60,000 nucleotides of DNA from Bolinopsis microptera. Its lineage: Eukaryota; Ctenophora; Tentaculata; Lobata; Bolinopsidae. Both the position numbers and the translations under genes were made by a program. Within the stretch, counting starts at the first letter, position 1. Each line of letters opens with the position of its first letter. The stretch lies in NCBI RefSeq assembly GCF_026151205.1, contig NC_087081.1, forward strand, positions 12,031,113 through 12,091,112, in the 5' to 3' direction. The notes below the pieces were generated by a model. The model saw only the letters and a program-made list of their open reading frames with translations. It ran no database searches and was not told the DNA's origin. Of this stretch, positions 1-60,000 are shown in pieces.

Positions 1-1403
1 AGTACGCACTGTACGAACTTTTAAAAGGTGCCGAACTGTACGAATTTTAAAAAGCTGTCGAGGAATTTTTACCGAATTTTAAGAAAAAATTTATGTTTTT
101 TAATCACAAAAGACGAAACAAACTTTCAACCGCAAAAGCGGAAAAGCCAGTACTGTATGTTCATTCAAACCTCAAACTGTTAAATCAGATTTCTGAGTCG
201 GACGCTACAAGTTTAGGTGATTTTGATAGCAAAATTGATGTATCTTATTGCATTGATTTTCTTAATAAAGTTGAGAAGTGATCTTCATGCTTACTAATAA
301 TTCGGTTATACATTTTGTATCATTTGTCAAAACACAAAACTTAAACCCCTCATATTTCAAATTATAAGGTTTTTGGAATTAGCTTTTCGAAAATTTATGA
401 GGCGAATTTTTCCCGAACTAATCCCGAACTGAAAAAAGGTGCCAAACTGTACGAATTTTTCACGACTTTTGTACGAACTGACCAACTATGATTAAGATGC
501 AGCTGAACGATAAATTGCGAATCACCTTGACAAAATTGATTAATGATTGGGTTATCTGCTCAGCTCTGAACGCTATTATACTGTTTTGATATTTAATTTG
601 AACTCAAACGGCTCTACGTGGGGTACTTGTTTTCACTCTTTAGAACCGATCTGACATGGTTAGTACCCGACACGGCGACACATGTGTCAGTCGCTATTCA
701 TATGGGCGGTAGAAGAACATTATTTCATTTCATATAATTATTCAGAAATAGATATGGAGAAATATTTATGTTAAAAGATTAAGAGCAGGCAGCAAATAAA
801 AGGCAAACAATATGTTGCCAAAAACTTGGCACATGATGAAGTATAACTATATTCCTATATATAAATCTATAAATAATAAGAACGACCACACTAAACATTG
901 TCACACGACACACATATTCTGAATATTTCGTACTCGTTTGTATGCAATTATATATCGTTAATAGAATATTCTACCGGAAAACTAATCACCATACAACGTG
1001 AATTCCAATTTTTGCTTTGGAAAGTTTAACAAATTATCATATCGTGCTTTTTTTGTAAAATGCTCCCGGCCATTATCATGATCTGCGCATCTATTATTAT
1101 TATATTACCGTTAATAAACAGTTTGCTCAATTTAAGAATCTGCAATGAATCCATTGTAAATTGTATTGTTAGATTATCAAACTTTAACAAAATCAATGTC
1201 TTTTTTCGTGATGATAAAACTAATCGTTTAAAATTTCCACAAGGACGACTGACATATTGATTTAAATATAAACTAAAAATAAATGTAAGAAAACGAACAC
1301 AATCGCAAACTTAGGCCCTGAAAGTGTGAAACCTACAAGTACAGAGTAAGTACGGGTATCGGCCTTACAAAATGTCGGTAAAAAGGAGATGAAATAAAAT
1401 AAA
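1..1403. other. Non-coding AT-rich region with a short GTACGAA-type repeat
   Basis: I see no convincing gene here. A motif of the form AAAAGGTGCC(G/A)AACTGTACGAATTTT occurs at about 25-50 and again at about 433-460, with more GTACGAA copies nearby. This suggests the remains of a repeat flanking a short open frame (93-281) that has no recognisable product. A 66-codon open frame at 1060-1260 starts with a hydrophobic stretch, but it has no visible splice partner or family and I do not call it. Confidence 0.5.
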
Positions 1404-3186
1404 ACTGTCATTTTGTGAGGCATATTAAGGGGACATACACCAAAACCTTTTTTGCCGGGACCCGGGATTTGACTTCATATTATGAAAGTATAAATTACAA
1501 CTGTAAGATTTGAGGCATTGAAAAATTTTTTTGAGAGTACGCACATTCGAAAAAAAAATTATTTTCTTTTTCGAAAGTTTTGGAAATTTTGAGAAGTCTG
1601 TCACTGTAATACCGATATTTCAGTCATTTTAAACGTTTTTTGGCTGATTTTTTAACTAAACATTATTTACAATCCGTACAAGAAGCCCTTCAAAGGATTT
1701 TATAATTAAAATATAGATGACGAAGTTACAGACCAAACAAGGTCGAAAGAAGCAAAATTGAAATTTTTGTAAAAATCAAAGTTGTATATTTTACCATTCA
1801 CCCAGGTCATAAGTTATCGCTTCAAAAATTCTTGTGAGTGTAGCTGATGATTATATCCAACTTTTTGGAACAGGATTTCTCTCAATTTTGAGTTTTAAGG
1901 TATTAAATGTGGCCTCAAACGACTTAGTAAAATTCATCGTAAAAATGGGCCAAACATGGCAGATTTAAGGCTTAAAATGACTATAACTCAAAAATTAACT
2001 GTTTTTTTGAAATAATTTTTACAGAATCGTAATCAGCTTGAGAAGACGAATCTTTTAGTACCAAATAGGTGATTTTAGAAGACAAATTGTCTTAAATAAT
2101 TTTCCAGCTCGAACACAAGTATAAATTTTGTACAAATTGTACACATTTTTTTACAAATTTTGTGTCTTTAACTATTATAAATTTGGTACTAAAAGATTTG
2201 TCTTCTCAAGCTGATTACGATTCTGTAAAAATTATTTCAAAAAAACTGATAATTTTTGAGTTATAGGCATTTTAAGCCTTAAATCTGCCATGTTTGGCCC
2301 ATTTTTACGATGAATTTTACTAAGTCGTTTGAGGCCACATTTAATACCTTAAAACTCAAAATTGAGAGAAATCCTGTTCCAAAAAGTTGGATATAATCAT
2401 CAGCTACACTCACAAGAATTTTTGAAGCGATAACTTATGACCTGGGTGAATGGTAAAATATACAACTTTGATTTTTATAAAAATTTCAATTTTGCTTCTT
2501 TCGACCTTGTTTGGTCTGTAACTTCGTCATCTATATTTTAATTATAAAATCCTTTGAAGGGCTTCTTGTACGGATTGTAAATAATGTTCAGTTAAAAAAT
2601 CAGCCAAAAAACGTTTAAAATGACTGAAATATCGGTATTACAGTGACAGACTTCTCAAAATTTCCAAAACTTTCGAAAAAGAAAATAATTTTTTTTTCGA
2701 ATGTGCGTACTCTCAAAAAAATTTTTCAATGCCTCAAATCTTACAGTTGTAATCTATACTTTCATAATATGAAGTCAAATCCCGGGTCCCGGCAAAAAAG
2801 GTTTTGGTGTATGTCCCCTTAACACTGTCATTTTGTGAAGCTAGGTCATTTTTTTCTACCAACGTCACTAAATAAGTTTTTTATTTAACCAGAGTAGTCT
2901 TTGATTTACATAAGTCATTGTAGTACCTGGTTTCCTGGGGTTAAATTCTAAACTTTGGTCTCCTGCAGTCTGGGACCTGGGTAACAGTTAGGCAGGGCAA
3001 TGACTGAACAGCAAAAACCTCCATATTTATGTAAGAAATATAGATTCTAATTATATGTCATTGTCATTCCTTGGAAGTGTTAATTAATGCTTTTTCTTTC
3101 ATACAGTAAAAGGAATAGGGTTCAATGTAGAGGGAACCTAAGCTACAGCATGGTCTATATGTTATATGTACTGTCATTTTGTGAGG
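1404..3186. repeat. Three copies of a short CTGTCATTTTGTGAGGC repeat
   Basis: The 17-18 base sequence ACTGTCATTTTGTGAGGC occurs at 1404-1421, with one change at 2824-2841, and again at about 3169-3186. The first two copies lie immediately outside the two ends of the palindromic element at 1425-2822. Either the element inserted into a pre-existing local repeat or the flanks were duplicated with it. Confidence 0.6.
1425..2822. mobile_element. Long palindromic (foldback) MITE with TTAA ends
   Basis: The element runs from TTAA (1425-1428) to TTAA (2819-2822). The two halves are near-perfect reverse complements: arms 1425-2068 and 2179-2822, each about 644 bp, around a spacer of about 110 bp. The ends read TTAAGGGGACATACACC and its reverse complement. 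A TTAA target duplication is characteristic of piggyBac-type transposases, so a non-autonomous piggyBac-like MITE is the best guess. No transposase reading frame is present. If transcribed, it would fold into a very long hairpin. Confidence 0.8.
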
Positions 3187-4014
3187 CCTGTCAGTTTGTA
3201 AGACCCATACCCATAAGTAAATAACGAAACATTTTAACCTGTATAGTGTCCATTGTCCATTTGTCCACGCGACTGAATTGAAATTTGTGTCAGATACCGA
3301 GGAGGACTAGACATTGAAAGTGAAACTCATGGTTAATCGGGTTAACTCTCAAATTATCTACAATACTGATCTCATCTTTTACTAAATCTACTCAATCAGG
3401 AACACGAAATTTGATTTATTTTGCAAATTTTACACTTAAAACAAAACATTAACAAAACAAAGACGCTTCAATCCCTAGACTCCGAGATGTGGTTTATATT
3501 CTGTAATTAGCTAAGTGTACAATATTACAATGACACACACACGTACAGGTCCATCTCTCAATACATTAGTCCTCGTGGGCTCGCTAACTGTTCCAGTATT
3601 AGTTAGCAGCTATGTCATTGTGCTCAATTTGGGAAGCTTTGTGGAGCCTTCATTTTGATCAAAGATCGTCGGAATTTAGAAATACAGAAGAATGTAGAAG
3701 AATGTAGAAGGAAATTCGAAAAAAGGTATGATAATTGTTACATCGCCTACACTAAGTCTAACTATAGAAACAACGGTCAGTGGAGTTAAGAAGAATTTCA
3801 GTTAAAGGTATGTTAAGAAATTATTTGAGAACAATGATTAGAAATAAAGCGCAACATCTTTTCATTCAAAGAAATCAATATATATCCTGCAGGGTCACAA
3901 GATTATAGTAAAACTAAAGTAAACATTTTCAACATTTTCAATCAGAACAAATTAATGCCACTTGCAGTGAAATTATGATACCACAATCAGCCACAGTTCA
4001 TTAAACCAGCGAGT
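2823..4014. other. Intergenic region downstream of the glutamate receptor gene
   Basis: No gene was recognised. The stretch contains a short GAAGAATGTA tandem repeat near 3687-3710. It should contain the 3' UTR and polyadenylation site of the minus-strand receptor gene whose stop codon is at 4015-4017. A reverse-strand AATAAA-like signal near 3413-3420 is only a candidate. Confidence 0.4.
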
Positions 4015-7000
4015 TTACTTTGCTTCACCCTCTTTTCTATAAATGTCTGTAATATCCTCTATATCACTACAAAGTGAAGGTGTGGTAGTATGCATATTAT
4101 CCTCGTTCAGCTGCCTAAAACTCTCGAATATAAACCAGTGGTTTGACACATCTCTCCATGTTAGTTTGAGACGACGTTTCAGCGCTTGTAGTATGTTCTT
4201 TGGTCGCTGAAATTGTCAAGTGTCAGTGCTTTATACTTATCGATAAAGACCTCCTGAACATATTATAACTATTTGAAACCAAACCCAAGCCTTGTTAAAA
4301 TCATTGTTCCACTAATCATCGTGTTTACACAAAATATATATCTCTAGTGTGAATCCCTCAACCTCATTTATGCAAACACGAGAAATATAATAGGATCATA
4401 GTAAAAACACTGCAGATGCGTGAGTTAAAAATATTAACTTAGAAGCTGCGCTTGCCATTTAGTTAATAGTCGAAGAGTTGGGGATACTTAAGATCATAAG
4501 ATTATATATCAACAAGTTGTGGTAATTTCTATAATCTCCTGGTAAGTGGAGTTCAAAGAGCATAAATATTTAGAATTTGTGCTGAAATGGTAGTCATGGT
4601 GATCACTGATCAAAAGATTGGATACTCGATAAGATTCTTTAAATTAAAGTTTAATTCACACAGGACGCATAGCCAATCCATGATGCAAATAGTTCAGATT
4701 TTTAATTTTCTCCGTAAGAAAAGGGATTAAAGACAGAGATAATAAAGATAAATACCTCGTTCTGATCCCGAAATTCATTCCCGTAAACATCCTCGAAGCA
4801 AGCAAAAATATACTCCGCTATGAGAAAGAGAAAGCTAGTGACAATTCCTAGGGCTATAACTGTGAACAAGCCGGACAGATTGTTCATATCTAGTTTTGAG
4901 GTGGACTGACTTGAGTCTTTGTTACTTTTCTGAAGAAGAAATGCACGTGTTATTCAGATACAATGAAATGTTTTAATATTCTAATTGCAAAGATGCCCGA
5001 ATTCGACGTTTAAAATTATATCCCGCATACAGAATAAAATTTATAAAATCTGCTTTTAAAGTGATAGTAGTGACGCGCACTGCTGTCGAGGAAAGATAAA
5101 AAGCAAGTTGGATTAGATAGACCAGTAAAGTGACAGTATGGATATTGGATATTTACACCTACCCCTTCACATTGTTTAGATTCCCCGGACTGTTTTATTT
5201 CCTCCCAAGCTGTATCTAGATCACTACTCTCACGAAACTTCAGGATTACATTGTTAAACAGGTCTAAATAGGGCGAGTTTGGAGGAAATCCAAAAGCAAA
5301 CCTGAAATCATAAAATGAATCTCTAAAAGAGATAAGTTACTTAACATTTTTAAAAAATCTTATCGTTGCTTTCCGACTACATTAGCACAAAAACACAAAT
5401 AATCCTGACAGTATTTGTTAATCGGTCATTGAGTTGAATATTATATTATTATAGTTTACGAAATCAGAACCCACAGAAACCACACAGGGGATTTACAAAG
5501 AACTAATAGCTGAAGGAAACTTACCCGAACTTACTAAACTTCTCGCCTGCTATCACTAGATCACATGTTCTTTGAACCATGAACTCTAATAAAGCACTCT
5601 CGTAGATAAACGCATAGTCACCCTGATAACAAAGCAAAGATAAGCCTGTTTGTTCATTATCAGATAACCATGACAACGGTTTCTTAATTCATTTTCGTTT
5701 TATTTTTCAAACTCTAACTTCACCTTAAACTTATGAATAAAGTTGTTTCGAAGAAAAAGAAAAGTTTTTAAAATTGCCATGCTAGATTGGAAAAAATAGG
5801 GACTGAAATATTTGTGAAACACACTAGAGAGCAAAGGAAGAGATAAATATCAATTATCAATATTTATACCTTTTTTACCCGTTCAAATCCTTCATCAGCA
5901 CTATTTACGTTATCCAGCTTTTCTGCGATTGCTTTGTACTCATCTGGTGATAATGTTTTGTTCGCAAACACGCACAGGATTGTTCAAATTAATTGAAGCT
6001 TACTTGAAATACATTTATAAACGTTATTTTAGGATCTACATAAATCTGACTCCCAGTGAACCGTTATACCTTTGTTACTTCCGTTGAGTAGAGTTTGAGG
6101 ACTAGTGGACTTGACAGTGCCCCATTTTAGCTTGTTTTGATAAAGAAGATCTTCAACACTATTGATTCCAACTCTCATCCTCGTCACTAAAACATTCCGA
6201 CTCGGTTACTAACTAAGTAACCAGGTCAGGGCAAATTAACGAACCTTGTGTTGTCTAAAAGGGTCAATAACGCAAGAATCACAATAGAAAAACGATCTGG
6301 TCAAACATTCACAAGTCACACAGAAAACAATAAACCTGTAAGAAAGGCAGCTAAGTTAGCCGTGTACATAGCAATAAGGATCATCATAAAGAACCACCAC
6401 ACAGACAGGATGGCCCTCCCCGACAGGCAGTACGGAGCTCCCTCCACTGGGCCCTGCTGGAGGAGGGAGGCGATAACCAGCCACGCACTGTTACTCATGT
6501 TCAGTAGCTCTGAGGTGTGAGTTGTAGTTGGGGTTATCACGTGATAATCACGTGTGTAGGAACCCACGTGGGCGCAGTGGGTCTGTGTTATTGTCACATG
6601 CAATAAGATCAACCGACAAGATCGCTGTTTCATTTTTGACTCGACCCGATCTTACATTACATTCCAGTGACTGTTCCGGGCCCAAATTTCAGTAAGCCAA
6701 ATAGCGTACAAGGCGTGGGTAGCAGAAAGTGGAGAGCTACAGTGTCACATGTGACCGGGAGGACCATCCTGTTGTGCCTGGTATAACGTGAGATTTAGAG
6801 GAGTAGTACCTGTGAAGTAGGCCGCCAGATTAGCCACGTACATGGAGAACACAATGATGACGAAATACCACGTACAGGTCAGGAGGATCCTCCCAGAGAC
6901 ACACTGGCTGGCTCCGTACACCACGCCTTGCTTTAAGAACGAGCTGTCTATTAGTAGCAAGGAGCCGTGTAAAGATAGTGCTTCTGAAAACATTTCCTTG

Positions 7001-10000
7001 CGTTTGGAAAGTTGTAGTTCTGGCACCCATTGAGCGACTAACGTGCATGTAAAACTTGATTATTCACGTTTGTCTTGGTGAGTATAAAAAACTGCTTACC
7101 TAATCTGTCTTCTCCATAGTTTTCAACCTCTTCCACCAAGCATTGATACGTGTTATACCTGAACAACGTAACTGTTTTACAAATTCAGCAGAAAAAGTCC
7201 ACACAATTTGTTTAAATTTTCGAGTGATTCAATCGAGCCCATATTTTTAATTAATTTTTAATCGAAACATCCGAAGAAAAATATCTACCGCAAGATAAAA
7301 AGGACGAATTTTAAAACACCACAAAGACCACAAAAACCTTATCAAACTCTTCCTGCCATTTTTAGCCTCTCCCCGGGCCCTATTACACACCGAGCAAGGA
7401 CAGGTCATGAGAGCGTGCATCTTCCTTCCGTATAACCCGTAGGGGGATACCTTGTTGTAAACACACACTATAATGGTGATAAGGAACGCTGATAGGATCA
7501 CACAGTACCTATAGGTTAAAGTTTAGAGGTTAGATATGGAGGCAAGATTTAGAATTAGAGGTTAAGAGATATGATTCGGGTTCGAGTTAAATACGAGTTA
7601 GAACATTTTTAAAGCTTTGTAAGGGAAAAAAGGTGATATCTGTAGAAGTGCAGACTGTAGTAGTGCAGACTTCAGTACAATAACGTTAATTGTGGAACTT
7701 CTTTTATTGGTATGTGCAGACGGAATGATAAAGACATAAAGTGGTATTAAAAAGATTGTTAAAAGCGCAAACAATGAATAACTATGATTTTGAACAAACT
7801 GTAAGCAACTCACCAGACATTAGGATCGAAAGGTTGCAAGAAAAAAAACTCGTTCGAAGAGTCCACTTCTGCTTTGACTACTACAGCCAGTCCAACTTGC
7901 ATGAAGGGAACACTAAAATCAATCGATTTCTCTCGTGCCGCATTGATAGAGAAGTGGACAGTCGAAATGTCAATAAACTGAACATGATGCGGATCAATGT
8001 CATATCACGATATTATCAATATCATATAATCAAATTATAATTTGAATACCATCTGAATTCTGATCGATCGTAAAGCTGCAGTATGGCTTTTTATCTTTCT
8101 ACAATTATAGTCCATCCTTGATTGTAACTATTTCACAAAATAAAGTAAACGAGCTAAAGTCGATTTAAAGCCATATAAAGGCCTAACTTAAGCCAATTTA
8201 AAGCCTACTATTTACCCCTGTTAAGAGATCGTGTACCAAGCCGTCCCATCCGGTTGTATAGTTCGGGTTAACGCCTCCCCACCGATTATCTCGAGGTAAC
8301 ACAAACTTGTAGTTGAACTTTAGTTTCTGTCAATAATGTTAGTTTGATTTAAACGTTCATAAGAATTTTTTTCTTCTTAAAAATCATAGTAAATGGGAAA
8401 CGCTTTTTTTAATAATCCAACAAATCACTGCCGATTGCTCGGATCTTATTTCTATAATGAGTGGTACCATTAGGCTTGGATCCCTGAACACCCTTTCACC
8501 AACAACAACAAAAAACACTACACTACCTACCTCTGAAATCTTTCTGACAAGGTCAATGCAGTATCCGTTGAAACAGCCGTTACCCTCACAACCGGTGCAG
8601 TCCTCAACCTTCTCCAGCCATCCCGCGCCACAGAGGAAACAGTTTTCTGTGTTATTGCACTGCTCGCACTTTATTCCCTAAAAAATTTGAACATTGTTTG
8701 GTTCTTTTTTCCTGCGATGATATGACTTTATGGGTCCTTTTCTGGGATCAGCTATAATTATAATTATACAATACATTGCTTAATTCTAAAATTTAAAGAG
8801 AATTTTTAGCAAGAAGCTTAGTCCTATACTGTGTGAACTGGTAATGCTATTTTGTGTACAAATTTTACATATTTAATAGTACCATATCAGTAAAAACCGT
8901 AATAACCTGGTTTAATTAAGTATATTATATATGTATTTGATAAGTCTTATATATAAGACTTCACAAATCAGTGTCTAGACAACATCAACGTGATAAATCT
9001 AACAATGCACCATGTGTTTAGGTTTTAACACTGTTCGCGCTATCGAAACAATGCTAAAAAACGAGCAGATTTGAAACAGAAAAATTTGCCAAATCTAAAT
9101 GAATAAACGGGATCGACGCGATCGGTTGAAACAAAGGAAGTATCATCTTTATCACAAACCATCAATATTAGACCATCGCGTGTCAAATTTCTCACCTTCG
9201 CACTATAAAACAACCTCTAATCTTCAACAAATCATCAAACATTTTTCTCATCTTCAGTAATCAAACCGATTCAACAAACCCCTCTCAAAATGAAGTTCTT
9301 CGCTGTATTGTTCGCTGCCTTCTTCGCCATGAGCATGGCTAGCCCCGTGGAGCTGGAGGAGCGACAGGACTTCATCAACACTATCATCGAGATGGTCAAA
9401 GGATTTATTTGCGGCATGGACAGCCTTCCAGTAAGCCTTTACCCCATTTTTTCACATGTTATAAAAATGAATTGTTTTCTATCCCTCGTCGAATGGAATT
9501 AATTTGGTCCTCTTTCTGTCAGTCTTAGAGTTTAAAAATTAATCACTTTACTTTAATTTAATCTGCTGTTCAGCCTATCATTTATTAAATACAATTATTC
9601 CCTTTAGTTCGACAACCCTATGCTCCAGATGGTATTCAACATGGTCAAAGGATTCCTGCAATGCCCCGAAGGACAAGAATAAGATATATTCACTTTTAGT
9701 GTTACGTCATGTTTTGAGTCAATAAAACAGCTATGAAAAATGTTTTAAAAATCTTGACTTTTACTTCGTTATAATACCATCATAATGGTTACCATAATGG
9801 TTGTATCTACAAATCAGATCTGTGTTCCTCATAATAGGTTAATGTCGTTAATTGGTTATAATCATTGCTCTTAATTGGAGATACTGCTACAAAGTTTTTT
9901 AAGTCAAGCATACTGTTTGCAGAGCCCTCATATCAATATTTTCATCTTCAATACAACACAGCTTTGGGGTGACTCACTGATATTAATTCGGGAATATTAC

Positions 10001-13000
10001 TTTGATCGTGTAAATTTGTGCCCAGATCCATTTTAGCCGAATAAGTATAGCAAATAAATTTGTATAACCAATCAAGACAAGATAGTTGACGACCGTCAAG
10101 AAATCGAGCATTATACTGTCAGAGCCTTCTCTTTTCAAACCGTCATATCAATATTTTCATTTTCAATACAACACAGCTTTGGGGTGACTCACTGATATTA
10201 ATTCGGGAATATTACTTTTATCGTGTAAATTTGTGCCCAGATCCATTTTGGCAGAATAAGTATAGCAAATAAATTTGTGTAACGGTAAAAAATGTACAGT
10301 TTCTCTGTTGCCCTAAACGAGTTCGCATATTTAATATTAGTCAAAATCCTTATTTAACTAACAAGAATTAGTTGTTTATCATTATAGCACCTGTTGTGAT
10401 TACTGGCAGTGCGTTTCTACCCAGTACCCACTTTTTAACTGACAATGGCATTCTTGTTTTAAGAGAGTCCCTGGCCAAACAATATCTAAATCAAGCTGCC
10501 AATAGCTGGTCTTACTGAATATATTGGATAGTTTTGAGGGACTACAAAAAATATACGCAAAGTTAGTTCGTAAGCTTGGTACTCGATTTACAGAATTAGA
10601 TAGTTTTCAAATATTCTCTCTCTCTCAAAAGGTTTCCTTGTATTTGGGGAAATTCAAGAACTCGGATGTTATGAGCACATCGAAAGTTTTAACATGAAAT
10701 GTATGAACTATGAATTTACCATTTACTGAATACTGGTACTGGCAGGTACAGATTTATGAATTGCACTGCAAACTGTGTTCATGTATCAAGTTAAGGACTC
10801 TAGAAACATTAAGTAAGGCCCCTTCCAGCCATTGCCACCTGCCACCTAATTTGGCAGGTATTACAAGACTGATAATCAATTTGAAGTCTTAAAATGATTC
10901 CTGCAAAATTAACCGAAAACCTGCCTATTTATCGTATTCGTGCAGAGATTTATCTCACGTAATTATTTAATCGAGTTGTTGATTTATAGAAAAGCCTGCA
11001 AAATTAACACAAAACCTGCCTCACCTTTCACCTACTCTCGGCAGGTTTGCTCTATTTTGGCAGGTTTTCCGTTAAATATAAAGTCGAATGCTGCAGATTT
11101 AACGCAAATCCTGCGTAAGTTGAGATAATTTGAATCAACTTGTGGCGTGATTAAACCTATATTGGCAGGGGTTTTGGATAATTTGAATGTACAATGTGGA
11201 ATACTGTAATGATCGTATAACCTTATTACTAGGTAGGGTGTAGGACTGAGACTTGGTTTGTGCAAAGCTACCGAAGTACAGAATGCTACATGCCTACATG
11301 GCTCTATAGTTTATATTTTTATGCATGCAGTCACTAGTCAGTGGCGAAACGACCGCCCGACACTCCGGCAACCCCTGCTATGCGGAAGGGGATGGGGGGG
11401 TGCAGCTGCGGCCTCTTATAAGGTACGTTTCGCCACTGCATATTATCCACTGTTACCAACACGGGGTCTATGATAAGTTTGAGTATAAAAGTACAGGGTG
11501 GGCCAAAAGTCAGTGTGCAAACGTTGGCCTTAATAGCTCAGTCACTGAGTGCCCAATTGAAATACTTCCTTCTGGTATGACTTAGTACCACCACTGGTTC
11601 GAGGAATTTGTCAACTCAAAAAATATTCGCGTTCATTTTTTTCAAATGGAGGTTCATTTTCACATTTTTTTGATAGTTTGGATAATCGGATCAAGCTAAA
11701 TGTTATTGAATTGTGTTTGGCCATTCGAATTACGTTTGCCCTGAAAGAATGAGAGTTCTAGCTTCTCAGATGACCGAGATATGAAGCATAACAAGCTTGT
11801 TCATTACGTGTGATCAGGTGATTGGTTTACCTAATCACGTGATAAGGTGACCCCATTAACTACCCCGTTAAACATTATGGGAATTGTTAAGGGTGCCCAA
11901 TTAAGGTGTCGTGTCACGGTGTCACATAATCACCCAGTCAATTTGTTAACGAGATACACAAAATGCTTGTTAACTTCGTCATTTCTAATCCGTTTTGCCT
12001 CATTTTTTCAGATCATATGCAATCCGGCAAGGATTGATAATTTTATAAAAAATCCTGCCAAGTTAATGGAAAACCTGCCGATTTAACTTTATCACTGCCG
12101 TAATCCATCCGGAAAGGATTGATAATTTTATAGCAAATCCTGCCAAGTTAATAGAAAACCTGCCAAATAAAAAATACCTGCGCTGTTGATGCAGGATCAC
12201 TAGTTAATTAGGCAGGTTTTGACATACAAAATTAAGAGAAAACCTGCGGATTTAGTGTAATATACTGCTGATCTGGACAGGGTAAATTAGATTACTAGGC
12301 AGGAGTGGTAATTTCGCAGTCTTCGCTATTAACTGGGCAGGTTTTAGGTTAAATTCGCAGTGGCAATGGCTGGAAGGGGCCTTAAGTAACGAAGGTACTA
12401 CATATTAGTGCAACTGCATGTACCCAGTTTATATACCCTAGATTACTATTCCTGTACTTATCTTATTCATATTTCACCACAACTGGCGGTCATAGAATTT
12501 AGACTTAGTTCTGTCATGTACGGCGTTGAAATCCTACAAACTTATGTTTTCTATTCGAATCGTTTAGCAGGAAGAATGTACTACAACCTTGTTAACGGTT
12601 ACAAAGTAAATCGGGGAACGGTTACCATGGTAATTACTGGGGTAGATGACAACAACAACAACAACAATGGCGAGCCTAGCAAGCTAGGATCGAGGGGCCG
12701 ATCTCCTTTTCTTTTGCTGTGCGGCCACGGTCCTTTCGGTACAGTTTTCCCTGCAGCATAGTCGGGACGCAACCCCAGGCATATGCACTCGTGTTATTTT
12801 CGCAGCTCTAATGAGAGCCACTACCATTCACACCATGGTTTGGTGAGTGACGGCTGCCCATCAATTTTGAAATCTTGGCCCAACTGGGATTCGAACTCGC
12901 AACGTCAGGGCCAGTAGACAAGCAGATTAACCAACTAAGCCACTGAGCCAACTAAGCCACAGATGACACTGTTGCCCTGGTTACAGTATCTATGGTAGCT

Positions 13001-16000
13001 GGGTAGAATTTCTAGTCAGAGTAAGATAAGAATAATATATATTTAGTCCAGTACCTGACAATGAAGAGTACCATGTTCTGGTGTACTAATGTTGCAGGCA
13101 CTGTTGTGGAGATCACACGCTGCAGGGTAAAAATAAGTAAAAGGGTGAATAAAACGAGGCGATTAATTATTCCAGTCATACAAATCAGATAACATCAAAT
13201 TTACTGTTATCTCGTATTAAGCAGCGGTTACAAACCTTTATGAGCACAAATTTGATATTCCATCTCCGTACAGTCTTCTTCCAAGAGCACACCGTCAAGT
13301 GGTGTAATCTTAGTGCAGTTCCAGTAAGAACAGTTCACTACCATCTCTGAGATGAAGGGGAACTCCTGAATATATTCAGTAAAAATAAGATAAGAGAAGG
13401 GGAACTCCTGAATATATTCAGTAAAAATAAGATACGCTTTTAATCATATCACAGTCAAGGAAGATAATATACATATATTATCCTGTTTTATGGGAAGATA
13501 CAAGATTTGTTTAAGATAAAATTAAGGAGTCATAGCATGCCTTAAATTAGCTATTCAGTTTGTATAACCAATAATAGACTGACCTTGTTGATTCCCAGAA
13601 TTAGAGTTCGATTCTGTAGCGTCATTGGTTGATATTCAGGTTGTTGGCGGGGATCCTTTCCCATGAAGATGATGTTCTCTCCATTCTCTTTGATCCGAGG
13701 CTGCTTCATACTCCCTTCTTCTAGTTCAAACTCTCCCACCTGAAAATGTATTTATGCACGCTCAATTTTTAATTAATCCTAAATGAATATTCAACCTAAT
13801 TTAGCTATCAGAAGGAGGTGTAACTAGGATTATAATTATTATCAAATGTGGTTCAGATTTGTGTAAAAATAATAACAAATCTGTTAAGTTGTATCTCGGC
13901 TTAATCTAGCTATGTGTCGGAGGTGGTAATCCAAAGAGTTGTGAAGAAAGCTCAATGTGGAAGTTATTATCACCTCGAAGAACTGTCTCTGTTCTTTGAA
14001 GTTCATGATTGAGTATTTGAGATTCAAAGATTCCCCAGAACTGTTGAACTTGTAATTCCTGCTCGCTCCATCATACTCAACCTGCAGTTTTTAGTTTTTA
14101 TAATTTATATCATAAATTTATGGCTTAATTTTTTTAAAAAGAAGACAAACAGCATGCAATTGTGTTCCACGATGCTTGAATGATAATCATTCAAATTAAG
14201 ACGATAGGAGTCAAGAAAAGAGATTGTGTACAAAAACCTGCAGTATAATCCCTATTTTATGTTTTACCTGAGTCAGATATCTGAAGAATTGTTCACCATT
14301 TTCCCATATTTCGATTGCTCGCGGACCTTTTCCTTTAAGTTCTGCCTCATCTTTACACTTTTTATTAATGCAAACTATCTTCACCTCTCTTAATTCATTT
14401 CCCTGGAAATTTTGATGATTATTGTAGGACTAACGCGATGAGAGCTTTGACATATTTATTCTTTAATGCTATAAAGCATGGAAAAAAACATCAGAATTCG
14501 TGAAATTCATAAAAAAACAGATTAATACCGAGAACAGAGGTTTTTGGTTATGATTTTAATGTTTTAATGAAAAATTCCTGATAGCCTAAAAATAAAACAT
14601 GCAAACAAGTCATGATCTGTTTAAGTGTGTAAAATCTCATGATCACTGAATCAATATTTTATTTTCAATATTAACTAATATATTTAATATGTACTAACCC
14701 TGATTAAATAGTTATGAAGAGCCCAAGCGAAGATGAACACTGAATCGTAAACCATAGCTGCAAACGGCTGAAATATTTGACAGAAATAGTGAGCAGTGGG
14801 GGGGGGGGGGGGGATTGGGGGATGGTGGGGGGGGGGGGTGCCAACAGTGAGTCGTACTATTTTTATAATAACATAATAACCAACAAATACCGACTTTAAA
14901 GGTAAGTACGCATTGACTTACCATTCACATTTTCAAATATTAACAGATCATAATTTTGGTTCTTCAATAGTAATTATAGTAAACTTACATTTTTGTTCAG
15001 ATCATACTGCTTCATTCTTCTGGTGTTGTTGAATTTGGCTTCGTAAGACTTTTTAAAGATCATGTACTTATCTAGCTCATCGTCCTCGTTCTCATTTTTG
15101 TAACTTGGCAGAGTTCCAAGTAAACCATTCCACTCCTTCCAAGTAGATCTTCCTTGGGTCAGATCATCCTGGAAAAAGTAGAGGATCTATAAAACACGTG
15201 GAATCGATTTAACACGTATCTCTGATAGAACCAGTGACTAGGACTTTTGATTTGGTAAAAGTACAACAAAATATAACAGTTTTCACATTCCTGATCTTCA
15301 GAAAAAAGGCAATGAAATTCACCTGATTACCAACCACTCCGTCTGTAACAATCCACATGTAGCCGTCCCCTACTAAACCTTTGCTGATGTAAGAATAAAT
15401 TATTATTTCTTTGCAATAGTTCAGCCCTTTTTCGGGAAGTTAAAAAAGAGTCCCCGGGGGAACGACAATACTGATCACCCAACTCGGAACATTTCCTCGT
15501 AAGAAAAAATCGAAAAGATAAGATAAGATAAGATAAGATAAGATAAAATAAAAACTTCTCAGCAGCTATAAGAACTCTGTTGGCAGCTCCAGCCTGGCAG
15601 TTGAGAACTATTATTCGGGCTTCTGATTTCTTAATAACGTCCAACTCAATACTGTAGGAGTACGAGTTAATTGTAAGTGGATTTTATAGCAATTTTAAGT
15701 TAATTTTGTTGCTCTCCCATGAAAGGGAAATGGCAGTGTTTAACTTACTCAACGTTCAACTGAGAAGTATCCTTGGGAACAACAAAGTGTTGGGTATTTA
15801 GTATCTTCCACTTTTTATCAGATGCTATCTGCTGTAGTCGCAGCATCCCATTGATTCCTGTTTATTTTAGATTTCAGAAATATTGCATGTAATTCATAAT
15901 ATGGACTTACGATTGTGAAAAGAACTTATCTGATTAAAATTTTAACAAAGGTCAGAAAATTGTTTAAAAAAGTCTCTATACAACAGGTTTGTCTGTAAAA

Positions 16001-19000
16001 TAAGCTTACATATTTTATAAGCTTTTAACAAGAATTTCGCCGCGGTTAAACCATGCATCACCAATTTCCCCACCACCTACGATGTACTTGTACCATTAAT
16101 TCTTTTGAGTGACTGGAAAAAAGTGCATCATATTTACATACTGTGTTTTTTATAAATGAGTGGGATTTGTGCATGGTAAACCTGATCACTTATTTCCTAC
16201 GATCTTTTTGCCTTCGGCAAGAGTAGGGAAAAAAATCTCACCATAGCTGTCGTAGCTAGTTAAAATGGAGAAATATATCCAGCCATATCTGTCAAGTATT
16301 GCAGCAATAGCCTCGCTTTGATGAGTATCTGAAGAGAAGTAAATAACTTTTAGTGCGGCATATGGGATCGTTATATATTTTATAAAACGTACCAGCTCGC
16401 CATTTTTGATAAGTCGGATTAGAACCTGTAAGACTGGCCTCCAGCTTGCCATTTTTGAGATCCAAGCATATCGAGGTTGTTCAAAGTAAAGGGTATAGAA
16501 TGTTCAGCTCGACAAAATACCGATGGAAATTATTTCGTAGGCCATAACATGACTCGTCCAGATCCAGTCTTAACCTTAAATTGGACATAACTCACTAGTA
16601 TAGCTGAAGTAGCTCTGATACGTCGGATAACGGATTAGAACCTGTAAGATTGGCCTCCAGCTCGCCATTTTGAGATCCAAGCATATCGAGGATGTTCAAA
16701 GGGTATAAAATGTTCAGCTCGACAAAATACCGATGGAAATTATTTCGTAGGCCCTAAAATTACTCATCCAGATCCAGTCTTAACCTTAAATTGGACATAA
16801 CTCACTAGTTGAAGTAGCTCTGATACTTCGGATTAGAACCTGTAAGACTGGCCTCCAGCTCGCTATTTTTGAGATCCAAGCATAACGAGGATGTTCAAAG
16901 GGTGTAGAATATTCAGCTCGACAAAATACCGATGGAAATTATTATTTCCCTGATACGTCGGATTAGAACCTGTAAGACTGGCCTCCAGCTCGCTATTTTT
17001 GAGATCCAATCATATCGAGGTTGTTCAAAGGGTGTAAAATGTTCAGCTCGACAAAGTACCGATGGAAATTATTATTTCCCTGATACGTCGGATTAGAACC
17101 TGTAAGACTGGCCTCCAGCTCGCTATTTTTGAGATCCAATCATATCGAGGTTGTTCAAAGGGTGTAAAATGTTCAGCTCGACAAAATACCGGTGGAAATT
17201 ATTTCGTAGGCCCTAAAATGACTCGTCCAGATCCAGTCTTAACTTTAAATTGGACATAACTCACTAGCTAAAGTAGCCCTGCAACACGTCGGATTAGAAC
17301 CTGTAAGACTGGCCTCCAGCTCGCCATTTTTGAGATCCAATCATATCTAGGATGTTCAAAGGGTGTCGACTGTAGAATGTTCAGCTCGACAAAATACCGG
17401 TGGAAATTATTTCGTAGGCCCTAAAATGACTCGTCCAGATCCAGTCTTAACTTTAAATTGGACATAACTCACTAGTTGAAGTAGCTCTGATACGTCGGAT
17501 TAGAACCTGTAAGACTGGCCTCCAGCTCGCCATTTTTGAGATCCAATCATATCTAGGATGTTCAAAGGGTGTCGACTGTAGAATGTTCAGCTCGACAAAA
17601 TACCGGTGGAAATTATTTCGTAGGCCCTAAAATGACTCGTCCAGATCCAGTCTTCACCTTAAATTGGACATAACTCACTAGCTAAAGTAGCCCTGCAATA
17701 CGTCGGATTAGAACCTGTAAGACTGGCCTCCAGCTCGCCATTTTTGAGATCCAATCATATCTAGGATGTTCAAAGGGTGTAAAATGTTCAGCTCGACAAA
17801 ATACCGGTGGAAATTATTTCGTAGGCCCTAAAATGACTCGTCCAGATCCAGTCTTAACTTTAAATTGGACATAACTCACTAGCTAAAGTAGCCCTGCAAT
17901 ACGTCGGATTAGAACCTGTAAGACTGGCCTCCAGCTCGCCATTTTTGAGATCCAATCATATCTAGGATGTTCAAAGGGTGTCGACTGTAGAATGTTCAGC
18001 TCGACAATATACTGGTGGAAATTATTTCGTAGGCCCTAAAATGACTCGTCCAGATCCAGTCTTGACTTTAAATTGGACATAACTCACTAGCTAAAGTAGC
18101 CCTGCAATACGTCGGATTAGGACCTGTAAGACTGGCCTCCAGCTCGCCATTTTTGAGATCCAATCATATCTAGGATGTTCAAAGGGTGTCGACTGTAGAA
18201 TGTTCAGCTCGACAATATACTGGTGGAAATTATTTCGTAGGCCCTAAAATGACTCGTCCAGATCCAGTCTTAACTTTAAATTGGACATAACTCACTAGCT
18301 AAAGTAGCCCTGCAATACGTCGGATAACGGATTAGAACCTGTAAGACTGGCCTCCAGCTCGCCATTTTTGAGATCCAATCATATCTAGGATGTTCAAAGG
18401 GTGTCGACTGTAGAATGTTCAGCTCGACAATATACTGGTGGAAATTATTTCGTAGGCCCTAAAATGACTCGTCCAGATCCAGTCTTAACTTTAAATTGGA
18501 CATAACTCACTAGCTAAAGTAGCCCTGCAATACGTCGGATAACGGATTAGAACCTGTAAGACTGGCCTCCAGCTCGCCATTTTTGAGATCCAATCATATC
18601 TAGGTTGTTCAAAGGGTGTCGACTGTAGAATGTTCAGCTCGACAATATACTGGTGGAAATTATTTCGTAGGCCCTAAAATGACTCGTCCAGATCCAGTCT
18701 TAACTTTAAATTGGACATAACTCACTAGCTGAAGTAGCTCTGATACGTCGGATTAGAACGTGGAAGACTGGCCTCCAGCTCGCCATTTTTGAAATATAAT
18801 TATATCGAGGTTGTTCAATGGGTGTAGAATGTTCAGCTTGACAAAATACCGGTGGAAATTATTTCGTAGGCCCTAAAATGACTCGTCCAGATCCAGTCTT
18901 AAGTTTAAATTGGACATAACTCAATAGCTGAAGTAGCTCTGATACTTCGGATTAGAACCTGTAAGACTGGCCTCCAGCTCGCTATTTTAGAGATCCAAGC

Positions 19001-22000
19001 ATAACGAGGATGTACAAAGGGTGTAGAATACTCAGTTCGACAAAATACCGGCGAGAAATTATTTTTTCGAAATTATTTCGTACGGAGGCTAGCAGTTGTG
19101 GCCTCCGTACGCCAGTATAATTGTTGGCCGTATGTTTTATGTGAATTGTGGATTTTTGTCATCTGTGTACATTGGTTTATGGCTGCTAAACACAGGTTTT
19201 GTTAAAGTGCTTGATTAAGCAACAATTATTTACTGCCATTTTCAACACCACAGAGATAAATATAGCTCGAATTATCTTTAATAATTATTAAAAAGTTGAA
19301 AATAACAATATAATACCAGTAGGAGGCATCTGAAGGAGGTAAGGTCTGAAAATGGGATGAATAAGGAATGGATCAGTAGCGGTGGGAGCAATGACAGGAA
19401 TGTTATAACTGTTAGCAATGTCAGCTACTGTAGTGACGAGATGGGATGGACCAGGGAATATGATGGCACTCACACCTCTTTGTAGCAGCTCGCATACTGG
19501 GGAAGAATTCTGAGTTTACATTTGAGTGGGTACCAAAAGTTAATGTTATATAAGTTTCTCTGTCGGAGAGCGATGTTGAATTATTCAAAACGTACTTTGA
19601 TTTATTTAACAGCGATGGAACGAATATTTCCATACCTTCTTGAACTGCCTCTCTAGGTGAGTTGCTGATTGTTCTGTTAATGATCTCTATAACAGTCCAC
19701 CTGATACGATTATAATTAATTGTAATTAATTAGGTGAGATTATTATAATTATGTGTGATTATATTTTTTACTCGTTTCAAGCCCGGTCAAAATATTGGCC
19801 AATTCTATAAAACCTCATAAGTTAGTTTCCTTTTAGTCAAAATATCAAAAGTTTAGCGTCCAAAAGTTAAACTCGGTATAGCCACTTCCAAACTCAATTA
19901 GCACCCAAATCTCTATATTAAACAAAGGAATAGGCACCGGGTTGTGTTAACGTGGTCAAAAAATAAGTAGACATGTGATAAAACGTTTAAAATCATTGAG
20001 AAATCTTATAGATCATTTCACAATGAAACGATAACATCATCCAGCCTCATGGAAACATGAAATTAGATTACAGTTTAACTTGGAAAATTTAACAGGTTAG
20101 AGGTGGAGTCTTTGTATTAGCAGCTAATAAGATTTAAAGCTATCCACCTGTTTGTACATTTAAATAGGATAGCAGAACTGAGATGAGTATCAATTCGGAA
20201 AGTCCTGACACCAAAATGGTAAGTGTTGAGACTCATCATATGTGGAGACATAGTGCAATCCGTCTATCGAATCACAATGTTCTTGTTTTTATCAACAAAA
20301 TGGTTCATTTCCATTACGATTTATGCCAGCTATTTTAAATATTTCACAAACTTTTCTTAGCCATTTGTATAGTATATTTTAACCAAGTAACCCTCTTTCA
20401 GAAGATCCTGATAATCATAGCGTTTGTTGCTCTGTCTCAAGCTGACGAGACTGATAACATCAAGTTAGCAGCTGATAACCCTCAGAAACTTCAAGCTCTC
20501 TTTAGCCAGTTCAGACAAGATAACCATCGGGTCTACAAGAATGCTCTCGAAGGCAGGATGAGAATGGCTGTCTTCAGGTATGCTAATTTTCCCCTTTTTC
20601 TATGTGACTTTCTTGGGTTTTTCTTGTAACTGTACGCTGAGAAATACCATCTACTACATATATTGGCATATTCTACTCATATATTAGCATATTCTACTAC
20701 ATATATTAGCATAATCTACTACATATATTAGCATATTCTACTACATACATTAGCATATTCTACTACATATATTAGCATATTCTACTCATATTTACAGGAT
20801 CCTATTATCGTATCTACTATCTATTGTAACCTTGTAACCCTCCGCAGAAACTTCGTTAAGAAAGCAGCCAAGATAAACGCTGAACAAGACGATATCACAG
20901 TTGGAATAACTTTCTTCGCTGATCTGACTGAAGAGGAAAAGAGGGCGTATCACGGTGCTAACGTTACTGACCAGGTAAGCTCTCATAATCATATCCTCCA
21001 CTAGTTACCAAACTTGGCCAATTTTATACTACCTCAAATTATTTGGGGCCAATTTCAGGCGCTTTTTGCAGTTTAAGTTTCTCTAGTTTTCAAAGATTAT
21101 ATCTGAACATACTTCAGAAAACATACGTTATCATTCCACAAGCTTCGTGATACGCCCCCATTATCAAGTTATTAAAATTATCAGGTAGAAGACGCAGAAG
21201 AATACGTCGCTGACGAGGACGAGGCAGCACCAGCCTGGGGCAGCTCCATCTCACACAAACACCGTTACGGAGCCGTCAAGAGCCAGGGCACATGTGGTAG
21301 TTGCTGGAGCTTCGCTTCTGTTGGTCTCGTTGAGGGATACCAGTCCGCACTAACAGGCCGATATACAGCTCTCTCAGAGAAGAACGTCCTGGATTGCTCT
21401 AATTGCGGAAGCTGCAATGGAGGTTACCACACGCAGGCCATGAACTGGATCAAGAGATACAACAAACTGGCCTCCGCATCTAGCTACCGGTTAGACTCAA
21501 TCACCTGGCAATTGTAGCCACCATATTCAACCATATCCACCCGTTTTACATTTACAAGATATAGCAACCATTCAACTATTTCTCTACAGAGGGAACCAAA
21601 TACTATAACTTCAAATGTAGAACCAGGAATATTCTTACTCCTCTCTGCTTCAGGTACTCACCATCCAAGGGAAGCTGTCGAGGAAGCAGTCACCGGAACG
21701 CTATGACCATCAGAGTGTCCTCAGTGTACACTGCACGAGGTAGCACTAACATGGCCAGCGCTCTCAAGAAGGGACCTGTTATTTTCTACCTTTACAACTT
21801 CCACGGAGTCGCTGTCGAGGGATACAAAGGAGGTAACCATCAACACGAATTTTTATCTTGTAACGGATTTATTGCTTTTAGCTCCATCGATGTGGATGCC
21901 GGTGGGGAGGCGGCCAGTGCACCCAAAATCACTCATCCCGTCCAATTCAAATAAAAATATAGTTCACATCCTCACCATAAATATCCAGATTGACAACATC

Positions 22001-23049
22001 AATGTAAATCTTCAGTTTGACGACAGAGTGCTAACTGGAACTAGTTTTGCACCGCTCACTCGCACCTATAACAAATCAAATTACCCTACAGGAGTGCTGA
22101 CTTCAGCCAACAACGGACCCCGAGCAATGAACCACGTGGTAGTAGGAGTAGGCTACACCTCCACTCAGTGGCAGATGAGAACAGTTGGGGGTCCTGGTGG
22201 GGCCAGGGGGGATACTTCAGCAAGTCCAGGAGTGATAGCATGGTGGCCAGCAATGTGGTGTGGATGACTGGCGCTAGAGCCGGGCAGGAGGAGAAGGAAG
22301 AATAGATATCGTTTTATTGGATCTATATTTATTTTATTTGGAAATACTTTAAATAGTGTGTCTTTATTGTTTTCCCCATTTTTCAGCGGTCTTGCTATTA
22401 ATTTCTGTTCCTGACTCCACCTTACCATTTAAAGATTTAACCACCAAAATCCACGTGGTTATTGCCATTGGCTGAGGTATTGAGTCTGTCGATCAATCAG
22501 TCGTAAACTTTTAAATCGAAGAAAATCTACAATTTCATGAATATCAATAAAACACGATTAATGATTACAAATACCTCAGCAGAACATTTTTCTGATCTCT
22601 GATGTGTTCTTTGGCCAAATTTGCAACATCTGGGTACAAATCTTCTCGCTCTTTTCTTTCGACAATCAGTCCTGTAAAGAAACATACCGTTGTCATCATG
22701 ATGTCAATGTTATAGTTCAGCTTATAGTTTTGGAGAGGATTCTACACATGACACAATTTTGAGTCGATAATCGTTTTAATCACAATTATATTATTTTACT
22801 GTGGCTTAAGGTCTCTGTGGTAAGAAAGTATGAAAATGTTAAAACGAACGTTCCTGACCAAAATGTATGAAATAAGGGGCCGGTATAATTACATTAGAAG
22901 TTGAACTGATGTTCCGAACCTATATGTACGATATGAGGGGCGGGTATGTTGGGAGTTGGCTGATAAGAACTAAGTCCCGGATTATAGTTGAAACTCTGTT
23001 CAGTCAAGATAAGAACCAGCAATAGTAGTATCAGATAAAGAGCTATCAT
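4015..23049 (-). CDS. Ionotropic glutamate receptor subunit, complete spliced gene
   Basis: Ligand-gated cation channel of the plasma membrane. Joined exons give about 1095 residues: signal peptide (MIALYLILLLLVLILT), an amino-terminal ATD (about residues 38-510), a cysteine-rich linker, ligand-binding lobe S1, M1, pore loop and M3, lobe S2, M4 and a cytoplasmic tail of about 63 residues. Family hallmarks are visible: NGYCIDLV in S1, INAAREKSIDFSVPF with the ligand carboxylate-binding Arg, SGR after the pore loop, MYTANLAAFLT in M3, and IYES in S2 with the acidic residue expected to contact the ligand amino group. These conserved residues favour an amino-acid ligand, but glutamate versus glycine cannot be decided by eye. 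Every junction keeps phase and almost all are GT-AG. The pore exon exists in two versions. Two plus-strand genes lie inside its introns. The divergent sequence prevents assignment to the AMPA, kainate or NMDA class. Confidence 0.93.
6336..6509 (-). other. Pore exon version B of the glutamate receptor (Gln at the Q/R-site position)
   Basis: This 174-bp exon is bounded by CACCTCAG| and |GTTTATTG and lies 300 bp downstream of version A. It has the same length and phase 1 at both ends. It encodes ELLNMSNSAWLVIASLLQQG, PVEGAPYCLSGR and an M3 helix with the more canonical MYTANLAAFLT. The Q/R-site codon at 6457-6459 is CAG. About 20 of 59 residues are identical to version A, so this is an old duplication kept open by selection rather than a recent copy. 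Confidence 0.9.
6810..6983 (-). other. Pore exon version A of the glutamate receptor (Lys at the Q/R-site position)
   Basis: This 174-bp exon is bounded by TTTTCAG| and |GTACTACT. It encodes the pore loop and M3: EALSLHGSLLLIDSSFLKQG, then VVYGASQCVSGR, then a hydrophobic helix ending MYVANLAAYFT. It starts and ends in phase 1 and fits exon 20 upstream and exon 22 downstream without changing frame. The codon at 6931-6933 (AAG) places lysine where AMPA receptors have the edited Q/R residue. The M3 motif has V where the family usually has T (YVANLAAYF). Confidence 0.9.
9204..9210 (+). promoter_or_regulatory. TATA box of the nested peptide gene
   Basis: TATAAAA lies 80 bases upstream of the start codon at 9290, inside the receptor intron and on the opposite strand. 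The spacing allows a transcription start about 30 bases downstream and a 5' UTR of about 55 bases. Confidence 0.55.
9290..9682 (+). CDS. Small secreted peptide precursor, two exons, nested in a receptor intron
   Basis: Exons 9290-9430 and 9608-9682 join in phase 0 (CCA|GTAAGC ... TTTAG|TTC) to give 71 residues. The first 18 residues (MKFFAVLFAAFFAMSMAS) form a signal peptide with a good cleavage site, followed by the acidic stretch PVELEERQ. The mature part contains a motif repeated once per exon: IIEMVKGFICG and MVFNMVKGFLQCP, each MVKGF followed by a cysteine, leaving two cysteines that could pair. A TATA box at 9204 and AATAAA at 9721-9726 frame the gene. The family was not recognised; a peptide messenger, antimicrobial peptide or other secreted factor are all possible. 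It lies on the strand opposite the host gene, in its 4.4-kb intron 15. Confidence 0.75.
9721..9726 (+). terminator. Polyadenylation signal of the nested peptide gene
   Basis: AATAAA lies 39 bases after the stop codon of the 71-residue secreted peptide. Confidence 0.55.
9918..10285. repeat. Tandem duplication of about 140 bp in receptor intron 15
   Basis: A block starting AGAGCC and containing CAACACAGCTTTGGGGTGAC occurs at about 9920-10064 and again at about 10122-10283 with only a few differences. The copies are separated by about 60 bp. The high identity indicates a recent duplication. No coding potential was seen. Confidence 0.75.
10817..12381. mobile_element. Non-autonomous DNA transposon with 8-bp target duplication
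   Basis: Perfect 22-bp terminal inverted repeats (GGCCCCTTCCAGCCATTGCC at the left, its complement at the right) bound a 1565-bp element. Both sides carry the same 8-bp flank, TTAAGTAA (10809-10816 and 12382-12389). An 8-bp duplication is typical of hAT elements and also occurs in some other superfamilies. The interior has no transposase but many copies of GGCAGGTTTT and its complement near both ends, probably subterminal transposase-binding repeats. A smaller palindromic insertion lies inside at about 11338-11438. Confidence 0.75.
11339..11438. mobile_element. Small MITE with CAGTGGCGAAAC inverted ends, inside the larger transposon
   Basis: The sequence begins CAGTGGCGAAACG and ends CGTTTCGCCACTG, so the ends are reverse complements about 100 bp apart. 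The GC-rich interior differs from the AT-rich surroundings. CAGTGGCG-type ends are common among hAT-like MITEs. I could not identify a clean target duplication. Confidence 0.55.
12650..12950 (-). mobile_element. tRNA-derived SINE
   Basis: On the minus strand the stretch 12870-12945 resembles a tRNA: an A-box-like TGGCTTAGTTGG and a B-box-like GAGTTCGAATCCC at the usual spacing. It is followed by a body of about 200 bp and a (TTG)n tail at 12650-12667. This arrangement (tRNA-like head with internal RNA polymerase III promoter, unrelated body, simple-repeat tail) defines a tRNA-type SINE. It lies in receptor intron 15 in the same orientation as the gene. The head is not a complete functional tRNA. 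Confidence 0.7.
13355..13435. repeat. 42-bp tandem duplication that copies a splice acceptor
   Basis: The segment GGGGAACTCCTGAATATATTCAGTAAAAATAAGATA is repeated with a period of 42 bp. On the minus strand each copy contains TATTCAG|GAGTTCCCCTTC, the acceptor and first codons of receptor exon 14. The extra acceptor is 42 bases upstream and the intervening 14 codons have no stop. Confidence 0.8.
14799..14838 (+). repeat. Long poly-G tracts in receptor intron 9
   Basis: Two G runs (about 16 and 12 bases) separated by ATTGGGGGATGGT lie within intron 9, just upstream of exon 10 in gene orientation, where the transcript strand is C-rich. G runs of this form can adopt a G-quadruplex on the plus strand. 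Confidence 0.6.
15518..15547. repeat. (AGATA)n microsatellite in receptor intron 7
   Basis: AGATA units repeat about six times within the short intron between exons 7 and 8 of the receptor gene, a few bases from the exon 7 donor. Confidence 0.7.
16409..19070. repeat. Satellite array with a unit of about 205 bp in receptor intron 4
   Basis: About 13 tandem units each contain GGATTAGAACCTGTAAGACT, GGCCTCCAGCTCGCCATTTT, a TTCAGCTCGACAAAATACCG segment and TTGGACATAACTCACTAGCT. Most units are 200-220 bp; two near 16.9-17.1 kb are shortened to about 130 bp. Central units are nearly identical and the edge units more diverged, as expected from unequal exchange. The array starts about 80 bp upstream (in gene sense) of exon 5. 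No conserved open frame runs through it. Confidence 0.85.
19079..19111. repeat. Hairpin at the end of the 205-bp satellite
   Basis: CGTACGGAGGC and GCCTCCGTACG are perfect reverse complements separated by about 11 bases. The hairpin sits at the edge of the satellite array, next to a duplicated AAATTATTTCG. Confidence 0.6.
20183..22305 (+). CDS. Cathepsin L-like cysteine protease (C1A), nested in a receptor intron, with a late frameshift
   Basis: Papain-family protease, expected to be secreted or lysosomal. Exons: 20183-20218, 20402-20577, 20848-20974, 21185-21489, 21654-21832, 22092-22305. The likely start is the ATG at 20216-20218, the last codon of exon 1, so that MKILIIIAFVALSQA forms the signal peptide; an upstream in-frame ATG at 20183 would add 11 residues. 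The propeptide carries an ERFNIN-like helix (EGRMRMAVFRNFVKKAAKIN) and FADLT. The catalytic Cys is in QGTCGSCWSF (about residue 142) and the His in MNHVVVGVGY (about residue 278). The expected NSWG segment (about 22192) is present but in a different frame from the His segment, consistent with loss of one base near 22185. The frame left open ends at 22267. This could be a recent null allele, a pseudogene or an assembly error. Confidence 0.82.
20645..20795 (+). repeat. Minisatellite of about 21 bp in a cathepsin intron
   Basis: Units of the form TACATATATTAGCATATTCTAC repeat about six to seven times in the intron between the two propeptide exons. Confidence 0.75.
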
Positions 23050-24047
23050 CGAGCCATGCAAGGGATCGACTGAAGTGTTTTAGATCAGCTTGAAAGTAAC
23101 AAAATCTTATGATCACCATGTCCCTTTGCTACTTTGAATGTTCGCAATTAATATAAATAAGACCAACATAGTGCATGTCGTACGTGTTGATCAACTACAC
23201 GTATTGATATACTGTTTAATGGATTGACATTAAGGGTTTAATGTTTATACTTAAGATCAAGTTGATAGCAAAACATTTCGAATCGAGAGTCGGAAGTATA
23301 AGTGGTTAGCTTTACAAAACTAAACGAATATTATCCGGGATAAATAAGAATAAAATGTTAAGTTTAACCCGCGGATAATTAGACCTTAGTACCGACTGGG
23401 AGGAGGGAAGGTTTCTACCTACAACTAATAGTGTATACTAAGGCGAGGCAAGCCAGGAAAAGGAGCTAATTGGCTCTGTAGCCTAACGAAACCAGTTCTG
23501 ATTGGTTCAAACATGTGGATAGTGTTGGTGATTGGTCGAGGTGACGGAAGGGAAATATGCTGATTGAGACTATTGGGCATGGTTCATATTATTAACTGCT
23601 GTTATACTGGGGCGAGCCTGAATTTCTTATTATACGGATACGTGTTAAACGTTGTGATTAGAAATGATTTAGATTTTATTAGGGTTGGTGCTTTAAGTTT
23701 TAAACACAACACACATTATATGTGTTTAAAATTAAAACGGGACACAATGACAATGTTTTCAAGTTCCAGAATTATAATTGAGTTTTCTATGAATATGTTA
23801 GTATGAGCGACTTCTAGCATTTTGTCATTCCTGATCTAATGCTCCTGATCATTACGAAGATTGAATTCTCACAATTAACTGAAATAATCTCAATCATATC
23901 GAAGAACTTTCTGAAAGATTTTTGTGATGAATTCCAGTAATTTCCCCCGGACTCTAGTGACTGAATTTTGCATTGATGATGACATGACATTGAGTTGCTG
24001 GATGTAACACGCACTGCAGGACAAATAAAAATGTTTGTCCGTTTGTG

Positions 24048-24060
24048 ATCCATAGCAACG
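24048..24060 (+). promoter_or_regulatory. X-box-like motif (distal) upstream of beta-tubulin
   Basis: GATCCATAGCAAC has a perfect right RFX half site (AGCAAC) and a degenerate left half. It lies about 310 bp upstream of the tubulin start codon. Confidence 0.35.
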
Positions 24061-24256
24061 GAATTCTATCTCAATTGATGATTTAAGACCATCAAGCTTG
24101 CTAGGCGCTCGAAGCTTTTAGGCTGCACGTTAGCATCTGCATAAATTCAACTAGCAAGTAAGAAAACATGTAGTGAGCTTGACATGTCCGCCACGTGACA
24201 GCAAACTTGCAGCTTGCCTACATCGTTCGGTGGACAATCAACATGCAATGACATTT

Positions 24257-24269
24257 GTTCCATGGTAAC
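24257..24269 (+). promoter_or_regulatory. X-box-like motif (proximal) upstream of beta-tubulin
   Basis: GTTCCATGGTAAC is an almost symmetric RFX-type site, one mismatch from a general X-box pattern, about 98 bp upstream of the start codon. RFX factors drive ciliary genes in animals, which would suit a tubulin used in axonemes. Confidence 0.45.
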
Positions 24270-24366
24270 GGTCCGACTATATCAAGCCGGAGAACGCTGC
24301 GGGGAATCAGATTGAATCAGTTCGTTTCGCAGAAGTTTGTAATAAGTTCAAGAACACATTTTCACT

Positions 24367-26055
<1,689 letters not shown>

Positions 26056-26789
26056 ATTCTTCTCTCGAGATGATTAATTGACATGCCACCTCAGATTGGC
26101 GATCGCCTTCATTGCCAAGGTATTTTCTCGGCTGCGATTATGCCGACACCCTGTACGGACTCCAACTTTAAGATTAAGTTCTGTTTTTCCAACTAACCTG
26201 TATTATATTATAAGATTTTTATTTCTATTTGTTTTTGTGATGATTGCTATTTGTAAACATTAATTTTGCGGTTTTATAAATGATGTTTTTATTGTTTACA
26301 ATTCATGACGGTATGCAAACCTTTTGCTTTAAATAAATAACATAACATAGCAAAGAGGTACAGAATATTAAGCCAAAATAAGGCAAATATAAGGTCTAGA
26401 TTTAAATGACGAAATAAAGGAAAAACATTATTTAGTTTTACTATTGTAGCGCGATGCGTTACTGTGCCGCGCCGCGCACTTAATAAGGCTTCTCTGGCTA
26501 GATCGGCGAGATGCGCTACTAGACTGTGCCGCGCCGAGCTGCCATGAATTGACATCGTCAATTATTAAAACTTAATTGAATTAAGTTTTACTACCCCGCT
26601 ACTATGCAACAAAGATAAATATTATACGAATGAAATACTAAAAGAATTTGAAATAAAGATTTTCCTTATAGTGTTTGGTTAAGCGCCTTCAAACTGTGCT
26701 TATAGTTATACACAATTTGAAAATATTTACAATCGAGTTTCAAACCAAAATATAAATCCTATAAATTTTTCCGGGATTCTGGCTTTTAA
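26056..26789. other. Tubulin 3' region and unexplained GC-rich patch
   Basis: The tubulin 3' UTR and termination site should lie here; AATAAA at 26331-26336 is a candidate signal. A GC-rich patch at about 26450-26545 repeats GTGCCGCGCCG twice amid AT-rich DNA and is flanked by related sequences containing TTTAGTTTTACTATTGTAGC and TTAAGTTTTACTACCCCGCT, suggesting a small transposon remnant. No gene seen. Confidence 0.4.
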
Positions 26790-28660
26790 TATCTCACTGA
26801 CTAATTGGTTAACATCTGTCAAATTTCAGTCCTTGAAATTTCTTCTTCAAAAACTGAAAATGGGACAGAAAATGGGACGGTATGGTTTTTCAATTTTCTT
26901 CCAGATTTTGACTTCCAGTACCCCAATTTAGCAATTTGGTTTCAAACCATCATTAATCAACTGACTAATTCAAATTGGTCTCTGGGCAAAAAGTCCATCC
27001 AATCTGTCAAATTTGTGTTCAGAAATTTTCATATTTGAAAATGGGACAGAAGTTGGAAAATATGAATTTTCGATTTGTTAAGCTTTCTGCTGTGAGCTTC
27101 CTTCGACCGAAATCAAACTTCCAGCACCTCGATCGTGTCATATGCCATCTATAGTTGACTGACTAATTGGTTGCAGGTGAGAAATTCAATCAAAACTGTA
27201 AAATTTCGGTCCTTGAAATTTCATCTTCAAAAACTGAAAATGGGACAGAGAATGAGACGGTATGATTATTCAATTTTCTTCCAGATTTTAACTTCCAGTA
27301 CCCCAATTTGGTTTCAACCCATCATTAATCAACTGACTAATTGGTCTCTGGGCAAAAAGTCCATCCAATCTGTCAAATTTGTGTTCAGAAATTTCATATT
27401 TGAAAATGGGACAGAAGTTGGAAAATATGAATTTTCGATTTGTTAAGCTTTCTGCTGTGAGCTTCCTCCGACCGAAATCAAACTTCCAGCACCTCAATCG
27501 TGTCATATGCCATCTATAGTTGACTGACTAATTGGTTGCAGGTGAGAAATTCAATCAAAACTGTAAAATTTCAGTCCTTGAAATTTCATCTTCAAAAACT
27601 GAAAATGGGATGCAGAGAATGGGACGGTATGATTTTTCAATTTTCTTCCGGATTTTGACTATGACTTTCAGTACCCCAATTTGGTTTCAAACCATCATTA
27701 ATCAACTGACTAATTGGTATCTGGGCAAAAATCCATCCAATCTGTCAAATTTGTGTTAAGAAATTTTCATATTTGAAAATGGGACAGAAGTTGGAAAATA
27801 TGAATTTTCGATTTGTTAAGCTTTCTGCTGTGAGCTTCCTTCGACCGAAATCAAACTTCCAGCACCTCGATCGTGTCATATGCCATCTATAGTTGACTGA
27901 CTAATTGGTTGCAGGTGAGAAATTCAATCAAAACTGTAAAATTTCGGTCCTTGAAATTTCATCTTCAAAAACTGAAAATGGGATGCAGAGAATGGGACGG
28001 TATGATTTTTCAATTTTCTTCCGGATTTTGACTTTCAGTACCCCAATTTGGTTTCAAACCATCATTAATCAACTGACTAATTGGTATCTGGGCAAAAATC
28101 CATCCAATCTGTCAAATTTGTGTTAAGAAATTTTCATATTTAAAAATGGGACAGAAGTTGGAAAATATGAATTTTCGATTTGTTAAGCTTTCTGCTGTGA
28201 GCTTCCTCCGACCGAAATCAAACTTCCAGCACCTCGATCGTGTCATATGCCATCTATAGTTGACTGACTAATTGGTTGCAGGTGAGAATGGGACGGTATG
28301 ATTTTTCAATTTTCTTCCAGATTATGACTTTCAGTACCCCAATTTGGTTTCAAACCATCATCAATTAACTGACTAATTGGTCTCTGGGCAAAAAATCCAT
28401 CCAATCTGTCAAATTTGTGTTCAAATTTTCATATTTGAAAATGGGACAGAAGTTGGAAAATATGAATTTTCGTTTTTTAAGCTTTCTGCTGTGAGCTTCC
28501 TCCGACCGTAATCAAACTTCCAGCACCTCAATCGTGTCATATGCCATCTATAGTTGACTGACTAATTGGTTGTAGCCTGCAGGTGAGAGATTACATCTTC
28601 AAAACTGAAAATGGGACAGAGAATGGGTCAGTATGATTTTTCAATTTTCTTCCGGATTTT
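26790..28660 (+). repeat. Satellite with a unit of about 367 bp, five copies
   Basis: Successive units start at GGTTGCAGGTGAG (27169, 27534, 27907, 28274, and a variant near 28568). Internal landmarks include GGGACGGTATGATTTTTCAA, GTACCCCAATTTGGTTTCAA, CATCCAATCTGTCAAATTTG and CCATCTATAGTTGACTGACT. Spacings are 365, 373, 367 and 294 bp, so the last unit is shortened. Each unit also contains an internal half-repeat (AAAATGGGACAGA occurs twice). Short open frames recur in several units but carry different indels and are not convincing genes. Confidence 0.85.
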
Positions 28661-28674
28661 GACTTCCCTCTAGT

Positions 28675-29190
28675 TGTGGAACATGCAACAAGAAAATTGA
28701 GAATAATCTTGTGCGAGGGTAGGGACCCAGATGTCGTTTCTAACTCAAATAACTTTAAGGTAAATTAAGGAGGCTTCTCATCAGTAGCCGCACCTCCTTA
28801 CTCGGTTTCTGAACTGGAATTCTATGGGCTTCCAGGCGGCCAGACCGAGTATTACCATCCCATCCTTCTAGAGTTCATCACAAGTAGCACCCACCTTGAA
28901 GATCTTTGACACCCAGACACACCCCATTGGCGAACAAACTTTGGATATAATCTTACATGCTCCCGAAGGAATCCCTGGTTTATGGTCTTTCTCATCGTCA
29001 CCAGCACTTTCACTAGAGTCAACAGCCCTTTCACTGTAGTCATCAGCCCAATCACTGAAGTGTACAGAAGTACAGTTGTGGAACACAACAAGAAAATTGA
29101 GAATAATCTTGTGCGAGGGTAGGGACCCAGATGTCGTTTCTAACCCAAATAACTTTAAGGAGGCTTCTCATCAGTAGCCGCTAATAATAA
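28675..29190. repeat. Direct repeats of about 115 bp flanking a short open frame
   Basis: The block GTTGTGGAACA...CAACAAGAAAATTGAGAATA...GGAGGCTTCTCATCAGTAGC occurs at about 28675-28785 and again at about 29073-29180. Between them lies unique sequence including a minus-strand open frame (28868-29086). This could be a duplicated exon region or a small retroposed segment. Confidence 0.65.
28868..29086 (-). CDS. Short hypothetical open frame between direct repeats
   Basis: 72 codons, low confidence. The translation has an acidic, Ser-rich N-terminal part (SDWADDYSERAVDSSESAGD) followed by a part with four cysteines (GACKIISKVCSPMGCVWV). No signal peptide, known domain or clear splice partner was seen. 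It could be an isolated exon of a missing gene or a chance frame. Confidence 0.2.
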   Translation of the reverse strand: MFHNCTSVHFSDWADDYSERAVDSSESAGDDEKDHKPGIPSGACKIISKVCSPMGCVWVSKIFKVGATCDEL

Positions 29191-29951
29191 GTAGCCGCTA
29201 ATAATAACAATTTGACAATATTTTAATTAAAATTCCACTCAATTTCACTCTGATAGTGATAAAATTTAGAAATTGATCGAATATCCGGCTATAATAGTAA
29301 GTATTTTAGAAGGTGCTTGGCCGGATATCATAACAATAATTTCGGTCAGAACTTTGAAATTTCGGTCCAGGAAATGTCTAATTAGCTAATTCAAAGAAAC
29401 GAATTGTTGAGAAAAAGAAAATGAATCTCGATATAAGAAACCACTGAAACAAAATTTATTTATCACTGTTGCTACTCGATAGCAAGTTACAAATATATAC
29501 CGTTTAATAATACTAATAGAAAAACTACGCTACTCAAATAGAAAACTTCTAAAATAAAATTATTAATATATCCTTCTAAATCTAATGGCTTACAAAATAA
29601 TCAATAATTTAAGCTATACTATTGTAGACAACTGAAGACGAAAACAAATGATGTGGACCGCGCGCCACTCGTGAATTAATTCCTTTTTATAGATCCAAGC
29701 GACTTATAGTGAGTGAAGTTTTGAAACGGAAAATAAATTACTGCTAAGCCAAACCGGCAATATCTTCATTATATATTTTAAATCCCACAAAACATAAACC
29801 AACGGAATCATTAGTATTAGATTCTGTATACAGGTCATAACCCGGTCACTTGCTCACTTGACGAACTAGTCACGTGATATAGCATTGGAATAATCAGCGA
29901 GGAATTATCGACATTAACGAGACGATGATGATAGCAGTAGTCGAGATTTCT
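29191..29951. other. AT-rich region downstream of the zinc transporter gene
   Basis: No gene recognised. The stretch should carry the 3' UTR of the minus-strand ZnT9-like gene that ends at 29952. TTTATT (reverse-strand AATAAA) occurs at about 29456-29461. Confidence 0.4.
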
Positions 29952-32900
29952 CTAGAGCAGCTCCAAGTCCACGTGCCTTATTTCTGGATACTTCCTCTGA
30001 AATTTTATCATTGATTATCTGAGATTGAAATATTAAAAGGGAAACTACAGACAAGAGAAAAATACAGTAGATAATATTGGTAGTCAACGTGTACATCATA
30101 TGTACACTACGTGCACACCATATGTACACCATGTGCAATGTGCACACCATGTGTACACCATGTGCACACCGTATTATGTTCACCAATCACCATGTGCACA
30201 CCATATTATGTTCACCACGTGCACACCATGCGTACACCATGTGTACACCACGTGCATACCATGTGTACACCATGTGTACACCACGTGCATACCATGTGTA
30301 CACCATGTGTACACCACGTGCACACCACGTGCACACCATGTGTTTAATAACCAGTACCTTGATTAGGTACTCCAATCTGTCCACCTCTATAGCCAGCGTG
30401 TCCACCATTCTTTGGTTCTGTTCCATCATGAAATTCTCCATGTCAGTCTCCGTTTTCAGCGACTGTGCTTCCTGCCAATGGTTTCAACATAAGTTAGAAA
30501 TGCAGGATGACAAGTTCCCGTGATACAGTCGCAAACAAATGTTCAATTCAAGAAGCCTAGTTACAACTCTTACACAAAACACGAAAGAGTTTTCCCCCTG
30601 AACATATCATTTTATATTATGTTGAACTTATACAGATATTTGATTTGCTTTTCATTTTTCGCTCTACCATAATCGATTACTGAAGACGAAATGAGATCAG
30701 TCTTCAAACTCAGTAATCAGTATGGTGAGTATGGTGAGTGTCTCTCAGTCAGTTATCAGCTATATTTGATTTACCCTCAGTAATGAAGTTGTGTCTAGCG
30801 TATCCAGGTACTTTTTCGTGATAATCTCTGTGTTGAAGAATATCTCTGCCTTGAAGCGTACGTAACTAGGGCCCTAAAGATGAGGTTTTTAGATAAGAAA
30901 CAAGATAATCTTCTTTGGAAATATTGTTGTTACCTTTGTCTCTGTCATCTATCAAAAACTCAAAATCGCGAAATTTAAAGATAACCCACCTCGACCATGG
31001 ACTTGACATCATTAACTGATAACACAGTCTCCTCTCTTTCCAGCATGTTAACTATCGTAGTTTGCTTCATACTGTTCATCGACCTGAAGTTAACGTAATA
31101 TTTCCATTTTCCGGGGTTTTCCATAAAGGATGAAATTAAAAATTATAACTTTGAAACTGGTGGAATTGTCACGAACTGATAAAAAGCAACTTCTTATTTT
31201 CGAACTGAATCAGAACAGTCTGGCCCGAGCGGTATTTTAGTAGAAATCTTTCCATTGCGGCAGCCATGAGATATCCAGGAATTCACGTACCTGCCTATAA
31301 GAGCGTCTTTGTTTCTCACAATGATGAAGATAGCCATGCCACCTAACAGGGTCCCTATTCCAATAGAACCGAGCGCATCGTACATGGGGTTACCTGAAAA
31401 TGTACAGAAACTTTAACCAGGCATGTAAAACCTTACTCGGGAACATTATAGCGGGTTAATTTATGACTGGGAAAATTAATGACCGGGAAAAATATGGCGG
31501 AATTTTCCAAAACCCACCACTTTATCCCAGTCATAATATTCCCGAGTAAGGTAGACAATTTCTAAGAAACATATTTATAACAAAATTTTATTCCATGATA
31601 CAAGTTATTCATATTATGCTTAGATAGTTAGAAAGAAGATTTAAGTTTTAAAGTTCAAATTTCATCGCATATTTTCGCAGCTAAGTTCGGCTCGATTTAT
31701 CATTGAATAGTTCTAACTCGCCAGTATAGGCACTCAAACCAATACTGGTTCCAGCAATGACAACTCCAAGTGTGGCTGCGATATCCTCCGCTAACACTGC
31801 TATTGTGTTAGGCTCGTACCCTTTGAATACTGAAACAAATGTATCATTGTTAAGGTAGGAGACATATTACTGATAAGGACCAGGAGAAGTTAAAAAATGA
31901 GCTCAACCAATTAGATTCTTGAGTTTGGAAAAATTACAACTTTTACAACCTTACACTTTTCTTCGTGTGTTAAAATATCATGTTGAAATGTTCATAACGG
32001 AACGTACTGTAATGATAGAAAGAAACCCCCTCAAGTTGAGACTGTATCTTAGCTTGTCTGTAAGCGAAACTTAGGGACCATCCTTCTATAACCGCGGTGA
32101 ATAGCAATACAGCGTAGGCCTAGGGAGTTCGTTTTAGAACGAAAATAAATAGTCAAAGTCTTAACTTTACTCACAACTTTAATGAGGAAGTAAGACACAC
32201 GTTTTAGTTTAGAGTGGCTCAATCAGACATGAACTGAACTTACTGTTATTGAAAGTTCTATAAATCAAAGTGTAAGTAACGAACCGTGGAGAGAGAATGA
32301 TCGAGAACAAGTGAGGGGTTGTAGAGCTGTGAGACTCCGTGAGTAATAGTGTACACACATCCTATCTCAAATATTGAGACCCCTGATATCAGCGCGTATA
32401 CGTATCTGGTGTTATTTTGTATAAACACATTTCAGTTAACTTGTAGCTATTGAATGAGAAGATTTTAAAATTTGTACGGCTTTTACGATTTATCCTGACT
32501 AAAAAGCGAAAGTTCTTGTTCCGAGTTTGCAAATGTTGCATGTAATGGTTTATTTTCCTCGATTAAATAATTATGCGCGCGCAGCTAGCTCATGCAATTA
32601 AATCGATGTTGATCACGCGATCACGCAAATTAATTCGTGTAATACCGCATAAATCCTACAAACAAAGTTAACGCGCGTTCCATCATGATAATAAAGTAGA
32701 CCGTTTCGCATAAAACAGTGACCGTGCTATTTCATCGAAAAAGAAACTGACGAATTCTGAAGAAAGCTTAATTAAATGGACAAACTATATTGTACATGCT
32801 CCTACCTGGCTTTGTCGAATCCATATGGGTGATCAGAATGTGGCTTCTTCAAGGAATAGATAAGACCAAATGCAAGAAACAACTGAAGAAACAACAAAAT

Positions 32901-35900
32901 GTTACAGAATACAGACTGCTTTACTAATTTCGTTACCATGAACACTCAAGAGTAGCAGAAAATCACGTTGGTAAGGGTTTCATGACTTACTGAGAAGATG
33001 ACGCTCAACTAACATGAAATTTGAAACACTAAACACGCCACAGCCCACTGGAGAGCGGGAAGTAAGTTTAAAATATTTCTAAACCTGATTCATGGTATCA
33101 ATAACGCTGTGTATCGATTCTGATAACATACTTGCACTGCCTGTGTAGAAGTATGAACCAAACTTTAAAATAGCCACAGCAAAGTTTGTTCCAATGCTAA
33201 AAGACACGACCTGGAAATTAACGATGTTAATATAAAATCTTTAACAACACCCTTTCATGTTTAGTAATTGCATTTTGTTGCGTTTTTGTTGCTCCCTTAT
33301 CAGCAATTTCTATTTGAGATAAGACGTACTACTCATCACTGTGTGTATACTGGACAGCCTTCAGACATTATACATATACATACTCATACACGGAATTTGT
33401 GAAAAATGTCATCCAATCCGATTCCAGATTTTGATGAAAAAGTAAAACTTATAATCGGTAATATGCTGGCCAAAGCCGATAAAGTGTCAAAAACTGTCTT
33501 GTCGGCTTTTGATTCATCCGAAGATCGCGAAGCGAACGCGAAAGTATTGGGCGGATCTCGTTTTACTTCTCAAGCCCTCGACATTTGTGCACAGTTTCTT
33601 GACATCGACCTTGTAGATAAAGATAACGATAAAATCTTCACCAACAAACCATCGCTTGCTACGAGGATTATTCTAGAAATTCAGTCCTATTTTCCAGCCA
33701 TGTGTGCCGGCTGTGACGCCGAGTACTCTGTTGAATTTGATTCTGAAAACAAGTCTGCATTGCGATGTTTCTTGTGCTTCCAAGGTTCTCACCACTGCAC
33801 AGCCTTTACTCCCTCCGGTAGCTCCTCTTCCTCTCCTATCGGTACCGTGTGGCTGTGCCGCTCATGTCACAATACCAACAACCCAGCTAAACGAAAGAAA
33901 CCTAAGTCCAAGAACGCCAGCAAAGCCAATTCAAAGGCACCATCTGGTGCTAATACTCCAGTCAGTAGTTCAGCAAAAGTGACTTTCTCTGCCGAGATAT
34001 TATCTGAAAAGCTATCAACTGTCAGCCTGCTTCAGCAGAAAAGCGAAGAGGAATTATCACAATCGACTGAAAAGGGGTCAAGCTCCGTCACAAACACCAG
34101 CACTGGTATTGTATGCGAGAAATTCAAAATTGGCAAATGCCCTCATGGCATATCAGGTAAAACTGAACAAAATGGACGAGTTTGTGAAAAAAAACCATCC
34201 CAAATGGTGCTACCGTTTCGCGAGAAATGGTAGCAAGGGGAAATACGGCTGCAGAAAGGATGACAAGTGTATTTTCTATCATCCGAAACACTGTCCCTCG
34301 TCTGTCTCTGACAAAACTTGCTTCTCCGACAAGTGCACATTGGTCCATCTCATTGGCACAAAGAGGCATAAACGTTCAGATGAAGAATCCTATAGACGAA
34401 CAGATGAAGACTTCAAACGCAGCCAGTCCAACGACTCAAGACGTAGTGCTTCTAACCGACAGATGAAAACATCTCGTAAGAGTCGCAATGAGCCCCAAAC
34501 TGAAGCTCCACAGGACATCGGACATTTTTTAGAGTTGCGATCCCTTCTGACATCATTTCAAGAAACCTTTCAGAAGGAGATCAAGAGCCTAAGGTCCGAA
34601 TTAGCGAGCCAAGAGAGCAAACTTACATCAATTGTTCCGAGCCTCAGTCAACATCATGTGATCAAACAGTTCCTTCCCCAACATCCCCCAGGTCACATGC
34701 CACCATCATTTCATCAATACCTTCCCCCTCATCATCAACAACAGCCGCACCCGATCCAGCAGACAACGAACTGGCATCAACTTCCCGTGTCTGGCTGTTA
34801 AATGTACAATCTTTCAACCCTAGCGCTTCCAGTACATCTAAGTGGAAGGTCTCATATCTAGCCCAACAACTCGCCGAGGAACACGCAAAACATCACTGTG
34901 TCCCATTTGTTGTCCTAACAGAGACCTGGCTGAAGTCCTATATTGAAGATGCACAACTTGAAATTCCTGGATATTCACTGTTCAGAAGTGATAGAAACGC
35001 TAGGGTTGGCGGGGGAGTTCTACTCTATTCACATGACCAACTCCCCATTACTCATGTTGAGACATATGATGACCAAATATGCCAAGCTCTTATCTGCAAA
35101 TGTGAACTGACAAAATCTATTATCTGCGTGCTCTACCGTCCACCTAACTGTTCAGTATTCAGCTTCAGATCTTGTCTTGATTTTCTTGATAACTACATTG
35201 CAGGCGAACCTGATGGTTTTGAGCTATCAATTTTTGGTGATTTCAACCTTCCCCGTATAAACTGGTCCACTCATACTGTTTTACCAGGGGGAACTGTCTC
35301 GTCCATGGATGCTACTGCGCTCCTTCTTGATTTTATGGCTGAAAACTTGTGTACACAGTACATATTTCAACCGACTAGACTAGAGAATATTCTCGACCTC
35401 TGCATCTCGAATTCTGAAGAGCTTGTTACCCACACTTCTACATCAGACACCATCCTCTCAGACCACAGACTTGTTGAGATTTTCTGGTCTTACAATCCTT
35501 GCTCCTTCACTACTCCTGATCCGCCTGACTTTAAAGAACTATCCTTCAGAAGTCTTGATTTCTTCAAAGCTGACTATGATTCAATCAGTAATAAAATCAA
35601 GTCAGTGGATTGGGACGCTCTCTGGGAAGCTAGCGAGCCAGAGGTTTTTCCGGAGCTCTTTACTCAGACTGTCCATCAAATCTGTGTAATACATTGCCCA
35701 AAGAAAATTCCTCCCAAAAACAAGCAAGCATCACTTGTCCGGATTCCTTCTAGGAAGAAGCGCAAGCTTCAAAAAGAACTTCGTGATGCTGAGAACGACG
35801 TTCACTGCCCTAGTACTCGTTTGAAATCTCTTCAAAACAAGCTTGCTTTGGCCCACATAGGAATTCGTGATGCTATTAACAAGACCCTTCAGTATCGCGA

Positions 35901-38900
35901 AGAGCAGGCTGCAGCAAAAGTAAAAGCAAATCCGAAGTACTTTTATAGTTATGCCAAGAAGTTTTCGAAAAAGAAAAGGAATATCAGCATGCTATTCGAT
36001 GAGAACAGTAACATCCGTTCTCATCCTAAGGAAATGGCAGACCTTTTACAAAACCAGTTTCTATCCGTATTTAGCGACCCCTCCAAAACTGAGTTAGACG
36101 CTGCAGCATTCCCTCCTCCGGATTTAACATATCCGTTCACGGATCAGATTCTGGAATTCTCTATCAGTGATGTTATCGAGGCTATTGATGATATTAAGCC
36201 AAATGCTTCATCTGGTCCTGATGAGATCCCAGTTGCTCTACTTAAGAATTGCAAAGATGCTATGGCGATTCCTATCCATCTGATCTGGTCAAAATCCCTT
36301 GCATCTGGAGAAGTACCTTCATTTTATAAGTACTCCAACGTTTCTCCGCTGCACAAGAAAGATAGCAAGGCGTTTCCTTCCAACTACAGGCCCATTTCAC
36401 TCACCTCCCATATAATCAAGGTGTTTGAGAGAATCATAAGGAAAAAGCTAGTCTTACATCTAGAAATGAACAACTTGCTCTGTAGCAAACAGCATGGCTT
36501 TAGATCAGGCCGCAGCTGCCTTACACAGCTTCTCCACCATTTCGACGACGTTTTTGAGTCATTAACCAACAAAGCTGACTTTGATTCTATATATCTTGAT
36601 TACGCTAAGGCGTTCGATAAAGTTGATCACAAACTGTTGATCAGGAAACTTCACCTCTATGGCTTAAATCCAAAAATCATCAAATGGATTGAATCTTTTC
36701 TGTCAGACCGGAAGCAAGCTGTAGTGGTCGACGGCCACTTGTCATTTCTCGCTCTGATCATCAGTGGTGTCCCCCAGGGAACAGTCCTCGGGCCGATCTT
36801 GTTCCTTATTTTCATAAATGATATTGAGCATTGCATAACTGAATCCATCATCAGATGCTTTGCAGACGACACTCGTGTTTCAATATCGGTAACCTGTGAA
36901 CAAGACGTATCTGTGTTACAAAACGACTTGAACAGTGTCATAAAATGGTCTGAACGAAACAATATGGCACTACATAAAGACAAGTTTGAGTACATGTGTC
37001 ACAGACACAATCGACGTAGTGCTCTCGTCGAACTTCCTTTTGTTAGTGAACTATACCAGTACTCAGTATCCAAAGACAAGTCACTCGCACCTGTAGGTCA
37101 ACTAAGAGACCTCGGGGTTCTCGTCTCCAACGATCTATCTTGGCAACCCCACATCAAGACCGCAGCAAACAAGGCTCGACAAAAAGCTGCCTGGGTTTTC
37201 AGTGTCTTTCAGACAAGATCTCCAGTCATAATGCTTACGCTTTACAAGTCGATGGTTCGTAGTTTACTGGAATACTGTTGCCCGCTATGGCACCCCTCCA
37301 AGATATGTGACATCCAGGAGCTTGAAAGCGTACAGAAAGCTTTCACCGCAAGGATTACTGGAATGCGTGATCTCCATTATTGGGACCGTCTTCAACGGCT
37401 ATCTCTGATGTCTCTACAGCGTCGCAGGGAGCGGTTCATTTTACTTCATATGTGGAAGATTCTCCATCACCATACCAGCAACGACATTAACGTGCAGTTT
37501 GTCTCCAGGCCACGTTTTGGAAACCTTGCAGTCATTCCATTTGCATGCAGACACAGCTCAGCAGCAAATCAGTCACTGTATGATAATTCATTTGCAGTCA
37601 TAGGCCCAAAATTGTGGAATGCAATGCCTTACCATTTGAATTCCATCGGCGACCGAGAGCATTTCAAATCGCAGCTCACCCAGTTCATGCTATCTCTTCC
37701 GGATACACCGCCCATCAGGGGCTACACTCCTCAGAACTCAAACTCGCTGCTTTGCTAGAGGAATGACAGAGAGATCTTCTCTCTGTGGGGTGGTCACACA
37801 ATGTGATGGCCCTGTTAAAGCTTAACGAATCTCAACATAGGTGACATAGGTGACATAAAATATACACACCTGTTATACATTGTACTTGAAAATGCGAATG
37901 GTTTCAATCAATCCTTGTTAAAACAAACAAAAAGTATCAGTAAAAAATTAGAGTTTGAAATTAAGTAAAAAAGCAATAAATAATAAAAATAACCCCAGCA
38001 CGAACCTTTAAAGATGAGATAATCTGTACACGTTTGTGATCTTCATTTGCATACCAGGAATTCTTTGACTTCTGATTTTTGAGAGCCTTGTCCTCTTTGG
38101 TTAGTATTTTAAGTAACCTTCCCAATGCTGGAGGGAAAAGTATATTATAAAATCATTATACAAATCAACCATTATCTACAATCAATAAAATGATAAAATA
38201 AACATTGAAACAAACATTGGAAACTGAAACAAGCTTTCATGGCATGAAAATAAATTTAGTCAAACTTTATACAGATATTATTTGATAATTAATATCCATA
38301 CCAGTCATATTAGCGACTAAAGCAGATATTGTAAAGGATGCAGCAAATTAGATCATGAGACTGTTGATAGTGCATCCCACTAGGGAAGACACATACAATA
38401 TTATAGGAGTCCCACGGAATTTATCAAATTATAATCATAAATTCTGCTTAAAATCATCACGTGTCAACACCAGGCTACTAAACACGTGACAGGCTACTAG
38501 ACACATGACAGGCTACTAGACACGTGACAGACTACTATTATACACGTGACAGACTACTATACACGTGACAGACTACTATACACGTGACAGACTACGACTA
38601 TACACGTGACAGACTACTAGACACGTGACAGACTACTAGACACATGACAGGCTACTAGACACGTGACAGACTACTAGACACGTGACAGACTACTATACAC
38701 GTGACAGACTACTATACACGTGACAGACTACTATACACGTGACAGACTACTACTATACACGTGACAGACTACTATACACGTGACAGACTACTAGACACGT
38801 GACAAACTACTAGACACGTGACAGACTACTAGACACGTGACAGACTACTAGACACGTGACAGACTACTAGACACATGACAGGCTACTAGACACGTGACAG

Positions 38901-40708
38901 ACTACTATACACGTGACAGACTACTAGACACGTGACAGACTACTTATACTATACACGTGACAGACTACTATACACGTGACAGACTACTATACACGTGACA
39001 GACTCCTATACACGTGACAGACTCCTATACACGTGACAGACTACTATACACGTGACACACTACTATACACGTGACAGACTACTATACACGTGACAGACTA
39101 CTATACACGTGACAGAATACTATACACGTGACAGACTACTATACACGTGACAGACTACTATACACGTGACAGACTACTAGACACGTGACAGACTACTAGA
39201 CACGTGACAGACTACTATACACGTGACAGGCTACTAGACACGTGACAGACTACTATACACGTGACAGACTACTATACACGTGACAGACTACTAGACACGT
39301 GACAGACTACTATACACGTGACAGACTACTATACACGTGACAGACGAACAAACCATCAGCGATGTCATCTTCCTCTTCCTCTGTGTGGACATACTTCTTA
39401 CTCTGCAGCTTCATATTCAACCTGTATTAAGGTATAAAACGTAGTTACACGCAGCTCAGAAAAGAATGTTTGTAAATATAATAATAATAATAATAAATTG
39501 AAGTTTAAGAACACCACTATTAAGATAAACTTATACTCAGCAGTGTTTAATCTAAATATAAATAAATTACCTCTCTAATTTACCGAGTGAACTGTCACTA
39601 GAACACAAATAACAGCACTCACGTGACTTAAAATAGCCACTATGAGGGAACGAAAAACTGAGGATAAAACTCCCACCTTGTCTTGTATTTCTGAAGGGCT
39701 CGCTTGACCACCAATTCACGGGGATACACCCTGCGCGCGTAACGCCCTCCCGGAAACATGTGTTGTTCCTGCTCGTATGCGTCGCGCAGTGTCTTGAACG
39801 GAATTCCTTCCAAATCTCTGAAGTATCTAACATTAAGAAAGTCTTAGAAAATTGATGTACAAGCAAAAAAGCGATCGTGTAATTTGTACATCTAATGATG
39901 ACTCATATTGATCTGTAAATATATATAATATGTTTTGTCGGTTAAACTTATATAAATTCTAACTAGTACTACTCACTCTTCTTTTAGTCCATATTCTGCC
40001 TGAATGTCTGTATCTTTCACATAGACACCTTGGAAACATTACTTTAGCACAATACATTATTTTAAGTCAAGTTGTTCCTGTTAACTGAGGATAACATGCT
40101 TTGCTCGCAATAAGCGGAATATTATAATGTTTTCTTATCGTATTGTATTGGTTGCAAATAACAATAATAGATGGTCAACGGAGTTGATCCCTCCAATACT
40201 AACCTTTAGTGGGTTTGTGTTGTGTTATGACAGGGCGCCTCTTCATATTCCTAACATGACTAACATTTCCAGTTTTGTTGTTTTGAGGATATCCCGTGGT
40301 GAATGTTCTGTACTCCCGGATACAAGATCTTTCTAGAACAGTCACCACATTCTTTACACAGCCTGACATTTTTCTTAGTTAATCAGTTAAACTAATCTAC
40401 AAAGTGATATCTATTTGACATGCTATCACACTGTAATAGTAAATTTTGTAAGTCATTGATATATTACATTAATCAGTCGTTCTAGTAAAGCCCCCTAGTA
40501 CTCTAGTAAGCATCAAAAGCTTATTTTAATCGATAGGGTACCGCCGTAGTACCGTATAAGTTAAATTATTCGATAGTCTCACTAAATAAACAGTTTGTTT
40601 AGAAAACAAAGCAGATCCCTCGATCAACATACCGTTTCTATGTGACAGAACATTCCAGGCCTGCCCAAAACATGTTCTTCTCATGAAAAACAACCTGTCT
40701 TCAGACAA
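29952..40708 (-). CDS. SLC30A9: SLC30A9/ZnT9-like cation diffusion facilitator, complete, 15 exons
   Basis: Zinc transporter; the vertebrate homologue exports zinc from mitochondria. Joined exons give about 488 residues: 40633-40708, 39977-40028, 39677-39826, 39354-39421, 38006-38127, 33085-33210, 32806-32882, 32285-32405, 32008-32119, 31722-31829, 31291-31393, 30990-31083, 30775-30873, 30358-30471, 29952-29996. The N-terminus (FFMRRTCFGQAWNVLSHRN) is basic and fits a mitochondrial targeting signal. YTGSASMLSESIHSVIDTMN carries the H...D metal site of the second helix, and HPYGFDKARYVYALISGVSI, AEDIAATLGVVIAGTSIG and LGSIGIGTLLGGMAIFIIV mark later helices. The last residues PEIRHVDLELL match the conserved family terminus. 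One intron uses a GC donor (31720-31721). Exons 1-4 are less conserved and rest mainly on splice phase and weak similarity. Confidence 0.9.
30081..30345. repeat. CACCATGTG/CACCACGTG simple repeat in the last ZnT9 intron
   Basis: Roughly two dozen units of 10-12 bases alternate CACCATGTGTACA, CACCATGTGCACA and CACCACGTGCACA. The core CAYGTG is self-complementary, so the array can fold into hairpins and reads similarly on both strands. This creates spurious long open frames on both strands, which I rejected. Confidence 0.85.
33406..34801 (+). CDS. LINE ORF1 (zinc-finger RNA-binding protein), split by a frameshift
   Basis: Two overlapping frames together form one ORF1 protein. Frame 1 (33406-34233) has a PHD-like Cys/His pattern (CAGC, CFLC, HHC, CRSC, about residues 103-165), then a Ser/Thr-rich stretch and the first half of a CCCH region (CEKFKIGKCPHG). 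Frame 2 (34109-34801) continues it with CYRFARNGSKGKYGC and CIFYHPKHC, a coiled-coil-like segment and a His/Pro/Gln-rich tail. The frames meet at a run of eight A (about 34187-34194). This may be a disabling indel or a frameshift signal. Retroelement ORF1 proteins bind the element RNA. Confidence 0.75.
34504..37758 (+). CDS. LINE ORF2: APE endonuclease and reverse transcriptase
   Basis: The frame is open from 34504, overlapping the end of ORF1 in a different frame; the first ATG is at 35128, which would cut off the start of the endonuclease. Translation may therefore begin upstream by frameshift or reinitiation. The APE-type endonuclease shows LLNVQSF, VLTETWL, GGGVLLYS, FGDFN and SDHRLV. The reverse transcriptase shows SSGPDEIPVALLKN, YRPISLTS, QHGFRSGRSC, YLDYAKAFDKVDH, GVPQGTVLGP and the catalytic FADDT. 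A C-terminal segment of about 250 residues follows. All catalytic motifs are intact, so the element may still be active. Confidence 0.9.
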   Translation, partial: SSTGHRTFFRVAIPSDIISRNLSEGDQEPKVRISEPREQTYINCSEPQSTSCDQTVPSPTSPRSHATIISSIPSPSSSTTAAPDPADNELASTSRVWLLNVQSFNPSASSTSKWKVSYLAQQLAEEHAKHHCVPFVVLTETWLKSYIEDAQLEIPGYSLFRSDRNARVGGGVLLYSHDQLPITHVETYDDQICQALICKCELTKSIICVLYRPPNCSVFSFRSCLDFLDNYIAGEPDGFELSIFGDFNLPRINWSTHTVLPGGTVSSMDATALLLDFMAENLCTQYIFQPTRLENILDLCISNSEELVTHTSTSDTILSDHRLVEIFWSYNPCSFTTPDPPDFKELSFRSLDFFKADYDSISNKIKSVDWDALWEASEPEVFPELFTQTVHQICVIHCPKKIPPKNKQASLVRIPSRKKRKLQKELRDAENDVHCPSTRLKSLQNKLALAHIGIRDAINKTLQYREEQAAAKVKANPKYFYSYAKKFSKKKRNISMLFDENSNIRSHPKEMADLLQNQFLSVFSDPSKTELDAAAFPPPDLTYPFTDQILEFSISDVIEAIDDIKPNASSGPDEIPVALLKNCKDAMAIPIHLIWSKSLASGEVPSFYKYSNVSPLHKKDSKAFPSNYRPISLTSHIIKVFERIIRKKLVLHLEMNNLLCSKQHGFRSGRSCLTQLLHHFDDVFESLTNKADFDSIYLDYAKAFDKVDHKLLIRKLHLYGLNPKIIKWIESFLSDRKQAVVVDGHLSFLALIISGVPQGTVLGPILFLIFINDIEHCITESIIRCFADDTRVSISVTCEQDVSVLQNDLNSVIKWSERNNMALHKDKFEYMCHRHNRRSALVELPFVSELYQYSVSKDKSLAPVGQLRDLGVLVSNDLSWQPHIKTAANKARQKAAWVFSVFQTRSPVIMLTLYKSMVRSLLEYCCPLWHPSKICDIQELESVQKAFTARITGMRDLHYWDRLQRLSLMSLQRRRERFILLHMWKILHHHTSNDINVQFVSRPRFGNLAVIPFACRHSSAANQSLYDNSFAVIGPKLWNAMPYHLNSIGDREHFKSQLTQFMLSLPDTPPIRGYTPQNSNSLLC
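38475..39345. repeat. Array of about 45 CACGTG-containing 19-bp units in a ZnT9 intron
   Basis: The unit is about TACACGTGACAGACTACTA. Almost every unit keeps the palindromic core CACGTG; a few have CACATG. The array occupies nearly the whole left part of the intron between coding exons 4 and 5 and ends within 10 bp of the exon 4 donor. CACGTG is the E-box bound by bHLH-zip factors such as USF, MITF/TFEB and MYC/MAX. Confidence 0.9.
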
Positions 40709-41586
40709 TCAGCATTCCAACAATGTAATAATATTTCAAACCCCCCTATTCAGGAACCAGTAAATGTGCCGTACTCTCCAAGCAAGTTATCAATCGTTAT
40801 TGTGCCTGGTTGCAGACTTGGTTGCTATATTAGTTATTCCATGGTCTTCAGCTTAAATTATACTGTAATCATCACAGATGAATCTCCATATTATTATAAT
40901 GAGAAAACCATTGGTTTAGTTATTTTACTTTGTAACGTTTTCAATCATGACGATCTAACTTTCGAGTTGTTGGTGTCGAATAAGAAAACATAAGGAAACA
41001 TAAGAAAACATAAGAAAAAATAAGAAAAAATAAGAAACATAAGTAAACAATGAATATTGATAATATTCGAATTCAGCTATAAAGCTATTAAATCAAAAAA
41101 TGTAAATCACAATTTAGCATCAAAACTTCACATATTAAAATTTTTAAAATACAAACTTAAAACTTAAAGAACAAACAAAAAAATCAAAAGTTTCAGATAA
41201 CACTTCGATAAGACTAAGCTTACGAAGTTATAATAATGTGCATAATTACAAATATTTTACATTCAACAGTGTTGTAAAAATCATGTTCTTAAAAACATAA
41301 CGTTAAACGAGCTAAACTTTAATATAAGTTACAAACCTAATATAAATAAGAACAATCTAATTGTTTTTTTTTAATTTATACATTTTTAAATTTAAAAGAA
41401 AATATGCAACCTGCCAATGCCCAATAATGCCCTCTCCGGGATCTTTCTTCTCGCATTTGCGAGAGACCTCCCCCATGGTGTAAAAGGAGGTCAGTATTTG
41501 TTCAAACCAAGCTCCAACATTACTATTGGTTGACCATCGGCCTTCACTAAAGGTAAGTTTTTAGACAGTTAGTTACAGATTTTACC
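40709..41586. other. Region between the ZnT9 start and the Ig-receptor stop
   Basis: This holds the ZnT9-like promoter and 5' UTR and the 3' UTR of the Ig-like receptor. It includes AAGAAAACATAAG repeats at about 40980-41045 and very AT-rich DNA. No gene was recognised. Confidence 0.5.
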
Positions 41587-44453
41587 TCAGAAGGTGTGGA
41601 CACGGACAATCGCTACAATCGTGCCTACTAAGAAGAAGATAGTGATAATAATAGGTGGCATCACATAACCCAAAGTATTCACAATATCCCTATGATACCA
41701 GTTGGATCTTTGGCTCCTGATAACAAGCTCACCCTGCTCAGACCTGACTGTACCTTCCGGGTCGGCACTGCAGTATATTCCGGCCCAGTCCAGTGCACAT
41801 ATGTTTTCGAAGTGAATGAAGGATTCTGTGACTTGTTCAAGACCATTATATGGGTTGTGATGCTCAATGTTGTAATTAAAGCAATGCCAGCTGCCCATTT
41901 TACTGATCTGTTCAATGGGCCGAACGGTGTCATTCACACAAGAGTTCTGGTTACTCTTATTACTATCACACTGTTCTTCCCATCTTCTGCATTGGTCAGA
42001 ATCAAATCCGATAAACCAATGAACAGGTCCCCCCGTCACAACGCACTGCATCAACAATTTAGATCCGATCGACTGGGTGTAATCCGTGTAAAAGTGCTGA
42101 AAATACTCTATCTTTTTAGGGAGGGTTCCTTCAAGCGCACTGTCAACCAATGTGATTCTCCGAACATCGTATATCCTAGTCTCTGCCTGATCATCAGTCA
42201 ATTTGCACTGATACTCACCAAGGTCGGCCTTGGTCACGTTTGTTATAGTGAGGGCCGATGCTAAGCACTTCATATTTGTGTAGCCATCATCTCCTGCAAT
42301 ATTCATGCCGTTCACGATATCAGTGGTCCCTTGAAATGTCTCACAGTAATCAAATGTAAGACTGCTTTTAAAACTGTATTTAGCACCCGGGGTGAGCTCT
42401 TTATCATTTCTCATCCAGACATGTTTGCAGCCATTATAACCCTTGTAGCGGTAGTCGAAGCAGTCCCCATATTCGCTGTCCGTTTTTATTAATTTGGTGC
42501 ACCTGAGGATATTGTGCGATAAGAGTTGTGTGATTTTGATGTGGTCAATTTTACAATAATATATAAATACTAGTGTAAACCGGCCGGGATTTAACTGCCG
42601 CAGTTAAAAGGGTAGGAGTATTCACCCGCTGAGTCAAAACCCGCATTAGGTGATCAATTCTATTCGGAGTGCCCTCACGTACATCCAATAGTATTTAATC
42701 TCGAAATCAAGTTTTACAAAAAATACCCATTGGCCCCCACCCCCCCCCCCCCCTTTCGGGACCGTGACCCAGGCCCTTTTGGAACTCATACCTAGGCCAC
42801 GTGACCCAGTTACCACGTGACCCAGGCCCTTTCGGGACCCTGACCCAGGCCCTTTCGGGACCGTGATCCAGGCCCTTTCGGGACCGTTACCCAGGCCCTT
42901 TCGGGACCGTGACCCAGGCCCTTTCGGGACCGTGACCCAGGCCCCCGGGACCGTGACCCAGGCCGTTATGGAACCCTCGTCGTTACCGTACTTCGATTAT
43001 AGTGTATAAGTTATCATTCGTACCTTCACCACATCATTTGATTACTCTATATCACATCACAACGTCGTGGACCGTTTCCTAAAGAAACGAACAGCTACAG
43101 ACAGTGACCCATCATCAAGCTCACCACACAAGAAACATATTTGCGATCACGCATGGGATCTGATCGACTCTATCAAGAGTCGATGAATGTCATACTCTCT
43201 ATAATTTGCCCCTCGCACCTGCAGTAGAACGCGCCGTTTTTTCTTTTATGAAACAACCCGAAACAAGCGCGTCACGCAGTACGTGAGTGGCTAGATTATA
43301 GATTGTTTTATTAAAATATTATTTAATTATGTTATTTTGTTGTTATGTTTGTGGAGTAGTAGCAAGAAGGTATCGTATACATTTAAATTTGTTCTCTTGA
43401 TTATTTATTAATGATTTTATGTAGGGTCGGCACCAATGTAATTATGGTCTTACCACCGTGTTTTGGTTCAGCCGAAATAAATTTTACCTTGATGTTTTTA
43501 CATTTTGTTTCTCACTCCAGCTGAGTCTGGTAGTGTTGAGTATCATGAATATTTTTCTAGCTCTCTTTTTCCATGTTTTTGCTTCACAGGAGATATTGTG
43601 GTCTTTTTATTGAATATAACTGTAATACATTGATGTAAAGTTTATTTGAATTTTGAAATTAAAAAAAAAGAAAAAAAAAAGAGGCGTCTTCAAATAACTG
43701 TCTCCTGATCTATACCAGATCAAGTCACTGTTCTCAGATAACTGAATCTCAATATAGGTTCAATCATGGTCTTAGTAAAGAACTACACCCTCAGTAACAC
43801 ATAAACAGACCTATTTTTGATAAGAGCGGCGGTTATACGTTTAGAATTTCCAAAGTCCTTGAGAAAATGCAAAAGAAAACCGCACAATTCCCGCACAAAT
43901 TTCGAAAAAATCGCCGCACATTTGCCGCATAATTGGTAAAAATTTACCGCACCTTACCGCACATTTTACCTTTATAGTCGGGTGCGGTACCGCATAATTT
44001 CGATTTTTTTACCGCACCTAATATGTGCCTCCCCCCCCACTCCCTTAATCAAGAAAACGGTAAGAGTTATGGGACTGATTTTTTCGGTATAGTTAAGACA
44101 AAACTCTGACAAAGTATATAATAGTGTTTTTTCGTTGAGGGTGGAAAATTAAGTGCGGCGCTGAAATGGCTAAGCAAATCACATGTTGCCACAGCAAAAA
44201 AACAAGCCAGAGGAGAAAAAAACTGTGCGTACGACAGGAGGACACTAGATATCATAACATACAAAAAAAACAAGATTGGTAATCCTAGTACTTGACTCTT
44301 TTGTGCATAATTAGCTGAAAGTAGCAATAATTACCTGAGCTGAGCAGAACTTCCAAAGACAGCAGGCACTTTATCTAGAGCGGTGTGAGGTAGTTGTAAG
44401 AAGGAGTGAACCAAAAGTAACGACACTAGACTTATCACATCTCTGTGAAGCAT
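41587..44453 (-). CDS. Ig-like single-pass membrane receptor, two exons
   Basis: Exon 1 (44335-44453) encodes a signal peptide (VISLVSLLLVHSFLQLPHTA); exon 2 (41587-42502) encodes the rest, giving about 344 residues. The junction CTCAG|GTAATT to CTCAG|GTGCACC keeps phase. The first extracellular domain has a V-set pattern: an early Cys (RCTKLIK), W in HVWMRN, and DLGEYQC before the last strand. A second domain includes LLMQCVVTGGPVHWFIGF and a later DWAGIYC. Extra cysteines suggest lineage-specific disulfides. A helix (VMPPIIITIFFLVGTIVAIV) and a tail of only a few residues follow, so any signalling would need a partner. A broken paralogue lies 2 kb upstream, pointing to a local family. Two X-box-like motifs sit about 300 bp upstream. 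Ligand and role are unknown. Confidence 0.85.
42735..42965. repeat. Minisatellite GTGACCCAGGCCCTTTCGGGACC in the Ig-receptor intron
   Basis: About eight to nine GC-rich units of about 23 bp, starting after a C run at 42740-42752. The C-rich base composition contrasts with the surrounding AT-rich intron. Confidence 0.85.
42966..44030. other. Remainder of the Ig-receptor intron: retroelement-like tail and ACCGCAC-rich patch
   Basis: 43.0-43.5 kb contains a short plus-strand frame ending HAWDLIDSIKSR and then AAATAAATTTTACC-type sequence resembling the 3' end of a non-LTR element; this is weak evidence. At 43880-44025 the motif ACCGCAC or CCGCACA occurs about eight times in 150 bp, an irregular repeat of unknown origin. 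A pyrimidine/purine-rich tract follows. Confidence 0.4.
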
Positions 44454-44743
44454 GCTGAATATTTTAACATTGTGTTATCATTTTTCCAGAATGTTTATAA
44501 TTATATGTAGTACACAATATTATGATATTATATAATAAGTTAGAAAGCCCGTGGTCACAGGGAGGAAGGTTATAGTATTCTTTGGTAGTCAGTTTTTATC
44601 GCATCAAAAAATATCCGTCACAACCGAAGATTCAGCCGATGAAAAGGGGATTAAAATGTAGCTTGCACTAAACACAACCTAATTACCACAAAATCGATAA
44701 AAATTATGTTCCATTGCACGTGCACGTGCGCGTAACAACCCTC

Positions 44744-44770
44744 GTTACCATGGTATGGTTACTATGCAAC
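44744..44770 (+). promoter_or_regulatory. Two adjacent X-box-like motifs upstream of the Ig-like receptor
   Basis: GTTACCATGGTAT (44744-44756) and GTTACTATGCAAC (44758-44770) are both close to the RFX X-box pattern and lie side by side about 300 bp upstream of the receptor start at 44453. CACGTGCACGTG lies just beyond, at about 44718-44729. Confidence 0.4.
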
Positions 44771-45324
44771 TTCCTATTTCTCATCTAATTTGCTCGTGGG
44801 CGGTCGTACATACATACAGACATAATTCTTTGAATTATAAGTAAGATATATTATCAATGGTTGACCTAGCTTAAAACAGAAACCACAGAATTTGAAACTG
44901 TAATAAAGACACAATCAAGATCTTGTCGGTAGGTTGTGCGTTGCGAAAATATGGGAGATGTTTTATAGGAAATTGCAAAACTTGGAAAATCAAAATAATA
45001 ATTATTAATTTTTATTAATTATTAATGAAATATCTCATAACAGCTAATATAATTGTACATCCAATAATTTCAACTCATAAATAGCACAACTATAATCTGA
45101 ATTAACAACAATATTTGTTATGATTAAAGTTAGATGTTAATAACAAATATTCGAACTAGGAAAATATTTAAAAGCAAAACAAAAATTCAACAATTTATGC
45201 TTTAATTCTGTAAGCAAGGCCTAGATCTTTTCACCGGACTCAGGGGCAACCTCCCCTTTAATATTTACACTATCAATCCGGTTTGAAAATCAACACTCTA
45301 TAAAATAATTTGACTGTCTATTAT

Positions 45325-45436
45325 TTCAGTAATGATTTGTATCCTGTAAGCCCTTTATCGTCTTCAACTCCTCTTCTGTGTGTAACTTTTCAGTCAATAA
45401 GTGAGGGAATAACTGTAATTTCATGACCTGAGAGAG
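45325..45436 (-). CDS. Possible 3'-terminal exon of an unidentified gene
   Basis: On the minus strand a good acceptor (CTCTCTCAG|GTC) is followed by 33 codons reading VMKLQLFPHLLTEKLHTEEE, LKTIKGLQDTNHY and a stop near 45335. The amphipathic, charged composition looks coding, but I found no matching upstream exon. It might belong to the broken Ig-like copy or to a separate small gene. Confidence 0.25.
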
Positions 45437-45485
45437 GAGCAGATTATCGGATTACAAAGTTGGTTTATTTTTTGGGATATGTTTT

Positions 45486-45842
45486 TCACCCTGATTTTTT
45501 GTGAAATTTGATTTGAAGATAGCAATTGACTAACAAACTAGGGCCTGAGACCGAATTTTTGAGGGGATTTCGGACTCCAGGTGCCCACCAGTGCCCGCGG
45601 GACAGCCACACCCATTTTTGGTCCCAATTATGCCCAATTTTTTTAAGTAGAACACCTAAAAAAATCTGGGTTTTGAGCAGTTAAAGTGATTTGGAATAGT
45701 TGGGCATAATTGGGACCAAAAATGGGCGTGGCTGTCTCGCGGGCACCCAGAGTCCGGAACCCCCTCAAAAGTTCGGTCACATGCCCTAATTTGTCGGTCA
45801 ATTGCTATCTCCAAATCAAATTTCACAAAAAAATCAGGGTGA
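45486..45842. mobile_element. Foldback MITE with arms of about 150 bp
   Basis: The ends TCACCCTGATTTTTTGTGAA and its complement are the outer tips of two nearly complementary arms that include GGGCATAATTGGGACCAAAA and GTCAATTGCTATCT-type sequence. The spacer is short. No target duplication or open frame was found. Confidence 0.75.
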
Positions 45843-46296
45843 AATCAGGTAGAAGCATTTTATGAATACATTTTATGAATGCTGGAATTTAGAGCTTTTC
45901 CCTGAGATGATGGTTCAGGAAACTTTAGTTCTGTGTCCTAAGGTGATAGTCGGATTGTCTCAGTAACTGAATCTTTGATAACTTGATGGAGAGCTATTCA
46001 AGTAGCTAAAGTTGTTGTGTTCATTGTTAATGTCACTTGGCTGTGTCATTGACAACATTTAGCAGACAAGATGGTAATCTGTTTTTGGACTTCACCATTT
46101 TTACTTTCACTTTCACTTTAATTTTCACTCGCTCAAATTTTCACTATTTTGGTCCTCAGAAAGGACTCAGCAATATATGAAGTAAATATAAAGCAATGTT
46201 TCATGATGGAGAATTAGCTTTAGATGAACTAATGTTACAGTATCTCGGCTTGTCAGATAAGTACTGACTATATAATGTATATTTAAATAATGAGGC

Positions 46297-46376
46297 TTAT
46301 ACAGTAAAATCCTAATTTACCACGAAGTTGGGGGAAAAGAAAAATCAGTGGTAAATCGGGGCTTTACTTGTAAGAT
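46297..46376. mobile_element. Very short pogo/Tigger-like MITE
   Basis: CAGTAAAATCCTAATTTACC at the left and GGTAAATCGGGGCTTTACTTG at the right are imperfect reverse complements about 80 bp apart. A second, longer relative is at 50391-50701. Confidence 0.5.
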
Positions 46377-46420
46377 GTATTTGAAATTTTATACTTATTC
46401 GAGCTTTCGATTCTACTTAC

Positions 46421-47033
46421 CGGCGTGTGGCTCTCAACACTGTACTTAAAACAGCGCCAAGCATCAACTTCAGGGACTTCATCAATGGGTCGTATGTTGC
46501 TGTGCGAGCAATCAGATGTATTTATCCTGGGGTCACATTCTCTGGCGTCCGGTTGAGCAAGAGAGATAAACCAATGAACTGTACCACCAGTAACTAAACA
46601 TTGCATCAGTAAATTGGAGGTTATCCCCTTGGGGTAGGAGTCTTGAAAATATAGGATGTTTTTGGGGGTATCATCACCAGAATCAATCTTGAAAACTGTG
46701 AAGTACCTCATGTCACCACCATGTGGACCAGTGGTATTATTAAAGAAGCATTGGTATGCGGCAAGATCATTTTCTGTAATGTTGTGGATAACCAGCACGG
46801 ATGTCAAACACCTCCAATTCCACTCATTGTTACTTGTAAATTTGTCAATTGACCTCCAAAAAGGTGAAACTTGCTCACTACGTCTGATGTACTGTTAAAG
46901 TTTTCGCAGAAGTCAGAATTCAGAGTGCTCCTTAAGCTGTATTTTTCATTGCTTTGTAACTCTTTACCAACTCTTGACCATATAATATGGTGTGTGTTTG
47001 TGTCTTCTATGACCTTGGAACACCTGCAGTTTT
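46421..47033 (-). pseudogene. Degenerate paralogue of the Ig-like receptor
   Basis: The segment encodes the same two-domain pattern as the intact receptor: HHIIWSRVGKELQSNEKYSL aligns with the W region, ENDLAAYQCFFNN with DLGEYQC, and NLLMQCLVTGGTVHWFIS with the second domain. Around 46840-46870 the frame changes, so the first half ends in a stop at about 46804 and the second half reads in another frame. The right end has a canonical donor (CACACGCCG|GTAAGT), but no downstream exon with a membrane helix was found. A signal-peptide-like frame at 47160-47232 (MFLIVLFSHAILLVT) could be its first exon, but the phases do not match. Most likely a decaying tandem duplicate; a sequencing indel is the alternative. 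Confidence 0.65.
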
Positions 47034-47399
47034 TCAATTAGTTGAGGAGTGATACTTTCGAAACATAAAAATAATTTAATTCAAGGGTTCAGCCTCCTGG
47101 AGTCAAATTCTTGCTGTTTTTATGCTGGGGTATGATTTTTCCTACAGATATGTTACTGTCTGTTACAAGCAAGATGGCATGGCTGAACAGAACAATAAGA
47201 AACATTTCTACTCCGTTCATTGAATTATGTTTAATGAACAACAAACATGCTATAATTAAAGTTGTGTACTAGTTCGTTCAATGCATTTACTGCTGGTGCA
47301 AGTACAAATGCCTCCACTACTGGAAATACAGTAAAATAGTAGGTATTAACTTACTTAACTAGCTGTGGAACAGCTAAATTAGTGGATATTATTACGGTA

Positions 47400-47585
47400 C
47401 TACTACGTAATGTACAACATGTACTGCATGTAGAACATGCAGCATGTACTGCATGTTCTACATGTACAGCATGTACTGCATGTTATACATGTGTAACATG
47501 TACTGCATGTTCTACATGTACAACATGTACATTGTACTGCATGTTCTACATGTACAACATGTACAACATGTACAACATTATTACT
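47400..47585. repeat. Palindromic ACATGTAC/TGCATGT simple repeat
   Basis: About fifteen units mix ACATGTACTGCATG, TTCTACATGTACA and CAACATGTACAA. The motifs are nearly self-complementary, so the array can form branched hairpins. Spurious cysteine-rich frames on both strands arise from it. Confidence 0.85.
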
Positions 47586-47914
47586 AACTACACAGTAAAT
47601 TGCACTGTACAGCTGTAGCAGGACGGAAATTAAAATCTGAAGCACGTTCGGTTAAATCACGGCCATTATTTAATTAAATCACAGGCCATTTAATTGCAAC
47701 ACTTCATATTTAGGGAAAACTATAAGGTTCATTAAATATTTGGACAGTCGTATAATTTTATTCAAAAGCTAGGACCAAGCCATGATAATAATAATGTATA
47801 TGAATTGCAAAACAACTGAAAGTACTTGAAATGAATACAGTTCAAAAGGAGCCCTAACATCCTGATATATTTCATAATCCGGAAAAAAAGTTTGGGAGGA
47901 GTGTTGTACGGCAT

Positions 47915-48045
47915 TCATTGTCTGAACTGAACGATCAGCTGATAGTGAGTTACATGAGTTACATGAGTCGCATTTTCATTAATCAACTGATGAAACATGC
48001 GACGCGTGTAATTCACTATCCGATCGTTCAGACAATGAAAGAAAT
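47915..48045. mobile_element. Small foldback element
   Basis: TTCATTGTCTGAACTGAACG near 47916 and CGATCGTTCAGACAATGAAAG near 48021 are the tips of imperfectly complementary arms; AGTGAGTTAC and GTAATTCACT extend the pairing inward. Length is about 125 bp, suggesting a MITE. Confidence 0.6.
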
Positions 48046-48384
48046 ACCTTAACGTTCCCAAAATTCCCAAAAGTAAAGAAGTTGATGATGAGCAGATGAG
48101 TATAATAATTATACTCATCATCATCTTCTTGACTTAGTGAATAAGGCATCCACTTCACAGATAATATCTTTTCGGATAACACAAACGTTAAATGTAGTTC
48201 TGTTAAGCCACAAATTATCACGTGCATGGAATGCTATTTACTTACTTTAAATGTAATTCTGTCGAGATATGATTTATATCAGCTTTATTACAACAAATTT
48301 GGATGTGCAGTTACACTGTGGTCTGTGCAGTTAAAATTGCTCTTGTGCAGGCAACAAGGTTACCAGATTAAGGTTTTCTAACCC

Positions 48385-49625
48385 ATGCGTTAATCACCTG
48401 ATTTCCACCGAACCCCCGACTACAGCTGGTACTCTGGTTAAGCCAGTGGGTGGTATAAACTCTGAGCGCACAGTCAGTATTAACAGTAAGCTCCTTATCA
48501 ATATTTTGTAAATCATCCTATTTAGATAAGGCCGTTATTGTCGTAAGACAACTTCTAATTTGAGAACAGTAAAATTCTGTTCAGCCACAAGTGGTCAAGT
48601 GCATACAACGCTACTTGTAATGGAAGAAATAATAGATGTGGATTCTCGTGGGGAGGTGAGGTACATTTGTTTACTTCAATAGTAAGTACCCGCTCAGCAG
48701 AGGAAAGAGGTGATGCACATTTTGTATTATGGAACGCTTGTATTGTGTATTGGCTGAAATCTTGGTTGAATCGTATAAAACTACTTGGTTCCTGGGTAAA
48801 GTTAAACTTGAGTGCTGTAAACGACTTAACGAACTCTGGGAAAAGCAGCCAACACGAGAAGGTCCTATGAGCAGAGTTAAATTTAATAAGTTAATAAGAC
48901 GAGACACACGAACAATGAACATGTCTAACGGAGCTTAGCTACTTGGTATAACTGTTGAGCTAACCAGGAAATATTGAACAATTGAACGAGAGAAAAATAA
49001 TGACGAAGAAATAAATAAAAGTAGATTTATAGGTGCAATCCTGAATATTACTGACACATTTCTATGGGTTACTTTTGGGACTTTCGGGCAGGACGACAAT
49101 TATCATCTGTGTAGCTTCTACATGTGAGATTTTAGCCGAGGTGATGAAAGGAAATACTGGTAGCAGCATTGTAATATCCCGATAATATAAGGAATATTTT
49201 AATAATGCTACTAGGAATATTATAATAATTCTATACGTAATAAGCCAAGTGAGACTCAAGTTCGCGTGATATTATAGTATTATATCTAATTCTATCTAAT
49301 TCTAAATGCTGAGCGAGTACTTACCCTTAAAAGTAAACAAATGTGCATCACCTCTCTCCTCTGCTGAGCGGGTACTCACTACTAAAGTAAACAAATGTAC
49401 CTCACCTCCCCACGTGAATCCACATCTATAGCAATAATATAAATTCTAACATTCCAACAGTACAACACACTTGTAAATCACCTGATTTCGACTGAACCCC
49501 CGATAACAGCTGCTACTCGAGTGGGTGGTATGAGTTCTGGTGTTTTGGTGGGAAGTATGAACGATTTTAAGCTTACTGTCAGTGTGAAGAGTGTGCTTAT
49601 CAATATGCTGTGAATCATCCTACTT
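48385..49625. repeat. Local duplication with an inverted block and a direct block
   Basis: An inverted pair of about 88 bp (48637-48724 and about 49343-49430) shares GGGGAGGTGAGGTACATTTG and CTCAGCAGAGG-type sequence at about 93% identity. Outside it, a direct pair (about 48390-48530 and 49478-49622) shares CACCTGATTTC, CAGTGGGTGGTAT-like and GTGAATCATCCTA-like stretches. The pattern needs at least one duplication and one inversion. Confidence 0.7.
48729..48938 (+). CDS. Short hypothetical open frame inside the inverted duplication
   Basis: 70 codons, low confidence. It has a hydrophobic start (LYCVLAEILVESYKTTWFLG) followed by a Lys/Arg-rich part (KVKLECCKRLNELWEKQPTR). Upstream at 48619 a short frame MEEIIDVDSRGE ends at a good donor (GAG|GTGAGG), but the two could not be joined in frame. 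No domain recognised. Confidence 0.2.
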   Translation: MERLYCVLAEILVESYKTTWFLGKVKLECCKRLNELWEKQPTREGPMSRVKFNKLIRRDTRTMNMSNGA

Positions 49626-50390
49626 AGAGGATAAAGTTTGATACACCGTCATGGGATGAGTTTGAGTAGTCAAGAAAGATAAATTTACAACAGAAAAGTT
49701 CGGATGGAATACTCGGAATCAACGGTAAATCTTGTAGACGTAGGCAAGAAAACGCTTGTGTAATCAATGGAAAACAAACATTGCATTGTTCACTCAAATC
49801 AAAATAATTCAATCCTATCACTCTATCAACAAATATTTTGTAAACAAATGAATAATCATTAATCATTAAACTAAAGCACTCAATATAAACGACCAAAATG
49901 GCAATTTTGCAAAATGTTCATTTGCTCAACCATAGTCCCTCTAAATTTTGAGCCCATTTTCAATTTGGCCAAACAATATTCTCCATATAACTCTTTCAAC
50001 TGCCAGTTCTCTTAGATTTTAAATAAAATCATTGCTGATAAAGTACATTAGGCCCCAAAGAGGCAAGTCATCTTTGATTATGATTGACAGGATTTTAACG
50101 CTGTTTGCTTTTCCTACCAGGTCAAATTTTAACAAATTTTATAAATTTTTATCAACAACAATACACACTGCACTACAACAAACAAAATTCAAATGATTTA
50201 TTGAACAAAATTGATTGTGATTGAATAATGAAGTTTAATGGTTTTTTTAATTGAATGAACTGAAGCTAAGGAGTTATAATAAAGAGCAACAACTTTTGGG
50301 TTCACAAACCACTGCAAAATAGCTTTGAAAACGTGCTCTGTAAATTCAAAGATCAAACTTCAATAGCCGCGTTATTATAAGATATTACAG

Positions 50391-50701
50391 TAAAACCCGA
50401 TTTAATGAACACTTTGGGGGAGAGGAAAATAATGTGTACTGTAAATCAGAGTGTTTTAAATATTGACTCTAAGTAAGATCATCATAGTATGAGTGTTGCT
50501 ATCAGAGTGCTGCTATCAAAGTGTTGCTATCAAATTAGGGGTTATACCCGTTTAAATAGTTCAAAAGAAAGGAGTGGATACTTGATAACAAGCCTGCTTA
50601 TAACAGGGTCTTGCTAATAAGGCGTTTTGTAAAGCGAGATATCAAACTAAAATATAGACAGTTTCTAGGTGGAAAGAGGTCAGGTGAATCGGGGTTTACT
50701 G
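50391..50701. mobile_element. Pogo/Tigger-like MITE
   Basis: CAGTAAAACCCGATTTAATG at the left and AATCGGGGTTTACTG at the right are imperfect terminal inverted repeats, with the CACTTTGGGGG motif just inside the left end, as seen in many pogo-like MITEs of animals. The interior has CTATCA(G/A)AGTG tandem copies near 50495-50530 and no transposase. Confidence 0.6.
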
Positions 50702-50733
50702 TGTGACCCATGAACATAATATAATATTGTAAT

Positions 50734-50910
50734 ATGGGGTCGTTCACATATTACGTAATCAGCTGAGGGGGGGGGGGAGTTTCCGAGTGATTACGCTATT
50801 GTAATTTTGACACAATAGCTATGTGTAAAACTGATTACGGAGGGGGGGGGGGGGGGGGGTGGGGGTAAAAATGTTCCAAAAAATGATTACGTAATACGTG
50901 AACGACCCCA
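50734..50910. mobile_element. MITE with TGGGGTCGTTCAC ends and TA flanks
   Basis: About 27-bp inverted repeats (TGGGGTCGTTCACATATTAC and its complement with one mismatch) are flanked by TA on both sides, as in Tc1/mariner-type MITEs. The interior carries two long G runs (about 50768-50779 and 50843-50862). Confidence 0.75.
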
Positions 50911-51956
50911 TATTCAATATTGTAAGTGTTTTGTAGCTCAGCCAGATAAATAATAGCATTTGAAAACAGCCCATATTTACTTATCACCAGACACTGGACA
51001 CACCTGTAAAATTAGCTCAGGTTTCATGGCAGGTGGAACTTAGATACCCTTTATTGTGGCGTACAAGCGTTTGGCGGAATTAAACTTTTAAAAGCTGTGA
51101 ACTTGATTTAATTTGATTTGCTGTAAAATCCCGTAGTATGATATGTGATTTCTAGGATGTAGGGAGATTTGGGGACTTTGTAAGTATGCTGTTTTCTTAA
51201 CAATAACGGCACCAGACAGTAGGTGAGTGATACAAGGTCATGCCGTGACATGCAAGAATCAGAAACACATTATTGTAATGCTATAACTTATTAATTTATA
51301 ATCAATCACAATTACACTAGTCACTAGGTTACCTAGTACAGTTCATACAACAAACATAAAATACAATGTAAGGATCTATAAAATGCCAAAATGACAACCA
51401 TATTATTAAATCGTACTTATAATTATCAACATAAATACAACATCGATATTATTATTATTATCCTGATTCCTGAAAATGATGCCATGAAAAAATCATGAAC
51501 TGGATGATACCAACTGTATCATTATATTCAAATAATTAGTGTTCTCATCGCTGCAAAGTGCAAATATATCAGATATCCCAACTTGACAGTTTCTACGTTC
51601 AGCTAAACGTTTAAATTTTTCGGTCATACACAGTGATTGTGAAACAAAGTAATCAAAAAATATAATTTGCAATAAAAGCCATAAATTGATAAAATAATGT
51701 AAAATCCATAAACATCCGGGTGCAATAACAAGGTTAAATAATGCACGTGAGATTTTCACTTTTAGCGTGGGTTAATGAATATGTAAAATCACGTGTTCAC
51801 TGTTCATGTATCTTTGATATGAATGATGAAATTGGTAAACGAAAAAGGGCTGACAAAATTCCCACTCTTCTATTAATAGGTACATGAGTTTTTTCTATAG
51901 GCAATATTGTGATCATATATTCTACATAATTCTACACAATTCTACATAATTTCATC

Positions 51957-55619
<3,663 letters not shown>

Positions 55620-55992
55620 ATCTGTTTACTGTTCACCAATTAATAGGTATTTATCATTCCTGGATACTAGCCTGGGCAGCCATGAGCAGCCTTTAAACAT
55701 AAGAAGGTTATAAACTTATAATGGGATCTAAACTTTGAGTTTGGGTAATAATTACAGGACTAAAAGCTGTTTATTTTATGTGACACAAACACAAAACTTA
55801 CAATGGTCATATTGAGCTGAAAATTTGTATACAAAGTTTAATTTTTTTACAAAACACTGTACTTCAGAAGTAAATAACATGTATTACATGTATAGTCATT
55901 AATTACTGTGATGTTAGAAATCGTTTCACTGTGTTCATGCTTTTTCTTTAAAACTTCAATAAATTAAAATTTAAACTTCTTTAACAAAATCT

Positions 55993-56823
55993 TCATTGTA
56001 AACCATGAACACCATTAAGTTTCCTTGCCAAAGCAAGCCCTGTAAATCCTCCAATTAATAAAAACAAGCACCCATAAACACTGCGACTGAGAAATGTAAT
56101 TGAGTGAAGTGATAGGCTTATTGGTCCCATATTAGGCTGAAAATGGTAAGCATGAGTAAAAGTAATACCAAGCATGCCAGCTCCAGTAAACCCAGACGTT
56201 ACACCAGCTCCTCTTGTAAGTGAACACGTGGAACATTCAAGTTCTTTCTTCTGAAGAGGTTGCTCAACAAGACGGCTAAAACAATAAGCTGAGCCCACTC
56301 CGACTCCCGTTAATGTGAGTCCGATTAGAGCACCCGCTGTATTTCGTGGGAGCTTTCGCACAATTTTGAGGCCATCCATCTTTTGCTGGTACACGTAGAA
56401 AACTCCAGCCATGTAACTCAACGATCCTGGACGTATCATAATTAATTTAAGGATTACCGAAACAGGCAAACGGTTTCAATTATATCATTCTCTTGGTGCT
56501 GATTTGAGAATTATGATAATCAGTGCTTTGTTATCACCTCTTATCACCTGTCAATCGTCATATCAATATTGGAGGAACTCAAAATAGCTGAGGTTCACAG
56601 TCGGGGGGGGGGCAGAGTTCATCTAGACACAGTAAAACTCTAATTTGACTGTCATGGTCAATTTCAGATGCAACAGCCTCAGCTCAAGTTATCGCTTTAG
56701 ATGAACGATTTAGTTAAAAATAGAGCATTTACCAGTTATAAACCCCGTCTGGAGACTCATTTGATTTCCTTCCAACTCCTCAGTCAAATTTTTTGGAAGC
56801 CTGCTAGTGACTGCTTCAAACAT
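55993..56823 (-). CDS. TMEM126-like mitochondrial membrane protein, two exons
   Basis: TMEM126 proteins are inner-membrane factors for complex I assembly in vertebrates. Exon 1 (56733-56823) and exon 2 (55993-56426) join as ACTG|GTAAAT ... CCAG|GATCG in phase 1 to give about 174 residues. The protein starts MFEAVTSRLPKNLTEELEGN and has helices around GFITGSLSYMAGVFYVYQQ, TAGALIGLTLTGVGVGSAYC and VYGCLFLLIGGFTGLALA. The CSTCSLTRGAG motif matches the Cys-x-x-Cys-x-x-x-Arg segment typical of the family, and the helix order agrees. The spliced start is preferred over the open frame that begins at 56469, which would run through the intron. Family assignment is by motif and layout and is moderately sure. 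Confidence 0.72.
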
Positions 56824-57717
56824 TTTTATGCTGTTAAATAATAGTTATTGGTTTTTTAAGGAAACATATTTTGATCATTAAATATATCAAACTTTTTTTT
56901 GTATTGAAAATATAAAGACAATGTTCATAAAGGATCATTTTGAAAGAAAAAAACAATTAATTTAGTTAATTTTATGGGGAGTTTTGACTGGAACGATTGA
57001 CAGACAATTTTTACCTTTCAAAACAGGGTGTAGCACTAGTAGCTAGAGGCAGTAGGCACAGTGAAAGCATCGTAAGAACGACTTATGAATATGCCCAGGT
57101 TTGCTGAAGCCAGGGCAGGAATATGTCTACCTTTCGTAGCACCCATAGAAATGGCATAATGTAAAACATGTAATTAAACATTTAAATATTTACCTTTTTG
57201 ATATTCTCGACCTGCTGACGATATGGTGTAAGCTTGGTGATATTTTATTCTATACAATAACATGGTCTCACCTTGCAGACCTCATATGCTATTAGAAAGA
57301 TAATACCATTTTCAAATTAAGTTATGAAATTTAAAATGTAGAAAACGTGAATTTTATTAAGTAAAACTGTAAATGATACAGAAAAAGTTAAATAATGAAA
57401 TGAGAAACCAATACAAAACATCTTAAACTATAAATAGCAGAAGCTCTCTTCAGGGTAAAATAAGATAAGTTAACCTTATATGATTTCAGTAAAACATTAA
57501 GTTGCTGTGGGCCATTAAAAATCGTGTAAATACAAATATAGCAGTAAAAGTGATAGGGATGTAAAAATGTCATAACAAACAAACAAAACTAGCACTTAGC
57601 AGCCAACATATAAACATATCACATCTAACCAGTTGAACCAAATTCTCTCTTGTCTTCTTGTAGAGGTTAGACCATCCAACCTACTTTAGTGAGACCAGAA
57701 ACATGATTCTTATAAGT
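56824..57717. other. Region between the TMEM126-like gene and the zinc-finger ORF
   Basis: No certain gene. Minus-strand fragments with plausible splice sites occur at about 57190-57290 (MRSA, then YRQQVENIKK before GTAAAT) and about 57040-57160 (GATKGRHIPALASANLGIF), which might be a small spliced gene, but phases are ambiguous. Otherwise AT-rich. Confidence 0.3.
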
Positions 57718-58392
57718 TCAATCATCTTCAATCAGCTGATGAAGCTCAGCTTCTAAACTATCACCCATTTCTAAAGCACGAGGGACAGAAAGTTCTGGCT
57801 GAATATTTTGCAGGATATCTGCAATCAAACTTTCAAAACTGTTTACGTATGTGTCCACTTGAGGGGGAACACTAGAGCTAGGGCCAGATGAGGCATCCAC
57901 ATCAGTAGCACATACAGTGTCTTCCAGACCATTGAGACTAGACGGTATTGTCTGTCCATGATCAACTATTTCTCTTCTCAATCTAGAGCATTCCTCATAA
58001 TGGTTGTCAAACTTGTCCTTGCGCAGAAATATACGGTCACAAATGCATTTGAAAGTTGGCTTCTTGGCGTGTGTGTCTTTGTGACGATTCAACTTTGATA
58101 GGTGTTTAAACTCTTTTCCACACACTTCACACTTGATCAACGTAGGATTACGACCAGCGACAAAAAATAAGCATTGCTTTTTGTGCTGACTGAAGCTTGC
58201 TCGGCAACTATAAACTCTGTGACACGTACTACACTGCAGGTTCCCGTTGTCGAGCTTTATTGGCTGTGATGATTTTACTTCCTTTGGCTTTGGACAAACC
58301 TTCTCATGACGTGCTCTTTTAACTCTATGATCAAACTTTTCAGCACACCCTACACCTCTGCATGTCCACCACGACTTAGAATCCTTCGGCAT
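57718..58392 (-). CDS. C2H2 zinc-finger protein, single exon
   Basis: The frame gives 224 residues. An N-terminal degenerate finger (WTCRGVGCAEKFDHRVKRARHEKVC) is followed by three C2H2/C2HC fingers: CSTCHRVYSCRASFSQHKKQC, CEVCGKEFKHLSKLNRHKDTH and a variant CICDRIFLRKDKFDNHYEEC. The second half is acidic and Ser/Pro-rich with no domain and ends ELHQLIEDD. It lacks introns and lies just downstream, on the same strand, of a retroelement fragment. It could be a host nucleic-acid-binding protein or the first ORF of a retroelement related to that fragment; two fingers ending in Cys rather than His are common in such elements. Confidence 0.65.
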   Translation of the reverse strand: MPKDSKSWWTCRGVGCAEKFDHRVKRARHEKVCPKPKEVKSSQPIKLDNGNLQCSTCHRVYSCRASFSQHKKQCLFFVAGRNPTLIKCEVCGKEFKHLSKLNRHKDTHAKKPTFKCICDRIFLRKDKFDNHYEECSRLRREIVDHGQTIPSSLNGLEDTVCATDVDASSGPSSSVPPQVDTYVNSFESLIADILQNIQPELSVPRALEMGDSLEAELHQLIEDD

Positions 58393-59361
58393 CTAAGTAT
58401 ATGATTGGTTAGCAATAAGTTAATTCAGAAATTGTTTCGAAATATCAAATTATTAGCTTATCATTGATGATGAAAATCTTAAAATAAATCGCTACAATGA
58501 GCATTAGCTTATCAGAAATTTAACTTACTCCTAAATATTTCGTTAAATCAATACTTTTTACTGCATCAAAAAATATCGGTTACAAACGAAATTTTGAACA
58601 GCTAATTAGCATGAGCGTGAATGTGTGGTGAATGTGAGGCATTATTTTGGTAAATTTTTCATGTTTTTATGCAGCTGCTGAGGAGATTTGGTCGAGTTTC
58701 AAATATAGTACAGATAATATGTTTATTTCAACATTGGTGTAATATCTAGCTCTCCAGTTAATTTAGCCAAATAATCAGGAAGCCTAGATTGATATGAGGG
58801 TTAAATCAATGAAACAAGAAATTTTCACTGAAACAAGAAATTTAATTTTAGCACATTTTACAGAATAAAAAGATGTAAAACAATTCATAAAATATAATGC
58901 CCATTTGGTGTATGACTTTTTGTCCTTGACTGCTAGTTTGGTAGACATTAGGGGTTCTGTTTATAGTTGTTACTATAGGTTGCAGTCTTGTTGTATATTG
59001 TTGACAAAAATACTACACTAAATTATCACTTCTAATAAAACAAAAGTTAATAAAACAGAAGTATATTCTAGCGAGCCCGGCAAGCGTTAACGTTTTCTGG
59101 GTGGGCGAGAGAGCCGCAAGAGATTATAGTTCAGCCTGCAGAGGAAAGCAAAAGGAGGGGGAGTTGAGTGCAGGGAGGTAGCGTGATGTTTTGATATAGA
59201 TATAAGACTTATAATTTTGACGGAAAACTGAAAAGGTATGAAGTTTTAAAAGTCGATTTTGAGGGTGAGGATTGCGTTTTTACGACCCCATCCAATGAAG
59301 ACCCCTTTTGTGTCGGCGAAATTTTTTACTTTCTTTTGATAATTTAAAATTGAAATTTGAC
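58393..59361. other. Region between the zinc-finger ORF and the retroelement fragment
   Basis: No gene recognised. The part at 59060-59340, just after the retroelement stop in minus orientation but GC-richer on the plus strand (GGGTGGGCGAGAGAGCC), probably belongs to the element 3' UTR. The rest is AT-rich and probably contains the zinc-finger ORF's upstream region. Confidence 0.4.
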
Positions 59362-60000
59362 TTAATTGTCTTGTGGCTCCAAGTTAAGATCTAGACTGTT
59401 TATATCAACAATGTTTTTTCTCGCACCTCTGTCTCCACGGAGAGAAATCACTGTTGTTCTGAGGATTTCAAAGCGAAGGCGCTTTCTTATGTATCCTACA
59501 GCGTCTGAGTACCTCTGGCCAGTGTGGTACTCCATCTTACTGGCCAGCTTCTTGACCAGTCTCTCAGCTTCACCACCCATTCCACCAGAAGTCGAGAACA
59601 CTAAAGGTGTGAAGCTTCCTTTCTCCACTTCAAGAACCCTTGCATTGTAACATCGCTTTTTTTCATTTTCATGGGACAGGTACATTGCTGGTATCGGTTT
59701 GCTTGCATTGGAGGGGGCTGGGGCATGAAATACCCTTACATCAGAAAATGCCCTCTCTGAAGCATTCCAAATCGATCTTGCAGAAATGTCCAGCCTGGCT
59801 TGGTCTCCTAGGACTGTTCCCTTTGGTAACTGTAGACCATCAACTGGAAGAAGAACTGGCTCAGTCTGCACATCCTTGCATTTCACAGTTCTCATTAGTT
59901 CTGCAAAGGTGTCTCTCAGCGAGTTGTGCCGCAGTGACACATATCCACCAAGTTTGCAGATGAGCGCATGGTTTGCTGAGTATTTCTGGCCACACGTACA
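59362..60000 (-). CDS. 3' part of a retroelement polyprotein with restriction-like endonuclease domain (runs off the window)
   Basis: The frame is open to the right edge, so the start lies outside. It begins CTCGQKYSANHALICKLGG, a Cys-x-Cys...His...Cys zinc knuckle, then RHNSLRDTFAEL, a stretch with EPVLLP, RLDISARS and FSDVRVFHAP, then CYNARVLEVEKGSFTPLVFS and RKRLRFEILRT. The order (zinc knuckle, then RHN, E, D and DV motifs) resembles the PD-(D/E)XK nuclease at the C-terminus of R2/R4/Dong-type LINE proteins, which usually cut specific target sites. Similar modules are common in cnidarian and other invertebrate retroelements. The reverse transcriptase would be beyond position 60000. The first ATG in the window (59940) is not the real start. 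Confidence 0.75.
   Translation of the reverse strand, partial: CTCGQKYSANHALICKLGGYVSLRHNSLRDTFAELMRTVKCKDVQTEPVLLPVDGLQLPKGTVLGDQARLDISARSIWNASERAFSDVRVFHAPAPSNASKPIPAMYLSHENEKKRCYNARVLEVEKGSFTPLVFSTSGGMGGEAERLVKKLASKMEYHTGQRYSDAVGYIRKRLRFEILRTTVISLRGDRGARKNIVDINSLDLNLEPQDN

Follow-up and report, generated by a model that had tools for sequence, protein, structure and literature searches.

A ctenophore glutamate-receptor gene with two interchangeable pore exons that encode lysine or glutamine at the Q/R site

Results

The window analyzed here is a stretch of 60,000 nucleotides from the ctenophore Bolinopsis microptera, and all positions below are counted from its first letter unless a contig is named. 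On the minus strand, we modeled the S1-M4 region of a gene from 8677 to 4756 as 12 exons, all bordered by AG..GT. Ten of these exons are common, and the other two, which we call A and B, are the subject of this study:

7814-8677, minus strand: S1 exons (8677-8531, 8326-8216, 7977-7814)
7338-7508, minus strand: exon of M1 and the cysteine-rich loop
7100-7158, minus strand: exon upstream of the pair, M1-M2 loop, ending in phase 1
6810-6983, minus strand: exon A, encoding the pore helix, a filter whose Q/R residue is Lys, SGR and M3
6931-6933, minus strand: AAG (Lys), the Q/R-site codon in exon A
6336-6509, minus strand: exon B, encoding the pore helix, a filter whose Q/R residue is Gln, SGR and M3
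6457-6459, minus strand: CAG (Gln), the Q/R-site codon in exon B
6070-6186, minus strand: exon downstream of the pair, start of S2
4756-5943, minus strand: S2 and M4 exons (5943-5870, 5622-5525, 5301-5163, 4929-4756)

Both isoforms match Pfam PF00060 well above its cut-off of 30.8 bits (96.9 bits for isoform A and 123.5 for isoform B), and both match PF10613 with the same score of 87.8 bits. Judged by its domains and segment order, the gene encodes an ionotropic glutamate receptor, S1-M1-pore-M3-S2-M4, with Lig_chan and ligand-binding domains. The M1-M2 loop encoded by exon 7338-7508 contains CPCSVC, as read by eye, and so has the cysteine-rich loop given as a feature of Epsilon-class ctenophore receptors in PMC6307864, where the ctenophore ionotropic glutamate receptors found fall in the Epsilon subfamily. 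Further upstream, from 19.5 to about 13.9 kb, are stretches resembling an amino-terminal domain, mostly weak matches to single-exon paralogs. Amid these upstream matches lies a tandem array of ~208-bp units (16407-19024; 9.4 copies, 94% match from 17083). Elsewhere in the window, 25849-25085 on the minus strand is occupied by an open frame of 255 residues that other long frames overlap, and very stable folds are predicted on both strands at about 2001-2241 and 45521-45761 (GC-corrected z about -8 and -6), which suggests long inverted repeats, perhaps from mobile elements.

Exon A (6983-6810) and exon B (6509-6336) are 174 bp long each, occupy the same slot in the frame and are separated by an intron of 300 nt. 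Their coordinates, lengths, AG/GT borders and phase 1 at each end are exactly those of the original prediction, as are the positions of the Lys and Gln codons. The exon that precedes the pair (7158-7100) terminates in ...TTA G, followed by gtaagc across the border, and the exon that follows it (6186-6070) opens with TG ACG AGG ATG. The donors of the two pore exons, GTACTA for A and GTTTAT for B, both appear to deviate from the donor consensus. With either A or B alone, the spliced frame is open over 476 aa. It is equally open with both exons (534 aa), as had been predicted, and with neither (418 aa). The two peptides align without gaps, with 27 of 58 residues identical; in the predicted length of 59 residues, the 59th is a split codon that the next exon completes. 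At the DNA level, 83 of 174 bases differ. By their frame and borders, A and B are a tandem pore-exon pair of one gene, interchangeable in frame. A search for a haplotig or another copy of this locus found none.

Calcium entry through glutamate receptors is classically controlled at the Q/R site, whose residue vertebrates determine by RNA editing. In PDB chains of GluA2 and GluA1, the residue aligned with the Gln of isoform B is the leading Q of 'QQG', which in GluA2 we take to be the Q/R site. This register agrees with the prediction that A carries Lys and B carries Gln at the equivalent of the AMPA-receptor site. AlphaFold models of fragments from both exons, of moderate confidence (mean pLDDT 75 for A and 84 for B), show a pore helix followed by a loop and an extended M3 helix, with the Lys or Gln directly past the pore helix. 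A Foldseek search with the exon A fragment returned nothing at E <= 0.001; ten of the 12 listed matches were glutamate receptors, all of them weak (E >= 1.1). Across 15 aligned pores, namely A, B and 13 of 30 other matches in the genome, the Q/R position is Gly in nine, Gln in three, and Ser, Asn and Lys in one each, the single Lys being that of exon A. Inspection of the wider list of pores by eye, some of them split by introns, gave no further Lys at the visible Q/R sites. Two paralogs, L007 and L022, have a Lys one residue past the site (GKN and GKT, read by eye), that is, a shifted positive charge at the pore tip.

As in the GluA2-type switch, a neutral and a positive residue thus stand as alternatives at the homologous pore position. 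The Lys, however, is encoded in the genome (AAG) by a separate exon and does not arise by GluA2-type A-to-I editing of the Gln codon. Gly predominates at the Q/R site in ctenophore receptors, both in the pores aligned here (9 of 15) and, as far as PMC12226733 describes them, in Mnemiopsis. Therefore, the analogy with editing drawn in the original prediction fits in the sense that the pair may work like an edited site, but not as a simple switch from an unedited to an edited state.

A search of the whole genome (264,652,675 bases, 232 contigs) yielded at least 32 pore matches including A and B, and no other two among the matches listed lie less than 4 kb apart. No second pore exon was found in 9.9 kb at the paralog closest to this gene (C5:16735923, 75% to exon B), and the eight stretches tested around it contain no antisense element of the kind described below (scores 15-21). 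For one paralog, the best PDB matches of the S1-M4 region are chains of ML032222a, a Mnemiopsis receptor (PMC12226733). Many paralogs (L005-L015, L019 and L021) are single open frames of ~510-990 residues from stop to stop, unlike the gene under study and a few relatives, which have many exons.

We examined whether exon A diverges from exon B as a decaying copy would. When exon B was left to decay neutrally to the observed 83 differences, only 377 of 4000 simulated copies remained free of stops, and none of these 377 matched the similarity of A: their BLOSUM scores averaged 32 and reached 68 at most, compared with 142 for A against B. Neutral decay from paralog L001 (87 differences) left 313 of 4000 copies stop-free, again with none reaching the observed similarity. 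The A-B differences are distributed 31/17/35 over the three codon positions, the second being lowest, and exon A retains eight of the ten columns that are invariant across 14 other aligned pores. Protein constraint on exon A, as opposed to decay, is supported by these comparisons. Exon A has nonetheless lost W9, P25 and W37 (an invariant Pro, one invariant Trp and one near-invariant Trp). Its branch has a length of 1.1, against 0.02 for B, in a tree built from 22 pore segments; this tree, which holds paralogs of the same genome only and whose bootstrap is not settled, does not reject a clade of A plus B (p 0.555). Because of the long branch and the loss of three near-invariant residues, relaxed constraint on exon A is possible. 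All in all, exon A looks like a fast-evolving yet constrained daughter of a B-like exon.

Between the two exons we found a segment, absent from the original prediction, that is similar to the pore exon when read as its reverse complement. Its parts and predicted targets are as follows:

6695-6790, minus strand: antisense element to both pore exons (96 nt), candidate common docking element
6750-6772, minus strand: core of the element, used in both alternative pairings
6880-6901, minus strand: SGR codons of exon A, with which the core is predicted to pair
6405-6425, minus strand: SGR codons of exon B, with which the core is predicted to pair

The local antisense scores of the element, 34 with A and 37 with B, exceed those of all 1560 other window-strand pieces of the 60 kb (maxima 31 for A and 34 for B). 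When further loci were included, to a total of 3986 pieces, the A score was reached by 84, of which 66 lie at true pore exons, and the B score by 94, all of which do. Away from pore exons, 18 of 2426 locus pieces, in two kinds of place, reached the A score, and none reached the B score or both scores. Antisense likeness to A alone is therefore not extreme by this measure. The similarity spans about 70-80 nt and includes the exon A-specific CAAGGCGTGG.

The predicted duplexes of the 96-nt element are strong with both exons, at -83.2 kcal/mol with A and -86 to -87 kcal/mol with B. With 13 paralogous pore exons, in a comparison where B stood at -86.2, the same element gives -41.3 to -58.5 kcal/mol, which is 25-45 weaker (-54.2 for the closest paralog). 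Synonymous recoding, carried out 300 times for each of the two exons, never equaled the real duplex; the best reached -82.7 for A, which is close, and -79.7 for B. When 2454 further 96-nt window-strand pieces from elsewhere in the 60 kb were compared, none was as strong with A, one was as strong with B and none was as strong with both; after GC correction, the counts were zero for A and zero for B. The windowed and specificity tests are sharper than duplex energies of the whole A-B intron, which discriminate weakly (15 of 300 intron shuffles were as good for A and 38 of 300 for B).

The core at 6750-6772 is predicted to form 19 pairs with each exon, on one diagonal and at the same SGR codons. 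Since its pairings with A and B use the same SGR-coding site, only one of the two can form at once. Complementarity of one element to a target at each exon, here as predicted pairing, is what characterizes docking-site/selector systems. As isolated duplexes, the two pairings are nearly equal in energy. In folds of the transcript, pairing of the element with A is strongly favored, and the state in which it pairs with B costs 5 to 10 kcal/mol more. We considered whether either fold masks splice sites directly and did not see this; the predicted pairing leaves the splice sites uncovered. At 37 C, the donor of A has an openness of 0.62 with A bound versus 0.50, and the acceptor of B has an openness of 0.63 with B bound versus 0.48. 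Because each site is more open when its own exon is bound, the reverse of what simple masking would give, such masking is not predicted. Wobble-compatible mismatches, a possible sign of selection for pairing, are not in excess (transitions 3/5 for A and 3/5 for B). We regard the element as a candidate switch for mutual exclusion or, alternatively, as the relic of an inverted duplication.

Discussion

We give a probability of about 0.7 to the reading in which this ctenophore glutamate-receptor gene has a duplicated pore exon, the copies are used singly and the A copy would lower calcium entry. The pore exon of one gene would have been duplicated in tandem, with one copy entering each transcript. 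Isoform B, with Gln, would retain the conserved pore, and isoform A, with Lys, would carry a permanent positive charge at the pore-loop tip. Channels with isoform A would be expected to have low calcium permeability and low conductance and to resist polyamines, and A would most likely serve as a minority subunit in heteromers. These statements on permeation are drawn from homologous sites of other receptors: editing of Gln to Arg in GluA2 abolishes calcium permeability (PMC8257547), and a change from Asn to Lys at the homologous site of the NMDA receptor severely cuts calcium permeation and magnesium block (PMC12226733). Provided that isoform A is made, the balance of these analogies is moderately in favor of an effect of the Lys on permeation. 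The predicted permeability switch by exon choice thus stands as far as the interchangeable in-frame pair, the Lys and Gln at the Q/R site and the constraint on exon A are concerned, whereas permeation and exclusivity are what we infer.

Exclusion of one exon by the other is plausible, since a transcript with both would encode two pores and stay in frame, the two donors appear to depart from the consensus and the element is predicted to pair with one exon only. Taken together with the layout of the exons, we consider it likely that A and B are mutually exclusive. Because transcripts with both exons or with neither stay in frame, decay of wrong transcripts would not enforce this, and the 300-nt intron is not obviously too short for splicing. 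More tentatively, and with the odds somewhat against it, the common intronic element may aid exclusion through a pairing that engages only one of the two exons. In such a scheme, the element holding A would free B for splicing and vice versa, the duplicated arm being the exon itself, and the donor of A or the acceptor of B would sit in the loop closed by the element helix. That calcium permeability is set by a choice between Gln and Lys exons, enforced by one antisense exon copy, with the switch born together with the duplication, is a doubtful proposition when taken as a whole.

A neutral relic of an inverted duplication would explain the sequence of the element equally well, without explaining exclusion. 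We see not quite an even chance that A and B are exclusive through splicing factors or weak sites while the element is such a relic; this alternative overlaps our main reading and competes with its RNA-pairing step only. Inverted copies can arise by mutation alone, and the 70-80 nt of similarity, with the exon A-specific CAAGGCGTGG included, are what a copied exon fragment would look like. The lack of an excess of wobble-compatible mismatches and the unmasked splice sites point the same way, but a relic would not be expected to be about equally complementary to A and B despite their 83 differences in 174 bases, or to exceed the complementarity to the closest paralog so far. The hairpin formed by exon A and the intron also raises the thought that it is a substrate of ADAR, so that editing tunes the site instead of, or besides, exon choice. 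GluA2 has an exon-intron hairpin that serves as an ADAR substrate, and the hairpin of A is stable (-86.7 kcal/mol, z -4.73, 0 of 200 shuffles as stable), with a stem that starts at the G of the Lys codon. In the genome, the adenosine-deaminase domain of ADAR-type enzymes has 13 matches, of which six are nearly whole, although this domain is also found in tRNA deaminases; the matches lie on C1, C4, C6 and C8, with two nearly whole ones side by side on C4. However, comparable stability, with GC content corrected for, is seen in 36 of 1494 windows across the 60 kb, both A of the Lys codon fall just outside the stem, and recoding sites in the ctenophore Mnemiopsis, while they exist, number merely seven in three genes (PMC9989829). 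We consider editing at this site very improbable.

The remaining alternatives concern the use of exon A. It could be used rarely or never, or yield a non-functional subunit, as a recent duplicate drifting to loss. The long branch, the loss of W9, P25 and W37 and the off-consensus donor GTACTA would fit such a fate, but exon A keeps its open frame and splice sites, retains eight of ten invariant columns and resembles B far beyond neutral decay (0 of 377, where merely 377 of 4000 decayed copies were stop-free at all), which makes this unlikely, if less so than editing. Least probable by our estimate is a receptor with a duplicated pore segment, made because both exons are included or because A acts as an optional cassette. 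Every combination of exons is in frame, but an extra pore loop and M3 would presumably disrupt the membrane topology, and exons of equal length and phase that align without gaps have the pattern of alternatives.

The nearest precedent for single use of two pore exons is NALCN, in which, according to PMC3557258, alternative exons of one gene (15 or 31) add or remove a pore lysine in invertebrates (EEEE versus EKEE/EEKE), read as a switch between calcium-like and sodium-like states. NALCN is a four-domain channel and not a ligand-gated tetramer, and its alternative exons were supported by conservation across phyla and by isoform expression, whereas the ctenophore pair is known from the sequence of one genome; the currents of NALCN isoforms were indistinguishable from background, so that the effect on permeation is unproven there too (PMC3557258). 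Q/R editing of GluA2 concerns the same pore position, with neutral Gln against a positive residue and the same predicted effect on calcium, but it uses A-to-I editing and Arg where exon choice and Lys are proposed for the ctenophore receptor (PMC8257547). The flip/flop exons of AMPA receptors (115 nt) are likewise mutually exclusive exons of an ionotropic glutamate receptor; they lie at the end of S2, alter gating and shift the frame when included jointly, while the ctenophore pair covers the pore and M3 and keeps the frame (PMC8257547). In LCaV3, the choice of exon 12a or 12b shifts the Na/Ca preference of an invertebrate channel, as is proposed here, although it does so in another family and by changing an extracellular loop instead of a filter residue (PMC7382465). 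Docking-site/selector structures, such as those of Dscam exon 6, share with our candidate element the principle that one element has several targets, of which one is paired and one exon is chosen; the paired elements described in PMC6071210 are intronic, while the ctenophore targets are both within coding exons, and an antisense fragment of an exon serves as the candidate element. Among the matches listed from titles and abstract openings of the open-licence literature, none reported a pore-exon pair in a glutamate receptor.

Alternative pore exons (in NALCN), exclusive flip/flop exons outside the AMPA-receptor pore and an edited Q/R site were already known. New here would be exclusive pore exons in a further receptor family, at the best-known permeability site, together with an unusual antisense element that targets exons. 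This element offers a testable origin for mutual exclusion, in which a partial inverted copy of an exon is able to pair with either copy. If our reading is true, exon choice would be a second route to control of the Q/R site, in a lineage whose synapses may be of independent origin, and the permeability of ctenophore receptors would become directly testable.
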